Shown: piece by piece, positions 1-64,000 of the stretch
Numbering within the stretch: the stretch's first letter is position 1
Layout of the letters: each line of letters opens with the position of its first letter
Assembly: GCF_012163145.1 (NCBI RefSeq)
Contig: NZ_JAAVTX010000004.1
Coordinates: forward strand, 186,001-250,000
DNA: 64,000 nucleotides
Direction of reading: 5' to 3'
From: Falsiroseomonas frigidaquae
GTDB lineage: Bacteria; Pseudomonadota; Alphaproteobacteria; Acetobacterales; Acetobacteraceae
Position numbers and translations under genes: made by a program
Notes under the pieces: model-generated
Told to the model about the DNA's origin: nothing
Seen by the model: only the letters and a program-made list of their open reading frames with translations
Database searches by the model: none

Positions 1-1041
1 GATACCTGGGGGCTGGCGGAGCTGGCCTCCTTCGTCACCGACTACCAGCCGGACATCATCCACTTCCACCACCTGCTGTATTTCGGGATCGAGACGCTGG
101 ACCTGGTGCGCCGGGTCGCGCCCAAGGCGAAGATCGTCGTCACCCTGCATGATTTCTTCGCGCTGTGCCCGCAGGAGGGCCAGTTGCTCACCACCGATGG
201 CCGGCTCTGCCCCGGCCCCAGCGGCGATGGCTGCCGGCGCTGCTTCCCTGGCCGCGGCAGCACCGATCTCGTGCTGCGGGAAATTGCGGTGCGCGGCGCC
301 ATGGCGGGGGTCGATCTGCTGCTCTCGCCCTCGGATTTCCTGCGCGACCGCTTCATCGCGGCCGGCTGGGATGCCGGGCGAATCGAGCTGATGCGGAACG
401 GCATCGGCGCCGGCGCCGTGGCGCCGCCACGCGCCGGGAACGGCCAGCGCCGCCGCTTCGGCTTCTTCGGCCACATCAACCGTTTCAAGGGCAGCCTGGT
501 GGCGCTCGGCGCCTCCGCCCGGCTGACCCAGCAGGGCATCGCGCATGATCTGGCGCTGCATGGCGGCACCGCGCACCAGGCGGATGAGTTCCTGACGGAG
601 TTCAAGGCGGCGCTGGAGGCGGCACCCGATGCGCGGCATCACGGCCTGTATGGCGCGGCCGACATGCCGGCGCGGATGGCGGGCGTCGATTGGGTGGTGA
701 TGCCCTCCATCTGGTGGGAAAACGCGCCGCTGGTGGCGCAGGAGGCGTTCCGCCACGGCCGCCCGGTGATCTGCGGCGATGTCGGCGGCATGGCCGAATC
801 GGTGCGCGACGGAGTGGATGGGCTGCACTTCCCGGTGGGCGATGCGGTGGGCCTGGCGCGGGTGATGCGCCGCGCGGCGGAGGAGCCAGGTCTGTGGGAC
901 CGCCTCGCCGCCAACATCACCCCGCCGCATGGAATGGAGGAGGCGGCCGCGGAACACCTGGCGCTGTATCGCCGCCTGCTGGGTGCGGCGACGCCGCTGA
1001 AGCGGGCCATGCGGGCGGGGGGCCGGGCGCGTGTCGGCTGA
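1..1041 (+). CDS. Glycosyltransferase family 4 protein, 5'-truncated by the window edge
   Basis: The reading frame is open from base 1 (frame 1), so the gene begins upstream and 346 residues are visible. The visible N-terminal part (LASFVTDYQPDIIHFHHLL) is the end of a GT-B acceptor domain. A CPGP...CRRC cysteine motif follows (near base 210), as is common in GT4 enzymes of polysaccharide clusters. The C-terminal donor domain carries GFFGHINRFKG, a PSIWWENAPLVAQEAF segment (the usual E-x7-E-like region) and a GRPVICGDVGGMAE nucleotide-sugar pocket. It probably transfers a sugar from a nucleotide-sugar to a cell-surface glycan. It overlaps the next gene by 11 bases, so the two are likely co-translated and belong to the same cluster as the exporter genes that follow. 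The sugar and acceptor cannot be inferred. Confidence 0.85.
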   Translation, partial: DTWGLAELASFVTDYQPDIIHFHHLLYFGIETLDLVRRVAPKAKIVVTLHDFFALCPQEGQLLTTDGRLCPGPSGDGCRRCFPGRGSTDLVLREIAVRGAMAGVDLLLSPSDFLRDRFIAAGWDAGRIELMRNGIGAGAVAPPRAGNGQRRRFGFFGHINRFKGSLVALGASARLTQQGIAHDLALHGGTAHQADEFLTEFKAALEAAPDARHHGLYGAADMPARMAGVDWVVMPSIWWENAPLVAQEAFRHGRPVICGDVGGMAESVRDGVDGLHFPVGDAVGLARVMRRAAEEPGLWDRLAANITPPHGMEEAAAEHLALYRRLLGAATPLKRAMRAGGRARVG

Positions 1042-1744
1042 GCCCCGTACCGCCCCCCTGGCTGCGCCGGATATCCGCGGCTTCGTCGATTCGGTCACCG
1101 GCAACCAGATCGATGGCTGGGCCTTCGAACCCACCCAGCCCACGGAACGTGTGGTGGTGGAATTGCGGCTGGATGGCGCGGCCGTCGCCACCAGCGTCGC
1201 CGATCGCCACCGGGCGGATCTGATCCGCGCCGGCATCGGCGATGCCTTCCATGGCTTCCGCTTCCTGCTGCGCCCGGCCTGGGCGGAACGCCGCGCCGAT
1301 CTGCAGGTGGTGGCGCGCGGCATGGAGGGGGGCGAGGTGGCGCTGCCGCTGTTCCGCCGCGGCGCGCCGGCCTCCGCCGCGCCCACCGGCGATGCCCGGC
1401 CGGCGCCGCCGAATCCGCAGATCGTCAAGGCGATCGAGCAGCTCGTCGCCGGCCAGCGCGCGCTGGAGGCACGGCTGCAGGAACTCGCGCTGCGGCCGAT
1501 GCCGGACCAGCCGATGGCCGCGCCGCTGAGCGCCGAGCCGGCCGAGGTCGAGCAGCGCATGGCGGTGCTGGAAGCCTGGGTGGCGCGGCTGGATGAACGC
1601 CTGGCCGGGCTGCAGGCAGCTGCCCCGGCGCCGCGCGCCGGCGGGCCCGCGGCGCTGGATACCTGGCAGGTGGTGCTGATGGCGCTGCTGGGTGTCAGCG
1701 GGCTGGGTGCGCTGGCGGTCTTCGCGCTGATCCTGGCCCTATAG
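1031..1744 (+). CDS. Membrane-anchored coiled-coil protein with an N-terminal GT-associated beta domain
   Basis: Predicted 237 residues from a GTG start that overlaps the upstream glycosyltransferase stop by 11 bases. Residues about 14-100 resemble a small beta domain often found beside glycosyltransferases, with the signatures GFVDSVTGNQIDGWAF and GIGDAFHGFRF. Residues about 130-200 are Ala/Glu/Leu-rich and predicted helical or coiled-coil. A single hydrophobic segment at about 213-236 ends the protein, so it is probably a tail-anchored inner-membrane protein with the bulk in the cytoplasm. The ABC genes start 4 bases after its stop. I do not recognise a named family for the full-length protein. 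It may scaffold the glycosyltransferase at the exporter, which is inference from context only. Confidence 0.7.
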   Translation: MSAEPRTAPLAAPDIRGFVDSVTGNQIDGWAFEPTQPTERVVVELRLDGAAVATSVADRHRADLIRAGIGDAFHGFRFLLRPAWAERRADLQVVARGMEGGEVALPLFRRGAPASAAPTGDARPAPPNPQIVKAIEQLVAGQRALEARLQELALRPMPDQPMAAPLSAEPAEVEQRMAVLEAWVARLDERLAGLQAAAPAPRAGGPAALDTWQVVLMALLGVSGLGALAVFALILAL

Positions 1745-1748
1745 CCAG

Positions 1749-3464
1749 ATGGCTGAGGCACGCCGCCTGCCGAACCCCGCCGCCGCGCCCGAAGCGGACC
1801 GGCGGGACGTGATCGAGGTGGCGCGGGCGGAGGTTTCCGCCGCGGCGCGGCTGACCCTGGCGCTCGGCCTGGCGCTGAGCCTCGCCACCTTCGGCGTGGT
1901 CGCGGCCAAGCTGGTGATCTGGCAATTGGTGCTGCCCACCGGCAATCCCTGGACGCTGGCCGGGCTCGCCATCGTCTTCTGCCTGGCGGTCGGCATCCTG
2001 CTCGGGCTGGACCAGCTGCGCGAATTGGGGCTGCTCGCCGTGTCGAACCGCCTGGCGCGGCGGCTGGCGGCGCCGCTGGTGCTGGCGGCGGCGCAGCAGC
2101 CGGGAAGGTCCGACCTCGCCGCCGGCCAGGCGCTGCGCGATGTGGAGGAGCTGCGCCGCAACCTGACCGGCCCGGTGCTGACCGGGCTGGTGGATGCGGT
2201 GCTGGTGCCGACGCTGATCCTGCTGCTGCTGTTCTTCCACTGGGCCTTCACCTTGTGGGCGCTGGCCTGCTGCGTCGCCGCAGCGCTGCTGTCCCTGCTC
2301 GGGGACCGGCTGACCCGCCGCGCCGTCGCGGCCTCCAACGAGGCGCAGGCGCGCACGGCGGGGCTGGTGGCGGATGCCATGCGTTGCGCCGAGGCGGTGG
2401 AGGCGATGGGCCTGCGCGCGCCACTCGCCGCGCGCTGGGAAGCGCGGATGCAGGAAGGCGCGGCGGCGCTGCGCGGCGCCCAGGCCGGCGCGCGCTGGAT
2501 CGGCGCGGGGCTTGCCACCATCCATGGCATCGGATCCGGCGGCGCGCTGGTGGTGGGCACGCTGCTGGCGGCCAGTGGGGTGAATGTCGGCTTCGGCATG
2601 CTGCTGGCCATGCTGGTCACCGGCCAGGTGATCTCGCCCTTCGCCCGCATCGGCGGGGCGACGCATGAATGGGGCGCGGCCATCGCCGCCTGGCGCCGGC
2701 TTTCCGCCATGATGCGCCCGGACCGCACCGCGGATACCGCCATCGCCTTCCCGTGCCGGGAAGCGCGGCTGCGGCTGGAGCGCGTCAGCTTCGCGCATCG
2801 CGGTGCGCCGCGGGCGCTGCTGCGCGACGTGTCGCTGGAGGTGGCGCCGGGCCAGATCGTTGCGCTGGCCGGCACCGCGGGCGCGGGCAAGACCACGCTG
2901 CTGCGCATCGCGGTGGGCATGATCCGCCCCTCCGCCGGCGGCTGTTTCCTCGATGGCCAGGCCACCTGGCAATGGGCGCGGGAGGATTTCGCCCGCCATG
3001 TCGGCTACCTGCCGCAGGACCCGCTGCTGACCGACGGCACGGTGGCGGAGGCGATCGCCCGCCTCGCCCAGCCGGACATGCCGGCGGTGATGCAGGCCGC
3101 GCGGCTGGCGGATGCCCATGGCCTGATCGCCGCCCTGCCCGCCGGCTACGCCACGCCGACGCGGGCGGAAGGCCCGCTTTCCGCCGGCCAGCGGCAGCGC
3201 GTGGCGCTGGCCCGCGCGCTGTATGGCAACCCGCGCCTGCTGGTGCTGGACGAGCCGGCCGCCTTCCTGGATGCGGCCGGGGAGGAACGGCTGGTGCGGT
3301 TGCTGCGCAACCTCGCCGCACGCGGCACCGGCATCCTGTTCACCTCGCACCGCCCGGTGCTGCTGGCGGCGGCGCATCGCGTGGTGACCTTGCGCGGCGG
3401 CCAGGTGGTACCCACCACCGGCGCGCCGTTGCTGGCGGCGCCGCTGGCGGGCCGCGCGGCATGA
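1749..3464 (+). CDS. Type I secretion-type ABC half-transporter (PrtD-like), first subunit
   Basis: 571 residues. Residues 1-310 form an ABC type-1 exporter membrane domain with hydrophobic segments near 38-60, 66-88, 150-185 and 260-290, and a PrtD-style DVEELRRNLTGP linker motif. No C39 peptidase domain precedes it. The nucleotide-binding domain (about 335-555) has Walker A GTAGAGKTT, Q-loop GYLPQDP, signature LSAGQ (in place of LSGGQ), Walker B LLVLDEP with the catalytic Glu, and H-loop TSHRP, so it should hydrolyse ATP. Its stop overlaps the start of a second, similar half-transporter (ATGA), suggesting a heterodimeric exporter. Substrate is unknown: PrtD homologues export unfolded proteins, but the flanking glycosyltransferase leaves a glycoprotein or glycan possible. 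Confidence 0.85.
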   Translation: MAEARRLPNPAAAPEADRRDVIEVARAEVSAAARLTLALGLALSLATFGVVAAKLVIWQLVLPTGNPWTLAGLAIVFCLAVGILLGLDQLRELGLLAVSNRLARRLAAPLVLAAAQQPGRSDLAAGQALRDVEELRRNLTGPVLTGLVDAVLVPTLILLLLFFHWAFTLWALACCVAAALLSLLGDRLTRRAVAASNEAQARTAGLVADAMRCAEAVEAMGLRAPLAARWEARMQEGAAALRGAQAGARWIGAGLATIHGIGSGGALVVGTLLAASGVNVGFGMLLAMLVTGQVISPFARIGGATHEWGAAIAAWRRLSAMMRPDRTADTAIAFPCREARLRLERVSFAHRGAPRALLRDVSLEVAPGQIVALAGTAGAGKTTLLRIAVGMIRPSAGGCFLDGQATWQWAREDFARHVGYLPQDPLLTDGTVAEAIARLAQPDMPAVMQAARLADAHGLIAALPAGYATPTRAEGPLSAGQRQRVALARALYGNPRLLVLDEPAAFLDAAGEERLVRLLRNLAARGTGILFTSHRPVLLAAAHRVVTLRGGQVVPTTGAPLLAAPLAGRAA

Positions 3465-5149
3465 CCGGGCAGATGAGCCAGGCCTGGGCGGCGCTGCGCC
3501 AGGCGCCGGCCTTTCGGCGGCTGCTGGCGCTGGCGCTGGCGATGTCCTTCGCACGGCAGGCGGCGCTGCTCGGCATGCCGCTGCTGACCATGCACATCTT
3601 CGATGGCGTGACGGAGGGCCACAACCTCGACACGCTGATGGTGCTGTCCATCGCCTTCGTCATCGCGCTCAGCATGGCCGGCGCGCTGCGGGCGCTGCGG
3701 GCGGCACTGATGTCCGCGCTGGCCGATGACATGGCCCGCCGGCTGAGCCTGGAGGCGCTGCAGGCCGCCGTGCGCAGCGCCCTGCTGGGCAGCCGGCAGC
3801 CGGGGCTCGCGGCGTTGCAGGACCAGGCGGAGCTGCGCCGCTTCCTCGGCGGCAACACCATCGCGGACCTGTTCGACATGACGGCGGTGCCGGTGGCGCT
3901 GGTGGTGCTGTTCCTGCTGCATCCGGTCTATGCGCTGGTGGTCGGCGCGGCCTGCGTGATGATGGGCCTGCTCGGCCGGGTGCTGGACCGCACCACGCGC
4001 GGGCTGGTGCGGGGTGCCTCCGAACGGCAGTTGAAGAATGCCGGCGAGTTGCAGGGCCGGCTGCGGCAGTCGGACATGCTGGAGGGGCTCGGCATGCTGG
4101 CCGCCGTGGTGAGGCGGTGGGAGCCGGCCCAGGCGGCGGCGCTGGCGGAGGGCGATCGCGCCCAGGCGCGGGCACGGGCGGTGCGGGGCGTGACCGAATA
4201 CGCCTCCTACATGGCGCAGGGCGGCGTGGTGGTGGTGGGCGTGGTGCTGGCGCTGGGCGACCGGGCCTCGCCAGGGTCGATCATCGCCGCGATGATGCTG
4301 GCCGGCACCGCGACGCAGCCGATCGCGCGCATCGTGCTGGCCTGGCGCGAATGGGCTTTTGCCAATCTCGCCTGGCAGCGGCTGCAGGAGCTGTTCGCGG
4401 ATCACGCGGCGCCGGCTGTTCGGCCGGCCGATCCGGCCGGGCCGCCCGGCCTTTGGCTGCGGGAGTTGCGCTGGACGCCGCCGGGCGGGCTGCATCCGGT
4501 GCTGGCCGATGTCACGCTGTACTGCCCGCCGGGCACGGTAACACTGGTGGTGGGGCCGAATGGCGTGGGCAAGTCCAGCCTGCTGCGGCTGGCGCTCGGG
4601 CTGCTGCCGGCGGAGGGTGGGCAGGCGCTGCTCGGTGGCCAGGCGACCCGCTTCGCCGACCGGGCGCTGCTTGGCCCGCGCATCGGCTACCTGCCGCAGG
4701 ATGTGCAGCTTCTGGATGGCAGCGTGCTGCAGAATATCGGCCGCTTCGGGCCGGAGGATGCGGCCGGCGTGGTGGATGCCGCGCGGATGGCCGGCGCGCA
4801 TGAGATGATCGGCCGCCTGCCGCAGGGCTACGCCACCGAGGCCGGTCCCACCGGCGGCCTGTCGATGGGCCAGCGCCGCATGATCGGCCTCGCCCGCGCC
4901 CTGTATGGCGCGCCGGAGTTCCTGGCGCTGGACGAGCCCGAGGCCGGGCTGGACCAGGCGGGGCGGGAGGCGGTGCGGGATGCGGTGCTGGCGGCGCGGG
5001 CGGAAGGTGCCGCCTGCCTGCTGATCAGCCATGAGCCGACGCTGTGGTCCGGGCATGTGGACCAGGTTCTGCGGCTGGCGCCGGGCGGCCATTGGCGTGC
5101 CGAGACACCTGGCGATGCGACGACGGCAGCGGGGGAGACGGCGGCATGA
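3461..5149 (+). CDS. Type I secretion-type ABC half-transporter, second subunit
   Basis: 562 residues from the ATG that overlaps the previous stop by 4 bases; the open frame extends far upstream, but that part is out of register with the real upstream gene. The membrane domain occupies about residues 15-310. The nucleotide-binding domain follows with Walker A GPNGVGKSS, Q-loop GYLPQDV, signature LSMGQ, Walker B FLALDEP with Glu retained, D-loop GLDQAG and H-loop ISHEP. Both this and the preceding half-transporter keep catalytic Glu and His, so neither site is obviously dead. Its stop overlaps the HlyD-like adaptor start by 4 bases (ATGA). It probably pairs with the first half-transporter in the inner membrane. 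No outer-membrane TolC-type partner is visible in the window. Confidence 0.85.
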   Translation: MTGQMSQAWAALRQAPAFRRLLALALAMSFARQAALLGMPLLTMHIFDGVTEGHNLDTLMVLSIAFVIALSMAGALRALRAALMSALADDMARRLSLEALQAAVRSALLGSRQPGLAALQDQAELRRFLGGNTIADLFDMTAVPVALVVLFLLHPVYALVVGAACVMMGLLGRVLDRTTRGLVRGASERQLKNAGELQGRLRQSDMLEGLGMLAAVVRRWEPAQAAALAEGDRAQARARAVRGVTEYASYMAQGGVVVVGVVLALGDRASPGSIIAAMMLAGTATQPIARIVLAWREWAFANLAWQRLQELFADHAAPAVRPADPAGPPGLWLRELRWTPPGGLHPVLADVTLYCPPGTVTLVVGPNGVGKSSLLRLALGLLPAEGGQALLGGQATRFADRALLGPRIGYLPQDVQLLDGSVLQNIGRFGPEDAAGVVDAARMAGAHEMIGRLPQGYATEAGPTGGLSMGQRRMIGLARALYGAPEFLALDEPEAGLDQAGREAVRDAVLAARAEGAACLLISHEPTLWSGHVDQVLRLAPGGHWRAETPGDATTAAGETAA

Positions 5150-6495
5150 CCGCGAGACTGGCCGGGCCGCGCCCGATGGCGCTGAACTTCGCCGAGGCCG
5201 AGGCCGCCGCCGCCACCCCGGACGTGAAGCGGGTGATGCGGGCCGCGCTGCTGCTGCTGGTGGTGGGCTTCGGCGGCCTGCTGTTCTGGGCCGCCATCAC
5301 GCCGATCGAGCGGGCGGTGGTGGCGCGTGGGTCGCTGGTGGCGGAAGGCCGGCGCAAATCCATGATCCTGTCCGAACCGGGCATCCTGCAGGAATTGCTG
5401 GTGCGCGAAGGCCAGCGCGTGCAGGCCGGCCAGGTGCTGCTGCGGCTGGACCCGACCACGGCCGAATCCAACGCCGTGCAGCTGCGCGCCCAGGCCCGCA
5501 CCCTGGCCGCCCGCGTCGCCCGGCTGCGCGCCGAACAGCAGGACCAGCGGCAATTCGCGATCCCCGAGGAGGTGGTGCAGGCCGCCCGCACGGACGCCGC
5601 TTTGGCCGCGCTGCTGAACGCGGAAACCCGGCTGTTCACCGCGCGGTGGGAAGCCTTCGACAGCAACATGCACGTCTATGAACGCCGCGCCGCCGTGCCG
5701 CGGGAGCAGTTGCTGGCCGCCGGCGCCCAGCGCACCGCCGCCGCCGCCCGCGCCGCCTCCGTCCGCGCCGACCTGCAAGGCCTGCGCCCCCTCGCCCAGC
5801 AGGGCTTCGCCCGGATGCGGGAGGTGCGGGAGCTGGAGCGGCTGGAGGCGCAGGCGCGCGGCGACATGGGCCTGTATGCGGCGCAGGAGGCGCAGTTCCG
5901 CCAGGCCATCGCGCAGGCGGAGGCCGAGCTCGCCACGCTGCGCCTGACCCGCGCCCAGGAGATCGCCCGCGAATTGCAGGATGCCCAGCAGCAGCTGGTG
6001 GAGGCGGAACAGCGGCTGGTTTCGGCCGAGAATATCCGGGCGCGGCGCGACCTGGTGGCCTCCGAGCCCGGCATCGTCACCGATATCCGCTTCGTCACCC
6101 CGGGCAGCAGCATCACGGATGGCCAGCCGGTGCTGGACCTGGTGCCGTTGGATGACCGGCTGGTGGTGGAGGCGCGCGTCGCGCCCACCGATGTCGAGCA
6201 GCTGCGCGTCGGCCAGCCGGTGAATGTCCGCCTGACCGCGCTGCGCCAGCGCACCACGCCGCTGCTGGCGGGCCGGCTCACCTATGTCTCCGCCGACCAG
6301 CAGACGGACCCGCAGGGCGTCGCCTTCTTCCTGGCCCGCGCCGAGATCGCGGCCAGCGAGCTGGAACGGGTGCCCGGGCTGCGGCTGAATGCCGGCATGC
6401 CGACGGAAATCTTCGTGCTCGGCGAGGTCCGCAGCGCGCTGAGCTACCTGGTTTCGCCGATCCGGGACTCGCTGCGGCGCGCGCTCAGGGATTAG
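5146..6495 (+). CDS. HlyD-family periplasmic adaptor of the type I exporter
   Basis: 449 residues, starting at the ATG that overlaps the ABC stop. One transmembrane helix lies at about 28-50 (LLLLVVGFGGLLFWAAITPI). It is followed by a biotinyl-lipoyl-like half (GILQELLVREGQRVQAGQVL), a long alpha-helical hairpin rich in Ala/Arg/Glu (about 115-300), the second lipoyl half (ASEPGIVTDIRF) and a beta-barrel end with GMPTEIFVLG. This is the standard membrane-fusion-protein layout linking an inner-membrane ABC exporter to an outer-membrane channel. Placement after two ABC half-transporters makes a complete inner-membrane type I export module. The outer-membrane component must be encoded elsewhere. 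Confidence 0.9.
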   Translation: MTARLAGPRPMALNFAEAEAAAATPDVKRVMRAALLLLVVGFGGLLFWAAITPIERAVVARGSLVAEGRRKSMILSEPGILQELLVREGQRVQAGQVLLRLDPTTAESNAVQLRAQARTLAARVARLRAEQQDQRQFAIPEEVVQAARTDAALAALLNAETRLFTARWEAFDSNMHVYERRAAVPREQLLAAGAQRTAAAARAASVRADLQGLRPLAQQGFARMREVRELERLEAQARGDMGLYAAQEAQFRQAIAQAEAELATLRLTRAQEIARELQDAQQQLVEAEQRLVSAENIRARRDLVASEPGIVTDIRFVTPGSSITDGQPVLDLVPLDDRLVVEARVAPTDVEQLRVGQPVNVRLTALRQRTTPLLAGRLTYVSADQQTDPQGVAFFLARAEIAASELERVPGLRLNAGMPTEIFVLGEVRSALSYLVSPIRDSLRRALRD

Positions 6496-6528
6496 ATGCC
6501 GCCCTGACATGCAGGGCACACCGATTCC

Positions 6529-7740
6529 ATGACCGACAAGGACCGCCGCATCGCCATCATCGGCGCCGGCCCGGTGGGGCTGGTGCTGGCGCTGAAGCTG
6601 GCCACGCTGGGGCTGCCGAGCCTGGTGCTGGAGGCCGGTGCGGATATCAGCGAGGAGCTGCGCGCCTCCACCTTCCACCCGCCGAGCCTCGACATGCTGG
6701 ACGGGCTGGGCGTGGCGGCGCCGCTGGTCGAACAGGGGCTGGTGACGCCAACCTGGCAGATCCGCCGGCATGAGGATGGCGCGCGGGCGGTGTTCGACCT
6801 GTCGATCCTGAAGGACGACACGGCCCACCCCTACCGGCTGCAGGCGGAGCAGTGGAAGCTTTCGCGGATCATCCTGGCGAAGCTGGCGGCGGAACATGCC
6901 GGCACGGTCGAGATCCGCTTCGGCGCGAAGCTGGACACGGTGGTGCATGGCGCCGACCATGTGGCGCTGTCCGGCGAGGGCTTCGACAGCTTCGAGGCGC
7001 CCTACGTCGTGGGCTGCGACGGCGCGCGCAGCGTCATCCGCCGCGCCATGGGGCTGGATTTCGCCGGCGACACCTACCCCGAGACCACCATCCTCGCGAC
7101 CACCCCCTTCCCCTTCCATGAGGTGTTCGAGGGGCTGTCCAACGTCAACTACATCTGGACGCAGCACCCCGCCTTCTCCGGCACCTTCTCCCTGCTCCGC
7201 GTGCCGGGGCTGTGGCGTGCATCGCTGCACACGGCGCCGGGCGAATCGGTGGAGCAGGCGCTGGAGCCGGCGGCGATCGAGCGCAAGCTGCAGGCGATCC
7301 ACCCCAGGGACACGCCCTATGACGTGCCGGACCTGCGCCCCTACCGGATCCACCAGCGCATTGTTGAGAACTACCGCATCGGCCGGCTGGTGCTGGCGGG
7401 GGATTCGGCGCATCTGAACTCGCCCTCCGGCGGCATGGGCATGAATGGCGGCATCCAGGACGCGATGGAGCTGGCCGAGACCCTCGCCCCGGTCTGGCGC
7501 GGGGAGGCCGAGGACAGCCTGCTCGACCGCTACACCCGCCGCCGCCAGCCGATCGCGGCGAAGGAGATCATCGCCCAGGCCGACCGCAACCGCGCCCGGA
7601 TGCGGGAGCAGGACCCGGCGCGCCGCGCCGTGCTGCTGGCCGATCTGCAGGCCATAGCGGCGGACCCGGTGAAAGCGCGGGAGCATCTGCTGCGCTCCTC
7701 CATGATCTCGGGGCTGCGCGCGGCAAGCCAGATCATGTGA
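6529..7740 (+). CDS. FAD-dependent aromatic-type monooxygenase
   Basis: 403 residues. The N-terminus has the Rossmann FAD motif GAGPVG (residues 12-17) and an acidic end to the second strand (LVLEAG). A central GCDGARSVIR matches the DG motif of class A flavoprotein hydroxylases, and LAGDSAHLNSPSGGMGMN near residue 287 matches the GD motif that binds the FAD ribityl and pyrophosphate. It should use NAD(P)H and O2 to hydroxylate an aromatic or similar substrate. It resembles the PheA/TfdB and MhpA-type group, but the substrate cannot be named and the C-terminal thioredoxin-like extension of phenol hydroxylases is absent. It lies 33 bases after the HlyD gene and is followed by the ugp promoter, so it may be the last gene of the upstream operon or a separate unit. 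Confidence 0.82.
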   Translation: MTDKDRRIAIIGAGPVGLVLALKLATLGLPSLVLEAGADISEELRASTFHPPSLDMLDGLGVAAPLVEQGLVTPTWQIRRHEDGARAVFDLSILKDDTAHPYRLQAEQWKLSRIILAKLAAEHAGTVEIRFGAKLDTVVHGADHVALSGEGFDSFEAPYVVGCDGARSVIRRAMGLDFAGDTYPETTILATTPFPFHEVFEGLSNVNYIWTQHPAFSGTFSLLRVPGLWRASLHTAPGESVEQALEPAAIERKLQAIHPRDTPYDVPDLRPYRIHQRIVENYRIGRLVLAGDSAHLNSPSGGMGMNGGIQDAMELAETLAPVWRGEAEDSLLDRYTRRRQPIAAKEIIAQADRNRARMREQDPARRAVLLADLQAIAADPVKAREHLLRSSMISGLRAASQIM

Positions 7741-7761
7741 GAAGTCGTCCCCTTCACCGAA

Positions 7762-7779
7762 CTGACATAAAACTGTAAA
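7762..7779 (+). promoter_or_regulatory. PHO box (candidate PhoB binding site) upstream of ugp
   Basis: The 18 bases CTGACATAAAACTGTAAA consist of two 7-base direct half-sites, CTGACAT and CTGTAAA, separated by AAAA. Against the CTGTCAT half-site of the PHO box they match 6/7 and 5/7, and the 4-base A-rich spacer is the canonical one. The site ends 58 bases before the ugpB ATG. PhoB control of ugp is established in enteric bacteria and rhizobia, so position, orientation and downstream genes all agree. A clear -10 is not obvious; PhoB promoters lack a normal -35. Confidence 0.75.
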
Positions 7780-7837
7780 ATCCCCGCAACGCAGGCCGTC
7801 TAGAGCCCGCCGTCACCTCACGGGGAGAAATTTGCCC

Positions 7838-9181
7838 ATGTTCCGCCGCACATTGATGGCGGGCGCCGTTGCGCTCGCGGGCCTGGTTGGCCCGGCCGCC
7901 GCCCAGCAGCCGGCCGAGATCCAGTTCTGGCATGGCCTGTCGCAGCCCCTCGGCGGGCTGCTGGAGCAGGTGGTGACGGAGTTCAACGCCAGCCAGTCGC
8001 AGGTTCGCGTCGTGCCGAGCTTCCGCGGTTCCTACCCGGAGACGATGGTCGCCGCGATCGCCGCCTTCCGCGCCGGCCAGGCGCCGCACATCGTGCAGAT
8101 GTTCGAAGTCGGCACCGGCACCATGATGAATGCCGGCCGCGCCGTCATTCCGGTGCATGAGCTGCTGTCGCGCACCGGCGTCGCCATCAACTGGGACGAC
8201 TTCCTGCCCGGCGTGCGCGGCTACTACGCCGCAGCCAATGGCAACCAGATGTCGATGCCGTTCAACAGCAGCACCGCCATCACCTACTACAACAAGGACG
8301 CCTTCCGCGCCGCCGGGCTGAACCCGGACGAATTCCCCACCACCTGGGAAGGCGTGGAACGCGCGCTGCGGGCGCTGAAGGCCAGTGGCCATGCCTGCCC
8401 GATGTCCACCGCCTGGCCGACCTGGGTGATGGTCGAGCAGTTCAGCGCCATCCATGACATGCCGCTGGCGACGCTGGCGAACGGCTTCGGCGGGCTGAAC
8501 ACGGAACTGCGGCTGAACAACCCGCTGATGCTGCGCCACATGACCAACCTGGTGAACTGGCAGAAGGAAGGCCTGTTCCGCTACGGCGGCCGCAACAACG
8601 CCGGCGAGGCGTCCTTCCCGTCGGGCGAATGCGCCATCATGATGACGTCCTCCGGCTTCCGCGCCCGGGTGCAGCGGGAGGCGCGCTTCAACTGGGGCGT
8701 CGCCATGCTGCCGTACTACGAGGGCACGCAGAACGCGCCGGCCAATGCCATCATCGGCGGCGCCAGCTTCTGGGTGATGAATGGCGGCCCGAGCGTGACG
8801 CGCAGCGAGGCCGAGCAGCGCGGCGTGGCGAACTTCTTCGCCTACCTCGCCCGTCCCGACGTGGCCGGCAAGTGGCACATGGACACCGGCTACCTGCCGA
8901 TCACCCGCTCCGGCTTCGAACACGCCCGCAGCCAGGGCTTCTACGCCAAGCCGGAGAACACCGGCGCCGAGGTGCCGATCGAGCAGATGCTGCGCGGCGC
9001 GACCACGGAGAATACCCGCGGCATCCGCCTCGGCGGCTTCGTGCAGATCCGCGACATCATGCAGGAGGAAATGGAGAAGGCCTTCCAGGGCCAGCAGACC
9101 CCGGAACAGGCCCTCGCCGCCATGAATACCCGCGGCAACGCGGTGCTGCGCAATTTCGAGCGTGCGAATCGCGGCGGCTGA
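7838..9181 (+). CDS. ugpB: sn-glycerol-3-phosphate ABC transporter substrate-binding protein
   Basis: 447 residues from the ATG preceded by GGGGAGAAA about 7 bases upstream (a TTG two codons earlier is less likely). Residues 1-22 form a signal peptide ending GPAAAQ. The mature part starts EIQFWHGLSQPLGG and contains FRGSYPETMVAAIAAFRAG and PFNSSTAITYYNKDAF, characteristic of UgpB in extracellular solute-binding family 1. It captures glycerol-3-phosphate or glycerophosphodiesters in the periplasm for the UgpAE permease. It is the first gene of ugpBAEC, lies just downstream of a PHO box and is followed by a strong hairpin before ugpA, so phosphate-starvation induction with high UgpB expression is likely. 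Confidence 0.95.
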   Translation: MFRRTLMAGAVALAGLVGPAAAQQPAEIQFWHGLSQPLGGLLEQVVTEFNASQSQVRVVPSFRGSYPETMVAAIAAFRAGQAPHIVQMFEVGTGTMMNAGRAVIPVHELLSRTGVAINWDDFLPGVRGYYAAANGNQMSMPFNSSTAITYYNKDAFRAAGLNPDEFPTTWEGVERALRALKASGHACPMSTAWPTWVMVEQFSAIHDMPLATLANGFGGLNTELRLNNPLMLRHMTNLVNWQKEGLFRYGGRNNAGEASFPSGECAIMMTSSGFRARVQREARFNWGVAMLPYYEGTQNAPANAIIGGASFWVMNGGPSVTRSEAEQRGVANFFAYLARPDVAGKWHMDTGYLPITRSGFEHARSQGFYAKPENTGAEVPIEQMLRGATTENTRGIRLGGFVQIRDIMQEEMEKAFQGQQTPEQALAAMNTRGNAVLRNFERANRGG

Positions 9182-9203
9182 TGCCACAGCGATGAACTGG
9201 CCG

Positions 9204-9228
9204 GGGGGTGGGCGCAACGCCCACCCCC
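9204..9228 (+). terminator. Intercistronic hairpin between ugpB and ugpA
   Basis: GGGGGTGGGCG (9204-9214) and CGCCCACCCCC (9218-9228) form a perfect 11-bp stem with a CAA loop, followed by TTGTCGTTT. It lies 23 bases after the ugpB stop and 26 bases before the ugpA start. Hairpins in this position commonly protect the upstream mRNA from 3' decay or partly terminate, giving more binding protein than permease. The short T-run makes partial termination or mRNA stabilisation more likely than full termination. Confidence 0.7.
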
Positions 9229-9253
9229 TTGTCGTTTGAGGGAGGCCCAGCGG

Positions 9254-10135
9254 TTGCGGAAGAAGGTCATCTTCAAGGGCATTGCCCTGCCATGGCTGCT
9301 GCTGCTGCCGCAGCTTCTGATCACCGGCGTGTTCTTCTTCTGGCCGGCGGGCCAGGCGATCTACGGGTCCTTCCTGCGTGAGGACGCGTTCGGCCTGTCA
9401 CGGCAATTCGTCGGCTTCGAGAATTTCGCCGAGGTGCTGGCGGACCCGAACTACCTGGCCTCCGGCTGGACCACCGTGGTGTTCTCCTTCTCCGTCGCCT
9501 TCACGGCGCTGAGTGCCGCGCTGTTCCTGGCCGTGCAGGCGGACAAGGCGATCCGCGGCGCCAATGGCTACAAGACCCTGCTGATCTGGCCCTATGCCGT
9601 GGCGCCTGCCATCGCGGCCGTGTTGTGGCTGTTCATGTTCCACCCGCAGATCGGCCTTTTCGGCCGCATGCTGAACGGGCTCGGCATCGGCTGGGACTAT
9701 CGGCTGAACGGCGACCAGGCGATGCTGCTGGTGATCCTGGCCGCGGCGTGGAAGCAGGTTTCCTACAACTTCATCTTCTTCATGGCCGGGCTGCAATCCA
9801 TTCCCAAGGCGGTGCTGGAGGCGGCGGCTATCGATGGCGCGCGGCCGATGCGCCGCTTCTGGACCATCATCTTCCCGCTGCTGGCCCCCACCTCCTTCTT
9901 CCTGCTGGTGGTCAACATCGTCTACGCCTTCTTCGACACCTTCGGCATCATCCACGCCCTGACCAATGGCGGCCCGGGCCAGGCGACGACGACGCTGATC
10001 TACAAGGTGTATGTGGACGGCGTGCAGAACCTGAACTTCGGCTCCTCCGCCGCGCAGAGCGTCATCCTGATGGTCATCGTCATCCTGCTGACCGCGGTGC
10101 AGTTCCGCTTCGTCGAGCGGAAGGTGCATTACTGA
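9254..10135 (+). CDS. ugpA: sn-glycerol-3-phosphate ABC transporter permease UgpA
   Basis: 293 residues if translation begins at TTG 9254, which has GAGGGAGG about 8 bases upstream and gives the usual UgpA N-terminus ([20 protein letters not shown]). A TTG at 9236 would add six residues but lacks a ribosome site. Six hydrophobic segments are visible, and the MalF-type EAA loop reads [20 protein letters not shown] near residue 195; this loop docks the ATPase. It pairs with UgpE to form the inner-membrane channel. The stop overlaps the ugpE start by one base (TGATG). Confidence 0.93.
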
Positions 10136-11037
10136 TGTCCGCCACGACGGATCTCGAGGCCGACCGCCTCGCCCGCGCCACAGTGCGCCGCAACGCGCGC
10201 AACCGCTGGGTGGCCTACATCACGCTGAGCCTCGGCGTGCTGATCTTCGCCTTCCCGATTTGGCTTACCGTGGTGGGCTCCACGCATGATGCCTCCACCA
10301 TCGGCCGAGGCGACGTGCCGCTGTGGTTCGGGCCGCATGCGATCTCCAACTACGTCTCCGCCTGGCTGACGGGTGGGGAGGCGACGCGCACCACACGGTC
10401 CGTCCCGGCCTGGGTCATGCTGTGGAACAGCCTGAACATGGCGGTGCTGATCGCGGTCGGGAAGATCGCGATCTCCCTGCTCTCGGCCTATGCCGTGGTG
10501 TTCTTCAGCTTCCCCGGCCGCATGGTGGCCTTCTGGCTGATCTTCATCACGCTGATGCTGCCCGTTGAGGTGCGGATCATCCCGACCTTCGAGGTCATGG
10601 TGAATCTCGGCCTGATCAACAGCATGACCGGCCTGGTGGTGCCGCTGATCGCATCCGCCACCGCGACGCTGCTGTTCCGGCAGTTCTTCCTGACCATCCC
10701 GGATGAATATGTGGAGGCGGCGAAGATCGACGGCGCCGGGCCGCTGCGCTTCTTCAAGGACGTGGTGCTGCCGCTGTCGGTGACGAATATCGCGGCGCTT
10801 TTCGTCATCCTGTTCATCTATGGCTGGAACCAGTACCTCTGGCCGTTGCTCATCGTCACCGACCGGGACCTGGAAACGGTTGTCGTCGGCATGACCAAGA
10901 TGATCGGCAACGGCGACGCGCAGAATGAATGGAACATCATCATGGCTACCGCCGTGCTCGCCATGCTGCCGCCCGTGGCAGTGGTGGTGTTCATGCAGCG
11001 GTGGTTCGTGAAGGGCCTGACGGAGACTGAGAAGTAA
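10135..11037 (+). CDS. ugpE: sn-glycerol-3-phosphate ABC transporter permease UgpE
   Basis: 300 residues starting at the ATG that shares one base with the ugpA stop. It has six transmembrane segments beginning with WVAYITLSLGVLIFAFPIWL and the MalG-type EAA loop EAAKIDGAGPLRFFKDVVLP near residue 200. The C-terminal motif FIYGWNQYLWPLLI is typical of UgpE. A periplasmic loop carries a VVGSTHDAS segment, also typical. It forms the translocation pore with UgpA. The ugpC ATG begins one base after its stop codon. Confidence 0.94.
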   Translation: MSATTDLEADRLARATVRRNARNRWVAYITLSLGVLIFAFPIWLTVVGSTHDASTIGRGDVPLWFGPHAISNYVSAWLTGGEATRTTRSVPAWVMLWNSLNMAVLIAVGKIAISLLSAYAVVFFSFPGRMVAFWLIFITLMLPVEVRIIPTFEVMVNLGLINSMTGLVVPLIASATATLLFRQFFLTIPDEYVEAAKIDGAGPLRFFKDVVLPLSVTNIAALFVILFIYGWNQYLWPLLIVTDRDLETVVVGMTKMIGNGDAQNEWNIIMATAVLAMLPPVAVVVFMQRWFVKGLTETEK

Positions 11038-11038
11038 C

Positions 11039-12109
11039 ATGGCCACGCTCTCCCTGGACTCCGTCAAGAAGCAGTTCGGCACCACCCAGGTCCTGCACGG
11101 CATCGACCTGCAGGTCGCGGATGGCGAGATGATCGTCGTCGTCGGCGCCTCCGGCTGCGGCAAGTCCACGCTGCTGCGCATCGTCGCGGGGCTGGAGACA
11201 GCAAGCTCCGGCACCGTGCGCATCGATGGGCGCGACGTGACTGCGCTGGAGCCGGCGGACCGCGACATCGCCATGGTGTTCCAGAACTACGCGCTGTATC
11301 CGCACATGTCGGTCTTCGAGAACATGGCCTATGGCCTGAAGATCCGCGGCATGAAGCCGGCCGAGATCCGCCGCCGGGTGGATGAGGCGGCGCAGATGCT
11401 GGAGATCGGCGCGCTGCTGGACCGCAAGCCGCGCCAGCTCTCCGGCGGCCAGCGCCAGCGCGTCGCCATGGGCCGCGCCGTGGTGCGGGAGCCCAAGCTG
11501 TTCCTGTTCGACGAGCCGCTGTCGAACCTTGATGCCAAGCTGCGCGTGCAGATGCGGGCCGAGATCCGCCGCCTGCAGAAGCGCCTCGGCGTCACCAGCC
11601 TGTTCGTGACACATGACCAGGTGGAGGCGATGACGCTGGGCGACCGGCTGGTGGTGATGCACCAGGGCCGCGCCGCGCAGGTCGCCTCGCCCATGGAGGT
11701 CTGGGGCCGCCCGGCGGATACCTATGTCGCCAGCTTCATCGGCTCGCCGGCCATGAATTTCCTTGCGGCGACGCTGGAGCCGGGCGGCGGCGCGGCCGCG
11801 CTGAAGGCCGGCCCGACCATCGGCCTCACCGATGGCCCGCGCGCCGGGGAGGCCGGGATGCCCCTCACCCTCGGCATCCGCCCGGAACACATCCAGCTTG
11901 GCGAGGGGGGGCTGGACCTGGCGGTGGATCTGGTGGAACCCCTGGGGTCGGAGACCGTGATCCACGGCACCATCCCGGGCGGGGAGACGCTGACGGTGCG
12001 CCTGCCGGTGCCGGCGAGTGGCATCGGCGCCGTCCTGCCGGTGATCCTGCCCTGGGATGCCTTCCATATCTTCGACGGCGCCAGCGGCCGCCGCATCGAC
12101 CCAGCCTGA
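11039..12109 (+). CDS. ugpC: sn-glycerol-3-phosphate ABC transporter ATPase UgpC
   Basis: 356 residues. Walker A is GASGCGKST (near residue 37), the Q-loop lies at MVFQNYALYPHMSVFENMAYG, the signature is LSGGQRQRVAMGRA, Walker B is LFLFDEPLSNLDAKLR and the H-loop is VTHDQVEAMTLGDR. The C-terminal 120 residues form the MalK-type TOBE/OB domain (LGIRPEHIQLGEGG). It powers UgpAE. Fourth gene of ugpBAEC. No ugpQ phosphodiesterase follows; instead a glycosyltransferase gene starts 16 bases after the stop. Confidence 0.94.
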   Translation: MATLSLDSVKKQFGTTQVLHGIDLQVADGEMIVVVGASGCGKSTLLRIVAGLETASSGTVRIDGRDVTALEPADRDIAMVFQNYALYPHMSVFENMAYGLKIRGMKPAEIRRRVDEAAQMLEIGALLDRKPRQLSGGQRQRVAMGRAVVREPKLFLFDEPLSNLDAKLRVQMRAEIRRLQKRLGVTSLFVTHDQVEAMTLGDRLVVMHQGRAAQVASPMEVWGRPADTYVASFIGSPAMNFLAATLEPGGGAAALKAGPTIGLTDGPRAGEAGMPLTLGIRPEHIQLGEGGLDLAVDLVEPLGSETVIHGTIPGGETLTVRLPVPASGIGAVLPVILPWDAFHIFDGASGRRIDPA

Positions 12110-12125
12110 GGAAGACCCGTCCCGC

Positions 12126-14300
12126 ATGGATGTGGAGCCCGAGCCCGAGACCCCGCCGACCCCCGAAGCCAGCCCAGAAGCCATCCGGGCCCGCGCCGAT
12201 GCGCTGCGCGATGCGCGGAACTGGCCGGCGGCGGAGGCGGCGTATCGCGAATATCTGGCGGAACGGCCGCGCCACTGGCAGATCCATGTCCAGCTCGGCC
12301 ACACCCGCAAGGAGCAGGGCGACCTGGAAGGGTCGCTGCCGCATTACCAGCGCGCCGCCATGCTGGCGCCCGACGACCCGGACCCGATGCTGCAGGCCGG
12401 CCATGTGCTGCGGAACCTCGGGCGTGGCGGCGAAGCCTCCGTGGCACTCGCCCGCGCCCTGGCCCTGGCACCCGATAGCCCGGCGCTGCGCCATGTGGTC
12501 GCCCTGCTGCGCCACCGCACGCAGCCGGCGCCCGACGGCCCGATGCTGCCACCGTTGCCGCGCCCGACCGGCGCGCCGACGCAGCTCGCCTTCGATGTCA
12601 CGGACCTGCTGGACTATCTGCGCGCCGCGCGCACGCCGACCGGCATCCAGCGCGTGCAGATGGGCATTCTCGGCGCCCTGCTGGCCAGCCCGCAGCGGCC
12701 GGCCAATGTCATCCTGGTGGGGTTCGAGGGCTCCACCTGGCGCTGGTGGCATGTGGACGAGGCCGCCTTCCGCCGCGTGCTGGCGCTGGCGCGCATTGGC
12801 GGGCGCGATGATGACCCCGCCTGGCGCGCCGCCACCGCCGCCCTGGTCGCGCCCGATGCGCGGCCGGATGCGCCGATCGTCGCCGGCTGCACCCTGGCCT
12901 CGCTCGGCAATGCCTGGGGCGTGCAGGAGTATTTTCGGGGATTGCGCCGGCTGCGCGCCACCACGCCGTTGCGCTACGTCGCCTTCGTGCATGATTGCGT
13001 GCCACTCGCCATGCCGGAGCATTGCCTGGACCTGACGGTGCGCCTCTATGCCCGCTGGTTCGCCGCGCTCTCGCTGCATGCGGATGGCATCTTGGCCAAT
13101 TCCCGCGCGACCATCGCCGACCATGCCCGCTTCGCCGCCCCACTCGGCCCGGTGGCCCCGGCCCGGCTGATCCGCCTGGCTGCGGAGGGCGGCGCCTCCC
13201 CCGTCGCCGCCGCGCAGGCGGCGGAGGCACTGCGCGCGCCGCGGCCGGGCGAGGATTTCGTGCTGTTCGTCGCCACGCTGGAGTCCCGCAAGAACCACCT
13301 GATGGTGTTCCAGGCGTGGCTGGAGCTGATCCGCCGCCTCGGCGCGGACCGCGTGCCGCGCCTGGTCTGCGTCGGCCGGCCCGGCTGGCGGGCGGAAGCG
13401 GCGCTGGCGCTGCTGGAAGGCTCGCCGGACCTGCGGCGCAAGGTCACGGTGCAGTCCGGCGTCTCCGACCTCGCTCTGGCCGGGCTGTATGGGCGCTGCC
13501 TGTTCACCGTCTACAACTCCTTCCACGAGGGCTGGGGCCTGCCGGTCAGCGAGAGCCTGGCCGCCGGCAAGCTGGCCGTGGTGCCGGCCCATTCCGGGCT
13601 GCTGGAGGCAGGCAGCCCCGGCGCCGTGTTCTTCGCCCCGCAGGACCAGCCCGACCTGGTGGTGAAGCTCGAGATGCTGCTGACCGACCCGGCGCAGCGC
13701 GCCGCCCTTGAATCCCGCATCGACCGCGCCAGCGCCCGGCGCGACTGGCCCGATGCGGCGCGGGAGGTGCTGGAGGCGCTGGCCAGCCCGCACGACCAGC
13801 CCGAGTCGCCCAGCTTCCTGCCGCTCGGCCGGCACCTGCCGATGGGCTGGCGCGGCGATGGCCTGCCCTCCCCGTCCATGGCCTGGGCCGAGCGGGTGCG
13901 CGAAGGGCTGGCCTGGTGGTGGCAGGAGGATTGGGGCGTCTGGATGCGCGACGGCATCGCCACGCTCGCTCTGCCATCGGACCAGCCGGAAGGCACGCCG
14001 ATGCGCGTGGTGCTGGAACTGCGTGGCCCGCCGGGCCCGCTGAACCTTCGCCTGCGCGCCCGCGGCGCCCGCGCCGAAGCCTGGCGCGGCGTGGCGCTGG
14101 CGCCGGGGGAGGTGCTGCGCTGCGTGCTGCAGGCCGAGGCCGGACCGGGCGGGATGGCGGTGGATTTGGATTGCGGCGACGGCGTGCCCCTGGGCGACCG
14201 ATTCAAGCGGGTGGTCGGTGCCGGGCTGGTCGGCGTGATGCTGTGCCGGGAGGATGACCTGGCCGCACGCCTCTCCGCCCTGGAACGCGCGGAAGCCTGA
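12126..14300 (+). CDS. TPR-containing family 4 glycosyltransferase
   Basis: 724 residues from ATG 12126 (GAGGAAG about 10 bases upstream); the frame extends further up but would overlap ugpC. Residues about 15-130 contain tetratricopeptide-like helices (WPAAEAAYREYLAERP, GDLEGSLPHYQRAAMLAPDD). Residues about 155-580 form a GT-B glycosyltransferase with DLLDYLRAARTPTGIQRVQ, FVHDCVPLAMPEHC, ESRKNHLMVFQAW and the donor-site block SFHEGWGLPVSESLAAGK. The last 140 residues look like a beta-rich accessory domain (VVLELRGPPGPLNLRL). It probably builds a cell-surface glycan. Its position right behind ugpC suggests shared transcription, which would put it under phosphate control; that link is inference. 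Confidence 0.82.
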   Translation: MDVEPEPETPPTPEASPEAIRARADALRDARNWPAAEAAYREYLAERPRHWQIHVQLGHTRKEQGDLEGSLPHYQRAAMLAPDDPDPMLQAGHVLRNLGRGGEASVALARALALAPDSPALRHVVALLRHRTQPAPDGPMLPPLPRPTGAPTQLAFDVTDLLDYLRAARTPTGIQRVQMGILGALLASPQRPANVILVGFEGSTWRWWHVDEAAFRRVLALARIGGRDDDPAWRAATAALVAPDARPDAPIVAGCTLASLGNAWGVQEYFRGLRRLRATTPLRYVAFVHDCVPLAMPEHCLDLTVRLYARWFAALSLHADGILANSRATIADHARFAAPLGPVAPARLIRLAAEGGASPVAAAQAAEALRAPRPGEDFVLFVATLESRKNHLMVFQAWLELIRRLGADRVPRLVCVGRPGWRAEAALALLEGSPDLRRKVTVQSGVSDLALAGLYGRCLFTVYNSFHEGWGLPVSESLAAGKLAVVPAHSGLLEAGSPGAVFFAPQDQPDLVVKLEMLLTDPAQRAALESRIDRASARRDWPDAAREVLEALASPHDQPESPSFLPLGRHLPMGWRGDGLPSPSMAWAERVREGLAWWWQEDWGVWMRDGIATLALPSDQPEGTPMRVVLELRGPPGPLNLRLRARGARAEAWRGVALAPGEVLRCVLQAEAGPGGMAVDLDCGDGVPLGDRFKRVVGAGLVGVMLCREDDLAARLSALERAEA

Positions 14301-14312
14301 GGACCATTCCGG

Positions 14313-16496
14313 GTGCGGATGCAGGCGCGCCCGGCATGGCCTATCCTGTTCAGCGAATCGGCAAGGGGCCGGCACTTACCGCGCGGCGGCGCGCGTCTTC
14401 TCCTGCACCTCCTACCCCTGGTGAAAGGGTACCGTTCCATCATTCGCGACCCGCAGCCCCGTACCGCCCGCCCCGGAGCCGACCGGCCCGGTCGCGCCGC
14501 GCTGCTGGGCGGGGTGCTGGCGTCGGGCCTGGCCTGGGGTGCGGCGGCCTGGTTCGCCCAGGATCGGACGGAGGCCGCCGCCGCCGCGGCCCTCGCCACC
14601 GTGGAACGTGCGGCCCAGGCCGGGCTGCGCCTGGCGGGACGGCCGATCGAAGCGGCGGCCGAGGCGCTGTCCGCCACCGCCCCCCGCCCGGAGATCGCGC
14701 TGGCACAGGCGCTGGCCGGCCGGGCGGGGCGGGACGGTCTGCAATTCGGCGCCGTCACGGATGCCACCGGCCGCATCCTGTGGTCCAGCCATCCGCCTCT
14801 GGTCGGTTCATCCCTGGCGGGGCGGGAGGCCTTCGCGCAGCACCGGGGCGGCCGCGCGGCGCTGCTGCTGAGCCCGGCGCTGCTCGACCTGCCGGGCGGC
14901 CCGCGCAGCCTGCTGGCCAGCCAGCCGCTGACCGATGCGCGCGGCGATTTCGCCGGCATCGCCGTGGTTGCGATCGATCCGCGCCGCCTGGACCGGGCAC
15001 TGGAGGATGCGGCGCTGACCCCCGGGCTGCGCCTGGCGCTGCTGCGGCCGGATGGCACGCCGCTCGCCACCGGCGGCACCGCCGGGTGGGGCACCATATG
15101 GCCGGAGCCGCCCGAAACCCCGCTGCTGCGGCCCGCCACCGCCGATCTGCCGCCGCTGGCGCTGGCCACCGCACCGGTGGCGCCGGAGCTGGTGCTGCTC
15201 GCGGCCTATGACCGCAGGGCGGCATCGGCGGCGGCGGCTGAGGCCGGCTGGCTCGGCTTCCTCGCCGCCTTCCTGACCAGCGTGGTGGCGATCGGCACGC
15301 CGCTGCTCCGCCGCCCCGGCAGCCCGCCCGCGGCCCGGACGCTGGAGGAGGCGCTGCCCGCCGTCGGCTATCGCGGCATCATCGAGGCCGGCGGCACGCT
15401 GCGCCTGACGGAGATCGGGCCGGCGATCGAGCGGCTGACCGGCTGGACCGCGGAGGCCGCGCTGCGCCCCGGCTGGCGCGTCCGCAGCATGGATGCGGCC
15501 AGCCTGCCGCTGGGCGCGGATATCGAGGACCGGCTGCGGCGCGAACCCTCCGCCACTGCGGAATTCCGCTTCCGCCGCGCCGATGGCGCCTGGATGTGGC
15601 TGCGCGAGACGCTGCGCGCCACCGCCCGCACCACGGCGGGCATCGAGGTGGCGGGTGCGCTGGAGGATATCTCGGCCGAACGCGAACTGGCCCTGCAGGC
15701 CGCGACCGCGGCGAAATTCGCCACGCTGGGGGAAATGGCGGCCGGTCTGGCGCATGAGCTGAACCAGCCCATCGCCATCATGTCCCTGGCCGCCGAGAAC
15801 GCCGCCGAAGCTCTGGAAGACGGCGAACATGGGGTGGAGGAGGCGCTGGTGCGGCTGCGCCGCATCATGGCGCAGGCGGATCGCGCCAAGGCCATCGTCA
15901 CCCAGCTCCGCGCCTTCTCCCGCGTCGATGTCTCGGCGCTGGAGCCGGTGGATCTCGGCGCCGCGGTGCAGGGCATGATGGTGCTGGCCGGCCAGGCGCT
16001 GCGCGATGCCGGCATCCAGGTGCAGCTGCGCCTGCCGGATGTGCTGCCGCCGGTGGTCGGGCAGATCATCCTGGTCGAGCAGGTGCTGCTGAACCTGGTG
16101 CTGAACGCCCGCGATGCCCTGCAGGAACGCCCGCCGGAGCGCCGGCGCCTGCGCATCGAGGCGGAAGCCGGCCCGCGTGGCGATGCCGAGGTGGTGACGC
16201 TGAGGGTGGTCGATACCGGTCCCGGCCTGTCGGCGGAGGTACTGGAGAAGCTGTTCGAGCCCTTCTACACGACCAAGCCGCCCGGCCTCGGCACAGGGCT
16301 GGGCCTGTCCATCTCCCGCACCATCATGCGCGGCCTGGGCGGGCGGATCGTCGCCGCGAATGCTCCGGAGGGGGCGGAGATGGGGGCCGAATTCACCCTG
16401 GTCTTCCGCCGCGCGCAGGTCCCGTCCGGGGCGCCGGTGGCCGAGCCGGAGGTTCGCGCCGCAGCGCCCGCCCCGCGCTGGCCCGCAGCGATCTAG
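14313..16496 (+). CDS. Membrane sensor histidine kinase with PAS domain
   Basis: 727 residues from GTG 14313, which has GAGGA nine bases upstream; GTG 14421 is a possible later start because the first 36 residues look unstructured. Transmembrane segments lie near 64-82 and 310-332, enclosing a periplasmic sensor region of about 225 residues. A PAS fold follows (about 347-460), then the HisKA H-box ATLGEMAAGLAHELNQPIAI with the phospho-acceptor His near 481. The ATPase domain has the N-box NLVLNARDAL, G1 VDTGPGLS and G2 GLGTGLGLS. The architecture resembles DctB-type kinases with an extracellular sensor; the signal is unknown. It faces a stand-alone receiver gene convergently; no DNA-binding regulator is adjacent. 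Confidence 0.87.
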   Translation: MRMQARPAWPILFSESARGRHLPRGGARLLLHLLPLVKGYRSIIRDPQPRTARPGADRPGRAALLGGVLASGLAWGAAAWFAQDRTEAAAAAALATVERAAQAGLRLAGRPIEAAAEALSATAPRPEIALAQALAGRAGRDGLQFGAVTDATGRILWSSHPPLVGSSLAGREAFAQHRGGRAALLLSPALLDLPGGPRSLLASQPLTDARGDFAGIAVVAIDPRRLDRALEDAALTPGLRLALLRPDGTPLATGGTAGWGTIWPEPPETPLLRPATADLPPLALATAPVAPELVLLAAYDRRAASAAAAEAGWLGFLAAFLTSVVAIGTPLLRRPGSPPAARTLEEALPAVGYRGIIEAGGTLRLTEIGPAIERLTGWTAEAALRPGWRVRSMDAASLPLGADIEDRLRREPSATAEFRFRRADGAWMWLRETLRATARTTAGIEVAGALEDISAERELALQAATAAKFATLGEMAAGLAHELNQPIAIMSLAAENAAEALEDGEHGVEEALVRLRRIMAQADRAKAIVTQLRAFSRVDVSALEPVDLGAAVQGMMVLAGQALRDAGIQVQLRLPDVLPPVVGQIILVEQVLLNLVLNARDALQERPPERRRLRIEAEAGPRGDAEVVTLRVVDTGPGLSAEVLEKLFEPFYTTKPPGLGTGLGLSISRTIMRGLGGRIVAANAPEGAEMGAEFTLVFRRAQVPSGAPVAEPEVRAAAPAPRWPAAI

Positions 16497-16500
16497 CCCT

Positions 16501-16518
16501 GCCGGCCTTCAGGCCGGC
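16501..16518. terminator. Hairpin between convergent kinase and receiver genes
   Basis: GCCGGCC-TTCA-GGCCGGC forms a 7-bp perfect stem with a 4-base loop. It sits 4 bases after the kinase stop and 8 bases before the receiver gene's stop on the other strand. It could terminate both transcripts. There is no U-tract, so strength is uncertain. Confidence 0.5.
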
Positions 16519-16525
16519 CCGGCAT

Positions 16526-16885
16526 TCAGGCGGCGCAGAGACGCCCCAGCATCGCGATCAGCTCGCCCGGATCATAGGGCTTCGCCAGCACCATGGCGTG
16601 CTGGTGGCCGGGCGGCAGCCCGGAGGCTCCGTAGCCGGTTGCGATCACATACGGGATGCCCCGCGCCGCAAGCAGATCCGCCACTGGCGTGGAGGTTTCC
16701 CCGGCCAGGTTGAGGTCGAGCACCACCGCATCCGGCCGCTCCCCCTCCAGGAAGCGCAGCGCCTCCTCCACCGTCGCCGCAGGGCCAAGCACTTGGAAGC
16801 CGGCGTCGAGCAGCGCGTCCTCCACCAGCATGGCGACAAGGGCCTCGTCCTCAATAACGAGGACCCTCCTGACGATTCCCGACAT
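16526..16885 (-). CDS. Stand-alone response regulator receiver domain (CheY-like)
   Basis: 119 residues from the ATG giving MSGIVRRVLVIEDEALVAML; longer frames upstream have no supporting signal. It is a single receiver domain: acidic pocket E12-D13, phospho-acceptor D57 (VVLDLNLAG), switch Thr (IATGYG, near 83) and Lys 102 (VLAKPY). There is no output domain, so it may act by protein contact or as a phosphorelay intermediate. Convergent orientation to the histidine kinase 30 bases away suggests, but does not prove, that they are partners. Such single-domain receivers commonly accompany hybrid-less kinases in alphaproteobacteria. Confidence 0.88.
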   Translation of the reverse strand: MSGIVRRVLVIEDEALVAMLVEDALLDAGFQVLGPAATVEEALRFLEGERPDAVVLDLNLAGETSTPVADLLAARGIPYVIATGYGASGLPPGHQHAMVLAKPYDPGELIAMLGRLCAA

Positions 16886-17024
16886 TGCCCACTCCGTTCG
16901 CCCTGTGGTCCCGCGCACACCGAACGCCATGCGCACCCAGGCGTTCCGCTAGCACGTGTCATGCACGAGACTGCACGCGAAGCCCCGGAACACGATTTCC
17001 GCCTGTTTCATGGCGTGCACGTCA

Positions 17025-17351
17025 TCAACACTGCGCCAACGCTGGGTTGGAAATCCAGGCTTTTGCAACCCGAAGCCCGCATCCTGTCTGAACCCGCACG
17101 GGCCGCAGCCGGTAGGCCGCGCCCTCATAGGCCATCAAGCGGCGCAGCGGGGCGCCACAGACCCGCAGCAGCAGGCCGGGGACCTGGCCGCGCCGGTCGC
17201 GACGAAGCGTCGGATAGGGGTGTCGCCGCAGCATGACCCGGCGCCAGCCCGGCAGCATGGCCGGACGCAACGCGCGGGGCGAAAACCGGCGCCCGGCGCG
17301 AGCGGCGAGCACCGCCGGGTCGAGCAGCGTGCCATAGAGGAAGACCTCCAT
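17025..17351 (-). CDS. Gamma-glutamylcyclotransferase-like (AIG2-like) protein
   Basis: 108 residues. The N-terminal VFLYGTLLDP is the substrate-binding loop of the AIG2/GGCT fold, GQVPGLLLRV is the central strand and LMAYEGAAYRLRPVRV carries the candidate catalytic Glu (E76). Family members convert gamma-glutamyl amino acids to 5-oxoproline or act on related gamma-glutamyl amines; the substrate here is not known. It starts 13 bases after the stop of the phosphomannomutase gene on the same strand, so it is probably the end of the galU-pgm transcript. The upstream gap to the receiver gene (16886-17024) shows no other gene. Confidence 0.78.
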   Translation of the reverse strand: MEVFLYGTLLDPAVLAARAGRRFSPRALRPAMLPGWRRVMLRRHPYPTLRRDRRGQVPGLLLRVCGAPLRRLMAYEGAAYRLRPVRVQTGCGLRVAKAWISNPALAQC

Positions 17352-17364
17352 GGCGGACTTGCCG

Positions 17365-18792
17365 TCAGTGGCCGGCGTTTTCGCCGGAGAAATCCGGCAC
17401 CGGCAGGCCGGAAGCCTGGAGCTGGCGGGCGATATCCGCCTTCAGCCGGTCGAGCCCCGCCTCGGAGGAGGCCTCGGCGCGGGCCACCAGCACCGCCTGG
17501 GTGTTGGAGGCGCGCAGCAGCCACCAGCCATCCTCGGTCAGCACCCGCACGCCGTCCACGTCCTGGACCTTCGCGCCCTCATCGGCCAGGCGCTGCTTCA
17601 CCTCGGTGATGACGCCGAATTTGCGGGTATCGGCGCAGTCGAAGCGCAGTTCCGGCGTGTTGATCACCTGCGGCAGGGCGGCGCGCACTTGGCTCAGCGT
17701 CTCCGGCATGCGGGCGACGATGCCGAGCAGGCGCAGCGCGGAATAGGGCGCGTCGTCGAAGCCGTACCATTTGTCGGCGAAGAAGATGTGGCCGGACATT
17801 TCGCCGGCCAGCGGGCTGCCGGTCTCGGCCATCTTGGACTTGATCAGGCTGTGCCCGGTCTTCCACATCAGCGGCGTGCCGCCCGCCTTGGCAATCTCGT
17901 CGAACAGCACCTGGCTGGCCTTGACGTCGGCGATGATGACGCCGCCCGGCTTCGCCTTCAGCACGTCGCGCGCCAGCACCACCAGGAGCTGGTCGCCGAA
18001 CAGGATGTGACCCTCATTGTCCACCACGCCGATGCGGTCCGCATCGCCGTCGAAGGCGATGCCAAGGTCGGCACCCTGCTTGGCGACCTCGGCGATCATC
18101 TCCTCCAGGTTCTTCGCCACCGTCGGGTCCGGGTGGTGCGCCGGGAAGGTACCGTCGATGCTGCCATTGATGATGTAGTGGGTGCCGGGAAGCCGCGCCG
18201 TCAGCAGCTTGACGATCTCGGCGCCGGATCCGTTGCCCGGGTCCCAGACCACCTTCAGCGACCCGGCCTTGCCGGACGCGTCGCCGCCATCCCAGTCCTG
18301 CATCATCCGCGCCACGTAGCGCTCGGAGACATCGACCTGTTCATCGGTGCCGACGGCGGTGGGCACCACGTCGCCCTCCGCCGCCATGCGGCCGATTTCC
18401 TGGATCTGCGTGCCGTAGAACGGCTTGCCGTCCAGCATCATCTTGAAGCCGTTGTAGTCCGGCGGGTTGTGGCTGCCGGTGACCATGATCGCGCCATCGG
18501 CCTCCAGCGCATAGGAGGCGAAGTACAGCATCGGCGTCGGCCCGCAGCCGATCCGCGCCACCTTCAGCCCGCAGGCGCGCAGCCCGGCGACGAGCTGCGC
18601 CTCCATCTCCGGCGAGGACAGCCGCCCGTCATAGCCCACCGCAACCTTGGTGCCGCCACCGCGGGACACCATGGAGCCGAAGCAGCGGCCGATGGCGAAG
18701 GCGTCCTCCGGGTGCAGGGTCTGCCCGACGATGCCGCGGATGTCGTATTCCCGCAGCGAAGTCGGGTCGAAGCGGTGATTGAAGGCGGTCAT
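17365..18792 (-). CDS. Phosphomannomutase/phosphoglucomutase
   Basis: 475 residues. It has the four-domain alpha-D-phosphohexomutase pattern: FREYDIRG-like start (LREYDIRGIVG), the phosphoserine loop TGSHNPP with Ser107, the metal loop DGDADRIG, the sugar-specificity loop GEMSGHIFF and a C-terminal phosphate-binding RASNTQ. It interconverts glucose-1-P and glucose-6-P and/or the mannose equivalents, as AlgC/ManB enzymes do. Together with the galU gene 39 bases upstream it supplies UDP-glucose and probably GDP-mannose precursors for exopolysaccharide or lipopolysaccharide. Specificity between glucose and mannose cannot be decided from sequence alone. Confidence 0.92.
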   Translation of the reverse strand: MTAFNHRFDPTSLREYDIRGIVGQTLHPEDAFAIGRCFGSMVSRGGGTKVAVGYDGRLSSPEMEAQLVAGLRACGLKVARIGCGPTPMLYFASYALEADGAIMVTGSHNPPDYNGFKMMLDGKPFYGTQIQEIGRMAAEGDVVPTAVGTDEQVDVSERYVARMMQDWDGGDASGKAGSLKVVWDPGNGSGAEIVKLLTARLPGTHYIINGSIDGTFPAHHPDPTVAKNLEEMIAEVAKQGADLGIAFDGDADRIGVVDNEGHILFGDQLLVVLARDVLKAKPGGVIIADVKASQVLFDEIAKAGGTPLMWKTGHSLIKSKMAETGSPLAGEMSGHIFFADKWYGFDDAPYSALRLLGIVARMPETLSQVRAALPQVINTPELRFDCADTRKFGVITEVKQRLADEGAKVQDVDGVRVLTEDGWWLLRASNTQAVLVARAEASSEAGLDRLKADIARQLQASGLPVPDFSGENAGH

Positions 18793-18831
18793 CGGCGGCT
18801 GCTCTCCGTCGGTGCGGTGCTGGTGGGCGCG

Positions 18832-19704
18832 CTACTGGGCGTATTTCTGGATGATCGCCCGCATGGTGGATTCCATGTCCGGGCGGGCCAGGGCGAAGGC
18901 CACCTGGGCTTCCAGGTAACCCGCCTTGTCGCCGCAGTCGAAGCGCCGGCCTTCATAGAGAACGCCATGGAACGGTTGGGTTCCGATCAGCTTCGCCATG
19001 CTGTCGGTCAACTGGATCTCGTTGCCGGCGCCCTTCTCCTGCGTCGCCAGGTGGCCCATCACCTCCGGCATCAGGATGTAGCGGCCGATGACGGTCAGGT
19101 TGGAGGGCGCCTTCTCGATCGGCGGCTTCTCGACCAGGCCCTTCACCTCGACGAGGTTGCCGGTCGTCGCACCCGGATCGATCACGCCGTAGCTGCTGAC
19201 GCGTTCCTTCGGCACCGTCTCGATGGCGACGACGTTGCCGCCGGTCTCGTTGTAGGCGTCGACCAGCTGCTTGGTGCAGGATACGTCGCACAGCATCAGG
19301 TCGTCCGGCAGCAGGATGGCGAAGGGCTCATCCGCCACGAAGGCCCGCGCGCACCAGATGGCGTGGCCGAGGCCCAGCGGCACCTGCTGGCGGGTGGAGA
19401 CGACCGAGCCCGGCGGCAGTGCCTGGGCGTGCAGCATGGCCAGTTCCTTGGCCTTGTTGCGCTCCGTCAGGGTGCGCTCCAGCTCGTAGGCGACGTCGAA
19501 CTGGTCCACCAGCATGGTCTTGCCGCGGCCGGTGACGAAGCAGAATTCCTCGATGCCCGCCGCGCGGGCTTCCTCCACGGCGTACTGGATCAGCGGCTTG
19601 TCGACGACCGGCAGCATTTCCTTCGCCATCTGCTTGGTGGCGGGCAGGAAGCGCGTACCGAGACCGGCGACGGGCAGGACGGCCTTGCGGAGCGGCTTTC
19701 GCAC
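18832..19704 (-). CDS. galU: UTP-glucose-1-phosphate uridylyltransferase
   Basis: 290 residues, the usual GalU length. The nucleotide-binding signature LPVAGLGTRFLPATK lies at residues 10-24, followed by KEMLPVVDKPLIQYAVEEA, and the substrate-site segments ILLPDDLM, GLVEKP and FDCGDKAGYLEAQ are present. It forms UDP-glucose from UTP and glucose-1-phosphate in the cytoplasm. It is followed on the same strand by the phosphohexomutase that makes its substrate. The leader upstream contains a triple 14-base repeat. Confidence 0.95.
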   Translation of the reverse strand: MRKPLRKAVLPVAGLGTRFLPATKQMAKEMLPVVDKPLIQYAVEEARAAGIEEFCFVTGRGKTMLVDQFDVAYELERTLTERNKAKELAMLHAQALPPGSVVSTRQQVPLGLGHAIWCARAFVADEPFAILLPDDLMLCDVSCTKQLVDAYNETGGNVVAIETVPKERVSSYGVIDPGATTGNLVEVKGLVEKPPIEKAPSNLTVIGRYILMPEVMGHLATQEKGAGNEIQLTDSMAKLIGTQPFHGVLYEGRRFDCGDKAGYLEAQVAFALARPDMESTMRAIIQKYAQ

Positions 19705-19762
19705 GGATGGGGTTTTCCCTATCGGTCAGGTGGGGCGATTGGTGGCGCAGGAGTGCCACTTC

Positions 19763-19804
19763 CGCCGGGCGCCGTCCACCGGGCGCCGCCCACCGGGCGC
19801 ATCA
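19763..19804. repeat. Three imperfect 14-base tandem repeats in the galU leader
   Basis: Three consecutive copies of a 14-base unit, CGCCGGGCGCCGTC, CACCGGGCGCCGCC and CACCGGGCGCATCA, lie 59-100 bases upstream of the galU start. The shared core is CCGGGCGC. They could be slippage products or part of a leader structure. The 132-base gap 19705-19836 holds nothing else that I can name. Confidence 0.6.
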
Positions 19805-19836
19805 ATACGCCCCCTGGACACAACCCCCGGCCGTAT

Positions 19837-20529
19837 TCAGCCCAGCAGCGTATCGCGCGCCTCGTTCAGCCGGGAGGCGAGCCAATCCGAGCCGCCCTGG
19901 TCGGGATGCGCGCTGCGCATCAGCCGGCGGTGCGCCGCCCGAATCTCCTCCGCCGAGGCGCCCTCGGCCAGGCCGAGCACCTGCAGCGCCTCCGCCCGCC
20001 CCATCGGGCCGGAAGGCGCCTCGGGCGGCGGGGCCGCCTGGCGCCAGTCCGGATGGCTGCGATCCAGCCAGGCTTCCAGCAGCGGCATGCCATCCGGGTC
20101 CCGCGCCGCCAGTTCCGCCATCAGCGCCAGCAGCGCCGGCAGGTCCAGCTCGCCGAGATCGGAGCCGCCGAAGTGCCCGGCCTTCACCCGCCCGGTCATC
20201 CGCCCGCTGTCATGGTCCAGCGTCATCGCCAGCAGCGTGGTCTCGACCTCGGAGGCCTGCCCGGGGCTGGCCGCGCCGCCGCGGGCGAAGGTGCCGGCGA
20301 CACGCCGCGCCTGCACCCAGCGCCAGACCAGCGGCCCGAACAGCGCCAGCGCCCAGAAGGCCTGCCCGGCCCGGCCGGTGGCCAGCAGCGCCACCAGCAG
20401 CACGAGGCCGAAGCCGCCGGCGAACAAGGCCAGCGCCCCTTTCACCTGTGCCGGCCTCGCTTCCGCGAACAGCTTCAACAGGGCGAGAATCGCGACGAGC
20501 AGCAGCAGCCCGAGCGCCAGCCATCCCAT
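19837..20529 (-). CDS. Membrane-anchored J-domain protein
   Basis: 230 residues. Two or three hydrophobic segments fill residues 1-75 (GWLALGLLLLVAILALLKLF; GLVLLVALLATG). The last 55 residues form a J domain with the essential HPD (RLMRSAHPDQGGSD). A C-terminal J domain behind a membrane anchor is the arrangement of mitochondrial Tim14/Pam18 and related alphaproteobacterial proteins, rather than of DnaJ. It presumably stimulates DnaK at the inner membrane. It begins 2 bases after the stop of the VWA gene and is the last gene of a four-gene operon. Confidence 0.82.
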   Translation of the reverse strand: MGWLALGLLLLVAILALLKLFAEARPAQVKGALALFAGGFGLVLLVALLATGRAGQAFWALALFGPLVWRWVQARRVAGTFARGGAASPGQASEVETTLLAMTLDHDSGRMTGRVKAGHFGGSDLGELDLPALLALMAELAARDPDGMPLLEAWLDRSHPDWRQAAPPPEAPSGPMGRAEALQVLGLAEGASAEEIRAAHRRLMRSAHPDQGGSDWLASRLNEARDTLLG

Positions 20530-20531
20530 GC

Positions 20532-21236
20532 TCAGCGGCCCCGCGGCGCCGGCAATTGCCCAGCGATACCCCGCGCCGCGGCGCTGCCCAGGCGTTGCAG
20601 CGCCGGCCGGCCACCGGCCGCGAAGACCGCGACGGCGCGCAGCAGGTCACGCAGCGCCCCGGCGCTGGCCGTATCGAACGGCGCCCAGGCGCCGCCGGAC
20701 AGCTTCGCCACCTGGCGCAGCGCATTCTGCGCCACCGGGTCCTTGCCTTCCTGGAAGCAGAACACAGGCGTGCCGCGCAAGCCGAGCTGGCCGGCGACAT
20801 GGCAGGCGGCGTCCACATCCTCCTCGAAGGCATCGCCGATGAAGACCAGGGCGTTCACCCTGCGGCGCTGCGTCTCCTCCAGAACGTGGCGCAGCACGCG
20901 GGTGATCTGGGTCTGCCCGCCGAGGCAGGTCACGCCCGTCATCCGCCGCGCCAACTCCTCCGCATTCGCCAGGAAGGGCGTGGCGGCGAATTCCTGGAAG
21001 CCGCGGTAATAGGCCAGGCTGACCGCCAGCCCGCCGATCTCCCGCACCGCGCCGAACATCTCCGCCTGCAGGTGGCAGGCGCGATCCCAGCTTGGCTGGC
21101 GGCTGGCGGTGGCATCCAGCGCGAAGACCAGCCGGCCGGGCGCCCCGGCCACCGGCGCCGCCGCCGGCATGGCGGCCACCTTCTGCAGGAACGCCGCGAC
21201 GGCCGGGTCACGGGACTTGTCGGGCAGGTTCGTCAT
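20532..21236 (-). CDS. VWA-like domain protein
   Basis: 234 residues from the ATG that overlaps the previous gene's stop (ATGA). LVFALDATASRQ near residue 37 is a von Willebrand A strand with a MIDAS-type D-x-T-x-S motif, and LVFIGDAFEEDVD and GTPVFCFQEGKDP match later VWA strands. No signal peptide or membrane segment is evident, so it is probably cytoplasmic. Function is unknown; VWA proteins usually assemble metal-dependent complexes. The downstream neighbour is a membrane J protein and the upstream one an EEP-fold nuclease. Confidence 0.7.
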   Translation of the reverse strand: MTNLPDKSRDPAVAAFLQKVAAMPAAAPVAGAPGRLVFALDATASRQPSWDRACHLQAEMFGAVREIGGLAVSLAYYRGFQEFAATPFLANAEELARRMTGVTCLGGQTQITRVLRHVLEETQRRRVNALVFIGDAFEEDVDAACHVAGQLGLRGTPVFCFQEGKDPVAQNALRQVAKLSGGAWAPFDTASAGALRDLLRAVAVFAAGGRPALQRLGSAAARGIAGQLPAPRGR

Positions 21237-21949
21237 GCAGTCGATGTGGCCCCTGCCGGGCCGAACCGCCAGGGTGGAACCAGCCGCGCCAGCAGCGGCA
21301 GATGGTCCGAGGCCCGCCGCGCCGCCGGCGTATCGTGCAGCGCCACCGCCTCCACCAGCCCGGCCGGATGGCCGAGGATGTGGTCCAGCGGCAGCATCGG
21401 GCGGATCGCGGGAAAGCTCGGCACCAGGGCCGGGCGGCCGAAGACCGGCGCCAGCACGGCCAGCGCCGAGCCCTGCGGCCGCCATTCGTTGAAATCGCCC
21501 AGCAGCAGCGTCGGCAGCGCCGGGTCCATCGCCGCCAGCAGCGCCGCCGCCTGCGCCCGCCGCCGCGCCGCGCCCAGGCTGAGATGCGCCGCCAGCAGCC
21601 GGAACGGCCCCTGCCCCAGGTCGAGATCCACCAGGATCGCCCCGCGCGGCTCCCACCCGCCCAGCTTCAGGCCGCGCGGCGGGGCCAGCAACCGGGCCTC
21701 GCGCCGGGCCAGCACCAGGTTGCTGCGAAACCCCTGCTGCGCCGGGTCCACCCGCAGCGGCACCAGGCCGATCTCGGCCAGCCCCGCCTCCGGCAGCATC
21801 GGGGTGGCGCGGCGGAAATAATGCTGCGCCTCCTGCAAGGCGATGACGTCGGCGCGCAGCTCCGCCAGCACCGCGAGGATGCGGTCCGGCCGGGGCAGGC
21901 CGACATGGCCGCGGGCGCGATGGATGTTCCAGGTGGCGACGCGGATCAC
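21233..21949 (-). CDS. Endonuclease/exonuclease/phosphatase (EEP) family protein
   Basis: 238 residues from a GTG that overlaps the upstream stop (GTGA). The fold signatures are VATWNIHRARG (metal-binding Asn), VIALQEAQ (Glu), LLLGDFNEW (catalytic Asp/Asn) and RASDHLPLLARL (SDH). These are all the conserved residues of the Mg-dependent EEP hydrolases. Family members cleave DNA, inositol phosphates or sphingomyelin; there is no signal peptide, so a cytoplasmic role is likely. It lies in the middle of the minus-strand operon 22506 to 19837. Confidence 0.85.
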   Translation of the reverse strand: MIRVATWNIHRARGHVGLPRPDRILAVLAELRADVIALQEAQHYFRRATPMLPEAGLAEIGLVPLRVDPAQQGFRSNLVLARREARLLAPPRGLKLGGWEPRGAILVDLDLGQGPFRLLAAHLSLGAARRRAQAAALLAAMDPALPTLLLGDFNEWRPQGSALAVLAPVFGRPALVPSFPAIRPMLPLDHILGHPAGLVEAVALHDTPAARRASDHLPLLARLVPPWRFGPAGATSTA

Positions 21950-22506
21950 GGCCTGTCGCGCCGCCACAAGGCCGCGCCGGCCGCCGCGCCGAGCGTGGTC
22001 AGCAGGATGTCGGTGACCGTGTCCAGCGTGTTGCCGATGATGCCGAGGATCCATTCCAGCACCTCCCACCCCACAGCAATACCGAGGCCGAAGACCAAGC
22101 CGTGCCGCGCCAGGCGCCAGGCGCCGCGTGGCCTTCCGTCGGCCAGCACCAGCCCCGCCAGGACGGCACCGGCCAGCAAGCCGCTGACCAGGTGCACCAC
22201 CTCGTCATAGGGGTTGGCGCCGTGGAACCAGTTCAGCCCATAGCCGGGCGTGCTGATCAGGCTGGCCAGCACCGGCGCCGCATCCAGCCCGCGCGGCAGG
22301 CGGCGCAGGCGTGCGGGCAGCACCGCCATCCGCTCCCGCGGCGGCAGGATGACGCCAAGGCAGCCAAGCAGTGCCGCCACGGTGCCTCCGGCAGCGCCGC
22401 GCTTGTCCAGCAGCCACAGCGCGACGGCCGCGGCGGCCAGCGCGGCGAGGCAGAACCAGGCGAAGCGCGATTGATGGCGCAGATCGTCACGTGTCAGCAG
22501 CGCCAT
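21946..22506 (-). CDS. YjdF/DUF2238-like integral membrane protein
   Basis: 186 residues from ATG 22506, preceded on its strand by GGGGAGACGGG. It has about five hydrophobic segments. The motifs YDEVVHLVSGLLAG and GWEVLEWILG, followed by GNTLDTVTDILLTTLGA, resemble the conserved His/Glu/Asp-containing helices of the YjdF (DUF2238) family. Function is unknown. It is the first gene of the operon with the EEP, VWA and J-domain genes; the gap 22507-22622 to the divergent gene must hold both promoters. Confidence 0.72.
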   Translation of the reverse strand: MALLTRDDLRHQSRFAWFCLAALAAAAVALWLLDKRGAAGGTVAALLGCLGVILPPRERMAVLPARLRRLPRGLDAAPVLASLISTPGYGLNWFHGANPYDEVVHLVSGLLAGAVLAGLVLADGRPRGAWRLARHGLVFGLGIAVGWEVLEWILGIIGNTLDTVTDILLTTLGAAAGAALWRRDRP

Positions 22507-22622
22507 CCCGTCTCCCCTGGCTGTTCCCGGGGGCAACGCGGCGGGGCGCGGCGGGTCCGTCGCTTCACGCAGGCTTCATGCCCCGGTAGGAACGATCGGG
22601 TAATGGCGGAAGGGCCTTGGGC

Positions 22623-23144
22623 ATGGCGAAGTGGGTGCGGGTCGGCCCGGCGGTGGCGGAAGCGCATCCCTTGCACGGCATGGGTGGCTGGCTGCGCGTG
22701 CCGTCCTTCTTCCTGGCGCTGGCGGTGCTCGGCAGTCCCTTCCTGCTGGTCCGCGAATGGCGCCCGCCGGGCGCGCCCGATGCGCTGCTGCTGAACCTGG
22801 ACCTGCTGCTTTCCATCGGCCTGACGCTGGCCGCCACCGTGCTGTGGTTCCGCCGCTGGCGGCATTTCCGCCCGGCCTACGTCTGGGTGTTCCTGGTGCT
22901 GGACAGCGCCCTGCAGCTCGCCGGCTTCCTCCTCGCCCCCGGCCTCCGCGGGGCGGCGGACCCGGCGGAGGCGGTGGCGGAAATGGTGGCCGGGCTGGCC
23001 TTCCTGCTGCCCCTGGCCATCGCCATGCAGCGCAGCCGCCGCTACCGTGTAACCTTCGAGCAGCGGCTGCGGGCGGAGGAGGCCGCCCTCACCCCACCGC
23101 CAACATCCCATTCGCCTGGGCTGCCGCCAGCGCCGTCATGTTGA
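22623..23144 (+). CDS. Hypothetical membrane protein (DUF2569-like)
   Basis: 173 residues from ATG 22623; GGAAGGG lies about 8 bases upstream, and a TTG two codons earlier is possible. After a short amphipathic start (HPLHGMGGWLRVPSFFLALA) there are four hydrophobic segments ending near residue 130. The GMGGWL opening resembles DUF2569 proteins. The C-terminal 30 residues are polar and Pro-rich. Its 3' end overlaps the convergent maeB gene by 56 bases, so the tail may be over-read. No function can be assigned. Confidence 0.65.
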   Translation: MAKWVRVGPAVAEAHPLHGMGGWLRVPSFFLALAVLGSPFLLVREWRPPGAPDALLLNLDLLLSIGLTLAATVLWFRRWRHFRPAYVWVFLVLDSALQLAGFLLAPGLRGAADPAEAVAEMVAGLAFLLPLAIAMQRSRRYRVTFEQRLRAEEAALTPPPTSHSPGLPPAPSC

Positions 23145-25368
23145 CGATGCCGCGCGCGGTGACGCTCGGCACCAGCACATGGATGGGCTTTGCCATGCCG
23201 AGTAGCATCGGCCCCACCTGAAGCCCCTCGCCCGCGGCCTTCAGCAGGTTGAAGCTGATATTGGCGGCGTCCAGGGTCGGCATCACCAGCAGGTTCGCCG
23301 CGTCGGTCAGCGGGCTGTCCGCCACCGCGCGGTCGCGGATCGCCTGCACCAGCGCGGCATCGGCGTGCATCTCGCCATCCACCTCGAAATCCGGCGCGCG
23401 GTCCCGCAGCAGGCGCAGCGCGTCGCGCATCTTGCGGGCGGAGGGCGCGCCGGAGGCGCCGAAGCTGGAATGCGACAGCAGCGCCGCCTTGGGCGTCAGG
23501 CCAAAGGCGCGGATCTGCTCGGCCGCCAGCAGGGTCATGTCCACGATCTGCGCCGCGGTCGGGTCCACCGTCAGGTGCGTATCGACGAAGAACAGATGGC
23601 CGTTCGGCACGATCAGCGCGGACAGCGCATAGACGCGTGCCACCTCCCCCCGCTTGCCGATCACGTCATAGGCGTGGTGCCAGTGGCGGAACCAGTCGCC
23701 GCTGCCGCCGCAGAGGCAGGCATCGGCCAGCCCCGCTTCCAGCAGCAGCGCGGCGGCGACGGTCGGGCGGTTGCCGACGCGGCGGGCGGCGGCGTCGGGC
23801 GGGATGCCCTTGCGGCCCACCTTCGCCTGGTACAGTGCCACCAGCTTGCCGAAGGTCTCGGCATCCGCGGCCGGGTCGAGCACGCGCACGGATTCAGAAA
23901 AATCCATCCGCAGCCCCATCGCGGTGCATTTCGCGGCGATCACATCGCGCCGGCCGATCAGGATGGGCTCGGCCAGGCCGTCATCCAGCACGGTCTGCAC
24001 GGCGCGCAACACGCGCTCATCCTCGCCTTCGGCATAGACCACGCGGGACAGGCGCTTGCGCGCCGCCTCGAAGATCGGGCGCATCAGGTTGCCGGAGCGG
24101 AAGACGAAGCGCTCCAGTTCCTGCCGGTACTTCGGCATGTCGGTGATCGGGCGGCGCGCCACGCCGGACTCCATCGCCGCCTTCGCCACCGCCGGCGCGA
24201 TCTCCAGGATCAGCCGCGGGTCGAAGGGTTTTGGAATGATATAGTCTGGCCCGAAGGTCGGCGCGGTGCCGCCATAGGCCGCCGCGACGACCTCGCTGGC
24301 CTCCATGCGCGCCAGCGCCGCGATGGCATCGGCGGCCGCGACCTTCATCTCCTCATTGATCGTGGTGGCGCCGACATCCAGCGCGCCGCGGAAGATGAAG
24401 GGGAAGCAGAGGACGTTGTTGACCTGGTTCGGGTAGTCCGTCCGCCCCGTCGCGACGATGGCATCCGGCCGCACCGCGCGCACGGCCTCGGGCAGGATCT
24501 CGGGCTCGGGATTGGCCAGCGCCAGCACCAGGGGGCGCGGCGCCAGCATGGGCAGCCATTCCGCCTTCAGGATGCGCGGCGCGGACAGGCCGAGGAACAC
24601 ATCGGCGCCGGGCAGCACCTGCTCCAGCGTCCGCGCCTCCGTCTCCTGCGCGTAGGCCGCCTTGTACGGGTCGGTGTTCGGGCGGCCCTTCCAGACCACG
24701 CCGTCAATGTCGCAGATGGTGACGTTGGCGCGGGTCAGCCCCATCGCCACCAGCAGGTCGAGGCAGGCGATCGCCGCCGCGCCGCCGCCGGTATTCACCA
24801 CCTTCACATCGGCCAGCTTCTTGCCCTGCAGCAGCAGCCCGTTGCGCACGGCGGCGGCGACGATGATGGCGGTGCCGTGCTGGTCGTCATGGAACACCGG
24901 GATCTTCATGCGCGCGCGCAGCGCACGCTCGATCTCGAAGCACTCCGGCGCCTTGATGTCTTCCAGGTTGATGGCGCCGAAGCTCGGCTCCAGCGACGCC
25001 ACGGCCTCGATGAATTTCTCCGGGTCGCGCTGCTCGATTTCCAGGTCGATGGAGTCGATGCCGGCGAATTTCTTGAAGAGGACGGCCTTGCCTTCCATCA
25101 CCGGCTTCGAGGCCAGCGCGCCGATGGCACCGAGCCCCAGCACGGCGGTGCCGTTGGTGATGACCGCCACCATGTTGCCGCGCGCCGTGTAGTCCCAGGC
25201 GGCGTCGGGGTCCTTGGCGATTTCCTCACACGCGGCGGCGACGCCGGGGGAATAGGCCAGGCCGAGGTCACGCTGCGTCGCCATGCGCTTGGTCGGCTCG
25301 ACGCTGAGCTTTCCCGGGCGCGGCAGCCGGTGATAGTCCAGCGCTGCCTTGCGAAAATCCTCGTCCAT
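23089..25368 (-). CDS. maeB: NADP-dependent malic enzyme with C-terminal phosphotransacetylase-like domain
   Basis: 759 residues from ATG 25368, with GGAGG just upstream on its strand. Residues 1-430 are malic enzyme: RDLGLAYSPGVAAAC, FAGIDSIDLE, NLEDIKAPECFEIE, HDDQHGTAIIV and the NAD(P) site VVNTGGGAAAIACLDL. Residues about 430-759 are the phosphotransacetylase-like domain, which in MaeB binds acetyl-CoA and regulates rather than acting as Pta. The enzyme decarboxylates malate to pyruvate with NADP reduction. It fits an organism with much C4 and tricarboxylate uptake, and balances with the transhydrogenase encoded further along. Confidence 0.94.
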   Translation of the reverse strand: MDEDFRKAALDYHRLPRPGKLSVEPTKRMATQRDLGLAYSPGVAAACEEIAKDPDAAWDYTARGNMVAVITNGTAVLGLGAIGALASKPVMEGKAVLFKKFAGIDSIDLEIEQRDPEKFIEAVASLEPSFGAINLEDIKAPECFEIERALRARMKIPVFHDDQHGTAIIVAAAVRNGLLLQGKKLADVKVVNTGGGAAAIACLDLLVAMGLTRANVTICDIDGVVWKGRPNTDPYKAAYAQETEARTLEQVLPGADVFLGLSAPRILKAEWLPMLAPRPLVLALANPEPEILPEAVRAVRPDAIVATGRTDYPNQVNNVLCFPFIFRGALDVGATTINEEMKVAAADAIAALARMEASEVVAAAYGGTAPTFGPDYIIPKPFDPRLILEIAPAVAKAAMESGVARRPITDMPKYRQELERFVFRSGNLMRPIFEAARKRLSRVVYAEGEDERVLRAVQTVLDDGLAEPILIGRRDVIAAKCTAMGLRMDFSESVRVLDPAADAETFGKLVALYQAKVGRKGIPPDAAARRVGNRPTVAAALLLEAGLADACLCGGSGDWFRHWHHAYDVIGKRGEVARVYALSALIVPNGHLFFVDTHLTVDPTAAQIVDMTLLAAEQIRAFGLTPKAALLSHSSFGASGAPSARKMRDALRLLRDRAPDFEVDGEMHADAALVQAIRDRAVADSPLTDAANLLVMPTLDAANISFNLLKAAGEGLQVGPMLLGMAKPIHVLVPSVTARGIVNMTALAAAQANGMLAVG

Positions 25369-25497
25369 CGCCACCTCCGTGCCTTGCTATAGGCGATATC
25401 CGGCCGCGCCGCGACCCGCGCCGAAGCGGCGGCCGGTTGCGCTGGCAGCGCCGCGCGGCGGGGTGCTAGGCTGCCGCGGCACAAGGGTTTCAGGGTG

Positions 25498-25878
25498 ATG
25501 ATGAAGTCCGGCAAGGACGTGCTGTGGAGCCTCGATCTGTTCGCCAGCGGCGCGCCGCAGCGCGCACCGGCGATCAAGGGCCTGGCCACCGCCGAGGTGG
25601 CGGCCTTGCTGCCGCCCAGCCCCGAACAGGAAGGCGCCTATCTGCGCTATGGCCGCCCGGTGCTGCAGATCCTCGCCGCCTCCGAGGGCCACACCGCGCG
25701 GCTCGGCCAGATCCGCGACGTGCTGGCGGAACGCGACCCGGATTTCGATTTCGACGTGCTGCGCACCGCGATCAGCGAGCTGGAACGGCGCCAGGCGCTG
25801 CGCCTGGCGGAGCGCGACACGCGCGGCGGCGATCATCTCTATGGCCTGACCCGCGCCGGCCTGTTGCTGGCCGGCTGA
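25498..25878 (+). CDS. Hypothetical protein with possible winged-helix C-terminus
   Basis: 126 residues from ATG 25498 (GTG 25495 and ATG 25501 are alternatives). The C-terminal half (LGQIRDVLAERDPDFDFDVLRTAISELERR, quoted in parts, then LYGLTRAGLLLAG) reads like a winged-helix unit in which a helix pair precedes a short wing, as in small transcription factors. The N-terminal 50 residues have no recognisable motif. It is divergent from maeB and 25 bases upstream of a membrane-protein gene on the same strand. I do not recognise the family. Confidence 0.6.
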   Translation: MMKSGKDVLWSLDLFASGAPQRAPAIKGLATAEVAALLPPSPEQEGAYLRYGRPVLQILAASEGHTARLGQIRDVLAERDPDFDFDVLRTAISELERRQALRLAERDTRGGDHLYGLTRAGLLLAG

Positions 25879-25903
25879 AGGCGCCGCGCGGGGGAAAGCC
25901 GGG

Positions 25904-26743
25904 ATGGCAGCTGCGCCGGGGAACGAGGCCGCGCCGAGCCGGCTGGACAGGCTGTGCAACGCGCCCGTCTGGTGGTCCATCGTCGCGCTGCTGGCCGTGG
26001 TGCTGGCGCTGCCATGGAGCCAGGATCGCCTTGCAGAGCGCGGCTGGCCGCCCGACACCTTCCTGTGGCGCTACCTGGCCGTCGCCGCGATCGGCGCCGT
26101 GGTGGGCTTTGCCGAACTGGTCTCCCGCTACCGCGACGAGCCCTGGATCGTCGCCGCCAGCCCGCCCGGGCTGACCTTCATCGGCGCCAATGCGGCCGCG
26201 GCGCTCGCCGCGCTCGGGGTGCTGGAATACTACCCGGAGGTCTTCGCCCCGCCGGCGGATGGGCTGACCCGCACGCTGCTGGCCGGCTTCGGCGCCATGC
26301 TGGTGCTGCGCTCCAAGCTGCTGACGTTGCGCCAGCCCGGCGGCACCGATGTGGAGGTCGGCCCCGCCTTCGTGGTGGACAGCCTGCTGACCGCGGTGAA
26401 CCGCGACGTGGACCGCCGGCGCGCCGAACGCCGCATCGGCCTGGTCACCCGCATGGCACGGCGCTTCTCGGCGCACCCCTTCGAGCAGTCGGCGCCGCAT
26501 CTGAAGGGCGCGCTGCTCGCCTTCCAGACAATGGATGCGGAGGAACGAACGCGGCTGTCCAACACCATCCGCACCATGCTGTCGGACCCCGAAATCGTCG
26601 CGCTGTCGAACGAAGTGAAATACGCGATGATCGGCTACGACTACCTGACCGCCTTCGGCGAGCAGACCTTCATCTGCGCCTTCGACGAGCTGGAGCGCTC
26701 GATCCTGGCGACCCCTGCCAGCCCGCCTGCGCCGGGCGGATAG
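25904..26743 (+). CDS. Hypothetical membrane protein
   Basis: 279 residues. Three to four hydrophobic segments lie in residues 20-135 (WWSIVALLAVVLALPW; LAVAAIGAVVGFAELV; LTFIGANAAAALAALG; LLAGFGAMLVLRSKLL). They are followed by a conserved-looking soluble region starting GGTDVEVGPAFVVDSLL. The helical C-terminus (140-270) is rich in Arg and acidic residues and is probably cytoplasmic. I do not recognise a family. It follows the winged-helix-like gene by 25 bases and could be co-transcribed with it. Confidence 0.68.
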   Translation: MAAAPGNEAAPSRLDRLCNAPVWWSIVALLAVVLALPWSQDRLAERGWPPDTFLWRYLAVAAIGAVVGFAELVSRYRDEPWIVAASPPGLTFIGANAAAALAALGVLEYYPEVFAPPADGLTRTLLAGFGAMLVLRSKLLTLRQPGGTDVEVGPAFVVDSLLTAVNRDVDRRRAERRIGLVTRMARRFSAHPFEQSAPHLKGALLAFQTMDAEERTRLSNTIRTMLSDPEIVALSNEVKYAMIGYDYLTAFGEQTFICAFDELERSILATPASPPAPGG

Positions 26744-26849
26744 GAAGAAATATTTTTTGTCGCAGCACCGGCAAAGCCGAATCCCCGGTACCACCAAGTG
26801 AAGTTGGCCGATTTCCGGGGCCGCGCAGCTTCCTCGGGAAATATCACGA

Positions 26850-26863
26850 CTGTCACATGACAG
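26850..26863. promoter_or_regulatory. Inverted-repeat operator candidate
   Basis: CTGTCA-CA-TGACAG is a perfect 6-bp inverted repeat in the 237-base gap before the GNAT gene. It is centred about 60 bases upstream of the predicted transcription start, a position typical for an activator. Read on the minus strand, 26863-26846 is also a 12/14 match to a PHO box (CTGTCAT-GTGA-CAGTCGT), though it points away from the GNAT gene. Confidence 0.4.
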
Positions 26864-26879
26864 CCGCGTGCCGGCTGAT

Positions 26880-26909
26880 TTGCCTTTCGACATGCGGGCA
26901 CGATCTAAT
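26880..26909 (+). promoter_or_regulatory. Predicted sigma-70-type promoter for the GNAT gene
   Basis: TTGCCT (26880-26885) and TCTAAT (26904-26909) are separated by 18 bases and match the -35 and -10 consensus 4/6 and 5/6. Transcription would start near 26916, giving a leader of about 65 bases. The rest of the gap, including the AT-rich ATATTTTTT at 26748-26757, may hold the end of the upstream transcript. Confidence 0.45.
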
Positions 26910-26980
26910 GACAGCGACAGAGGCGATCGGCCCGGACCAATCCTGGCCACCCTCTGCGGACACAAACGTAGCAGGATCTC

Positions 26981-27646
26981 ATGTCTTCCCGATGGGCCCG
27001 GCAGGCCCTCAACTACCGCCCGATTGCCAAGAACCGCCTGGACCTGGTCCAGACCATGGATCTGGATGCGGACCAGATCGAAGACTTCCTCGGGCCACTC
27101 CCTGACATTCTCGCCACCGTCCGCCGCGGCGCCTGGCATTCGTTGATCGGCATCGAGGCCGATGGCCGGCTGATCGGCTTCTACGTCGTCCACCCCGATC
27201 CGCGCGATGCCACCTGCTGGTGGCTGGGCTGGTTCATCCTGTCCCCTTCGCATCAGGGGCGCGGCCTCGGCCGGGCAATCCTGGCGCGCATCATGGCCGG
27301 ACTCGCCGGCGTTCCGGCCTGCCGCCGGATGCGGCTGATCGTGGTGCCGGAGAATGCCGGCGCCCGCGCACTATACGCCAAGATGGGCTTCGGGCTGGTC
27401 GATACGCTGCCCGCCACGGGCGATCTGGTGATGGAATGCGCGCTGCGCCCGGGCAGCCCCGCCTGGGCTCCTGCCCGCGCCGCCACCGCCTGCCCGATCG
27501 CCACAAGGCGCGGCCGAAGGCGCATGCGGCTGCGGCCGCGCACCGGGCCGCATGCGGCGCGTGTCATCGGCGTGGAGCGCGGGCCGCCGGCGCATATGCT
27601 GGGGATGGGATCGGCGCCGCTGCGGGCGCAACCACCGGATCGCTGA
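26981..27646 (+). CDS. GNAT-family N-acetyltransferase
   Basis: 221 residues. The acetyl-CoA-binding motif A is QGRGLGRAILARIM near residue 90, preceded by the beta4 strand WWLGWFILSP and followed by motif B (VPENAGARALYAKMGF). The substrate could be an amino acid, a small amine or a protein N-terminus and cannot be told. The domain should end near residue 155. The last 65 residues are an Arg/Pro-rich tail (TRRGRRRMRLRPRTG) that is unusual for the family and may be a run-on after loss of an earlier stop. A promoter and operator-like palindrome lie upstream. Confidence 0.8.
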   Translation: MSSRWARQALNYRPIAKNRLDLVQTMDLDADQIEDFLGPLPDILATVRRGAWHSLIGIEADGRLIGFYVVHPDPRDATCWWLGWFILSPSHQGRGLGRAILARIMAGLAGVPACRRMRLIVVPENAGARALYAKMGFGLVDTLPATGDLVMECALRPGSPAWAPARAATACPIATRRGRRRMRLRPRTGPHAARVIGVERGPPAHMLGMGSAPLRAQPPDR

Positions 27647-27673
27647 GCCGGATCGCTCAGCCGGGGGTGGAGA

Positions 27674-27759
27674 TGGTGCGGTCGAGAAGATTCGAACTTC
27701 CACGGGGTTGCCCCCACCAGCACCTCAAGCTGGCGCGTCTACCATTCCGCCACGACCGC
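27674..27759 (-). tRNA. tRNA-Leu (anticodon GAG)
   Basis: On the minus strand the acceptor stem GCGGTCG/CGACCGC, A discriminator and an encoded CCA frame an 86-base class II tRNA. The anticodon arm is CCAGC-TTGAGGT-GCTGG, giving GAG. The long variable arm (TGGGGGCAACCCCGT) and the T-loop TTCGAAT are present. GAG reads CTC and CTT leucine codons, which are frequent in this GC-rich genome. Confidence 0.95.
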
Positions 27760-27787
27760 ATATCGGGTAGAGGCGCGCCTATAGCCG

Positions 27788-28471
27788 ATGACAACGCACC
27801 CGACAACGCCCCTCCTTGGGCCCCTCGCCGCTTCTCCTGAATGGTCCATCGCACCGGGCCGCCTGCCCTATGCGCTGGCGCTGGAAACCATGGCCACCCG
27901 CGTCGCCGCCATCCGCGCCGGCACCGCGCCGGAGGCCGTCTGGCTGGTGGAGCATGAGCCGACCTACACCGCCGGCACCTCCGCGCGGCCGGAGGATCTG
28001 CTGGAGACCCGATTCCCCGCCGTGGCGGCGGGGCGCGGCGGGCAATGGACCTATCACGGCCCGGGCCAGCGCACCGGCTATGTGATGCTGGACCTGACGC
28101 GGGAGCACGGCACGGTGCGCGCGCGCGATGTGCGGGACTATGTGCGGGGCCTCGAGGAATGGCTGATCCGCGCGCTGGACCGCTTCAATATCCGCGGCGA
28201 GCGGCGGGATGGCCGAATCGGCATCTGGGTGGCCGACAAGGCGCGCGGGACGGAGGAAAAGATCGGCGCCATCGGCGTGCGCGTCACCCGCTGGGTGTCC
28301 TGGCACGGCGTAGCGCTGAACGTGGACCCGGACCTGTCCCATTTCGGCGGCATCGTGCCCTGCGGCATCGCCGAGCACGGCGTCACCAGCCTGCACAAGC
28401 TGGGCGTGCTGGCGACGATGGAGGAGGCGGATGCGGCGCTGATGTCGGCCTGGGTCGAAGTGTTCGGCTGA
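27788..28471 (+). CDS. lipB: Lipoyl(octanoyl) transferase
   Basis: 227 residues. The LipB signature [20 protein letters not shown] (residues 84-103) is intact, with [11 protein letters not shown] carrying the catalytic Lys 158 and IVPCGI the catalytic Cys 192. The enzyme moves octanoyl from acyl-carrier protein to lipoyl domains of 2-oxoacid dehydrogenases and glycine cleavage H protein. No lipA is adjacent. The gene starts 28 bases past the tRNA-Leu gene on the opposite strand and ends at a hairpin shared with a convergent gene. Confidence 0.95.
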
Positions 28472-28479
28472 TTCAGACC

Positions 28480-28494
28480 GGCCGGGGACCGGCC
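28480..28494. terminator. Hairpin between convergent lipB and membrane-protein genes
   Basis: GGCCGG-GGA-CCGGCC is a perfect 6-bp stem with a 3-base loop, 8 bases after the lipB stop and touching the stop of the opposite gene. It may act as a bidirectional terminator. No T-run follows. Confidence 0.45.
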
Positions 28495-29285
28495 TAGATC
28501 CGCGCCGGGCGGCGGCGCGGCAGGGAGATCATCCGGTACACCGCCAGCCCCGCCGCCCAGGCAAGCCAGGCCAGCACAGGCCAGGCCAGCGCCATCCAGC
28601 CCGCCCGGGCACGTTCCGCTGCAATCTCATCCGTCATCGCCAGGAAGGCCGGCTCGGCCACCGCCGTCAGGCCATGCAGCGCGAGAGCAGCCTGCGCTGC
28701 CTCCGGCCGTGGGGTGGCGCGGAAGGCCTCCGTCAGGCGCGCCGGAAAGGTGGCGGCACAGGGGGTGGCCGCGCGGGTCTCGGCGCAGACCAGGAAGGCC
28801 GCCACCGGCTGGGCACGGTCCCAGCCCTGCGGCACCAGTGGCACGGCGAAGGCGGAAAGCTCTACCGGCGGGCCGGCGCTGCGCGGGATGCGGCTGCGCG
28901 CCTCGCCGGCCAGGTCGGCGCGGGCGGTGGCCTCGGGGAAGACCAGGCGCGTGGCCTCGGGCGCGGCCGATGCCTCCGCCACGCTGGCCAGCCGCGCCTC
29001 CACCCCGCCGCCGAGCCGCAGCCACAGCGCCGCCTCCGCCGCCACGCCGATGAAGCCGAACAGCGCCACCAGGCCGAGCGCCACGAAGGCCCCCGTGCGA
29101 AGGCGCAGTGCGAGCGCGACGCCCACCAGGAAGGCGCCGAGTCCGCCCAGGGCAATCGCGATGGGAAATGGCAGGGCCAGCACCAGCAGCGGCGCGGCCA
29201 GGCCGATGGCAACCATGGCCGCCAGGCCGATCATCAGCAGGCGCGGCAGCGCGCCCTCCTGGCCGGATGAAGCGGGCGACGCCAT
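28494..29285 (-). CDS. Hypothetical membrane protein
   Basis: 263 residues. Three hydrophobic segments occupy residues 14-90 (RLLMIGLAAMVAIGLAAPLL; FPIAIALGGLGAFLVGVALA; GAFVALGLVALFGFIGVAAE). A soluble region of about 140 residues follows, then a C-terminal helix near 230-250 (MALAWPVLAWLAWAAGLAVY). Two Cys in the soluble part (FLVCAETRAATPCAATFP) could form a disulfide if it is periplasmic. No family is recognised. The 87-base gap upstream (29286-29372) shows no clear promoter. Confidence 0.65.
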   Translation of the reverse strand: MASPASSGQEGALPRLLMIGLAAMVAIGLAAPLLVLALPFPIAIALGGLGAFLVGVALALRLRTGAFVALGLVALFGFIGVAAEAALWLRLGGGVEARLASVAEASAAPEATRLVFPEATARADLAGEARSRIPRSAGPPVELSAFAVPLVPQGWDRAQPVAAFLVCAETRAATPCAATFPARLTEAFRATPRPEAAQAALALHGLTAVAEPAFLAMTDEIAAERARAGWMALAWPVLAWLAWAAGLAVYRMISLPRRRPARI

Positions 29286-29372
29286 GCGGATCTTCCTTGG
29301 TTGCTTCCTGCCGCGCGCATCCTGGCATGGTGGCGACGCGCGGCAAGGCCGGCGGGCAGAGGATGTGGCCTG

Positions 29373-29555
29373 TTAGGGCCCGTCCTCCTCCACCTCCCAC
29401 CCCTGCGCCAGGAATCGCGCCAGGGTGGGTTCGTGCTGGTCATCCGGGTAGGATTCCAGCACCTCGTCTTCCTCATCCAGCACCTCGGTGCCGGCCTCGG
29501 TGGTGACGATGACCCGCGTGGCCATCTCACCCTTCATCAGCACCGTTTCGCGCAA
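29373..29555 (-). CDS. Small acidic hypothetical protein
   Basis: 60 residues with a strikingly acidic core (VLDEEDEVLESYPDDQHEP) and a C-terminal LARFLAQGWEVEEDGP. It begins 11 bases after the helicase stop on the same strand, so it is probably translated from the helicase message. ATG codons at residues 7 and 11 are alternative starts. Function unknown; the size, position and non-random composition support a real gene. Confidence 0.5.
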   Translation of the reverse strand: MRETVLMKGEMATRVIVTTEAGTEVLDEEDEVLESYPDDQHEPTLARFLAQGWEVEEDGP

Positions 29556-29566
29556 GGCGGAAGGCC

Positions 29567-30988
29567 TCAGCGCCCGCGGATGAAGGCGGGAGCAGCGCCG
29601 CCGTCGCGGAAATCACCCTCGCGCCAGTTGCGGTCCTTCTGGCCCGCGGCGGCCACGGCCGGACGACGCGCCGGCTGGTCGCCGGTGCGCGGCGCCGGGC
29701 CAGCATTGCCGCGCGGAGCACCCTGCTGGCCGCTGCGGCCACCGCCGCCACCACCACCACCACCGCCGTTGCGTCCGCGGGACGGGCTATTGCGGCCGCG
29801 GTTGCCGCCGGCCGGCTTCACCGCATCCGGACGCCCGCCGGTGCGATACATCGGCACGGAGACATCCTGGCGTTCGTCGGTCGCCGGGATGGAGATGCGG
29901 ATCAGCTTCTCCACCGCCCACAGCTTCTCCCGCTCATCCGGCGCGCACATCGCGATGGCGATGCCGGATGCGCCGGCGCGCGCGGTGCGGCCGATGCGGT
30001 GGACATAGGCCTCGGGGGTGTCCGGCATGTCGTGCTGGATCACATGCGTCACGCCATCCACGTCGATGCCGCGGGCGGCAATGTCGGTGGCGACCAGCAC
30101 CGGGGCGCGGTTCGACTTGAAGTCGGACAGCGCGCGTTCGCGCTGGCCCTGGGACTTGTTGCCATGGATGGCGTTGGCAGCGATGCCGTCGGCCTCCAGG
30201 TTCTTCACCACGCGGTCGGCGCCGTGCTTGGTGCGGGTGAAGATCAGCGCGCGGCCGACCCCCTCGCCCTTCAACAGCTCGGCCAGCTTGCCGCGCTTGC
30301 GGCCCTGCTCGATGACGACGAGCTTCTGGGTCACCCGTTCCGCGGTGGTGGCGACGGGCGCCACCTCGATGCGGATCGGGTCCTTCAGGATCTCGGCCGA
30401 AAGCTTCGCCACTTCCGCCGGCATGGTCGCCGAGAAGAACATGGTGTGGCGCTTGGACGGCAGCTTCGGCAGGATTTTCCGAATCGCGGGCCAGAAGCCC
30501 TTGTCCAGCATCTGGTCGGCTTCGTCCAAGACCAGCGCGTTCACCATGTCGAGGCGTGCGGAGCCCTCATCCATGTGGTCCTGCAGACGGCCCGGGGTGG
30601 CCACCAGGATGTCGATGCCGTTCGCCAGCGCGCGGCGCTGCGGGCCATGCGGCACGCCGCCGAAGATGACGAAGACGGACAGGCCCAGGTGGCGGCCGTA
30701 GTTCTTCAGGCTGTCGGCGATCTGGCTGGCCAGTTCGCGGGTCGGCGACAGAATCAGGGCGCGGCAGCCGCCACGCGGCGGGCGGCCCTTCGATTCGGCC
30801 AGCAGGTGCAGCAGGGGCAGGCCGAAGGCGGCGGTCTTGCCGGTGCCGGTCTGCGCGATGCCGAGGATGTCGCGCCCGGTCAGCGCATGCGGAATCGCAT
30901 CGCGCTGGATCGGCGTCGGGGTGGTGTAGCCCTCTTCGGTCAGCGCCTGGAGAATGCGCGGAGAGAGGCCGAGTTCACTGAAGCTCAT
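29567..30988 (-). CDS. DEAD-box ATP-dependent RNA helicase (RhlE-like)
   Basis: 473 residues from the ATG giving MSFSELGLSPRILQAL, the usual N-terminus. All motifs are present: Q motif TPTPIQRDAIPHAL, I AQTGTGKT, Ia PTRELA, II DEAD, III SAT, V ATDIAARGIDV and VI HRIGRTARAG. The C-terminal 110 residues are a Gly/Arg/Pro-rich tail with ten consecutive Gly encoded by a GGN triplet run (about 29739-29768). Such tails bind RNA nonspecifically. It probably helps ribosome assembly or RNA decay, especially in the cold. A predicted promoter 225 bases upstream implies a long leader. Confidence 0.93.
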   Translation of the reverse strand: MSFSELGLSPRILQALTEEGYTTPTPIQRDAIPHALTGRDILGIAQTGTGKTAAFGLPLLHLLAESKGRPPRGGCRALILSPTRELASQIADSLKNYGRHLGLSVFVIFGGVPHGPQRRALANGIDILVATPGRLQDHMDEGSARLDMVNALVLDEADQMLDKGFWPAIRKILPKLPSKRHTMFFSATMPAEVAKLSAEILKDPIRIEVAPVATTAERVTQKLVVIEQGRKRGKLAELLKGEGVGRALIFTRTKHGADRVVKNLEADGIAANAIHGNKSQGQRERALSDFKSNRAPVLVATDIAARGIDVDGVTHVIQHDMPDTPEAYVHRIGRTARAGASGIAIAMCAPDEREKLWAVEKLIRISIPATDERQDVSVPMYRTGGRPDAVKPAGGNRGRNSPSRGRNGGGGGGGGGGRSGQQGAPRGNAGPAPRTGDQPARRPAVAAAGQKDRNWREGDFRDGGAAPAFIRGR

Positions 30989-31220
30989 GAAATACAAAAA
31001 TCCGGTCAGGCCGCCCGGCATCAGCGCGGGCGGTTGGGTGGCGGTGGGCCAACCCGCGTGCCGGGGCCGGTCCGATGTTGTCCGCAGAGCCACGCCTTTC
31101 GGGCGACGGCAGCGCCCCGGTCCGGGCCTCCAGGCGAAAGGTCATCCCCTCATGGGACAACCGCGCCGGGCCCGCTCACGCGGCCGGGGCGCGGCGGGCA
31201 ATCACCCGCCGACGGGCGGA

Positions 31221-31249
31221 GAGATAGGGCAGAATCGCTCACCCGACAA
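31221..31249 (-). promoter_or_regulatory. Predicted promoter for the RNA helicase gene
   Basis: On the minus strand TTGTCG (31249-31244), a 17-base spacer and TATCTC (31226-31221) match -35 and -10 each 4/6. Transcription would start near 31214. The 225-base GC-rich leader to the helicase ATG contains no convincing gene; region 30989-31278 is otherwise empty. Confidence 0.4.
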
Positions 31250-31278
31250 GGAATTTCGGCAGTGCAGCATGAGGGTGG

Positions 31279-31554
31279 TCAGCCATCCGCCCGGCGGCTG
31301 AATCCGGCCTCCTCCGGCACCTCGGCCGGGGTCTCCGCGACCGCCCCGACGCGGGCGAGCAGTGGTCCGCGCTGGCAGGCGGCGATCATTGCCCGCACCT
31401 GCGCCGCATCACCGGCCACCAGCGCCTGCACACTGCGGTCCGGCCGGTTCCGCACCCAGCCACGCAGGCCGAGGCGCTGTGCCTCCCGCACCAGCCAGTC
31501 CCGGTAGCCGACACCCTGCACCCGGCCGCTGATGGCCAGCAGCCGGGCGATCAT
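31279..31554 (-). CDS. acyP: Acylphosphatase
   Basis: 91 residues, the normal size. GRVQGVGYRDW contains catalytic Arg18 and GWVRNRPDRSV contains catalytic Asn36, with VQALVAGDAAQVRAMI completing the ferredoxin-like fold. It hydrolyses acyl phosphates such as acetyl-phosphate or 1,3-bisphosphoglycerate. Its start overlaps the stop of the ATP12 gene (ATGA), so it is translationally coupled. A longer in-frame reading upstream is the shadow of that gene. Confidence 0.92.
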   Translation of the reverse strand: MIARLLAISGRVQGVGYRDWLVREAQRLGLRGWVRNRPDRSVQALVAGDAAQVRAMIAACQRGPLLARVGAVAETPAEVPEEAGFSRRADG

Positions 31555-32252
31555 CCGGCCAGCCGCATCAGCCGGGCCGCCAGCGCCACATCCGCCGCGG
31601 CGGCGTTGCGGCGGATCACGCTGTCGGGATCGACGCCCCAGAACTCCTCCTGGAAGGCTTCCTCCAGCGTCGCCAGGCGATGCGCCTCGGCCGGCTCCAG
31701 GTGCAGCCCGGTCACCGCCAGGCCCAGCACGAGGCTGCCCAAGGCCGGCACCGCGATGCCCAGCGCCGCCAGGCCCAGAACGGAATGCCGCGCCACCGCC
31801 CGGTGCAGCGCCGCCAGGGCCTGGGGCGGCTGCGATACGGGCATGATGCCGGTGGTGACCCGCAGCGGCGCATCCAGCGCGCGCGCAGACCAGGTGAGCC
31901 AGGGGTCCCAGGCCTCCGCCTGCCGCGCCGCCAGCCGGCTGACCTCCGCCCGGTAGCAGAGCAGCTCCGTCTCGCCGTAGCGGGCGATGGCGGCGGCGGT
32001 GCCTTCCAGCGCCGGCCCGATGCGTTCCTCCGCGGTGCCGACCAGCCGGGTCAGCGGCACATCCTCCGGCCGCATCTCGCCATCCTTGGCGCCGCCGGCC
32101 GCCTGCCATTCCGCGGCCACGGCCTCGGCCAGGGGCGCCCCCTGGACGCGCAGCGGCGCGCCGCCCGGCAAGCGGACCGGCCGGCCATCCAGCAGGATGG
32201 CGAAGCCTTCCTCGGCAGGCACCGCCCGCGCCTCGTTCCAGAACCGCTTCAC
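31551..32252 (-). CDS. ATP12-family F1-ATPase assembly chaperone
   Basis: 233 residues. KRFWNEARAVPAEEGFAILLDGRPVRLPG at the start (given here in outline) and PLTRLVGTAEERI, YGETELLCYRAE and WDPWLTWSARAL match the ATP12 family, which binds the F1 alpha subunit during ATP synthase assembly. Homologues occur in alphaproteobacteria and mitochondria. The rest is helical with a conserved ALHRAVARHSVLGLAALG. No ATP synthase genes are nearby in this window. Coupled to acylphosphatase by a 4-base overlap. Confidence 0.9.
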   Translation of the reverse strand: MKRFWNEARAVPAEEGFAILLDGRPVRLPGGAPLRVQGAPLAEAVAAEWQAAGGAKDGEMRPEDVPLTRLVGTAEERIGPALEGTAAAIARYGETELLCYRAEVSRLAARQAEAWDPWLTWSARALDAPLRVTTGIMPVSQPPQALAALHRAVARHSVLGLAALGIAVPALGSLVLGLAVTGLHLEPAEAHRLATLEEAFQEEFWGVDPDSVIRRNAAAADVALAARLMRLAG

Positions 32253-32298
32253 GCGCGCAATCCGGTCAACCCCGCGGCCTGCTCAGACCCGCAACCGC

Positions 32299-32829
32299 TC
32301 AGCGGCCGCGGGAGACCGCGGCGGAACGGGTACGCGCCGCCGGGCGGCTGCGCGCCGGCGCCGCACGCTCCGTGCAGGTCTCGGCATCGTGCGGGTTCAG
32401 CACGTTGCGCTCCATGGACATCTCGGCGAGCGCGCTCGCGTTGCTCTGCGACAGGGCCGCCTGGAACAGCGGCGTGATGTTCTGGCAGAAGCGCGAGCCC
32501 TGGCGGATGCCGTCCTGCGACTGCTCATTCGCCAGCGTCGTGATGTAGCCATCCAGCGCGCGCTGGCCCTGGGCACCGGCGGTGCGGCGGAAATGCGTGC
32601 GGATCGTGTTGTAGGCGCCGCCGAGGTCGCCCTGGAACTTGCGGACGAAGGCGTTGTAGTCGCCGTCCCGCTGGCAGGTGATGGCGGCGACCATCAGCTG
32701 GCTCTGCAGCGCGCGCAGCTCGAAGGCGGTGCGCTCACTGGCCTGCACGCAGGATTGGGCGATGGCGGGGCCGCCGATGGCCATGGCGGCGCCGGCGAGC
32801 AGAAGACGAACGGAAAACTTGCGGCGCAT
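32299..32829 (-). CDS. Secreted four-cysteine hypothetical protein
   Basis: 176 residues from ATG 32829, with GGGGAGG about 10 bases upstream on its strand. A signal peptide (RKFSVRLLLAGAAMAIGGPAIAQ) ends near residue 25. The mature protein is mostly helical and has four Cys (SCVQAS, ITCQRD, RFCQNI, AETCTER), suiting two periplasmic disulfides. The last 25 residues are an Arg/Ala/Pro-rich tail. The Cys spacing and LQSQLMVAAITCQRDGDYN block look conserved, but I cannot name the family. The 172-base gap upstream (32830-33001) shows no gene. Confidence 0.72.
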   Translation of the reverse strand: MRRKFSVRLLLAGAAMAIGGPAIAQSCVQASERTAFELRALQSQLMVAAITCQRDGDYNAFVRKFQGDLGGAYNTIRTHFRRTAGAQGQRALDGYITTLANEQSQDGIRQGSRFCQNITPLFQAALSQSNASALAEMSMERNVLNPHDAETCTERAAPARSRPAARTRSAAVSRGR

Positions 32830-33001
32830 GGCGTGGGAACCTCCCCCTGGGACCCCCTGCCTGCCGCATCGGCCGGGCCGGCGCAACCAATGTTGCGCTG
32901 GCGCGATCGCGCGGCGGAGCCCCCCGGCCCCAGGCGTCCCGTAGCACGCCGTCTCTACAGCATCCCGCCGCGAAAAACAGCGGAGATTGCGCAGCCCTTC
33001 T

Positions 33002-33079
33002 TCACAAGATTCCAATCAGGTAGAGCACGATGATAATCGGGATTGGCAACCCGACCAGCCACAGCAGAACACCCTTCAT
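33002..33079 (-). CDS. 25-residue hydrophobic membrane peptide
   Basis: The minus strand from 33079 reads MKGVLLWLVGLPIPIIIVLY and then five more residues to a TGA, 25 in all. A single Lys at position 2 is followed by an almost uninterrupted hydrophobic stretch with a central PIP, ideal for one transmembrane helix with its N-terminus inside. A GGAG ribosome site lies 6 bases upstream of ATG, inside a perfect inverted repeat. It begins 37 bases after the COQ9 stop on the same strand, so it may be the third gene of the def-COQ9 transcript. Function unknown. Start codon, ribosome site and composition together make a real gene likely. Confidence 0.62.
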   Translation of the reverse strand: MKGVLLWLVGLPIPIIIVLYLIGIL

Positions 33080-33085
33080 GACCCG

Positions 33086-33103
33086 CTCCGTAAGGTTACG
33101 GAG
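33086..33103 (-). promoter_or_regulatory. Inverted repeat that includes the small gene's ribosome-binding site
   Basis: CTCCGTAA-GG-TTACGGAG is a perfect 8-bp inverted repeat. In the minus-strand transcript its 3' arm ends in GGAG, the Shine-Dalgarno of the 25-residue peptide. Folding (7 bp with a 4-base loop) would hide that site. It could instead simply stabilise the 3' end of the COQ9 message. Confidence 0.5.
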
Positions 33104-33116
33104 ACTGAACGCCGAT

Positions 33117-33695
33117 TCAGGCCCTGCGTTTCATGCGCTGGAACCGGGCCAGTCCGGCCAAGCGGCGGTCGAGGAAGGCGGCGGTGGCGGCATGGCCCTC
33201 CGATTCATCCTGCAGCCAGAAGGCCAGCGTGGCGCCATAGATCGCGGCCAGCGTCGCGCGCCGGGTGTACCAGGAGAAATCCGCCGAGGTGTCGCCGGCC
33301 GCCGCCCACATCGAATCGGCGGTGCGCGCCACGGTGCGGGCGGCCGAGGCCAGGTTCCAGGGCAGCGATTGCAGCCCCAGCGCGCGGCGCACCGCCTCCC
33401 GCGCCGGCGCGGCCTGTTCCAGGCGGATCAGCACCAGGCGGCGGATGCGGCGGGGGATCTTCAGGCTTGCCAGATCCTCCGCCGCCGCCTGCGCCTCCAT
33501 CTCCCGGTCCGCCAGGTCGCACCAGGCCTCCACCGCCTCAACCGGGCCGCGCGGGAACAGCCATTCCTGCTCCAGCGGGTCGCGGCCAAGGTCGGTGAGG
33601 CCGGCGGCGAGCGCAGCCTTGGTCCAGCCGAGCGCCGGCACATGCGGCAGGGCCGCCTTCAGCGCCTGGTCGCGTTCCTCGCTGCGTTCGATCAC
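33117..33695 (-). CDS. COQ9-family protein (ubiquinone biosynthesis)
   Basis: 192 residues. The COQ9 block GDTSADFSWYTRRATLAAIY (near residues 133-152), followed by FWLQDES, is unmistakable, and LGWTKAALAAGL fits the TetR-like N-terminal fold. COQ9 binds lipids and presents ubiquinone intermediates to Coq7-type hydroxylases at the inner membrane; it has lost DNA-binding function. Its start overlaps the deformylase stop (ATGA), so the two are coupled. Family distribution supports an alphaproteobacterial host. Confidence 0.92.
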   Translation of the reverse strand: MIERSEERDQALKAALPHVPALGWTKAALAAGLTDLGRDPLEQEWLFPRGPVEAVEAWCDLADREMEAQAAAEDLASLKIPRRIRRLVLIRLEQAAPAREAVRRALGLQSLPWNLASAARTVARTADSMWAAAGDTSADFSWYTRRATLAAIYGATLAFWLQDESEGHAATAAFLDRRLAGLARFQRMKRRA

Positions 33696-34219
33696 GATCC
33701 GGTCTCCTCGGCGGCCCGGCTCGCCTGCTGGGCGGCGCGGTGCAGGTCTTCATTGAAGCCGAAGCGGGACAGGTCCGGCATCCGCATCGGGTACAGGATG
33801 CCGTCCAGGTGGTCCGTCTCATGCTGGATCACCCGGGCGGGCAGGCCGGCGGCCTCCCCCTCCACCGGCCGGCCCTCGATATCCACGCCGCGGAAGCGGA
33901 TGCGGCTGGCGCGCGGCACGGCGCCGCGCAGGCCGGGGATGGAAAGGCAGCCTTCCCAGCCTTCCTCCGTCTCCTCCCCCACCGGCTCGATCTCCGGGTT
34001 GATCAGCGCCAGGATATTGCCGGCGCCGCCGCGCCAGACGAAAAGCCGCAGCGGCACATGCACCTGCGGCGCGGCCAGGCCGAGGCCGGAGGCGTCCTCC
34101 ATGGTCTCCGCCATGTCGGCCACCAGGCGGCGGATCTCCGGCGCGGTGGGGTCCGCCACGGGATCGGCCGGGCGGATCAGGACGGGGTGGCCCATGCGGG
34201 CGATCTTCAGAAGGGCCAT
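33692..34219 (-). CDS. def: Peptide deformylase
   Basis: 175 residues from the ATG giving MALLKIARMGHPVL. All three motifs are present: GLGLAAPQ (45-52), EGCLSIP with metal ligand Cys91, and QHETDHLDG with His133, Glu134 and His137. The third motif has Thr where most have Ile or Tyr, which is tolerated in the family. It removes the formyl group from nascent proteins. No fmt gene is adjacent; the partner is COQ9. Upstream in-frame codons lie in the rpsU-facing intergenic region and are unlikely to be used. Confidence 0.94.
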   Translation of the reverse strand: MALLKIARMGHPVLIRPADPVADPTAPEIRRLVADMAETMEDASGLGLAAPQVHVPLRLFVWRGGAGNILALINPEIEPVGEETEEGWEGCLSIPGLRGAVPRASRIRFRGVDIEGRPVEGEAAGLPARVIQHETDHLDGILYPMRMPDLSRFGFNEDLHRAAQQASRAAEETGS

Positions 34220-34412
34220 GGCGGCGGAAGGGTCCGGCAGATGTGCCCCATAGGTAATGCATGAAGCGGGCTGCGGGAGGGCCTTTCGCATTCCCCGAAT
34301 CCTGTGCTAAGGCTCCGCTCCTCGCGTTTGCCGGTTCGGGTCATCTCCCGGATCAGCTGGCGCGCATCCGCTTTTCCGATTCTCATTCATCCGAACCAGG
34401 AGGTTCCATCGC

Positions 34413-34616
34413 GTGCAGGTCGTCGTCCGCGACAATAACATCGACCAGGCCCTGAAGGCGCTGAAGAAGAAGCTTCAGCGTGAGGGTGTGTTCCGTGAAA
34501 TGAAGCTCCGTCGCCATTACGAGAAGCCGTCCGAGCGCCGCGCCCGTGAGGCTGCGGAGGCTGTTCGCCGCGCCCGGAAGGTGGAGCGCAAGCGGCTGGA
34601 GCGGGAAGGCTTCTGA
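34413..34616 (+). CDS. rpsU: 30S ribosomal protein S21
   Basis: 67 residues starting at GTG 34413, with a perfect AGGAGG nine bases upstream. [20 protein letters not shown] and the basic helical tail ([17 protein letters not shown]) are typical S21. It binds the 30S head near the anti-Shine-Dalgarno and supports initiation. The gene stands alone: the 193 bases between it and def (34220-34412) must carry the promoters of both divergent genes, but no strong consensus is visible. Confidence 0.96.
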
Positions 34617-34716
34617 TTTCGTCCCGGCACCGGGCCTCAACCCGCTGCCAGGACACGAAGCTGCCTCCCCCATTGCCCGTCCTCCCCGGCGGGCCGTCAT
34701 CCTGACGAGCCGAAAT

Positions 34717-34748
34717 ACCGCGGTGCGGAAACCTCCGCCAGCCGCGGT
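34717..34748 (+). terminator. Nested hairpin downstream of rpsU
   Basis: ACCGCGG (34717-34723) pairs with CCGCGGT (34742-34748), enclosing a second stem GCGGA-AACC-TCCGC (34725-34738). TTTCGT follows. It lies 100 bases after rpsU and 75 bases before the aminotransferase gene, so it is a plausible terminator. Nothing else is seen in 34617-34822. Confidence 0.45.
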
Positions 34749-34822
34749 TTCGTGCTGTCCGGAGTCTTTCCGCGCCGCATGGAAACGCGTCTAATCCCCG
34801 CTTGCGGCGGGAGATTGGCAGT

Positions 34823-36100
34823 ATGGACGGGTTCGGGGATCTGGAACAGGCGTTGCTCGCCCGGGCGAAGCGCGTCCTGCCTGCCGGCGGCTTTGGCAAT
34901 TTCCCGCCCGAGGTGATCCTGCGCGAAGGCCGCGGCGGCCGGGTGTGGGATGTCGCCGGGCGGGAATACGTGGACTACCTGCTCGGCTCCGGCCCGATGT
35001 TCATCGGCCATTGCCACCCGGAAGTGACCGAGGTGGTGCAGCAGCAGATCACCCGCGGCACCACCTTCTTCACCAACAACGAGCATGGCATCGCACTCGC
35101 CGAGGCGATCGTGGAGGCGGTGCCCTGCGCCGAGCAACTCCGCTTCGTCGGCTCGGGCACGGAGGCGGATCTCTATGCCATGCGCCTCGCCCGCGCCTTC
35201 CGCGGCCGCGACAAGATCCTGAAATTCGAGGGCGGCTACCACGGCATGAGCGACCATGGCCTGATGAGCCTGGCGCCGAAGCACCTGGCCAATTTCCCCC
35301 GCCCCGTCCCCGATTCGGCAGGCATTCCGAAATCGGTCGCCGATGACGTGCTGGTCGCCCCCTTCAACGACCTGGAGGCGGTGACGCGGCTGGTCGAGCA
35401 GCAGGGCGAGGAGATCGCCGGCATCATCGTGGAACCACTGCAGCGCCTGATCCCGCCCGCCCCGGGCTTCCTTAAGGGGCTGCGCGACCTCTGCACGAAA
35501 CACGGGCTGGTGCTGATCTTCGACGAGGTCGTCACCGGCTTCCGCTTCGCCTATGGCGGCGCGCAGGAATATTACGGCGTGACCCCCGACCTCTGCACCC
35601 TAGGCAAGACCATCGGCGGCGGCTTGCCGCTGGCGGCGGTGGCGGGGCGGGCCGACATCATGGCGCATTTCGACCGCGCGCTGGTCGGCGATGCCGGCTT
35701 CCTGATGCAGGTGGGCACGCTGTCCGGCAACCCGGTGGCGGCGGTCGCCGGGCTGAAGACGCTGGAGATCCTGCGCCGCCCCGGCGCCTATGAGGGCGTC
35801 TTCGCCACCGGCCGCGCGCTGATGCAAGGCATGGCCGCGCAGATCGCCCGAGCCGGCCTGCCGGCCCAGGTGGTCGGCGAGCCGCCACTGTTCGACGTGG
35901 TGTTCACCGCCGGCGAGGTGCGCGACTACCGCGCCACGCTGCGCGCCGACCGTGCCACCCAGGCGCATGTGAACCAGGTTCTGCGCGCCGGCGGCATCCT
36001 GAAGGGCGACAGCAAGTACTATGTCTCCACCGCGCATGAGCCGCGCGACGTGGACCAGACGATGGAGGCCTTCACGAAGGCGATGGCGACGCTGCCGTAG
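34823..36100 (+). CDS. Class III PLP aminotransferase (glutamate-1-semialdehyde aminomutase-like)
   Basis: 425 residues from ATG 34823, with GGGAG about 10 bases upstream. GSGTEADLYAMRLARAF is the phosphate-binding region, LIFDEVVTGFR contains the pyridine-binding Asp and CTLGKTIGGGLPLAA holds the Schiff-base Lys. The LLGSGPMFIGHCHPEV start is the HemL/class III pattern. It is more like the broad GSA-aminotransferase-related transaminases than HemL itself, so it probably transaminates an amine or amino acid; as the host is an alphaproteobacterium, heme synthesis would start from ALA synthase and not need HemL. Exact substrate unknown. Convergent with a TSUP permease 13 bases away. Confidence 0.85.
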   Translation: MDGFGDLEQALLARAKRVLPAGGFGNFPPEVILREGRGGRVWDVAGREYVDYLLGSGPMFIGHCHPEVTEVVQQQITRGTTFFTNNEHGIALAEAIVEAVPCAEQLRFVGSGTEADLYAMRLARAFRGRDKILKFEGGYHGMSDHGLMSLAPKHLANFPRPVPDSAGIPKSVADDVLVAPFNDLEAVTRLVEQQGEEIAGIIVEPLQRLIPPAPGFLKGLRDLCTKHGLVLIFDEVVTGFRFAYGGAQEYYGVTPDLCTLGKTIGGGLPLAAVAGRADIMAHFDRALVGDAGFLMQVGTLSGNPVAAVAGLKTLEILRRPGAYEGVFATGRALMQGMAAQIARAGLPAQVVGEPPLFDVVFTAGEVRDYRATLRADRATQAHVNQVLRAGGILKGDSKYYVSTAHEPRDVDQTMEAFTKAMATLP

Positions 36101-36113
36101 GGCTGAGGCGTCC

Positions 36114-36854
36114 TCAGATCCAGCCGACCGCCGCCGCCAGGTTGCGCAGCGACAGCAGCATGATCACCACTCCGACCAGCAGCATCAGCTTCCGGGCCGG
36201 CAGGTGGCGTGCAATCAGGGCGGCGAAGGGCGCGGCCAGCACCCCGCCCAGCACCAGCCCGAGGATCGCCTGCCACAGTTCCAGCCCGATCGCGCTGAAG
36301 AAGGCGATGGTGATGGCGAGGGCGACGAAGAACTCAGCCGCATTGGTCGAGCCGATGGCGATGCGCGGCACGTCGCCGCGCCCGATCAGGGTGGAGGTGA
36401 CGATAGGACCCCAGCCGCCTCCCCCCGCCGCATCCAGGAAGCCGCCGGCAAGCCCGAGCAGCGTCACCGGCCGCCCCGGCCGGGATTGCGGCGGACGCAG
36501 CGCGCGCCACAGGATCAGCCCGCCCATGCCGAGCAGATAGGCGCTGACCAGAGGCCGGATGATCTGCATCGGCAGCGCCGAGGCCAGCAGCGCCCCGGCG
36601 ATTCCGCCGGCGATGCCCGGCAGCGCCAGCCGCGCCAGCAGCCGCGCATCGACATTCTTCAGCCGCCAGTGGGCAAAGCCGGAGGCGCCGGTGGTGAAGA
36701 TCTCCGCCGCATGCACGCTGGCACTGGCAACCGCCGGATGGGTGCCGAGCGAGACCAGTACGCTGGTCGCGGTCAGCCCGTAGGCCATGCCGATGGCGCC
36801 ATCGATGACCTGCGCCAGGAACCCGACCGCCGTGAAAAGCAGGATCTCATCCAT
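36114..36854 (-). CDS. TSUP-family (TauE/SafE) anion permease
   Basis: 246 residues with about seven to eight hydrophobic segments. The paired TSUP repeats are visible: QVIDGAIGMAYGLTAT near the N-terminus and GGFLDAAGGGGWGPIVT after the middle, both Gly-rich helix-loop motifs of the TauE/SafE/YfcA superfamily. Members export or import sulfite, sulfoacetate or other organosulfur anions; the substrate here is unknown. It is the last gene before the convergent aminotransferase. The 66-base gap to pntB (36855-36920) may hold its promoter. A second, different TSUP gene lies at 42.5 kb. Confidence 0.87.
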   Translation of the reverse strand: MDEILLFTAVGFLAQVIDGAIGMAYGLTATSVLVSLGTHPAVASASVHAAEIFTTGASGFAHWRLKNVDARLLARLALPGIAGGIAGALLASALPMQIIRPLVSAYLLGMGGLILWRALRPPQSRPGRPVTLLGLAGGFLDAAGGGGWGPIVTSTLIGRGDVPRIAIGSTNAAEFFVALAITIAFFSAIGLELWQAILGLVLGGVLAAPFAALIARHLPARKLMLLVGVVIMLLSLRNLAAAVGWI

Positions 36855-36920
36855 GCCGACCCCTGTGCTGGTGCGGGCATTTCCTCCGGCCGCACCGCGG
36901 CGGCCGGAGGAGGAACAGGA

Positions 36921-38330
36921 CTACTTCTGCAGGCTCTGCACGATCTGCTGCGTGACCTTCTTGGCGTCACCGAACAGCATCATGGTGTTGGGGCGGAAGA
37001 ACAGTTCGTTGTCCACGCCGGCATAGCCGCTGGCCATGCCGCGCTTGACGAAGAACACGGTCTTGGCGCGCTCCACATCCAGGATCGGCATGCCGTAGAT
37101 GGCGCTGGTCTTGTCCGTCTTCGCCGCCGGGTTGGTCACGTCGTTCGCACCGATGACATAGGCCACATCGGCATCGGCGAATTCGGCGTTGATCTCCTCC
37201 AGCTCATGCACCTCGTCATAGGGCACGTTCGCCTCGGCCAGCAGCACGTTCATATGGCCGGGCATGCGGCCGGCGACGGGGTGGATGGCGTAGGAGATCT
37301 CGGCGCCTTCCTTCTTCAGCAGGTCGGCCATCTCCCGCACCACCTGCTGCGCCTGCGCCACCGCCATGCCGTAGCCCGGCACGATGATGATCTTCTGGGC
37401 GTTCTTCATGATATAGGCGGCGTCCTCGGGCGAGCCCGCCTTCACCGGCGCACGGTCCGCGGTGCCCGCGCCCGGGCCGGCGGCCGCACCGCTGTCACTG
37501 CCGAAGCCGCCCAGCAGCACGTTGATGATGCTGCGGTTCATGCCCTTGCACATGATGTAGGACAGGATCGCACCCGAGGCGCCGACCAGCGCGCCGGTGA
37601 CGATCAGCAGCAGGTTGCCGATGGTGAAGCCGATGCCCGCCGCCGCCCAGCCGGAATAGCTGTTCAGCATGGAGACAACCACGGGCATGTCGGCGCCGCC
37701 GATCGGGATGATCAGCAGGAAGCCGAGCGCGAAGGACAGCAGCGCGATCAGCCAGAACAGGATCGGCGACCCGGTCGCGACGAAGGCGATCACCAGCACC
37801 AGCAGCAGCGCACCCAGCGCCGCGTTCAGCATGTGCTGGCCCTTGAACAGGATCGGCGAGCCGGACATGCGGCCGTCCAGCTTGGCGAAGGCGATGACGG
37901 ACCCGGAGAAGGTGATGGCACCGATCGCCAGGCCCAGCGACATCTCGACCAGCGAGGCCGCCTTGATGTTGCCGGCATAGCCGATGCCGAAGCTCTCCGG
38001 CGAGTAGAAGGCCGCCGCCGCCACGAACACCGCCGCCATGCCGACCAGGGAGTGGAAGGCGGCGACCAGCTGCGGCAGGGACGTCATCTGGATCCGCTGC
38101 GCCAGCAGCGTGCCGATGGTGCCGCCGATGGCGAGGCCGGCCAGCACCAGCACGATGCCGCCCGCGCCCATGCCCGGCTTCAGCAGGGTCGCCGCGATGG
38201 CGATGCCCATGCCGACCATGCCGTACAGATTGCCCTGGCGGCTGGTCTCGGGGTTGGAAAGCCCCCGCAGCGCCATGATGAACAGGACCGACGCGACCAG
38301 GTAGGCCAGCGTCGAAAGGGTCTGTGCCAT
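36921..38330 (-). CDS. pntB: NAD(P) transhydrogenase subunit beta
   Basis: 469 residues, standard length. About nine transmembrane helices fill residues 1-265 (domain II), followed by the soluble NADP-binding domain III with the fingerprint IVPGYGMAVAQAQ, GHMNVLLAEANVPYD and VIGANDVTNPAA. It completes the proton-translocating transhydrogenase that uses the proton gradient to reduce NADP with NADH. It is the third gene of the pntAA-pntAB-pntB operon, 4 bases after pntAB. Confidence 0.96.
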   Translation of the reverse strand: MAQTLSTLAYLVASVLFIMALRGLSNPETSRQGNLYGMVGMGIAIAATLLKPGMGAGGIVLVLAGLAIGGTIGTLLAQRIQMTSLPQLVAAFHSLVGMAAVFVAAAAFYSPESFGIGYAGNIKAASLVEMSLGLAIGAITFSGSVIAFAKLDGRMSGSPILFKGQHMLNAALGALLLVLVIAFVATGSPILFWLIALLSFALGFLLIIPIGGADMPVVVSMLNSYSGWAAAGIGFTIGNLLLIVTGALVGASGAILSYIMCKGMNRSIINVLLGGFGSDSGAAAGPGAGTADRAPVKAGSPEDAAYIMKNAQKIIIVPGYGMAVAQAQQVVREMADLLKKEGAEISYAIHPVAGRMPGHMNVLLAEANVPYDEVHELEEINAEFADADVAYVIGANDVTNPAAKTDKTSAIYGMPILDVERAKTVFFVKRGMASGYAGVDNELFFRPNTMMLFGDAKKVTQQIVQSLQK

Positions 38331-38334
38331 CGGC

Positions 38335-38730
38335 TCAGCTCCCCTTCTTCTTGAACATCGCGAGCATTCTCCGGGTCACCATGAAGCCACCAAAAATGTT
38401 CACGGAGGCCAGGGTCACGGCGATGAAGCCGAAGGCCTTCGCGGCCCAGCTATCGGCCAGCCCGGTCGCCAGGATGGCGCCCACCACGATGACGGAGGAG
38501 ATGGCGTTGGTGACGCCCATCAGCGGCGAATGCAGCGCCGGGGTCACGTTCCACACCACGTAGTAGCCGACGAAGCAGGCCATCAGGAAGATGGTCAGCA
38601 GCAGCAGGAAGGGCTCGGCCGCGGCGGCGATGGGGGCCGCGGTCTCGGCGAGCTGCCGCGCATGCTCGGCGAGCAGCGCGGCGCGGTCGGAGATCGAGGC
38701 GGCCTCGACGGCGATCTGTTGCGGGTTCAT
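38335..38730 (-). CDS. pntAB: NAD(P) transhydrogenase subunit alpha, part 2 (membrane)
   Basis: 131 residues. A polar N-terminal stretch of about 40 residues is followed by three to four transmembrane helices ([56 protein letters not shown]). This corresponds to the C-terminal membrane part of E. coli PntA, encoded separately as in Rhodospirillum rubrum. The last residues are basic (FKKKGS), consistent with a cytoplasmic end. Sits between pntAA (12-base gap) and pntB. Confidence 0.95.
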
Positions 38731-38742
38731 GCGGCGATCTCC

Positions 38743-39891
38743 TCAGGCGGCCGGGAGCGAGGCGTGCACCACGGCACCGCCGCGGGTCAGCTGCACGCCC
38801 TTCACGATGTCATCATCCTCGGCCAGCACCGGCTTCTTCGCTTCCTTGTCCCAGAAGGTGGTCAGGAAGGTCAGCAGGTTGCGCGCATAAAGCGCGGAGG
38901 AGGCGCCGGAAATCCGGCCCGGCCAGTTGCGGTAGCCCAGGATCTTCACGCCATTGCCCGTCACCGTCATCTCGCCGGGGACGGTCGCCGCGCAATTGCC
39001 GCCAGCTTCCGCGGCCAGATCGACGATTATGCTGCCGGGCTTCATGGAAGCAACCATCGCCTCGTTCACCAGGATCGGCGCCTTGCGGCCCTGCACCAGC
39101 GCGGTGCAGACGACGATGTCCTGCTTGGCGATGTGGGCCGCGACCACTTCCGCCTGCTTGGCGTAGAATTCGGCCGAGAGCTGCTTCGCGTAGCCGCCCG
39201 CGGTCTGCGCGGCCTTGCTCTCCTCGTCCTCGTAGCCGACGAAGGTGGCGCCGAGGGACTTGATCTCCTCCTTCGCCGCCGGCCGCACATCGGTGGCGGA
39301 GACGCGGCCGCCGAGGCGCCGCGCGGTGGCGATGGCCTGCAGCCCGGCGACACCGGCGCCCATGACGAAGACATTGGCGGCCGGGATGGTGCCGGCGGCG
39401 GTCATCAGCATGGGGAAGCCGCGGTCGAAGGCGCCCGCCGCCTCCACCACCGCGCGGTAGCCCGCCAGATTGGCCTGGGAGGACAGCACGTCCATCGACT
39501 GGGCCCGGGTGATGCGCGGCAGCAATTCCATGCTGCACGCCTCGATGCCGAGCTGGGCGTAGGTCTCCGCCACGGCGCGGCTTGCACCGAGCGTGCCGAC
39601 CAAAATGGCGCCGCGCGGGATCAGGGCGAGTTCATCGACCTCCCCCTCCCGGGCGCCGAGCGGCGCCCGCACCTTCAGCACCAGCCCGGCATTGGCCAGG
39701 GCGGCGGCCGCATCGGGCGCCACCTCCGCGCCAGCCTCGGCATAGTGGCTGTCCGGAAAACCCGAAGTGAGGCCGGCGCCGGTTTCCACGGCGACGGTGC
39801 AGCCCAGGGCGATGAGCTTCTTCGCCGTCTCCGGCGTCGCGGCGACCCGCGTTTCCGCCCCTCGCCGCTCGCGCAATACCGCAACGCGCAT
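38743..39891 (-). CDS. pntAA: NAD(P) transhydrogenase subunit alpha, part 1 (NAD-binding)
   Basis: 382 residues from ATG 39891, with GGGGAG about 9 bases upstream on its strand. VLRERRGAETRVAATPETAKKL is the alanine-dehydrogenase-like start (in two parts: VLRERRGAETR, then VAATPETAKKL). Later signatures are RITRAQSMDVLSSQANLAGY, the NAD fingerprint VFVMGAGVAGLQAIATARRL, and DLAAEAGGNCAAT. It is the soluble domain I that binds NADH. A promoter with TTGCAAG repeats lies upstream. Confidence 0.95.
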   Translation of the reverse strand: MRVAVLRERRGAETRVAATPETAKKLIALGCTVAVETGAGLTSGFPDSHYAEAGAEVAPDAAAALANAGLVLKVRAPLGAREGEVDELALIPRGAILVGTLGASRAVAETYAQLGIEACSMELLPRITRAQSMDVLSSQANLAGYRAVVEAAGAFDRGFPMLMTAAGTIPAANVFVMGAGVAGLQAIATARRLGGRVSATDVRPAAKEEIKSLGATFVGYEDEESKAAQTAGGYAKQLSAEFYAKQAEVVAAHIAKQDIVVCTALVQGRKAPILVNEAMVASMKPGSIIVDLAAEAGGNCAATVPGEMTVTGNGVKILGYRNWPGRISGASSALYARNLLTFLTTFWDKEAKKPVLAEDDDIVKGVQLTRGGAVVHASLPAA

Positions 39892-39932
39892 CAATTAGGA
39901 CTCCCCGATTGCTTCGGTGCCGAAGTCGGCGC

Positions 39933-39961
39933 CATATGAAGGTGAGTTGCAAGTCTTGCAA
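39933..39961 (-). promoter_or_regulatory. Predicted pnt operon promoter with TTGCAAG repeats
   Basis: On the minus strand TTGCAA (39961-39956), a 17-base spacer and CATATG (39938-39933) could serve as -35 and -10, giving a leader of about 35 bases before pntAA. Two copies of TTGCAAG, two bases apart (39947-39953, 39956-39962), overlap the -35 side and could be regulator half-sites. The divergent gene at 40042 shares this 150-base gap. Confidence 0.35.
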
Positions 39962-40041
39962 GGACGCCATGTTCCGGGAGGGGACGGATCGCCCCCGGAA
40001 CGGGGATTGCGGCCCGTCCGATCGGCGCCCATCCTGCCCGC

Positions 40042-40812
40042 ATGCTGCTGCGCGATCTTCCCGATGGCTCCGCCCTGGCGATCAGCCAGCCGATGCATGC
40101 GCTGGTCTCCGGCCAGCTCGCCCGCGCCTGGGGCGCACCCGGCTTCGCCGCCCTCGATCCCTTCGAGGATGTCGCCACCGCCTGCGCCCAGCACGATGTC
40201 GCCTGGATGGGATGGGAGGCAGCCCCGACGCTGGACCCGGCGACGGGCCGGCCACACATCTTCCGCACCGTCGGCGCCCGGACCCACGCGCCGATGTGGG
40301 CGGCCGGCGTGGCGCTGGCGCTGTCGAATTGGGGGCCCTGGGTGGCGCTGCTGGTCAGCCGCCATGGCAGCCTGATCTATGGCCTTTATGCCGATCGCCA
40401 CCAGCTCGACCAGGCGGATGCCGAGGCGGTCGATCGCTACCTGGCGGAGCAGGAGGTGGTGCAGCGTGACCTCGCCGCGCAGCTCGGCGCCACCCCGGCG
40501 CAGGTCGAGGCGGCCGGCGCCCTGGTCGCCGTGACGGATGCGCTGAGCCTGGCCGTCTGTGGCGGGGTGGAGACCATCGGCGGCGTTGGCACCGCGCCGA
40601 TGGCGGATGGCAGCCGGGTGAAGCTGGCGCTGCAGGAAGGCGCCGGCGTGCTGAGCGTCGCGCCCTGGCCCTTCCGGCTGGCCGAGGTGACGCTGGAATG
40701 GCGTGCCCGCCGGCTGCCGCCGGGCGCCCATTGGACCGATGAGGCGGCGATGCGCGCGGACCTCGCAGCCGCCCCCGTACAGGCGCTTTCTGCACGGCTG
40801 GTGCCGGGCTGA
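40042..40812 (+). CDS. DUF3891 family protein
   Basis: 256 residues. LPDGSALAISQPMHALVSGQ at the N-terminus, ACAQHDVAWMGWEAAPTL, and VALALSNWGPWVALLVSRHG are the conserved blocks of DUF3891. The His/Asp-rich QHD and H(A)L residues suggest a metal-binding helical fold, possibly HD-phosphohydrolase-like, though no activity is established. It is cytoplasmic by composition. It is divergent from the pnt operon and precedes a Bug-family receptor gene by 76 bases. Confidence 0.82.
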   Translation: MLLRDLPDGSALAISQPMHALVSGQLARAWGAPGFAALDPFEDVATACAQHDVAWMGWEAAPTLDPATGRPHIFRTVGARTHAPMWAAGVALALSNWGPWVALLVSRHGSLIYGLYADRHQLDQADAEAVDRYLAEQEVVQRDLAAQLGATPAQVEAAGALVAVTDALSLAVCGGVETIGGVGTAPMADGSRVKLALQEGAGVLSVAPWPFRLAEVTLEWRARRLPPGAHWTDEAAMRADLAAAPVQALSARLVPG

Positions 40813-40888
40813 AACGGGCCCCGGGGTGCGGGGCCGCGGCAGACCGGCTATGCTGGGTGCCGATCAACCCGACTGAGGATCCCCCCGC

Positions 40889-41902
40889 ATGACCTTCCCC
40901 GGCCTTTCCCGCCGAAGCCTGCTCGGCGCTGCCGCGACGCTGCCCCTGGCCTCCAGCCTGGCCGCCCCCGCCCTGGCGCAGGAGAGCTGGCCGCAGCGGC
41001 CGGTCCGCATCGTCGTTCCCTTCGCGCCCGGCGGCGCGGTGGACATCACCGCGCGGCTGCTGGCGGAACGGCTGCAGCCGATCCTCGGCCAGACCATCAC
41101 GGTGGACAATCGCGGCGGCGCTGGCGGCAATATCGGCGGCGACGTGGTCGCGAAGGCGCCGAAGGATGGCTACACGGTGCTGCTCGGCACCGCGACCATC
41201 CTGGCGGCCAACAAGTTCCTGTTCCGCCGCTCCATGCCCTTCGACCCGATCCGCGACCTGACCCCGGTGACGCGCGTGACCACGGGCACGGTGCTGCTGG
41301 TGGTGAACGCCAACAAGCCCTGGCGCAGCTTCGCGGAGCTGGTGGCCGCGGCGAAGCGCGATCGGGGCGCGATCACCATGGGCTCCTCCGGCGCCGGCAC
41401 GGTCAGCCACCTGACCCTGGCGCGGATCAATGCGGCGGCGGGGATGGAGATCACCCATGTGCCGTACCGGGGCGGCGGCCCCGCCATTGCGGACCTGCTG
41501 GCCGGCAACATCGACATGATGTTCGACGTGATCCCGGCGCTGATGCCGCATGTGCGGGAAGGCCGTTTCCGGGCGCTGGCGGTGGGCTCCGCCGAGCGCG
41601 TGACCTATGTGCCGGAACTGCGCGAGGTGCCGAGCATGAAGGCGCTGTTCCCGAACCAGGGCATCGACATGCAGAGCTGGTACGCCGTGAACGCTCCTTC
41701 CGGCACGCCGGAAGCGGCGGTCAACCGGCTGCATGCCGCGCTGGTGCAGATCGCCCGGTCGGACGACTTCAAGCAGCGGATGGAGCCGCTGGGCTTCACC
41801 CCGGTCTGGGACGAGAGCCCCGCCGCCTATGGCCGCTACCTGCAGGCGCAGGAGCAGTTCTGGAAGGGCCTGGTCGAGGCTTCCGGCGCCACGCTGGACT
41901 GA
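40889..41902 (+). CDS. Bug-family (tripartite tricarboxylate transporter) solute receptor
   Basis: 337 residues. The signal region has a twin-arginine pattern (SRRSLLGAAATLPLA) ending APALAQE. The mature start WPQRPVRIVVPFAPGGAVDI and VDNRGGAGGNIGGD, VPYRGGGPAIADLLAGNIDMMFD are the diagnostic Bug motifs around the ligand carboxylate. It should bind a small organic acid in the periplasm. No TctA/TctB genes are next to it, so it is an orphan receptor, common where Bug genes have expanded. The preceding 76 bases have no obvious promoter beyond TATGCT at 40849-40854. Confidence 0.93.
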   Translation: MTFPGLSRRSLLGAAATLPLASSLAAPALAQESWPQRPVRIVVPFAPGGAVDITARLLAERLQPILGQTITVDNRGGAGGNIGGDVVAKAPKDGYTVLLGTATILAANKFLFRRSMPFDPIRDLTPVTRVTTGTVLLVVNANKPWRSFAELVAAAKRDRGAITMGSSGAGTVSHLTLARINAAAGMEITHVPYRGGGPAIADLLAGNIDMMFDVIPALMPHVREGRFRALAVGSAERVTYVPELREVPSMKALFPNQGIDMQSWYAVNAPSGTPEAAVNRLHAALVQIARSDDFKQRMEPLGFTPVWDESPAAYGRYLQAQEQFWKGLVEASGATLD

Positions 41903-41926
41903 TGCCCCGGCCCCGCGCGCCGCAGT

Positions 41927-42295
41927 TCAGCGACGCGCGGGCGCCAGGCTGACGATGTAGGCGGCCAGATTGGCCTGCTCCTCCGGCGCAAGCTGGAAGG
42001 GCGGCATCCGGGGATGTGGTGCAGCGAGGAAGACCCCGACCGCTTCCCGGCTCGGCCGGCCGGCGGCCAGCAGCACGAAGCTCGGCACGCCGCTGCGCCG
42101 GACGGGCTGGGCGGTCGGCGCCACGTCGTGGCAGCCACCGCAATGGGCATCCGCCGTCCAGTGGCCCCGCGCCACGGCATCGCCACCGCCGCCCTGCTGC
42201 CAGGCGAGGATGCTGATGGCCAGCGCGGCGACCACGATTCCGGCAAGCACGCCGATGCGCCGGGACTGGCGCGCGGCGCGTGTGGCTTCCGACAT
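41927..42295 (-). CDS. Membrane-anchored cytochrome c
   Basis: 122 residues from ATG 42295. A signal anchor occupies residues about 18-36 (RRIGVLAGIVVAALAISILAW). The heme site CGGCH follows near residue 58, and the distal Met ligand is probably MPPFQL near residue 100, followed by the class I helix LAPEEQANLAAYIVSL. It is a small c-type cytochrome facing the periplasm. It lies convergent to the Bug receptor and divergent from a TSUP gene; no oxidoreductase is adjacent, so its partner is unknown. Confidence 0.88.
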   Translation of the reverse strand: MSEATRAARQSRRIGVLAGIVVAALAISILAWQQGGGGDAVARGHWTADAHCGGCHDVAPTAQPVRRSGVPSFVLLAAGRPSREAVGVFLAAPHPRMPPFQLAPEEQANLAAYIVSLAPARR

Positions 42296-42490
42296 GATGA
42301 GAACCCCCGAGAAGCTGCCGACCAGCCCGCCGCCGGCCTGAAACGTTCCGCATGATGATCCCCTGCCGCCGCGGCTTCCCTGATCTGCATCATGCCGGGC
42401 ACACCATGCTGGGTGCATCACGGCGGGCCGCACCGGGATGCTTCGGTCCGGGCCGAAGCGCAGCGCCGCGGAATCGGGCAGGTTGCGGTC

Positions 42491-43228
42491 ATGGAACAGC
42501 TCGCCACCCCCGCCCTCATCGGATTCGTCTTCCTGCTCGCCGGCGCCGTGAAGGGGCTGATCGGCCTCGGCCTGCCGACCATCGCCATCGGGCTTCTGGC
42601 GCTGGCGATGCCGCCGGCGGAGGCGGCGGCGCTGCTGGTGCTGCCCTCGCTCGCCACCAACATCCTGCAGGCCACCGGCCCGGCCTGGCGGGTGCTGCTG
42701 CGGCGGCTATGGCCGATGCTGCTGATGCTCGTGCCGGGCACCCTGGCGGGGATCGGGCTGCTGACCGGCGGCGGCGCGCTGGCGCTCGGCCTGCTCGGGC
42801 TGGCGCTGGCCGCCTATGGCGGCTGGGGGCTGCTGACGCCGCCCTTCCGGCTGCCGCCGCGGGCGGAGCGGATCAGCGCCGCGCCGATCGGCCTGCTGGG
42901 CGGGCTGGTGACCGGGGCGACCGGCGTCTTCGTCATGCCGGTGGTGCCCTGGCTCGGCGCGCTGGGACTGGCGCGGGATGCGCTGGTGCAGGCGCTCGGC
43001 ATCGCCTTCCTGGCGGCGACCGTGGCGCTGGCGGTGGCGCTGGCCGTGCAGGGCAGCTTCACGCCGCTGGCCGCCGGTCAATCGCTGCTCGCCCTGCCGC
43101 CGGCGCTGGCCGGGCTGGCGCTGGGCAATTGGCTGCGCGGCCGCATTCCGCCCGCGCTGTTCCGGCGCATCTTCTTCGCCAGCCTGCTGGCGCTCGGCGC
43201 GCATCTGGCATGGCGCGGGCTTGCCTGA
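42491..43228 (+). CDS. TSUP-family (TauE/SafE) permease
   Basis: 245 residues from ATG 42491; an in-frame start 99 bases upstream would add an unlikely soluble leader. Seven to eight hydrophobic helices are visible, with the TSUP repeat motifs [18 protein letters not shown] and [19 protein letters not shown]. It is only distantly like the other TSUP protein at 36.1-36.9 kb, so the two probably carry different anions. It ends 28 bases before thiE, which suggests co-transcription; a thiamine-pathway substrate is possible but unsupported. Confidence 0.85.
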
Positions 43229-43256
43229 GGGGCCGGCTGGCCTCACAGATCGCGCC

Positions 43257-43892
43257 ATGCCCGAGCCCGATTGCCGCCTGTACCTGATCACCCCCCCTGC
43301 CCTGCCGGACCTGCCAGGTTTCGCCGAGGATTTGGCCCGCGCGCTGGATGCCGGGGATGTCGCCGCGCTGCAGCTTCGCCTGAAGGGCGCGCCGGATGAT
43401 GTGGTGCTGCGCGCCGCCGCGGCGCTGATCCCGGTGGCGCAGGCGCGTGGCGTGGTGGTGCTGATGAATGATCGCATGGATCTGGCGAAGAAAGCCGGCT
43501 GCGACGGCGTGCATCTCGGCCAGGGCGATGGCGACCCGGTTGCGGCCCGCAAGCTGCTGGGGGCGGAGGCGATGATCGGCGTGACCTGCCATGCCTCCCG
43601 CCACCTGGCGATGGAAGCGGGCGAGGCGGGCGCGGATTACGTCGCCTTCGGCGCCTTCTTCCCGACCGGCACCAAGGAAACCGTGCACCAGGCGGAGCCC
43701 GAGATCCTGGAATGGTGGTCCGAGATGTTCGAGATCCCCTGCGTCGCCATCGGCGGCATCACCGCCGCGAACTGCCCGCCGCTGGTGCAGGCCGGGGCGG
43801 ATTTCCTGGCCGTGGTGGGCGCCGTGTGGAACCACCCGGAGGGACCGGCGGCCGGGGTGCGGGCGATGAATGCGGCGATTGCCTCGGCCTGA
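43257..43892 (+). CDS. thiE: Thiamine-phosphate synthase
   Basis: 211 residues from ATG 43257; the frame is open upstream but only through the TSUP gene. [20 protein letters not shown] and LQLRLKG form the first strands of the TIM barrel. [20 protein letters not shown] contains the Asn/Asp of the pyrimidine site, LGQGDGDP is the DLP-like loop, and [20 protein letters not shown] is the phosphate loop. It joins HMP-pyrophosphate and the thiazole phosphate. No TPP riboswitch is seen in the short upstream gap, and no other thi gene is adjacent. Confidence 0.88.
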
Positions 43893-43920
43893 AGCACTGA
43901 AGGCAAGGCCGCTTTTGTCT

Positions 43921-44421
43921 TCACGCGCTTTTCGAATTGCCTTGCGAGGCCGCTGGGCCTGAAGACGACCGGAGTGGCCGCCAGATCGCACGGAAGGCGA
44001 TCGCCGCGGCGAGGCCGGCGCCCAGGCCCATCAGGGCCACCGTCGGATTGCCGGGACCGCGCAGCATTTCCAGGCCGTCAAAGGCCAGCAGCCCACCCAT
44101 CGCCCCGCCGGCGCCATAGATCCAGGCGGCATCGCGGCGCAGCAGCACCAGCAGCAGATGCGCCGGCACCCCCGCCACCAGGGTCAGCAGCAGCGCATAG
44201 GGGAACAGGAACAGCGAACTCAGCCAGGCCAGCAGGAACTGGGGCAGATCCGTTGGCTGCGGCAGGCGGGCGCCCTGCACCAGCTGCTCCACCGCCGCCT
44301 GCAGGAACAGCACCAGCAGCGGCGTCAGATTGGCGGCCAGCGCCGCCGCCGGCACGCCGAGCCAGAAGCGCCACGGCTCCGCCCCCAGGACACGGCGCAG
44401 AAATCGACGCAGCCTGGCCAT
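43921..44421 (-). CDS. Hypothetical membrane protein
   Basis: 166 residues with about four hydrophobic segments (FWLGVPAAALAANLTPLLVLF; LSSLFLFPYALLLTLVAGV; WIYGAGGAMGGLLAF; PTVALMGLGAGLAAAIAF). The N-terminus is Arg-rich and cytoplasmic by the positive-inside rule, and the last 20 residues are polar. No family is recognised. It is convergent with thiE and divergent from the PhzF-like gene, in whose leader a PhzF-derived fragment lies. Confidence 0.65.
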   Translation of the reverse strand: MARLRRFLRRVLGAEPWRFWLGVPAAALAANLTPLLVLFLQAAVEQLVQGARLPQPTDLPQFLLAWLSSLFLFPYALLLTLVAGVPAHLLLVLLRRDAAWIYGAGGAMGGLLAFDGLEMLRGPGNPTVALMGLGAGLAAAIAFRAIWRPLRSSSGPAASQGNSKSA

Positions 44422-44460
44422 GCCTCACCCCTTCCTCGGCATTCCGCCCCGGAACCAGAT

Positions 44461-44510
44461 GCCGCCGACCGCGACCTGATGCCGGTGATCGCGCGGGAGT
44501 TCAAGCTGGG
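44461..44510 (+). pseudogene. Fragment resembling part of the downstream phzF-like gene
   Basis: Translated in one frame this stretch gives AADRDLMPVIAREFKLG, close to AALDADLMQAIAREFNLS in the intact gene 250 bases downstream. Over 44471-44510 versus 44721-44760 about 30 of 40 bases agree. Nothing outside this piece matches. It looks like a remnant of a partial duplication or of an older copy. The rest of 44422-44620 shows no gene. Confidence 0.45.
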
Positions 44511-44626
44511 CGGAATGGCCGCCAGGGCGCCCGGCGTGGGAAATCCTCGCTTCGTGGCCCTGCCCTTCCCATCATACGGCGGGCCCCGCACAACATGCGC
44601 GGCCAGAAGAGCCGGGAAAGATGCCG

Positions 44627-45493
44627 ATGGGCCTGGAATTCGAAACCTGCGACGTCTTCACCACCACCCGCCATGGCGGCAATCCGCTGGCCATCGTGCA
44701 GGGCGCCGCGGCGCTCGATGCGGATCTGATGCAGGCCATCGCGCGGGAATTCAACCTCAGCGAGACGGTGTTCATCCTGGCGGAGGATGCGGCGACGGCC
44801 AGCGCACGCATCCGCATCTTCACCACAGCGCGCGAACTGCCGTTCGCCGGCCACCCCAATGTCGGCACGGCCGTGATGCTGGCCCGCCGGATGGCGCTGG
44901 GCGGCGACCGGCTGACGCTGCACCAGCCGGCCGGGCCGGTCGATGCCCGGCTGACCCGTGATGCCGGCGGCCTGGTGACGGCGGCGGAGATCACCGCGCC
45001 GCAGCCCTTCGCCCTGCTCGGCCCGCTGGCCGCAGCCGGTCTCGCCGCCTGCGCCGGGCTGCCCGGGCTGGTGGGCGAGCCGGTCCTGGCCTCCTGCGGC
45101 ACGCCCTTCGCCATCGCCGAGGTGGAAGACCCGGCGACGCTCGCCACAGCCGCGCCGGACGCCGCCGCCTTCCGCGAGTGGCTGCCGGCCACCCTGGCCG
45201 TGGGCCTGCTGCTCTACACCCGCCTGGGGCCGGACCTGCTGCGCGCGCGCATGTTCGCCCCGCTATCCGGCGTGGCGGAGGACCCGGCGACCGGCAGCGC
45301 CAATGTCGCCCTGGCCGGGCTGCTGCTGCACCGCCTGGGGGGCGAGAGCCTCGCGTTGAAGGTGGAGCAGGGCATCGAGATGGGCCGGCCGAGCCGCCTG
45401 GCGCTCGCGGCCAGCAGCACGCCGGATCGTGGCATCCGGGTCAGTGTCGGCGGCTCGGTGGTGCCGGTGAGCCAGGGTCGCCTCATCCTCTGA
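44627..45493 (+). CDS. PhzF-family isomerase/epimerase-like protein
   Basis: 288 residues from ATG 44627, which has GGGA 9 bases upstream; ATG 44621 is possible but too close to that site. It has the two-lobed diaminopimelate-epimerase fold: CDVFTTTRHGGNPLAIV at the start, FNLSETVFI with the likely acid-base Glu, TARELPFAGHPNVGTA, and the second-lobe SGVAEDPATGSANVALAG. PhzF catalyses an isomerisation in phenazine synthesis, but most bacterial homologues have unknown substrates and there are no phenazine genes here. Cytoplasmic. Confidence 0.88.
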   Translation: MGLEFETCDVFTTTRHGGNPLAIVQGAAALDADLMQAIAREFNLSETVFILAEDAATASARIRIFTTARELPFAGHPNVGTAVMLARRMALGGDRLTLHQPAGPVDARLTRDAGGLVTAAEITAPQPFALLGPLAAAGLAACAGLPGLVGEPVLASCGTPFAIAEVEDPATLATAAPDAAAFREWLPATLAVGLLLYTRLGPDLLRARMFAPLSGVAEDPATGSANVALAGLLLHRLGGESLALKVEQGIEMGRPSRLALAASSTPDRGIRVSVGGSVVPVSQGRLIL

Positions 45494-45673
45494 CGGTCCG
45501 ACCAAAGAAAAACGCGTTAGCCGACATGCAACAACTCCGAATCGTTTCGCGGCAGTCTTGGCGCCCATCACAAAGGGATTACGGTTGGATGCCGCGGCTG
45601 GATGCGGCCCGCGCAAAATTTTCAGAAACGCCCGAGACCGGCGCCGCATCCGCGCTGTGACCAGGAGACCTCC

Positions 45674-46141
45674 ATGCTGCCCCGACACATCGCCGCGCTG
45701 CTGGCGCTGTCCGTCGTGCCGACGCTCGCGCTCGCGCAGGACTTCAACCGCCGGCCGTCCTTCGGCACGGTCAACCTCAGCGCCAATTTCGCGCCGGACC
45801 CGACCACGGTGAACGTCACCGCCGGCGGCACCCTGCCGGCGGAACGGCTGGGCGGGTCGCAATGCCTCGGCTCCATCGCCAATGCGCCGGATGTGCGGCT
45901 GAACTACCGCGCCGGCCAGGGCCTGCCGCTGTATCTCTCGGCCGCCTCGCGCGCCGATGTCACGCTGGTGGTGAACCTGCCGGACGGCACCTGGGCCTGC
46001 AACGACGACTTCCAGGGCACCGATCCGGGGCTGATCTTCCGCCGCCCGCAATCCGGCCAGTACGATATCTGGATCGGCCATTATGACCGCGGGTCCCGCG
46101 TGCCGGCGCAGCTCCGCATCTCGGAAGTGCCGCCGAACTGA
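45674..46141 (+). CDS. Secreted beta-sandwich protein (PPC-like)
   Basis: 155 residues from ATG 45674 with AGGAGA five bases upstream. A signal peptide (LPRHIAALLALSVVPTLALAQ) ends near residue 22. The mature protein has two Cys (GSQCLGS and TWACNDDF) and a SGQYDIWIGHYDRGS strand pair of the sort seen in bacterial pre-peptidase C-terminal beta-sandwich domains. It is probably a periplasmic or secreted binding module. The 180 bases upstream (45494-45673) contain no gene and no clear promoter consensus. Confidence 0.72.
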   Translation: MLPRHIAALLALSVVPTLALAQDFNRRPSFGTVNLSANFAPDPTTVNVTAGGTLPAERLGGSQCLGSIANAPDVRLNYRAGQGLPLYLSAASRADVTLVVNLPDGTWACNDDFQGTDPGLIFRRPQSGQYDIWIGHYDRGSRVPAQLRISEVPPN

Positions 46142-46203
46142 GGCTGCGTTTCGCGGCATCCTCCCCACATGCCGGGCACTCAAGACGGAGGCCCGGCGGC
46201 TGC

Positions 46204-46929
46204 ATGGATGAACTGACCTTCCACACCAGGCTGCACCAGCCCGGCAGCATCCTGGATGTGGGCGCGCATGACGGGCTGCTGACCCTGCCGCTGTCGCGCC
46301 TGCCCGGTGCGCGCATACTGGCCTTCGAGCCGCTGCCCAGCGCCTTCGCCCGGCTGGAAGCCGCGATCCGCGCCGAATACGGCAGCATCCCGCCGCATAT
46401 CGGGCTGCACCCCGTGGCGCTCGGCGCCGAAGCCGGGCGGCTGACCCTGTCCGTGCCGGTACTGGAGGGGGTGGCGCAGGAACAATGGGCCTCCACCGCC
46501 AAGACCTATGCCGGCTTCGGCTCCGTCACCGTGCTGCGGCATGAGGTGGCGGTGACCACCATCGATGCGCTGGACCTGCCCGACCTCCGGCATGTGAAGC
46601 TGGATGCCGAGGGCTTCGAGGAGGAGGTGCTGCAAGGCGCCCGCGCCACCCTGGCCCGCTGCCGCCCGGTGCTGAGCCTGGAGGTGGAGGAACGCCACCG
46701 CCCCGGCAGCACGCGCGACGTGCCGGCGCTGCTGGCGGGCCTCGGCTACGAGACCTGGTTCGCGCTGCATGGCGAATGGCAGCCGCACGCCGCCTTCGAC
46801 GCCGCGACGATGCAGGTGGCGTCGCCGGACCCGGCGGTCTTCGCCGCCAGCGATCCCTACGTCTTCACCTTCTTCGCCTGGCCGGCGGAACGCTCCGCCG
46901 CCATCCAGGCGGCGCTATCCTACGGCTGA
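46204..46929 (+). CDS. FkbM-family methyltransferase
   Basis: 241 residues. SILDVGAHDGLLTLPLSRLP is the SAM-binding motif I, AFEPLPSAFARL the acidic end of strand 2, and VKLDAEGFEEEVLQGA the FkbM-specific signature. FkbM proteins O-methylate hydroxyls of polyketides or sugars; with several glycosyltransferases in this window, a glycan substrate is plausible. The last 15 bases overlap the convergent epmA gene. The insert EWQPHAAFDAATMQVASPDP near the end is variable in the family. Confidence 0.88.
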   Translation: MDELTFHTRLHQPGSILDVGAHDGLLTLPLSRLPGARILAFEPLPSAFARLEAAIRAEYGSIPPHIGLHPVALGAEAGRLTLSVPVLEGVAQEQWASTAKTYAGFGSVTVLRHEVAVTTIDALDLPDLRHVKLDAEGFEEEVLQGARATLARCRPVLSLEVEERHRPGSTRDVPALLAGLGYETWFALHGEWQPHAAFDAATMQVASPDPAVFAASDPYVFTFFAWPAERSAAIQAALSYG

Positions 46930-48048
46930 CGGCGCCGCCAGCAGCTTCGGCGGCGGCGCCAGGGCAGTGGCCGCCGCGCGCGGGATGGCGGGCAGCCACA
47001 GCACATCCTCGATCTCCGTCGCGCCGCTGGCCAGCATCGCCAGCCGGTCGAAGCCGAGCGCGATGCCGGAGGCCGGCGGCATGCCCGCCTCCAGCGCCGC
47101 CAGGAAATCCTCGTCCACGTCCCAGCCTTCCTCGCCCGTCTCGGCGCGGCGCTGGGCCACGTCGCGCTCGAAGCGGGCGCGCTGTTCCACCGGGTCGGTC
47201 AGCTCCTCGAAGGCATTGGCGAGTTCCAGCCCGGCGGCGAACAGCTCGAACCGCAGGGCGACGCGGCCATCGCGCGGGTCGCGCCGGGCCAGCGCCGCCT
47301 GCGGGGCGGGCCAGTGGGTGAGGAAGGTGGCGCGGCCGCGGCCGATGGCGGGTTCGATGTAGCGCATCACCAGGCGGAAGAAGCCGTCTTCCCAGCCATC
47401 GCTCTCCGGCACATGCAGCCCGGCGCGGGCGGCATTGGCGCGCAGCTTCGCGGCATCGCCCTCTCCGGTCGCGGCATCGATGGTGCCGAGGATGTCCATG
47501 CCGCGGCAGTGGCGGCTGAAGGCCTCGGCCATGGTCAGGCGTTCGAAGGGCAGCGCGAAATCGGCCGTAACCTCCCCCTGGCCGACCAGGCCTGGGCAGA
47601 CGGAACGCAGCAGCAGCTCCGTCTCCTCCATCATCCCGGCCAGGTCCATGCCCGGCGCATACCATTCCAGCATGGTGAATTCGGGCGCGTGGTGCGGGCT
47701 GGCTTCCCCGTTCCGCCAGACGCGGGCGAGTTCGAAAACCTTCCCCGCGCCGCCCACCAGCAACCGCTTCAGCGCGAGTTCGGGCGAGGTCCGCAGCCAC
47801 AGCGTGCTGTCCTGGCCGATGCCGAGATGCGGGCGGTATTCGGTGGCGAAGCCACGCAGATGCACCTCCATCCCCGGGGCGGGAACCAGGCAGGGCGTCT
47901 CCACCTCCATATAGCCGCGCGCGGCGAAGAAATGGCGGGTGGCGGCCGTCAGCGCCGCGCGCCGGCGCAGGAAGGGCAGCCGGGCGGCCAGCCCTTCTCG
48001 GGTCCAGGCGCGTCGCGGGGCGGTGGCGGCGATCGGAGCCTCGGGCAT
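46915..48048 (-). CDS. epmA: EF-P beta-lysylation enzyme, lysyl-tRNA-synthetase-like
   Basis: 377 residues from ATG 48048; an upstream start would add 17 residues without a ribosome site. It is a class II aminoacyl-tRNA synthetase core lacking the anticodon-binding domain: motif 2 ARVWRNGEASPHHAPEFTMLEWY and motif 3 GIALGFDRLAMLASG (both given in part) are intact. Unlike LysRS, EpmA/PoxA uses beta-lysine to modify elongation factor P. It is divergent from epmB, 53 bases away, and efp lies 1.9 kb on, so the whole modification pathway except EpmC is present. Confidence 0.93.
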   Translation of the reverse strand: MPEAPIAATAPRRAWTREGLAARLPFLRRRAALTAATRHFFAARGYMEVETPCLVPAPGMEVHLRGFATEYRPHLGIGQDSTLWLRTSPELALKRLLVGGAGKVFELARVWRNGEASPHHAPEFTMLEWYAPGMDLAGMMEETELLLRSVCPGLVGQGEVTADFALPFERLTMAEAFSRHCRGMDILGTIDAATGEGDAAKLRANAARAGLHVPESDGWEDGFFRLVMRYIEPAIGRGRATFLTHWPAPQAALARRDPRDGRVALRFELFAAGLELANAFEELTDPVEQRARFERDVAQRRAETGEEGWDVDEDFLAALEAGMPPASGIALGFDRLAMLASGATEIEDVLWLPAIPRAAATALAPPPKLLAAPSAVG

Positions 48049-48101
48049 GGGCGCGTTCCCCCTTGTTGCGGCTGGGAGGTTGGGGTTTAGCAGGCCCAAC
48101 C

Positions 48102-49106
48102 ATGCCCCATCCCGCCGCCGCCCGAAACCTTTCCCGCACCCTGCGCGATACCGCTTCCCTGTCCGAGGCCGGGCTGCTGCCGCCTTCCGCCGACCTGGCG
48201 GGGCTGGAGGCGGTGCAGGCGCGCTATGCCATCGCGGTGACGCCGGCGATGGCCGCGCTGATCGACCCGGCCGACCCGCGCGACCCGATCGTGGCGCAAT
48301 ACATCCCCGACCCGGCGGAACTGGTCACCGCGCCGCATGAGATCGAGGATCCGACGGCGGATGCGCCCTTCACCCCGGTGCCCGGCGTGGTGCACCGCTA
48401 CCCCGACCGCGCGCTGCTGAAGCCGCTGCTCGCCTGCCCCGTCTATTGCCGCTTCTGCTTCAGGCGGGAGGTGGTGGGGCCGGATGGCGGGCTGCTGACG
48501 ACGGAACAGCTGGAAACCGCGATCGCTTGGTTCGAACGGACCCCGCAAGTGCGGGAGGTGATCCTGACCGGCGGCGACCCGCTGATGCTCAGCCCGCGCC
48601 GCCTGGCCTGGCTGCTGGAACGCCTGGCGGCCATTCCGCATATCGAGATTTTACGAATTCACTCGCGGGTTCCGGTGGCCGATCCGGCGCGGGTGAATGC
48701 GGCGCTGGCGGCGGCGCTGACGGTGGAGAAGCCGCTGTATCTGTGTGTCCACGCCAACCACGCGCGGGAATTTACGGCGGAGGCGATGGCCGCGCTGCGG
48801 CAGTTGACCGGGGCGGGGGTGGTGCTGCTCGGGCAGTCCGTGCTGCTGCGGGGGGTGAATGATAAGGCGGAGGCGCTGGAGGATCTGTTCCGGGCCATGC
48901 TGCGCGGGCGGGTGAAGCCGTATTACCTGCACCAGTTGGACCCGGCCCCGGGGACGGCGCGCTTCGAGGTGCCGCCGGAGGAAGGGCGGGCGCTGCTGGC
49001 GGCGCTGCGCTTCCGGGTGACGGGGCTGGCCTGGCCGACTTATGTGCAGGAACGGCCGAACGGCGGCGGGAAGGCGGTGGTGGGGCCGGTGTGGCGCGAT
49101 TCCTGA
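48102..49106 (+). CDS. epmB: EF-P-associated lysine 2,3-aminomutase
   Basis: 334 residues from ATG 48102. The radical SAM motif is CPVYCRFC (Cys112, 116, 119), followed by EVILTGGDPLMLSPRRL. The PLP lysine is in ERPNGGGKAVVG near the C-terminus. It converts alpha-lysine to (R)-beta-lysine for EpmA. The short C-terminus distinguishes it from catabolic lysine 2,3-aminomutases. Together with epmA and efp it defines a bacterial EF-P lysylation locus. Confidence 0.93.
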   Translation: MPHPAAARNLSRTLRDTASLSEAGLLPPSADLAGLEAVQARYAIAVTPAMAALIDPADPRDPIVAQYIPDPAELVTAPHEIEDPTADAPFTPVPGVVHRYPDRALLKPLLACPVYCRFCFRREVVGPDGGLLTTEQLETAIAWFERTPQVREVILTGGDPLMLSPRRLAWLLERLAAIPHIEILRIHSRVPVADPARVNAALAAALTVEKPLYLCVHANHAREFTAEAMAALRQLTGAGVVLLGQSVLLRGVNDKAEALEDLFRAMLRGRVKPYYLHQLDPAPGTARFEVPPEEGRALLAALRFRVTGLAWPTYVQERPNGGGKAVVGPVWRDS

Positions 49107-49145
49107 TTGCTGGACGTCGCGCCGAAGCCCATATGGTCATCTGAA

Positions 49146-49433
49146 ATGACCACCCAGGCCCGCCCGATGCCCAAGCTCATCAGCGCCACCGAGTTCAAGG
49201 CCACCTGCCTCGACATCCTCGACCGCGTCGGCTCGGGCGAGTGGGACCGGGTGGAGGTGACCAAGCGCGGCCGGGTCGTCGCCGTGCTGGTCCCACCGAC
49301 GCCCCCGGCCGCGGCCGTCGCCGGGCTGCACGGCTTCATGCGGGACAGCGTGGTGATCCCCGAGGGCCTCGACCTGACAGCCCCGATCGCCGACGAACAC
49401 TTCGCCGCCGCCGAGGGCAAGCTGCACGGATGA
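49146..49433 (+). CDS. Phd/YefM-type antitoxin
   Basis: 95 residues from ATG 49146 (ATG 49167 is an alternative giving MPKLISATEFKA). ISATEFKATCLDILDRVGSG and VTKRGRVVAVLVP are the standard Phd N-terminal DNA-binding fold. The C-terminal 35 residues (LDLTAPIADEHFAAAEGKL) would wrap the toxin. The stop overlaps the toxin start (ATGA). CCATATGG at 49129-49136, just upstream, could be the autoregulatory operator. It is only 39 bases after the epmB stop. Confidence 0.88.
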   Translation: MTTQARPMPKLISATEFKATCLDILDRVGSGEWDRVEVTKRGRVVAVLVPPTPPAAAVAGLHGFMRDSVVIPEGLDLTAPIADEHFAAAEGKLHG

Positions 49434-49861
49434 GCCGGGACGGCGTGCTGCTGGACACCTGCGCGGTGATCTGGCTGGCCACCGGCGCGCCGATGGCCGC
49501 CCCCGCCCTGGCCGCGATCCAGCAGGCGGGCAATGGCGCGGGCATCTTCGTCTCGCCGGTTTCCGCCTGGGAGATCGGCTTGCTGGCGCGGCCGCGTCCC
49601 TCTCGCGCTGCCGCCATGACCTTCCTGCCGGACCCGAAGACCTGGTTCGCCCGGTTGATGGCCGCCCCTGGCCTGCGCGAAGCGCCGCTTTCAGCGGGCG
49701 CGGCGGTCGATGCCTCCTGGCTGCCCGGCGAGTTGCATGGCGACCCCGGCGACCGCCTGATCATCGCCACCGCCCGCGACCGTGGCCTGCCCCTGGTCAC
49801 GCGCGACGGGCTGATTCTGGCCTATGGCCGGGCCGGGCACCTCGCCACCATCGCCTGCTGA
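49430..49861 (+). CDS. PIN-domain toxin (VapC-like)
   Basis: 143 residues. The acidic active site of the PIN RNase is complete: D9 (LLDTCAVIW), E48 (SAWEIG), D108 (GDPGDRLIIATA) and D126 (TRDGLIL). VapC toxins cleave tRNA or rRNA. It is translationally coupled to the Phd-type antitoxin. The pair sits between epmB and efp, both translation genes. The 72-base gap to efp (49862-49933) must hold the efp promoter unless efp is read through. Confidence 0.9.
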   Translation: MSRDGVLLDTCAVIWLATGAPMAAPALAAIQQAGNGAGIFVSPVSAWEIGLLARPRPSRAAAMTFLPDPKTWFARLMAAPGLREAPLSAGAAVDASWLPGELHGDPGDRLIIATARDRGLPLVTRDGLILAYGRAGHLATIAC

Positions 49862-49933
49862 AGGTTGCCCCTGGCCCTCCGCCGTTGTATCCGCGCCCCA
49901 CATTCCCCACCGCTCATTCAGGACTACCCCACC

Positions 49934-50503
49934 ATGGCGAAGATGCAGGCCAACCAGATGCGTGCCGGCATGGTCATCGAGTTCGAGGGCCAGCGCTACA
50001 CCATCATCCGCCAGAACATCATGATCCCGGGCAAGGGCAACGCGATCATCCAGGTGGACATGCGGAACATCAAGACCGGCGCCAAGAAGGACCAGCGCTG
50101 GCGCACGGCGGATACGGTCGAGCGGCTGATGACCGAGGACAAGGAGTTCACCTTCTCCTACGCCGAGGGCGACATGATCGTCCTGATGGACCCGGAGAAC
50201 TACGAGCAGACGCAGGTTCCGAAGGAAATCCTCGGCGACCGTTTGCCGTTTTTGGTCGAGAACATGACGGTCGGCGTGCGCCTGATCGAGGGTGAGCCCG
50301 TCGCCATGACGCTGCCGGAGCAGGTGACGCTGGAAGTGGTGGAAGCCGATCCGGTGGTGAAGGGCCAGACCGCCACCAGCAGCTACAAGCCCGCCATGCT
50401 GTCCAACGGCGTGAAGACCATGGTGCCGCCCTTCATCACGGTCGGCGAGAAGATCGTGGTGAAGACCGAAGACGGCAGCTACTACGAGCGTGCGAAGAGC
50501 TAA
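49934..50503 (+). CDS. efp: Translation elongation factor P
   Basis: 189 residues from ATG 49934; the frame is open upstream but would add 23 non-conserved residues. The KOW-like domain I carries MIPGKGNAI with the modifiable Lys at position 34, the same number as in E. coli, which is the form modified by EpmA rather than the Arg32 rhamnosylated type. The C-terminal signatures TLEVVEADPVVKGQTAT and VPPFITVGEKIVV are present. It relieves stalling at polyproline. A large inverted-repeat element follows. Confidence 0.96.
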   Translation: MAKMQANQMRAGMVIEFEGQRYTIIRQNIMIPGKGNAIIQVDMRNIKTGAKKDQRWRTADTVERLMTEDKEFTFSYAEGDMIVLMDPENYEQTQVPKEILGDRLPFLVENMTVGVRLIEGEPVAMTLPEQVTLEVVEADPVVKGQTATSSYKPAMLSNGVKTMVPPFITVGEKIVVKTEDGSYYERAKS

Positions 50504-50530
50504 GCTCGGTCCTTCTTTTCCAGCGGGAAG

Positions 50531-50617
50531 CCCCCCTCACCCGCTTCGGCTAGGCGCTGCGCGCCAAGCCTGCGCTGCCCTCTCCCCCCGACGGGGGGAG
50601 AGGGTTGGGTGAGGGGG
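50531..50617. repeat. Compound inverted-repeat element after efp
   Basis: An inner perfect 12-bp stem CCCTCTCCCCCC/GGGGGGAGAGGG (50578-50589 with 50593-50604, loop GAC) is enclosed by outer arms CCCCCTCACCC (50532-50542) and GGGTGAGGGGG (50607-50617). A small GGCGC-TGC-GCGCC hairpin lies at 50553-50565. The inner stem could terminate efp transcription. The nested, highly palindromic layout is like intergenic repeats that occur many times in a genome. Confidence 0.6.
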
Positions 50618-50660
50618 ACCTCGCCAATATCTGCTCATTCAATCCGGAATCGCTCGCCCC

Positions 50661-51515
50661 ATGGCCGTCTCCCCCCGCCTGTCCCCCGCCATGTCGGTCC
50701 TGCAGACCGCGATGCAGAAGGCTGCCCGCCGGCTGCTGCGGGATTTCGCGGATGTCGAATCCCTGCAGGTCACCGCCAAGGGCGCTGGCGATTTCGTCAG
50801 CCAGGCGGACCTCCGCGCCGAGCAGACGCTGCGCGAGGAACTGTCCCGCGGCCGCCCCGGCTGGGGCTTCCTGATGGAGGAATCCGGCACCTCCGGCAAC
50901 GAGGATTGGGAATGGCGCTGGGTGGTGGACCCGCTGGACGGCACCACCAACTTCCTGCACGGCATCCCGCACTGGGCGATCTCGGTCGGCGTCGAAAAGC
51001 GCACCGGCGAGAACACCTCCGAACTCATGGCCGGCTGCATCTATAATCCGGCGGGGAACGAGATGTTCTGGGCCGAGAAGGGCATGGGCGCCTATCTGAA
51101 CGACAAGCGCCTGCGCGTCTCCGCCCGCCGCGACATGGGCTCCGCCCTGTTCGCCACCGGCATTCCCTTCGCCAAGGTGCAGCGCAAGGCGGAATTCAGC
51201 GCCACGCTGGGGCGGCTGATGCCGCAGGTGGCCGGCGTGCGGCGCTTCGGCGCGGCGGCGCTCGACCTCGCCTGGGTCGCGGCCGGGCGGTATGACGGGT
51301 TCTGGGAACTCGGCCTGAACAAGTGGGACATCGCGGCCGGCCTGGTCATCGTGAAGGAGGCCGGCGGCTTCCTCTCCGACCCGGCCGGGGGCGAAACCCA
51401 CTACGAGACCGGCGACGTGGTCTGCGGCAACCAGGCGCTGCACCCGAAGCTGCGGGAGGTGGTGGCCGATGGCATCGCCGCCGCGCAGGCGCACCGGGCC
51501 TCCATCACGGGCTGA
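50661..51515 (+). CDS. Inositol monophosphatase family protein (SuhB-like)
   Basis: 284 residues. The two metal-site motifs are WVVDPLDGTTNFLHGIPHWA (near residue 90) and LNKWDIAAGLVIVKEAGG (near 215), with LMEESGTSG providing the third ligand. It is an Li-sensitive Mg-dependent phosphatase that hydrolyses inositol monophosphates or similar compounds. The SuhB homologue in E. coli also acts in rRNA transcription antitermination; that cannot be told from sequence. It follows the repeat element after efp. Confidence 0.92.
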   Translation: MAVSPRLSPAMSVLQTAMQKAARRLLRDFADVESLQVTAKGAGDFVSQADLRAEQTLREELSRGRPGWGFLMEESGTSGNEDWEWRWVVDPLDGTTNFLHGIPHWAISVGVEKRTGENTSELMAGCIYNPAGNEMFWAEKGMGAYLNDKRLRVSARRDMGSALFATGIPFAKVQRKAEFSATLGRLMPQVAGVRRFGAAALDLAWVAAGRYDGFWELGLNKWDIAAGLVIVKEAGGFLSDPAGGETHYETGDVVCGNQALHPKLREVVADGIAAAQAHRASITG

Positions 51516-51540
51516 ACCTGGCGCGCCGCGGGAATACACC

Positions 51541-51568
51541 GGCGCAAGAAGACGCTGGCGCAAGAAGA
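51541..51568. repeat. Short direct repeat upstream of the OmpA/MotA-like operon
   Basis: GGCGCAAGAAGA occurs at 51541-51552 and again at 51557-51568, separated by CGCT. It lies about 75 bases upstream of the operon's first start codon and could be paired regulator half-sites. The rest of the 127-base gap has no strong promoter consensus. Confidence 0.4.
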
Positions 51569-51642
51569 TATTGAAATCAGCCGGCAAACACCTACGGGGA
51601 TGATTTGCACCGCCGGGGTATTGCTTTAGCCTCCGGCGCAGA

Positions 51643-52083
51643 ATGATGCGCCGCGCCCTCATCCCCGTCCTGCTCGTTCTGCTCGCCGCCCCGGTGGCGG
51701 CGGAACAGGGGTTGTCCGTGCGGGCCGAGGGCGGCTGGCGGCTGGGCTTCGCGCCCGGCGAATCCGCGCTGGATGCCGCAACCCGCGATGCGCTGGCGGG
51801 CCTCGCCCCCGGCCTCGCCGCCAACCTCGCCGCCCTGGCGCGCGGCCGCATCACGGTGGAGGCGCAGGCCAGCAGCCCGGCCGACGATGCCTCCCTCGCC
51901 CGCCGCCTGTCGCTCACGCGTGCCGCGACGGTGCGGGATGTGCTGGTGGCGGCGGGGGTGCCGGCGACGCGCATCGATATCCGCGCGCTGGGCCGGCGCG
52001 ATCCGCCGGTCGATATCGCGGAGATCCTTCCACCCGGCGTGCCGCGAGCCGATTCCGGCTCCGCCTCGCGGAATACGAGGTAG
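51643..52083 (+). CDS. Secreted OmpA-like protein
   Basis: 146 residues. The signal peptide RRALIPVLLVLLAAPVAAE ends near residue 21. The mature part contains LGFAPGESALDAATRDALAG and LARRLSLTRAATVRDVLVAAGVPATRIDIRALG in outline, which is the beta-alpha-beta core of an OmpA C-terminal domain; an Arg close to the usual peptidoglycan site is present. It is the first gene of a three-gene set with the MotA-like and MotB/OmpA-like proteins, 4 bases upstream of the former, so it may be an extra wall-contacting component of that complex. Confidence 0.72.
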   Translation: MMRRALIPVLLVLLAAPVAAEQGLSVRAEGGWRLGFAPGESALDAATRDALAGLAPGLAANLAALARGRITVEAQASSPADDASLARRLSLTRAATVRDVLVAAGVPATRIDIRALGRRDPPVDIAEILPPGVPRADSGSASRNTR

Positions 52084-52087
52084 CGGC

Positions 52088-53227
52088 ATGACCAGCCCGA
52101 CCGTCTTCCTCTGGCGCATGCTCGCCTTCCTCGCCGCGGTGGTGGTGCTGGTCGGGCTGCTGGTGGGCGAGTTGACCACCGCCTTCGCGGCCAACCCGAT
52201 GCTGAACGGCGTCATCGCACTGGTTCTGCTGCTGGGCATCGCCTGGAACATCCGCCAGGTGCTGGTGCTGACGCGGGAGGTCGAGTGGCTGGAGGCCTTC
52301 CGCAACCCCACCCCCGGCGCCCCCGCCCGCAAGCCGCCGCGCCTGCTGGCGGCGATGGCCAGCATGCTCGCCGGGCGGCGGTCGGAACGCCTGTCGCTGT
52401 CCGCCATGGCGATGCGCAGCGTGCTGGATGGCATCTCCTCCCGCCTCGATGAAAGCCGGGAACTGTCCCGCTACGCCACGGGCCTGCTGATCTTCCTTGG
52501 CCTGCTCGGCACCTTCTGGGGCCTGCTGATGACGATTGCCGCCGTGTCGGACGTGATCGGCGGCATGTCGGTCGGCTCGGGCGACATCAACGCGCTGTTC
52601 AACCAGTTGAAGCAGGGTCTGGCGCAGCCGCTGCGCGGCATGTCCATCGCCTTCTCCTCCTCCATGCTCGGCCTCGCCGGCGCGCTGGTGCTGGGCTTCC
52701 TCGACCTCACCGCCGGGCAGGCGCAGAACCGCTTCTACTCCGAGCTGGAAGACTGGCTGGCCGGCGCCACGCGGCTGTCCTCCGGCGCGCTGGGCAATGA
52801 AGGCGAGGGCTCGATGCCCGCCTATGTCCAGGCGCTGCTGGAGCAATCCGCCGAGAACATGGAGGAGCTGCAGCGCGCCATCGGCCGTGGCGAGGATGGC
52901 CGCGCGCAGTCGAACCAGGCGCTGATGACGCTGACGGAGCGGCTTTCCATCCTGGCGGACCAGATGCGCGCCAGCCAGGTGCTGATGACCCGCATGGCGG
53001 AAAGCCAGGCGCAGCTCGCCCCCACCCTGCAGCGCATGGCGGATGCCAATGCCCAGGGTGCGCTGGACGATGCCTCCCGCGGGCATATCCGCAACCAGGA
53101 GCTCTACCTCGCCCGCATCCTGGAGGAGATGACCCAGGGGCGGATGCAGGCCACCACGGAAATCCGCAACGAGATCAAGATCCTCGCCCGCACCATCGCG
53201 GCCCTGGCCGAAGAGCCGCCGCGGTGA
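52088..53227 (+). CDS. MotA/TolQ/ExbB-family ion-channel subunit
   Basis: 379 residues from ATG 52088. Transmembrane helices lie near 8-28, 38-60, 129-155 and 184-206. The family hallmark GLLGTFWGLLMTI (138-150) and the second hallmark GMSIAFSSSMLGLAGAL (184-200) are intact. After the last helix a 170-residue helical cytoplasmic tail, rich in Gln/Glu/Ala, extends to the C-terminus, longer than in ExbB or TolQ. It should form the pentameric proton or sodium channel around the next gene's product. It is neither TolQ nor ExbB by context, since no TonB or TolR follows. Confidence 0.87.
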   Translation: MTSPTVFLWRMLAFLAAVVVLVGLLVGELTTAFAANPMLNGVIALVLLLGIAWNIRQVLVLTREVEWLEAFRNPTPGAPARKPPRLLAAMASMLAGRRSERLSLSAMAMRSVLDGISSRLDESRELSRYATGLLIFLGLLGTFWGLLMTIAAVSDVIGGMSVGSGDINALFNQLKQGLAQPLRGMSIAFSSSMLGLAGALVLGFLDLTAGQAQNRFYSELEDWLAGATRLSSGALGNEGEGSMPAYVQALLEQSAENMEELQRAIGRGEDGRAQSNQALMTLTERLSILADQMRASQVLMTRMAESQAQLAPTLQRMADANAQGALDDASRGHIRNQELYLARILEEMTQGRMQATTEIRNEIKILARTIAALAEEPPR

Positions 53228-53248
53228 CGGCGCGGGCCGCCTAGCGAC

Positions 53249-56221
53249 ATGGCACTCGGCGGGCGGCGCAGGCGCGGCGGCGGCGGGCTGGATGCGTGGC
53301 CAGGCTATGTGGACGCGCTGTCCACGCTGCTCATGGTCATCATCTTCGTGCTGCTGGTCTTCGTGCTCGGCCAGGGGTTCCTGTCCGTCGCGCTGTCCTC
53401 GCGCGACCGGGCGCTGGACCGGCTGAACCGGCAGGTCGGTGAACTGTCCGAATTGCTGTCCCTGGAACGTGGCCAGGCGGAGGAATTGCGGCTCTCGCTC
53501 GACCGGCTGACCGATGACCTGCGCGCCGCCATCGTCGCCCGCGACACGGCGCTGGAGGGTCTGTCCGCGCTGCGCGAGGAACGCGACCGGCTGGTCGGCG
53601 AACGCGACGCGGCGCGTGGCGAACGCTCCCGCCTCTCCGCCCGCCTGGCGGACCTGGAAGTCTCGGCGCGGGACGGCACGGCCCGGATCGCGGAGCTGGA
53701 GGGCCGGCTGGCGGAGGCCCAGGCGCGCGTCGAGGCCGCCGGCGGCGACACCGCCCGCACCGTCCGCACCCTGACCGACGCGCAGCGCCTGCTGGCTGCC
53801 GAACGCGCGGCGCTGGAGGCGGTGCGGCGCGACCTGGCGACCTCGCGCGGCGAAGTGCAGGCGCTCGGCCGCGACCTGACGGCGGAACGCGACACGCTGG
53901 CGGCGACCGAGCGAAGCCTGCAGGAAACCCGCGCGGCGCGGGATGCGACGGCGCAGGAACTGGCGACGCGGCGGCAGGAAGCCGAGGCCCTGGCACGCGA
54001 CCTCGCCGCCGCGCGCGGCACGCTGGAACAGGCGCGCGCCCAGGCCCAGGCGCTGTCCCGCGACCTCGCCGGCGAACGCGCCGCCCGGGGTGCCACGGAA
54101 CGGGAGCTGGCCGAGGCCCGCGCCCTGTCGGCCGAGCAGCTCGAGGCCCGCCGGCAGGAGGCGGAGGCGCTGGCCCGCGACCTCGCCACCGCCCGCACCG
54201 CCCTCGACGTGGCGCGCCGTGACCTGGCCGAACTTGGCGAGGCGCGTGCGGCGACGGAACGCGAGCTGGCCGAGGTGCGCGCGCTGACCACGCAGCAGAT
54301 CGAGGCGAGGCGGCAGGAAGCCGAGGCGCTGGCACGCGAGCTGGCCGCCGCCCGGCAGACCCTGCAGGCGGCCCAGGCCCAGGCGGCGGCGCTGACCCGC
54401 GACCTCGCCAGCGAACGCACAGCCCGCGCCACGACGGCGGAGGAACTGGCGGCGCGCCAGCGGGAAGCCGCGGCGCTGGCCGCCGAACTCGCCCAGGCGC
54501 GCCAGAGCCTGGAAGCGGCCCGCCGCGATGTGGCGGCCTTGCGGGAGGAAGCGGCGCGGCTCGACCAGACCGTCACGGCGGATCGCGCCACCATCGAGGC
54601 GCGGCTGTCCGACATCGCCCGGCTCAGCAGCCAGATCCGTGGGCTGGAGGCGCTGCGCGACCAGCTCGAGCGCCAGGCCGAACAGGCGCTGGCCCGCGCC
54701 GAGGATGAATCCCGCCAGCGTGCCACCGCCGAGGCGGCGCGGCAGGAGGCGCTGGAACTGCTCGGCCAGGCCACAGCCCGCGCCACCCAGGCCGAACAGG
54801 GCCGCGCCGCCGCCGCGCAGCTTGCCGCCGAGGCCGGCCGCCGTGCGGCGGAGGAGGAACGGCGCCGCGCGGCTGCGGAAGCGCAGGCCGGCGAATATGG
54901 CCGCCTGTCCGAAAGCGCCCGCGTGCAGGTGGCGGTGCTGACCCGGCAGTTGGAGGCGCTGCGCCGCGAACTCTCCCGCGTTGCCACCGCGCTGGATGCG
55001 GCGGAGGATTCAGGGCGCGACAAGGACGCGCAGATCGTCGCCCTCGGCCAGCGGCTGAACGTGGCGCTGGCGGCGCGGGTCGAGGAATTGCAGCGCTACC
55101 GCTCCGACTTCTTCGGCCGGCTGCGCCAGGTGCTGGGTGACCGGCCGGAGGTCCGCATCGTCGGCGACCGCTTCGTCTTCCAGTCGGAAGTGCTGTTCCC
55201 GGTCGGCTCGGCGGACCTGTCCCCTGCCGGGCAGCAGCAGATCCGCGACATCGGCGGCGTGCTGCTGGACCTCGCCCGGCAATTCCCGAGCGACCTCGGC
55301 TGGATCCTGCGCGTCGACGGCCATGCAGACCGCAGCCCGATCCGTGCCGGCGGCCGCTTCGCCAGCAACTGGGAATTGTCTGCGGCACGCGCCATCGCCG
55401 TGGCGCGGCTGCTGATCGATGCCGGGTTGCCCTCCAACCGCGTCGCCGCCGTCGCCTTCGGCGATACGCAGCCGCTGGATGACAGCGACGCCCCGGACGC
55501 CCTGGCGCGCAACCGGCGGATCGAGCTGCGGCTGGAGCCCGCGCCCACCGGCGCCGCCCCCGCCCGCCCGGCCGGCGAGCTGCGCCGCATCCTGGGCGAG
55601 GTGACGGAGGCGCAGGCCTGCGCCCGCCTCGCCGTGGTCGAGACGGGCGGCGCGCCGCGCATCACCGGCCTCGCCCGGCGCGGCACGGAGGCCAGCCTGC
55701 GTAGCGCGCTGCAGGCCCGCGGCGCCCCGCCGGCGGCAATGGAGGTGCGCGGCTTCAGCGGCCCCTATTGCGAGGTGATCGAGGCGCTGCGCCAGGTGCC
55801 GCCCGCCAGCGGCCCGGCCGCGCTGCGGCTGGACCTGGTCGGCCGCGGGCCGCTGGTGCAGGGCACGCCGCTGCGGCTGGATCTCGCCGCGCCCAGTTGG
55901 GGCGGGCAGGTCGAACTGTATTATCTCTCGGCCAGCGGCAATGCCTATCGGCTGCAACAGCTTCCGCCGCAGGCGCCGGGCGCCCGTATCCGGCTTGGCG
56001 AGCCGCGGCCGGGCTGGCCGGGCTGGGTGGCGGATGCGCCCTTTGGCATGGATGTGGTGGTGGCCATTGCCAGCGACGGGCCGCTGTTCGCGACGCCCAG
56101 GCCGGAGTCGGAAGCACTGCCGGATTTCGCTGCGGCGCTGGGCAGCGCCGTGGAAGCGGCGCGCCGCGAGGGACGGCGCGTGGCGGTGCAGATGCTGGCG
56201 GTGGAGACGGTGGCGCGATGA
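53249..56221 (+). CDS. MotB/OmpA-like protein with very long coiled coil
   Basis: 990 residues. One transmembrane helix at about 23-45 is preceded by GYVDALSTLLMV, whose Asp22 matches the ion-carrying Asp of MotB/ExbD. Residues 50-640 are an almost uninterrupted Ala/Arg/Glu/Leu coiled coil with repeats of RRQEAEALARDLA starting near residues 241, 301 and 354. Residues 635-767 are an OmpA peptidoglycan-binding domain (VLFPVGSADLSPAGQQQI, DGHADRSPI, NRRIELRLE). The last 130 residues resemble DUF4384 (QVELYYLSASGNAYRL, APFGMDVVVAIAS). Topology predicts the coil is periplasmic. It probably converts ion flow into force on the cell wall; the function is unknown. Confidence 0.85.
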   Translation: MALGGRRRRGGGGLDAWPGYVDALSTLLMVIIFVLLVFVLGQGFLSVALSSRDRALDRLNRQVGELSELLSLERGQAEELRLSLDRLTDDLRAAIVARDTALEGLSALREERDRLVGERDAARGERSRLSARLADLEVSARDGTARIAELEGRLAEAQARVEAAGGDTARTVRTLTDAQRLLAAERAALEAVRRDLATSRGEVQALGRDLTAERDTLAATERSLQETRAARDATAQELATRRQEAEALARDLAAARGTLEQARAQAQALSRDLAGERAARGATERELAEARALSAEQLEARRQEAEALARDLATARTALDVARRDLAELGEARAATERELAEVRALTTQQIEARRQEAEALARELAAARQTLQAAQAQAAALTRDLASERTARATTAEELAARQREAAALAAELAQARQSLEAARRDVAALREEAARLDQTVTADRATIEARLSDIARLSSQIRGLEALRDQLERQAEQALARAEDESRQRATAEAARQEALELLGQATARATQAEQGRAAAAQLAAEAGRRAAEEERRRAAAEAQAGEYGRLSESARVQVAVLTRQLEALRRELSRVATALDAAEDSGRDKDAQIVALGQRLNVALAARVEELQRYRSDFFGRLRQVLGDRPEVRIVGDRFVFQSEVLFPVGSADLSPAGQQQIRDIGGVLLDLARQFPSDLGWILRVDGHADRSPIRAGGRFASNWELSAARAIAVARLLIDAGLPSNRVAAVAFGDTQPLDDSDAPDALARNRRIELRLEPAPTGAAPARPAGELRRILGEVTEAQACARLAVVETGGAPRITGLARRGTEASLRSALQARGAPPAAMEVRGFSGPYCEVIEALRQVPPASGPAALRLDLVGRGPLVQGTPLRLDLAAPSWGGQVELYYLSASGNAYRLQQLPPQAPGARIRLGEPRPGWPGWVADAPFGMDVVVAIASDGPLFATPRPESEALPDFAAALGSAVEAARREGRRVAVQMLAVETVAR

Positions 56222-56922
56222 CCCTGGCCGGCACCGTGCTGGGCATCGCCCGCTTCCCGGTGAAATCCATGGCCGGCGAATCGCTGCCGGAAGCGGAGCT
56301 GCGCTGGACCGGGCTGGCGGGGGACCGGCAATACGCCTTCGTGCAGCAGGGCCACCATGGCCGCTTCCCCTGGCTGACCGGGCGCGACCTGTCCGGGATG
56401 GTGCGCTACCGCCCGCGCTTCGTGACACCCGAGGACACACGCAACTCCGCCGTGCAGGTCGCGGCGCCGGATGGTGCGGATTTCGACCTGCGCGATCCGG
56501 CGCTGGCCGATCGGCTCTCGGCCGATTCCGGAAAGCCCTCCCAGCTGATCCAGATGGGCCGCGGCGTGTTCGATGCGATGCCGGTCTCCGTCATCACCAC
56601 GGCCAGCCTCGCGATGCTCGACAGCCTGCATGGCGCGGCACTGGATGCGCGGCGCTTCCGCATCAACATTCTGGTGGACAGCGACGCGCCGGATACCGAA
56701 TGGGCCGGGCGCATGCTGGAATTCGGCGGCGGCGCGCGGCTGCTGGTGGCGGACCCGGCACCGCGCTGCGCCATGGTCACCATCTGCCCGGATACGGCCC
56801 AGCGCGATGCCGGGGTGCTGCGCAGCGTGGCGCAGCATTTCGGCGGCAATCTCGGCATGTATGCCGCGGCCGCGCGGCTCGGCATGATCCGGGTCGGCGA
56901 TCCGGTCCGGTTGCTCGCCTGA
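56218..56922 (+). CDS. MOSC-domain protein
   Basis: 234 residues from the ATG overlapping the previous stop (ATGA). VLGIARFPVKSMAGESLPEA is the MOSC N-terminal beta-barrel start, DRQYAFVQ and DARRFRINILVD follow, and PRCAMVTICPDTAQRD carries the conserved Cys near residue 184. MOSC proteins handle molybdenum-cofactor sulfur or reduce N-hydroxylated substrates. Its coupling to the motor-like gene is close, but a shared function is not obvious. upp starts 26 bases downstream. Confidence 0.88.
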   Translation: MTLAGTVLGIARFPVKSMAGESLPEAELRWTGLAGDRQYAFVQQGHHGRFPWLTGRDLSGMVRYRPRFVTPEDTRNSAVQVAAPDGADFDLRDPALADRLSADSGKPSQLIQMGRGVFDAMPVSVITTASLAMLDSLHGAALDARRFRINILVDSDAPDTEWAGRMLEFGGGARLLVADPAPRCAMVTICPDTAQRDAGVLRSVAQHFGGNLGMYAAAARLGMIRVGDPVRLLA

Positions 56923-56947
56923 TCCTTCCAGCTTCGGATTCAAGCCC

Positions 56948-57580
56948 ATGACCATGCTGCATGTCGTCGATCACGCGCTGCTCGCCCATCGGCTGGCGGA
57001 ACTGCGCGATGCCGCCACCCCCTCCCCCCGCTTCCGCAAGCTGCTGGCCGAGATCGGCGCGATCCTGACGCTGGAGGCGACCCGCGCCCTGCCCAGCCGT
57101 ATCGCCCGCATCACCACCCCGCTGACCGAGATGGACCACCAGGTGCTGGCGGCGCCGGAGCCGGTTCTGGTCGCCGTGCTGCGCGCCGGCCTCGGGCTGA
57201 TGGAGGGCGGCATGCAGGTGCTGCCGGAGGCACCGGTCGGCCATGTCGGCCTGGTGCGGGACGAGCACACGCTGAAGCCCAGCCAGTACATGCTGCGCAT
57301 GCCGCCCGAGGTCCGCTCGCGCGGCGCCATCCTGTTCGACCCGATGCTGGCCACCGGCGGCAGCGCGGTGGCTGCGGTGCAGCGGGTGAAGGAGGCCGGC
57401 GCGCCGAGCATCCGCTTCGTCTGCGTGGTGGCGGCGCCCGAGGGCGTGGCGAAGCTTTCCGCCGCGCATCCGGATGTGCCGATCTACACGGCCTCGCTGG
57501 ATGAGAAGCTGGACCATCGCGGCTTCATCGTGCCGGGGCTGGGCGATGCCGGGGACCGCTGCTTCGGGACGGTCGAATAG
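56948..57580 (+). CDS. upp: Uracil phosphoribosyltransferase
   Basis: 210 residues, standard size. The PRPP loop is ILFDPMLATGGSAVAAV (near 127-143) and the uracil-binding C-terminus GLGDAGDRCFGT is intact, as are AVLRAGLGLMEGGM and YMLRMPP. It salvages uracil to UMP in the cytoplasm. The stop lies 3 bases from the convergent DUF1491 stop. It could share a promoter with the MOSC gene. Confidence 0.95.
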   Translation: MTMLHVVDHALLAHRLAELRDAATPSPRFRKLLAEIGAILTLEATRALPSRIARITTPLTEMDHQVLAAPEPVLVAVLRAGLGLMEGGMQVLPEAPVGHVGLVRDEHTLKPSQYMLRMPPEVRSRGAILFDPMLATGGSAVAAVQRVKEAGAPSIRFVCVVAAPEGVAKLSAAHPDVPIYTASLDEKLDHRGFIVPGLGDAGDRCFGTVE

Positions 57581-57583
57581 GCC

Positions 57584-57916
57584 TCAGATCAGCCGGGCCT
57601 CGAAAGGCGGCTTGAGGTCCGGTGAGTCGAATTCCACCACCCAAAGATCCGGGTCGCGCTTCACCTGTCGTTCGACATAGGCATCCGCCGTCGGCTGGTC
57701 CACCGGCACCAGGCCGGTGCCGCGCATCCAGGCCGGCCGGCCCTCGGCATCCCGCACCTGGGAAAGCACCACCATGGCATCCCGCGCCCGCAGCACGCAC
57801 AGGATGCCGCCGCTATCCGGGTCACCCTTGCGGAGCACGGCGCCGGAGCGGCCGGCGATGTCGGACAGGCGCAGGGCCATGGAAACCCAGATGCCTGCTT
57901 TTACCTTCGGGTCCAT
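57584..57916 (-). CDS. DUF1491 family protein
   Basis: 110 residues from the ATG giving MDPKVKAGIWVSMALRLSDI. KAGIWVSMALRLSD, GGILCVLRARD and DPDLWVVEFDSPDLKPPFE are the conserved blocks of DUF1491, a small alphaproteobacterial family of unknown function. A longer in-frame reading starting in the divergent gene's promoter region is not supported. The 128-base gap to the divergent small gene at 58045 holds both promoters. Confidence 0.87.
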   Translation of the reverse strand: MDPKVKAGIWVSMALRLSDIAGRSGAVLRKGDPDSGGILCVLRARDAMVVLSQVRDAEGRPAWMRGTGLVPVDQPTADAYVERQVKRDPDLWVVEFDSPDLKPPFEARLI

Positions 57917-58044
57917 TCGCCAATTCTCCGCGCATGCGCCCTGCCGCGCAACCCCGTCCCGGACCAGGGGAGGAAGCGGCCACCGGCACGCTTGCGAAGC
58001 GGCCGCCGCCGCGCCATTGACCCGGCGGACGGAGACAGGTCGCC

Positions 58045-58266
58045 ATGGCGAAGACTGAGGAATTGACCGAGGCACAGCGCGCCTACGAGGCCAGGCGCGC
58101 GGCAAAGGCGGGGATGAGCCTGGACAAGTGGCTGGCCGAGAAGGCCCGCCGCAACCGCGCCGAGGAATCCGCGGCGAAGCTGGCCGAGGCCGCGAAGGCC
58201 AAGGAGCCGGAGAAGAAGGGCTGGTTCGGCCGGCTGATGGACCGCGCCCACAAGCCCATCAAGTAG
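58045..58266 (+). CDS. Small basic helical hypothetical protein
   Basis: 73 residues, rich in Ala, Lys, Glu and Arg. TEAQRAYEARRAAKAGMSLDKW and AEKARRNRAEESAAKLAEAAK (shown in part) suggest one long helix, and the C-terminal KKGWFGRLMDRAHKP is an amphipathic, possibly membrane-touching end. It is convergent with cytochrome b561 (15-base gap). Function unknown, but start codon context and composition look genuine. Confidence 0.65.
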   Translation: MAKTEELTEAQRAYEARRAAKAGMSLDKWLAEKARRNRAEESAAKLAEAAKAKEPEKKGWFGRLMDRAHKPIK

Positions 58267-58281
58267 CGGTCCCCGATAGCC

Positions 58282-58872
58282 TCAGAGCATCCGCAACAGC
58301 GTTCCGTCGCGCCGGATGGCGTGGTGGAAGATGGCGCCGCCGATATGCGCGGCCAGCAGGAACGGGAAGGCCCAGCCGATCAGGCTGTGCCCCCAATGCA
58401 GCACATTGGCCAGGCCGGGCGCCGCCTCCATGAATTTCGGCAGGTCGATGAAGCCGAGGAAGGCCGTCTGGCCCTGCAGCGGGAAGCCATAGGCATTGGT
58501 GGTCATGAAGCCGAGCAGCGGCTGGATGATCAGCGCCGCATACAGCGCATGATGCACCCCGGCGGCGGCCGCGCGCATCGCCCGCGGCAGGTGGTCCGGC
58601 AGCGCCGGCGGCCGGGCGATGCCGCGCCAGGCCAGCCGCGCCAGGGCCAGCCCCAGGATCAGCAGGCCGAGGCTTTCATGCAGCGCGTAGAACGGCATCT
58701 TCGCGTCATCCTTCATGAAGCGGATGACCAGGCCGGTGGCCAGCGCGGTGAACAGCAGCGGCACCGTCAGCCAGTGGAACCATTTTGCGAGCGCCGAATA
58801 CTGGCCATCCGGATGCAGCGAATCCTGGCCCTTGATCGGCGGCTGCATCGGCGATCCGGTGGCCATCTCCAT
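58282..58872 (-). CDS. Cytochrome b561-type membrane protein
   Basis: 196 residues from ATG 58872 with AAGGA 9 bases upstream (GTG 58878 and ATG 58866 are alternatives). Four transmembrane helices carry the heme-ligand histidines: WFHWLTVPLLFTAL, ALHESLGLLILGLALAR, HHALYAALIIQPLLGF and LAAHIGGAIFHH. Prokaryotic b561 proteins shuttle electrons to or from quinone, sometimes acting on superoxide. The N-terminal 25 residues are cytoplasmic and polar. No partner oxidoreductase is adjacent. Confidence 0.9.
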   Translation of the reverse strand: MEMATGSPMQPPIKGQDSLHPDGQYSALAKWFHWLTVPLLFTALATGLVIRFMKDDAKMPFYALHESLGLLILGLALARLAWRGIARPPALPDHLPRAMRAAAAGVHHALYAALIIQPLLGFMTTNAYGFPLQGQTAFLGFIDLPKFMEAAPGLANVLHWGHSLIGWAFPFLLAAHIGGAIFHHAIRRDGTLLRML

Positions 58873-58943
58873 GTGCACGTATCCTTGGGTCCTGCCCCGG
58901 CACTATGGCATGGCGAGGTCCGGCCGATGAAAGCGAAACCGGC

Positions 58944-59876
58944 ATGATTGCCGCCCATGCCGACTGGTCCATGGCGCCGGGCAAGCGCTGGATGGCGCTG
59001 GCGGAACGTCGCGGCGCCATCTGGCACGCGCAGGCGCCGCGCCTGGTCGGCGATACCGCCCAACTGCTGCCCGGGTTGCTGGCCGATGGAAGGCCGGTGG
59101 CGCTGGGGCTGGACCTGCCGCTCGGCGTGCCGCGGGACTGGGCGGCGGGGCGGGCGGAGGTGGATTTTCCGCAATTCCTCGCCGGGCTTGTGGCGCGGCC
59201 GGAATTCTTCCGCGTCGCCGCGACGCTGGCCGAGGTCTCCGCCGCGCAGCCCTTCTACCCGGCCCGCGGCATCAAGGGCATGACGCGCGCCAGCCATGCT
59301 GCCGCGCTCGGCCTGGCGGGGCCGGCCGGGCTGTCGCGGCTATGCGACCGGGCGACCGCGCTGCGGCCGGCAGGCGCGCCGGTGTTCTGGACGCTGGGCG
59401 CCAACCAATCCGGCAAGGCCGCCATCGCCGCCTGGCGGGACTGGATCGCGCCGGCCCTGGCCGCCGGCGCGCCGGTTTCGTTCTGGCCCTTCGCCGGCCC
59501 GCTGCACGGGCTGCTCGCACCCGGCCGGGTGGCGCTGGCCGAGGTCTATCCGGCCGAGGCGCTGCGCCAGCTCGGCCTGAAGCTGGCCGGCAGCAAGCGG
59601 ATGCAGACGCCGCGCCGCGCCCTGGCCCCGGCCTTGCGCGCCGCCATGGAAAGGCTGCGCGTGGAACCCTCGGCGGCGCTCGCCGCGGAGCTGGAGAATG
59701 GCTTCGGCGCCGATGCGGCCGGGGAGGATCGGCTGGACTGCGTGCTCGGCCTGCTGGCGCTGGTCGCGGTGCTGGACGGCGCCCGGCCCGACCACATTCC
59801 GGATGATCCCTGGATCCGGCGGTGGGAGGGCTGGGTGCTTGGCCAGACGGACCTGCCCTATGGAATGTCCGGATAA
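58944..59876 (+). CDS. DUF429-like protein
   Basis: 310 residues from ATG 58944. ALGLDLPLGVPRDWAAGRAE, ALAEVYPAEALRQLGLKLAG and DRLDCVLGLLALVAVL are consistent with DUF429, a predicted RNase H-fold nuclease-like family; the Asp/Glu residues in these motifs would be the acidic site. No activity is known. The frame is open 39 bases upstream but lacks a ribosome site. The 3' end overlaps the convergent panE gene by 19 bases. Confidence 0.75.
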   Translation: MIAAHADWSMAPGKRWMALAERRGAIWHAQAPRLVGDTAQLLPGLLADGRPVALGLDLPLGVPRDWAAGRAEVDFPQFLAGLVARPEFFRVAATLAEVSAAQPFYPARGIKGMTRASHAAALGLAGPAGLSRLCDRATALRPAGAPVFWTLGANQSGKAAIAAWRDWIAPALAAGAPVSFWPFAGPLHGLLAPGRVALAEVYPAEALRQLGLKLAGSKRMQTPRRALAPALRAAMERLRVEPSAALAAELENGFGADAAGEDRLDCVLGLLALVAVLDGARPDHIPDDPWIRRWEGWVLGQTDLPYGMSG

Positions 59877-60841
59877 AGCTTCGCCGCCCGCGCGACCTGC
59901 TTGACCAGCGCCACCAGCAATTCGAGTTGCGGCGCCGGCGTGCCGGTCAGTCGCGCCAGTTGCAGCGGCGCATCGAACAGCGCGTCGATCTCCATCGGCC
60001 GGCCGAGTTCCAGATCCTGCAGGATGGAGGGCTTGTGCGCCATGTTGGAGGCGGCCACGCGCGCCACATGCTGGTCGGTCAGCACCACGCCGAGCGCCGC
60101 GGCGATCGCCCTGCCCTCCTCCGCGCTGCGCCGTCCGGCCTCCCGCAGCAGCGGGTCGGCGAAGGTGTCCCGCACGCCGCGGCGCGCCAGCACACAGAGC
60201 GGCCCGTTGCCGAGATTGCCGAGCAGCTTGGCCCAGACCTCCTGCCTGATGTCGGGCGTCACCGGGGACGGCATGCCGCCGGCCTCCAGCGCGGCGGAGA
60301 TCGCCCGCGCGCGGTCGGAGATGCGGCCATCCGGCTCGCCGAGGATGACGCGGATATTGCCGTGTTCGCTGTGCACCACGCCGGGCGAGACCACCTCGGC
60401 GGCGGAATACACCACGCCGCCGATGGTGCGCGGCAGGCCCACGGCGGATTCCAGCGCGCCGCCGGGATCGACCGCCGGCAGCCGCCTGTCGCGATGCGGG
60501 CCGTTCACGCCGAGGAAGTACCACCAGGGAATGCCGTTCATCACGAAGGCGACAGCGGTTTCCGGCCCGAGCAGCGGCGCGATGCCGGCCGCGACATCGG
60601 GCAGCGCCGGCGCCTTCACCGTGACGATCACCGCATCCTGCGGCCCCAGCTCGCGCGGATCGGCGCTGGCCTTGGGGCGGCTGTGATGCGTGCCGTCATG
60701 TGCCTGCACGGTCAGACCATTGGCCTGGATCGCCGCCAGATGCGCGCCGCGCGCCACCAGGGAAACCTCCGCCCCGCCGCGCGCCAGGCGGCCGGCGATG
60801 TGGCCGCCGATGGCACCGGCGCCATAGACACAGATCTTCAT
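59858..60841 (-). CDS. panE: 2-dehydropantoate 2-reductase family protein
   Basis: 327 residues. The NADP fingerprint ICVYGAGAIGGHIAGRLARG is at residues 3-22 and the catalytic-site Lys is in EVWAKLLGNLGNGPLCVLAR; the C-terminal ALFDAPLQLARLTGTPAPQL helices are typical. It would reduce ketopantoate to pantoate for CoA synthesis, or act on another 2-oxoacid; several bacteria carry paralogues of this family. Its ATG overlaps the stop of the M20 gene (ATGA), and its end overlaps DUF429 by 19 bases. Confidence 0.85.
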   Translation of the reverse strand: MKICVYGAGAIGGHIAGRLARGGAEVSLVARGAHLAAIQANGLTVQAHDGTHHSRPKASADPRELGPQDAVIVTVKAPALPDVAAGIAPLLGPETAVAFVMNGIPWWYFLGVNGPHRDRRLPAVDPGGALESAVGLPRTIGGVVYSAAEVVSPGVVHSEHGNIRVILGEPDGRISDRARAISAALEAGGMPSPVTPDIRQEVWAKLLGNLGNGPLCVLARRGVRDTFADPLLREAGRRSAEEGRAIAAALGVVLTDQHVARVAASNMAHKPSILQDLELGRPMEIDALFDAPLQLARLTGTPAPQLELLVALVKQVARAAKLYPDIP

Positions 60842-62013
60842 GCCAGCAGCTCCAGCGTCGCGCGCGTCAGGGCCTGCACGCCATTGCCGATGCAGGCCTC
60901 GTCCGGTTGATAGAAGGCATTGTGCAGCCGGTCGTCCCGCCCCGCCGCGCCACTGCCGATCCGCAGATGGAAGGATGGCGCCCGCGCGGCGAATTCGGAA
61001 AAATCCTCGGAGCCCATCGAGGCCTCGCCTTCATCGACCACGTCGCCGAACTGCGCGCGCACGGCGGCCAGCACCGGGGCCATGACGCGATCCTCATTCA
61101 CCAGCGGCGGCACCATGCGCTGGTAGTCCAGCGTGCACTCCACGCGCATCGCGGTCTGCAGCCCCTCCGCCAGCCGGCGGATCGCCGCCTGCGCCGTGTC
61201 CCGCGCTGCCTCATGCAGCGTGCGGACGGTGCCCTTCAGGTGCACGCGCTCCGGAATGATGTTGTAGGTGGTGCCGCCATTGAAGGCGCCGATGGTAACC
61301 ACCGCCGGATGCAGCGGCTTCACCTCGCGGCTCACCACGGTCTGCACCTGGCTGACGAAGGCGCTGGCGGCGACGATCGGATCGACCGCGGCATAGGGAT
61401 GCGCGGCATGACCAGACTTGCCGCGGATCGACAGGTCGAAGCGGTCCGATGCGGCGAGGCAGGCGCCGCGCGCGAAGCCGAACCGACCGACCGGCAGGTC
61501 GGGCTGGTTGTGGAAACCGAGCGCGAGGTCGATTCCCTCCGCCGCGCCATCGGCGATCATCGCCGCCGCGCCCTGCAGCACTTCCTCCGCCGGCTGGAAC
61601 ACCAGCTTCACCCGGCCGGCCAGCATCGGCGCGAGATGCTTCAATAGCGAAGCAACTCCGAGCAGCGTCGCAGTGTGGATGTCATGCCCGCAGGCATGCA
61701 TCTTCCCGTTGTGGCGGCTGGCGAATTCCAGCCCCGTCTCCTCATGGATCGGCAGCGCGTCCATGTCCGCGCGGATCGCCAGGGTCGGGCCCGGGCGGCC
61801 GCCCTCGATGGTGCCGATGACGCCGGTGCCGCCGATTCCGGTGACATGGGGAATGCCCAGCCGCGCGAGTTCGGCGGCGACGATACCCGCGGTGCGTGTC
61901 TCCTCGAAGGCGAGTTCGGGATGGGCGTGGATGTCGCGACGGATGGCCACCAGGGCAGCCGTGATGCCGTCTGCATCCTCGCGAATTCGCCGTTCGGGAT
62001 CATTGATGCGCAT
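60838..62013 (-). CDS. M20-family amidohydrolase (hippurate hydrolase-like)
   Basis: 391 residues from ATG 62013; a GTG five codons upstream is possible. Metal-site motifs are HACGHDIHTATLLG, QPAEEVLQGAAAMI with the catalytic Glu, and SMGSEDFSEF; the dimerisation domain has SGKSGHAAHPYAAVDPI. M20D enzymes remove acyl groups from N-acyl amino acids or open amides such as hippurate. It is cytoplasmic. Divergent from a Bug receptor gene; a 124-base gap (62014-62137) must contain both promoters. Co-transcribed with panE. Confidence 0.92.
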   Translation of the reverse strand: MRINDPERRIREDADGITAALVAIRRDIHAHPELAFEETRTAGIVAAELARLGIPHVTGIGGTGVIGTIEGGRPGPTLAIRADMDALPIHEETGLEFASRHNGKMHACGHDIHTATLLGVASLLKHLAPMLAGRVKLVFQPAEEVLQGAAAMIADGAAEGIDLALGFHNQPDLPVGRFGFARGACLAASDRFDLSIRGKSGHAAHPYAAVDPIVAASAFVSQVQTVVSREVKPLHPAVVTIGAFNGGTTYNIIPERVHLKGTVRTLHEAARDTAQAAIRRLAEGLQTAMRVECTLDYQRMVPPLVNEDRVMAPVLAAVRAQFGDVVDEGEASMGSEDFSEFAARAPSFHLRIGSGAAGRDDRLHNAFYQPDEACIGNGVQALTRATLELLA

Positions 62014-62137
62014 TGGGGGCTGCTCCACGCAATTTCATGGCGGAATGGTAGGTGAAGAAGCGGTCATCACAAAGGGAGCGGCTTGCGAGGCTCGGAAGCA
62101 CCGTGCATAGGCGTGCCAACATCACGGGAGAACATCC

Positions 62138-63112
62138 ATGGCCGGAGAACTGACGCGACGCGCGCTTGCCGCCGGTGCCGCCCTGTTGGCGATGCCCCGG
62201 CTGGCCCGCGCCCAGGCCTGGCCCTCCGGCCCCGTCCGCATCGTGGTTCCCTTCGCGCCCGGCGGCAGCACGGACCTGACCGCCCGGTTGGTGGCGGATG
62301 GCCTGGCGCAGCGCATCGGCGTGCCGGTGGTGGTGGAGAACCGCCCCGGCGCCGGGGCGACCACCGGCAGCCAGGTGGTGGCGGATGCGGCGCCGGATGG
62401 GCAGACCCTGGTGATGAGCAATATCGCCAGCCACGCGATCAGCCCGGCGCTGTACGGCAACCTGCGCTACGACCCGGTGACCTCCTTCACCCATATCGCC
62501 ATGGTGATCACCAACCCCTCCGTCTGGGTGGTCAATCCGCGCAGCGAGATCAACAACCTGGCGGATCTGGTGCAGGCGGCGAAGGCAAAGCCCGGCGGGC
62601 TGGACATGGCGTCTTCCGGCGCCGGGTCTTCCAACCACCTGATGCTGGTGCGCTTCTCCGAACTCGCGGGCATCGAGCATACCCACATCCCGTTCCGCGG
62701 CGCCGGCCCGGCGATGACGGCGGTGATCGCGGGCCAGGTGCCGATGATGTCGGACAGCCTGCCCTCTGCCGCCGGGCATATCCGCCAGGGCAGCGTGCGC
62801 GCCATCGCCATCAGCAGCGCGGAACGCCACCCGGCCTTCCCGGATGTCCCGACCTTCCGCGAGCAGGGCTTCGACCTGTCCAGCACATCCTGGTTTGCCC
62901 TGTCCGGCCCGGCCGGCATGCAGCCCGCTGTGGTGGAACGGCTGCACCGGGAGATCATGGCGGTGATCGCGACGCCGGCGAGCCAGCAGCGCTTCGCCGA
63001 GCTGGGCGGCACCGCGGGCAACATGACCCCGGCGGAGTTCACCGCTTTCGTGGCCGAGGAAGTGGCGCGCTGGGCCCCCGTGGTGCGGGCCTCGGGCGCC
63101 ACCGTCGGTTAG
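62138..63112 (+). CDS. Bug-family (tripartite tricarboxylate transporter) solute receptor
   Basis: 324 residues. Signal peptide with an RR (LTRRALAAGAALLAMPRLARA) ending about residue 26. WPSGPVRIVVPFAPGGSTDL, VVENRPGAGATTGS and IPFRGAGPAMTAVIAGQVPM are the Bug motifs. It is followed by tctB and tctA, so it is likely the receptor of a complete TTT system that imports an organic acid, and with the adjacent amidohydrolase could form an uptake-and-hydrolysis module for an N-acyl substrate (inference). Confidence 0.92.
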   Translation: MAGELTRRALAAGAALLAMPRLARAQAWPSGPVRIVVPFAPGGSTDLTARLVADGLAQRIGVPVVVENRPGAGATTGSQVVADAAPDGQTLVMSNIASHAISPALYGNLRYDPVTSFTHIAMVITNPSVWVVNPRSEINNLADLVQAAKAKPGGLDMASSGAGSSNHLMLVRFSELAGIEHTHIPFRGAGPAMTAVIAGQVPMMSDSLPSAAGHIRQGSVRAIAISSAERHPAFPDVPTFREQGFDLSSTSWFALSGPAGMQPAVVERLHREIMAVIATPASQQRFAELGGTAGNMTPAEFTAFVAEEVARWAPVVRASGATVG

Positions 63113-63150
63113 CAGGACGGTTAATGAAGGTTCGGTAATTTATCTTGCGC

Positions 63151-63162
63151 ATGTCCGGACAT
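63151..63162. promoter_or_regulatory. 12-base perfect palindrome in the tctB leader
   Basis: ATGTCCGGACAT reads the same on both strands and lies 39 bases after the Bug receptor stop. It could be an operator controlling tctBA. A weak TTGGCG-17-TAGGGT promoter-like pair follows at 63169-63197. The 295-base gap 63113-63407 has no gene. Confidence 0.35.
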
Positions 63163-63329
63163 CATCTGTTGGCGTGATCGTTCGGGATGATTAGGGTTCG
63201 CCTCGAAAACGGCCGCCGGCGCCAGGCTGGCGGTCCGTCGCGTCAAGCGCCCAGCCAGTGCCGCATGCGGCTCCGGCGGGTGTTGCGGGGGCCGGCTACG
63301 GCACCGGGCGATGCGGGCCTTAGGAAGTG

Positions 63330-63354
63330 GCGGGGTGACCTTCGGTCGCCCCGC
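63330..63354 (+). terminator. Hairpin in the tctB leader
   Basis: GCGGGGTGACC (63330-63340) pairs with GGTCGCCCCGC (63344-63354) over 11 bases with one G-T wobble and a TTC loop. It sits 53 bases before the tctB start and 217 bases after the receptor stop. It may attenuate transcription from the receptor gene into tctBA. No T-run follows. Confidence 0.5.
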
Positions 63355-63407
63355 GGGTCGGAAATCAGGACTTGTCCCGCGGCGGGGCGGGCAACAACGA
63401 GGTGCGG

Positions 63408-63860
63408 ATGAAGATCAACGCGAAAGACCTGGCGGCGGGGCTGGTACTTCTGGCCTTTGCCGTCGCCGGCTTGTATTTGAATTTGGATCATACGCTGGGC
63501 AATGCCCGCCGCATGGGCCCGGGCTACATGCCGATGCTGGCCTTCGGGCTGCTGTTTTTCCTCAGCATCACCATCATGGGCCTTGCGCTGTTCAGCGGGC
63601 CGGACAAGCTGGACCGCTGGGCGTGGCGGGAGATGTTCCTGATCCTCGCCGCCATCTGCGTCTTTGGCCTCATCCTCGAAAAGGCCGGGATGCTGCTGAC
63701 CCTGACGGTGACCATCGCGATCTCGTCCCTGGCTGATCGAACCCACAAGCCCCTTGGCGTGCTGGGGCTGATCGCCTTCCTCGTCGCGCTTTGCTGGCTG
63801 GTGTTCATCTACTGGCTAGACATCCGCATCCCGGTCTGGCCGACCTACTTCGCCTACTGA
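63408..63860 (+). CDS. tctB: Tripartite tricarboxylate transporter TctB-type small membrane subunit
   Basis: 150 residues from ATG 63408, GAGG 6 bases upstream. Four hydrophobic segments (LAAGLVLLAFAVAGLYL; GYMPMLAFGLLFFLSITIMGL; MFLILAAICVFGLILE; LGLIAFLVALCWLVFIYWL) and the GNARRMGPGYMP motif after the first helix are TctB hallmarks. It pairs with TctA in the inner membrane. It ends 13 bases before the tctA start. Confidence 0.9.
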   Translation: MKINAKDLAAGLVLLAFAVAGLYLNLDHTLGNARRMGPGYMPMLAFGLLFFLSITIMGLALFSGPDKLDRWAWREMFLILAAICVFGLILEKAGMLLTLTVTIAISSLADRTHKPLGVLGLIAFLVALCWLVFIYWLDIRIPVWPTYFAY

Positions 63861-63873
63861 GGGAAAACGATCC

Positions 63874-64000
63874 ATGGAAACCCTTTTCGCGAACCTCGCC
63901 CTCGGGTTCAGCGTCGCGTTCAGCTTCGAGAACCTGACCTTCGCGCTGCTGGGCGCCTTCATCGGCACGGCGATCGGCGTGCTGCCGGGCATCGGCCCGG
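63874..64000 (+). CDS. tctA: Tripartite tricarboxylate transporter TctA-type large subunit, 3'-truncated
   Basis: Only 42 codons are visible before the window ends. They read METLFANLALGFSVAFSFEN then LTFALLGAFIGTAIGVLPGI-GP, the universal TctA N-terminus with the VLPGIGP loop that begins the first 12-helix half. It would form the sodium-driven permease fed by the Bug receptor and TctB. Confidence 0.92.
   Translation, partial: METLFANLALGFSVAFSFENLTFALLGAFIGTAIGVLPGIGP

Follow-up and report, generated by a model that had tools for sequence, protein, structure and literature searches.

How can a MotA/MotB-like membrane complex operate when the coiled coil of its wall-binding subunit is too long for the periplasm? 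This question is raised by a three-gene operon in the window (the whole 64,000-nucleotide stretch of Falsiroseomonas frigidaquae DNA that was analysed), which a sequence-only reading had described as encoding a secreted OmpA-like protein, a MotA/TolQ/ExbB-type channel and a 990-residue partner. The open reading frames were confirmed and found correctly placed, all on the + strand: a small OmpA-like gene comes first (51643..52083; 146 aa; Pfam OmpA 42.2 bits), with a Sec signal apparent by eye on its product, followed by the channel (A) subunit gene (52088..53227; 379 aa), for which the start at 52088 was used in place of the over-long mechanically called frame from 51773, and the partner (B) subunit gene (53249..56221; 990 aa). 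The order recurs in other genomes, with a same-strand channel upstream of the partner in 244 of 246 loci and an OmpA-like ORF immediately preceding the channel gene in 148 of the 161 loci with sufficient flank (70 of 231 loci are too short there).

The partner begins with a single membrane helix (residues 20-48; 53306..53392), in which the putatively ion-carrying Asp22 (codon 53312-53314) follows GGRRRRGGGGLDAWPGYVD, as originally described. Conservation of this residue had been named beforehand as decisive, and the helix Asp was found in 231 of 231 orthologues, as were a W and an F at +11. The 15 residues preceding the WPG motif carry a mean of 3.63 K+R vs 1.06 D+E (231 loci), and the coil that follows the helix is probably periplasmic. 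Since residues 19-632 contain no proline and show a hydrophobic period of 3.51, the long coil is real, extending over about 555 residues (roughly 50-603; 53396..55057); the initial estimate was ~590 residues. Two stutters are predicted in it by a heptad HMM, near residues 297 and 345, and the HMM thereby explains the register without a one-residue skip that had been considered for this coil and was dropped. From Asp22 to Phe621, 599 residues at 0.1485 nm each give a straight length of about 89 nm, agreeing with the ~88 nm, and with the excess over the periplasm, proposed earlier; the portion of an R. rubrum paper that was available yielded no figure for periplasm width. The coil end and linker (residues 604-644, ...RYRSDFFGRLR...GDRF; 55058..55180) are highly conserved in the 231-locus alignment, with S619, F621, D640, R641 and F642 each present in 231/231 and F622 in 229/231.

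Downstream of the linker lies the OmpA peptidoglycan-binding domain (residues 649-756; 55193..55516; Pfam 60.8 bits, E=1.7e-16), whose peptidoglycan-binding residues D694 and R714 are conserved in 230/231 orthologues. The sequence-only reading had this domain right but took it for the end of the protein, overlooking an extra C-terminal domain of 225 residues (766-990; 55544..56218) that matches 0 Pfam families. This domain recurs at the C-terminal end of a Ser/Thr kinase, being 42% identical (E=5.9e-43) to G000:C15:638128-638796, the last part of a kinase ORF of 709 aa in the same genome, and an alignment of eight copies contains two conserved Cys.

The operon had been put forward as a possible new envelope machine, but its novelty was not supported. 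The partner scores 449.7 bits against NCBIfam NF006543/PRK09039 'peptidoglycan -binding protein' (curated cut-off 305), and by its sequence is a member of this existing equivalog family rather than of a new one. The family model shares the order of membrane helix, coil and OmpA domain but is 350 positions long vs the 990 residues, far longer coil and extra C-terminal domain of the window protein; this difference does not exclude membership because length is not a curated criterion, and the surplus residues sit in the coil and after the OmpA domain. Of 289 genomes sampled across the class, 185 carry the family, and the locus is present in 201 of 220 members of the taxonomic family and 16 of 16 members of the genus. 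Synteny was tested among the 80 named loci, which are the closest relatives found. Their setting is a housekeeping one: of the 53 with sufficient flank, 43 have a same-strand efp and 46 a suhB on the upstream side; on the downstream side, upp occurs in 5 and MOSC in 0 of the 65 with sufficient flank. In the papers searched, no functional study of the family beyond overexpression work in Komagataeibacter hansenii was found, 'PRK09039' surfacing only in two papers, one about a phage genome and the other about blue light; the terms looked for are absent from the main text of an R. leguminosarum INSeq paper. Identity with the S. meliloti Rgs proteins was considered and set aside, as MotA, MotB and OmpA occur 0 times in the accessible main text (PMC7327166).

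To place the long coil in context, 258 loci were examined, after removal of fragments from the window's own genome (L001-L004, L035-L042) and of three very small pieces; a complete partner was present in 246 (12 dropped), of which 233 were unique and 231 had a channel. In these 231 orthologues, the distance from the membrane Asp to the OmpA region spans 140 to 752 residues, a more than 5-fold range, and every orthologue has at least 140 residues (about 21 nm), so that the length puzzle is not peculiar to the window protein. Some regions were picked partly for long frames and others from the window protein's own family, and the length distribution is therefore an unfair sample; the test of length differences modulo 7 is independent of that choice. 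The difference was divisible by 7 in 46 of 77 independent length-differing pairs, against 11 expected (p=4e-20), and 69 of the 77 fit a 3.5-residue repeat (0 or +-3 mod 7), leaving 8 that match neither. The yardsticks were the other moduli and the channel tail rather than a second coiled-coil family: moduli 2-6 and 8-13 gave no excess among the same pairs, and only 6 of 55 channel-tail length differences were 0 mod 7, again no excess. Arm length and channel-tail length are unrelated (rho 0.06). The new result of this study is an arm whose length is variable yet quantised in heptads.

The register of the coils supports the same picture. The coils contain 10 Pro and 0 Cys in 57,354 residues, and the heptad register at two points, 40 residues into the coil and 61 residues before the FF motif, is identical in 231/231 orthologues, a result that was repeated in 67/67 with a heptad model trained on other loci. 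A heptad model trained on all coils predicted 67 breaks in 58,509 residues, with none in the last 60, whereas end-trimmed or Acetobacteraceae-level-only models placed extra shifts in those last 60 residues (122/188; 67/92; 64/88 breaks). Similarly, 0 of 67 proteins were break-free in a first held-out run, reflecting a shift near the coil end, and Acetobacteraceae-only models located the shift about 16-20 residues before FF in the window protein and three others. Because the register of the last 60 residues is model-dependent, continuity of the coil is claimed up to about residue 603. An AlphaFold monomer of the partner (mean pLDDT 64.6, low) has its helix broken at 194-208, 340-354 and 547, the first two being low-confidence gaps; a broken coil, one of the options raised at the outset, is disfavoured by the heptad lock despite these gaps and the two stutters. 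Combined, free length with mostly whole-heptad changes suggests, from the sequences, that an uninterrupted arm is needed, whatever its length.

The channel resembles ZorA, TolQ, ExbB and MotA in sequence and predicted fold. Since Pfam MotA_ExbB is sub-threshold (15.7 bits vs a cut-off of 22.9), the assignment rests on ZorA profiles and the fold, and a MotA/ZorA-type motor is supported in this way: the PADLOC ZorA1 profile matches at E=5e-11, and a Foldseek search with the channel model (pLDDT 74.4) returned ZorA 8vvn first (E=1.1e-3), then TolQ/ExbB, with none at E<=0.001. A PDB sequence search gave two matches only, both weak and unrelated. Four membrane helices are discernible by eye, as four spans fitting the model helices 5-33, 37-72, 106-159 and 167-231, and are followed by a cytoplasmic helical tail. 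The TM3-TM4 region (residues 131-208; 52478..52711) carries conserved LGLLGTFxGL and FSSSxxGL motifs, T142, G141, G145, F189 and S192 accounting for 100% of the residues aligned at their positions and S190 for 98% (231 loci). In the tail (residues 209-379; 52712..53224; model helices 245-322 and 328-374) the distal part is conserved, with R352 and R360 invariant in a 41-sequence alignment; the tail is largely missing in 3 of 12 sequences of another alignment.

The earlier statement that the locus is not Zorya, Tol or a flagellar stator is borne out by its context. Flagellar MotAB/PomAB share the membrane-helix Asp and OmpA domain of B and a four-helix A, but have a short plug and linker in place of the long heptad coil, and no flagellar genes adjoin the locus. 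TolQR/ExbBD share the A-subunit fold, whereas their A has three membrane helices vs an apparent four, by eye, here, and their B ends in a small TolR/ExbD domain rather than OmpA. Zorya ZorAB, the top fold match, resembles the pair in its channel with a cytoplasmic helical tail and its OmpA-type B, but is elongated in A where the present system is elongated in B; the channel resembles ZorA in PADLOC profiles and fold, but NCBIfam ZorA scores 21.4 on it vs a cut-off of 100. A Zorya-like phage-defence motor whose effectors were lost or scattered would fit the closest channel profiles, the top Foldseek match and the ZorB3 profile match to the OmpA end of the partner (E=1.7e-25); it is nonetheless very improbable, as the locus is near-universal and mostly syntenic, unlike patchy, horizontally moved defence loci. 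Additionally, none of the ten neighbouring proteins matches PADLOC at E<=0.01, in line with the initial impression that effectors (ZorC-H in Zorya) are not encoded nearby. This result and the efp-suhB synteny ahead of most named loci indicate that the locus is not Zorya.

Locked register with free length points to an arm or shaft that is stiff and anchored in the wall. The reading we prefer, at roughly even chances, is that of a MotAB/ZorAB-type motor in the inner membrane, encoded on the chromosome, driven by ions and probably of A5B2 composition, both the 5:2 stoichiometry and rotation following by homology. The two B chains would pair in parallel to form a single stiff coiled coil that continues without a break as far as the peptidoglycan-binding OmpA domain, starting at the membrane helix; because the arm exceeds the length of the periplasm, it would leave the channel, run sideways along the wall and take hold of peptidoglycan at a distance of tens of nanometres. 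As ions pass Asp22, the A ring would rotate with respect to B; the arm, clamped to the wall, would absorb the reaction torque, and the cytoplasmic tail of A, which is conserved, would hand rotation to a partner where the envelope grows or divides. The length of the arm would be nearly neutral and would drift, whereas torsional and bending continuity would not, so that mainly whole-heptad or stutter length changes would survive. Coil continuity could also be kept just to avoid misfolding, with no role in torque. Such a passive tether or strut, joining inner membrane and wall while the channel only tensions or regulates it, is rather unlikely. Breaks in a long coil expose hydrophobic residues, the lock and the scarcity of Pro need no torque, and OmpA domains often act as passive anchors; against it, the invariant membrane Asp and channel TM3 residues argue for ion-driven work. 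A rotating drive shaft, with A held and B turning so that coil torsion moves a wall- or outer-membrane-bound end around bends, would tolerate any length but not a hinge and fits the same data, yet we consider it unlikely, since by MotB/ZorB analogy the wall-bound subunit is the fixed one and a peptidoglycan-bound OmpA domain would block turning.

The lock might instead be mainly mutational, with the coil gene growing and shrinking through 21-bp repeat recombination under little selection on register. Tandem duplication of 21 bp does occur in some coils, so mutational bias may contribute: among the 165 TRF arrays with a period of at least 15, the period is divisible by 21 in 113. The 165 arrays sit in 61 of 231 coils, however, and DNA repeats as the sole source were set aside, since the other 170 coils lack them; third-codon-position identity differs little (0.395 at lags of 7k vs 0.380 elsewhere), and near-absent Pro with constant register at both ends requires selection, which makes this account decidedly unlikely. 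An inverted topology, with the coil acting in the cytoplasm like the ZorA tail, would suit the length better and would fit a GFP signal from the K. hansenii MotB, but is highly improbable given the positive N-terminus before the helix, the conserved peptidoglycan-binding D and R, and the two-Cys C-domain, whose kinase copy comes after what looks like a membrane helix and a Pro-rich linker, on the extracytoplasmic side. Ordinary GFP seldom fluoresces in the periplasm after export through Sec, so that, given the polar signal of the MotB fusion, the periplasmic placement of the partner is only probable.

If the wall-anchored motor holds, the locus may represent, although this is considered less likely than the motor itself, an ion-driven machine anchored in the wall that would be the third of its sort in Alphaproteobacteria, after the flagellar stator and Tol; its rigid, register-locked arm of free length (21 to 112 nm) would direct torque along the wall to drive polar growth or division. 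A putative motor carried by about two thirds of the sampled class genomes has been barely studied, and the heptad lock turns the puzzle of its over-long arm into a sharp, testable question, whose answer would tell whether ion-driven motors can act via long stiff wall arms and could link them to polar growth. Published phenotypes exist for a pair that probably belongs to the family. In the accessible portions of two papers (PMC6570709, PMC6315621), K. hansenii is reported to lack flagella, which further sets the family's probable members apart from flagellar MotAB, and its 'MotA/MotB' (348/321 aa) are encoded by adjacent genes and predicted with four membrane helices in MotA and one membrane helix plus OmpA in MotB. 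Overexpression of motA/motB lengthened K. hansenii cells and the same genes caused no change in E. coli, while GFP fusions, including a C-terminal fusion of MotB, were polar; this speaks for a role in the envelope, but the overexpression phenotype may be indirect. Two family loci from a Komagataeibacter-like, cellulose-synthase-rich genus (L229/L232) encode proteins of exactly these lengths, the pair being matched by length and description rather than by the strain's own sequences, and in them the distance from Asp to FF is 157 residues vs 599 in the window protein.

In the window (G000:C14:186001-250000 within a 6.08-Mb assembly), the operon of an OmpA-like protein, a channel and its partner that had been proposed in the sequence-only reading was borne out by three confirmed forward-strand ORFs: a secreted OmpA-like protein of 146 aa (51643-52083), the ZorA/TolQ/ExbB/MotA-like channel of 379 aa (52088-53227) and the partner of 990 aa (53249-56221), separated by 4 and 21 bases, respectively. 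The partner is as previously described, with Asp22 in a single membrane helix and an OmpA domain at 649-756; residues 19 to 632 are without proline and show a hydrophobic period of 3.51. The channel lies upstream of the partner on the same strand in 244 of the 246 orthologous loci with a complete partner, and an OmpA-like ORF immediately precedes the channel in 148 of the 161 loci with enough flank (70 loci have too little). Overall, the observation of an unusual coil was right and the accompanying claim of a new envelope machine was mostly wrong at the family level; the locking of coil length to the heptad represents a better finding than the claimed novelty of the machine.

Coil distance was counted between the Asp of the membrane helix and the leading Phe of the conserved RSxFFG motif; across 231 unique proteins it ranges from 140 to 752 residues (median 262; window protein 599). 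A first set comprised 142 loci, whose coils fall into 69 distinct lengths: 45 of these equal 3 modulo 7, 13 equal 0 and 5 equal 6, with moduli 3-6 and 8-11 being flat. The effect of relatedness was removed with a tree (FastTree, 589 columns) from which 115 tip pairs with disjoint paths were drawn, 38 of equal coil length and 77 differing. Among the differing pairs, the length difference is a multiple of 7 in 46 vs. 11 expected (p=4e-20), and 69 differ by 0 or +-3 modulo 7, as a 3.5-residue repeat would permit, leaving 8 misfits. No excess was seen in these 77 pairs at moduli 2-6 and 8-13; modulus 14 is in excess (32 pairs), overlapping with modulus 7. As a control, the channel C-terminal tail gave multiples of 7 in 6 of 55 of the same pairs, and coil length is unrelated to channel-tail length (rho 0.06, p=0.40). 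The commonest single difference among the 46 multiples of 7 is 28 (9 times), and 32 of the 46 are multiples of 14. Distances over 450 occur at 21 tips and require 10 parsimony changes, so length has changed repeatedly in evolution.

Heptad register was decoded with a seven-state model that had been trained, label-free, on all loci: 173 of the 231 coils show no register break, and stutters (shifts of 3 or 4) make up 60 of the 67 breaks; shuffled control coils gave 741. The register is the same in all 231 proteins at 40 residues into the coil and at 61 residues before the Phe pair of the motif, and end registers were also constant in 67/67 test proteins with a model trained on other loci. Since the break count in the last 60 coil residues varies with the training set, continuity is claimed only to about residue 603. 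The longest break-free run under the all-loci models is 724 residues, in locus L125, for which Acetobacteraceae-only models place one shift near the coil end; in the window coil, stutters occur at two points, near residues 297 and 345. The greatest distances, 752 and 724, belong to L125 and L126, which come from another family (f75) and have no break under the all-loci models. The partner gene of a Defluviicoccus MAG (L104) appears split into two ORFs, 188 and 216 aa long between stops.

Because its length is free, the coil is not a ruler. A flexible tether would have no need of a kept register, and hinges seem rarely tolerated because the register is kept at both ends over a fivefold length range, so that a stiff arm or shaft is what remains. 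Part of the coils contain 21-bp tandem arrays, indicating that mutation supplies part of the heptad steps; despite these arrays, the near-absence of proline (10 Pro and 0 Cys in 57,354 coil residues, 221 of 231 coils without any Pro) and the constant registers point to selection. At a rise of 0.1485 nm per residue, the calculated arm is about 21 nm in the shortest member and about 112 nm in the longest. The inner membrane-to-wall gap of E. coli is near 10 nm; therefore no arm could stand upright, and a sideways run or a bend is needed. The AlphaFold monomer of the partner is of low confidence (pLDDT 64.6, 22 sequences), with the helix interrupted at 194-208, 340-354 and 547, and the window coil may be kinked at 340-354, where the interruption coincides with a predicted stutter. 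Precedent for tolerated whole-heptad insertions in periplasmic coils comes from E. coli Lpp+14 and Lpp+21 (two and three heptads), which widened the periplasm by 3 and 4 nm and caused no growth defects (PMC5736177).

The membrane-helix Asp and the WPG tryptophan of the partner are present in 231/231 unique loci, and D694 and R714 of the OmpA domain, presumably peptidoglycan-binding by comparison with known OmpA/Pal domains, in 230/231 each. In the channel, T142, G141, G145, F189 and S192 are each invariant (100%) among the letters aligned at their positions. The 15-residue stretch ahead of WPG contains on average 3.63 K+R vs. 1.06 D+E, predicting an N-in, C-out topology for the partner. The earlier layout of helix, coil and OmpA domain held, and the last 225 residues of the partner had been missed: an extra domain (residues 766-990, 55544-56218) occurs in the window and seven other distinct genus members (L043, equal to L257; L255; L258-L261; and L264). 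Same-genus L253, L254, L256, L262 and L263 have at most 20 residues after the OmpA domain, and no other locus among the 246 has more than 45. The extra domain shares 42% identity with the C-terminal part of a Ser/Thr kinase (709 aa) encoded in the same genome (L274); in the kinase, it comes after an apparent membrane helix and a linker rich in Pro. Two Cys are kept in 8/8 copies. Such an apparently extracytoplasmic origin supports a periplasmic C-terminus of the partner, and the arrangement resembles the fusion of a sensor-like domain to a wall anchor. Coils of the lineage carrying it are also among the longest in some cases.

A weak pointer to function comes from the non-flagellated Komagataeibacter hansenii, for which adjacent 'motA' (348 aa, 4 TM) and 'motB' (321 aa, 1 TM, OmpA) genes are described (PMC6570709). 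In L229 and L232 (genus g295), the partners measure 321 aa when begun at the sole upstream Met, and the channels measure 348 aa when begun at a GTG that precedes TRPTTY. Each of the four g295 genomes examined has at least two cellulose synthase (CelA) matches over cut-off, and Komagataeibacter likewise has multiple CelA genes. The case for the K. hansenii pair as family members is strong but indirect, the comparison being of protein lengths rather than the strain's own sequences. Overexpression of either gene gave longer cells and more colony spreading, and GFP fused at the C-terminus gave polar signals in short cells and bipolar ones in long cells (PMC6570709, PMC6315621); overexpressing the two genes together roughly doubled cell length (PMC6315621), and overexpression in E. 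coli produced no visible change (PMC6570709). These phenotypes weakly suggest a role in growth or division at the poles, and the MotB-GFP signal is a warning on topology or on fusion cleavage.

The motor locus looks like a housekeeping locus rather than a defence island; no PADLOC match was obtained among the ten window neighbours of the operon. Among the named loci with an upstream flank exceeding 4 kb, which as the closest relatives are silent on distant orders, efp is found somewhere in the fetched stretch in 44/53 and suhB in 47/53; restricted to the same strand and to the 4.5 kb preceding the channel, the counts become 43/53 and 46/53, respectively. Downstream, the ATG of a MOSC-domain gene (56218-56922) overlaps the TGA stop of the partner; this gene was found in 0/65 named loci with enough downstream flank. 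An EF-P cassette (46915-50503) adjoins the operon, comprising a lysyl-tRNA-synthetase-like gene and a radical SAM gene, which we take to be epmA-like and epmB-like, and efp. Between the radical SAM gene and efp lies a PhdYeFM-like antitoxin (sub-threshold match) and PIN-domain toxin pair (49155-49858), a relative of which occurs in 1 of the 80 named loci (L109).
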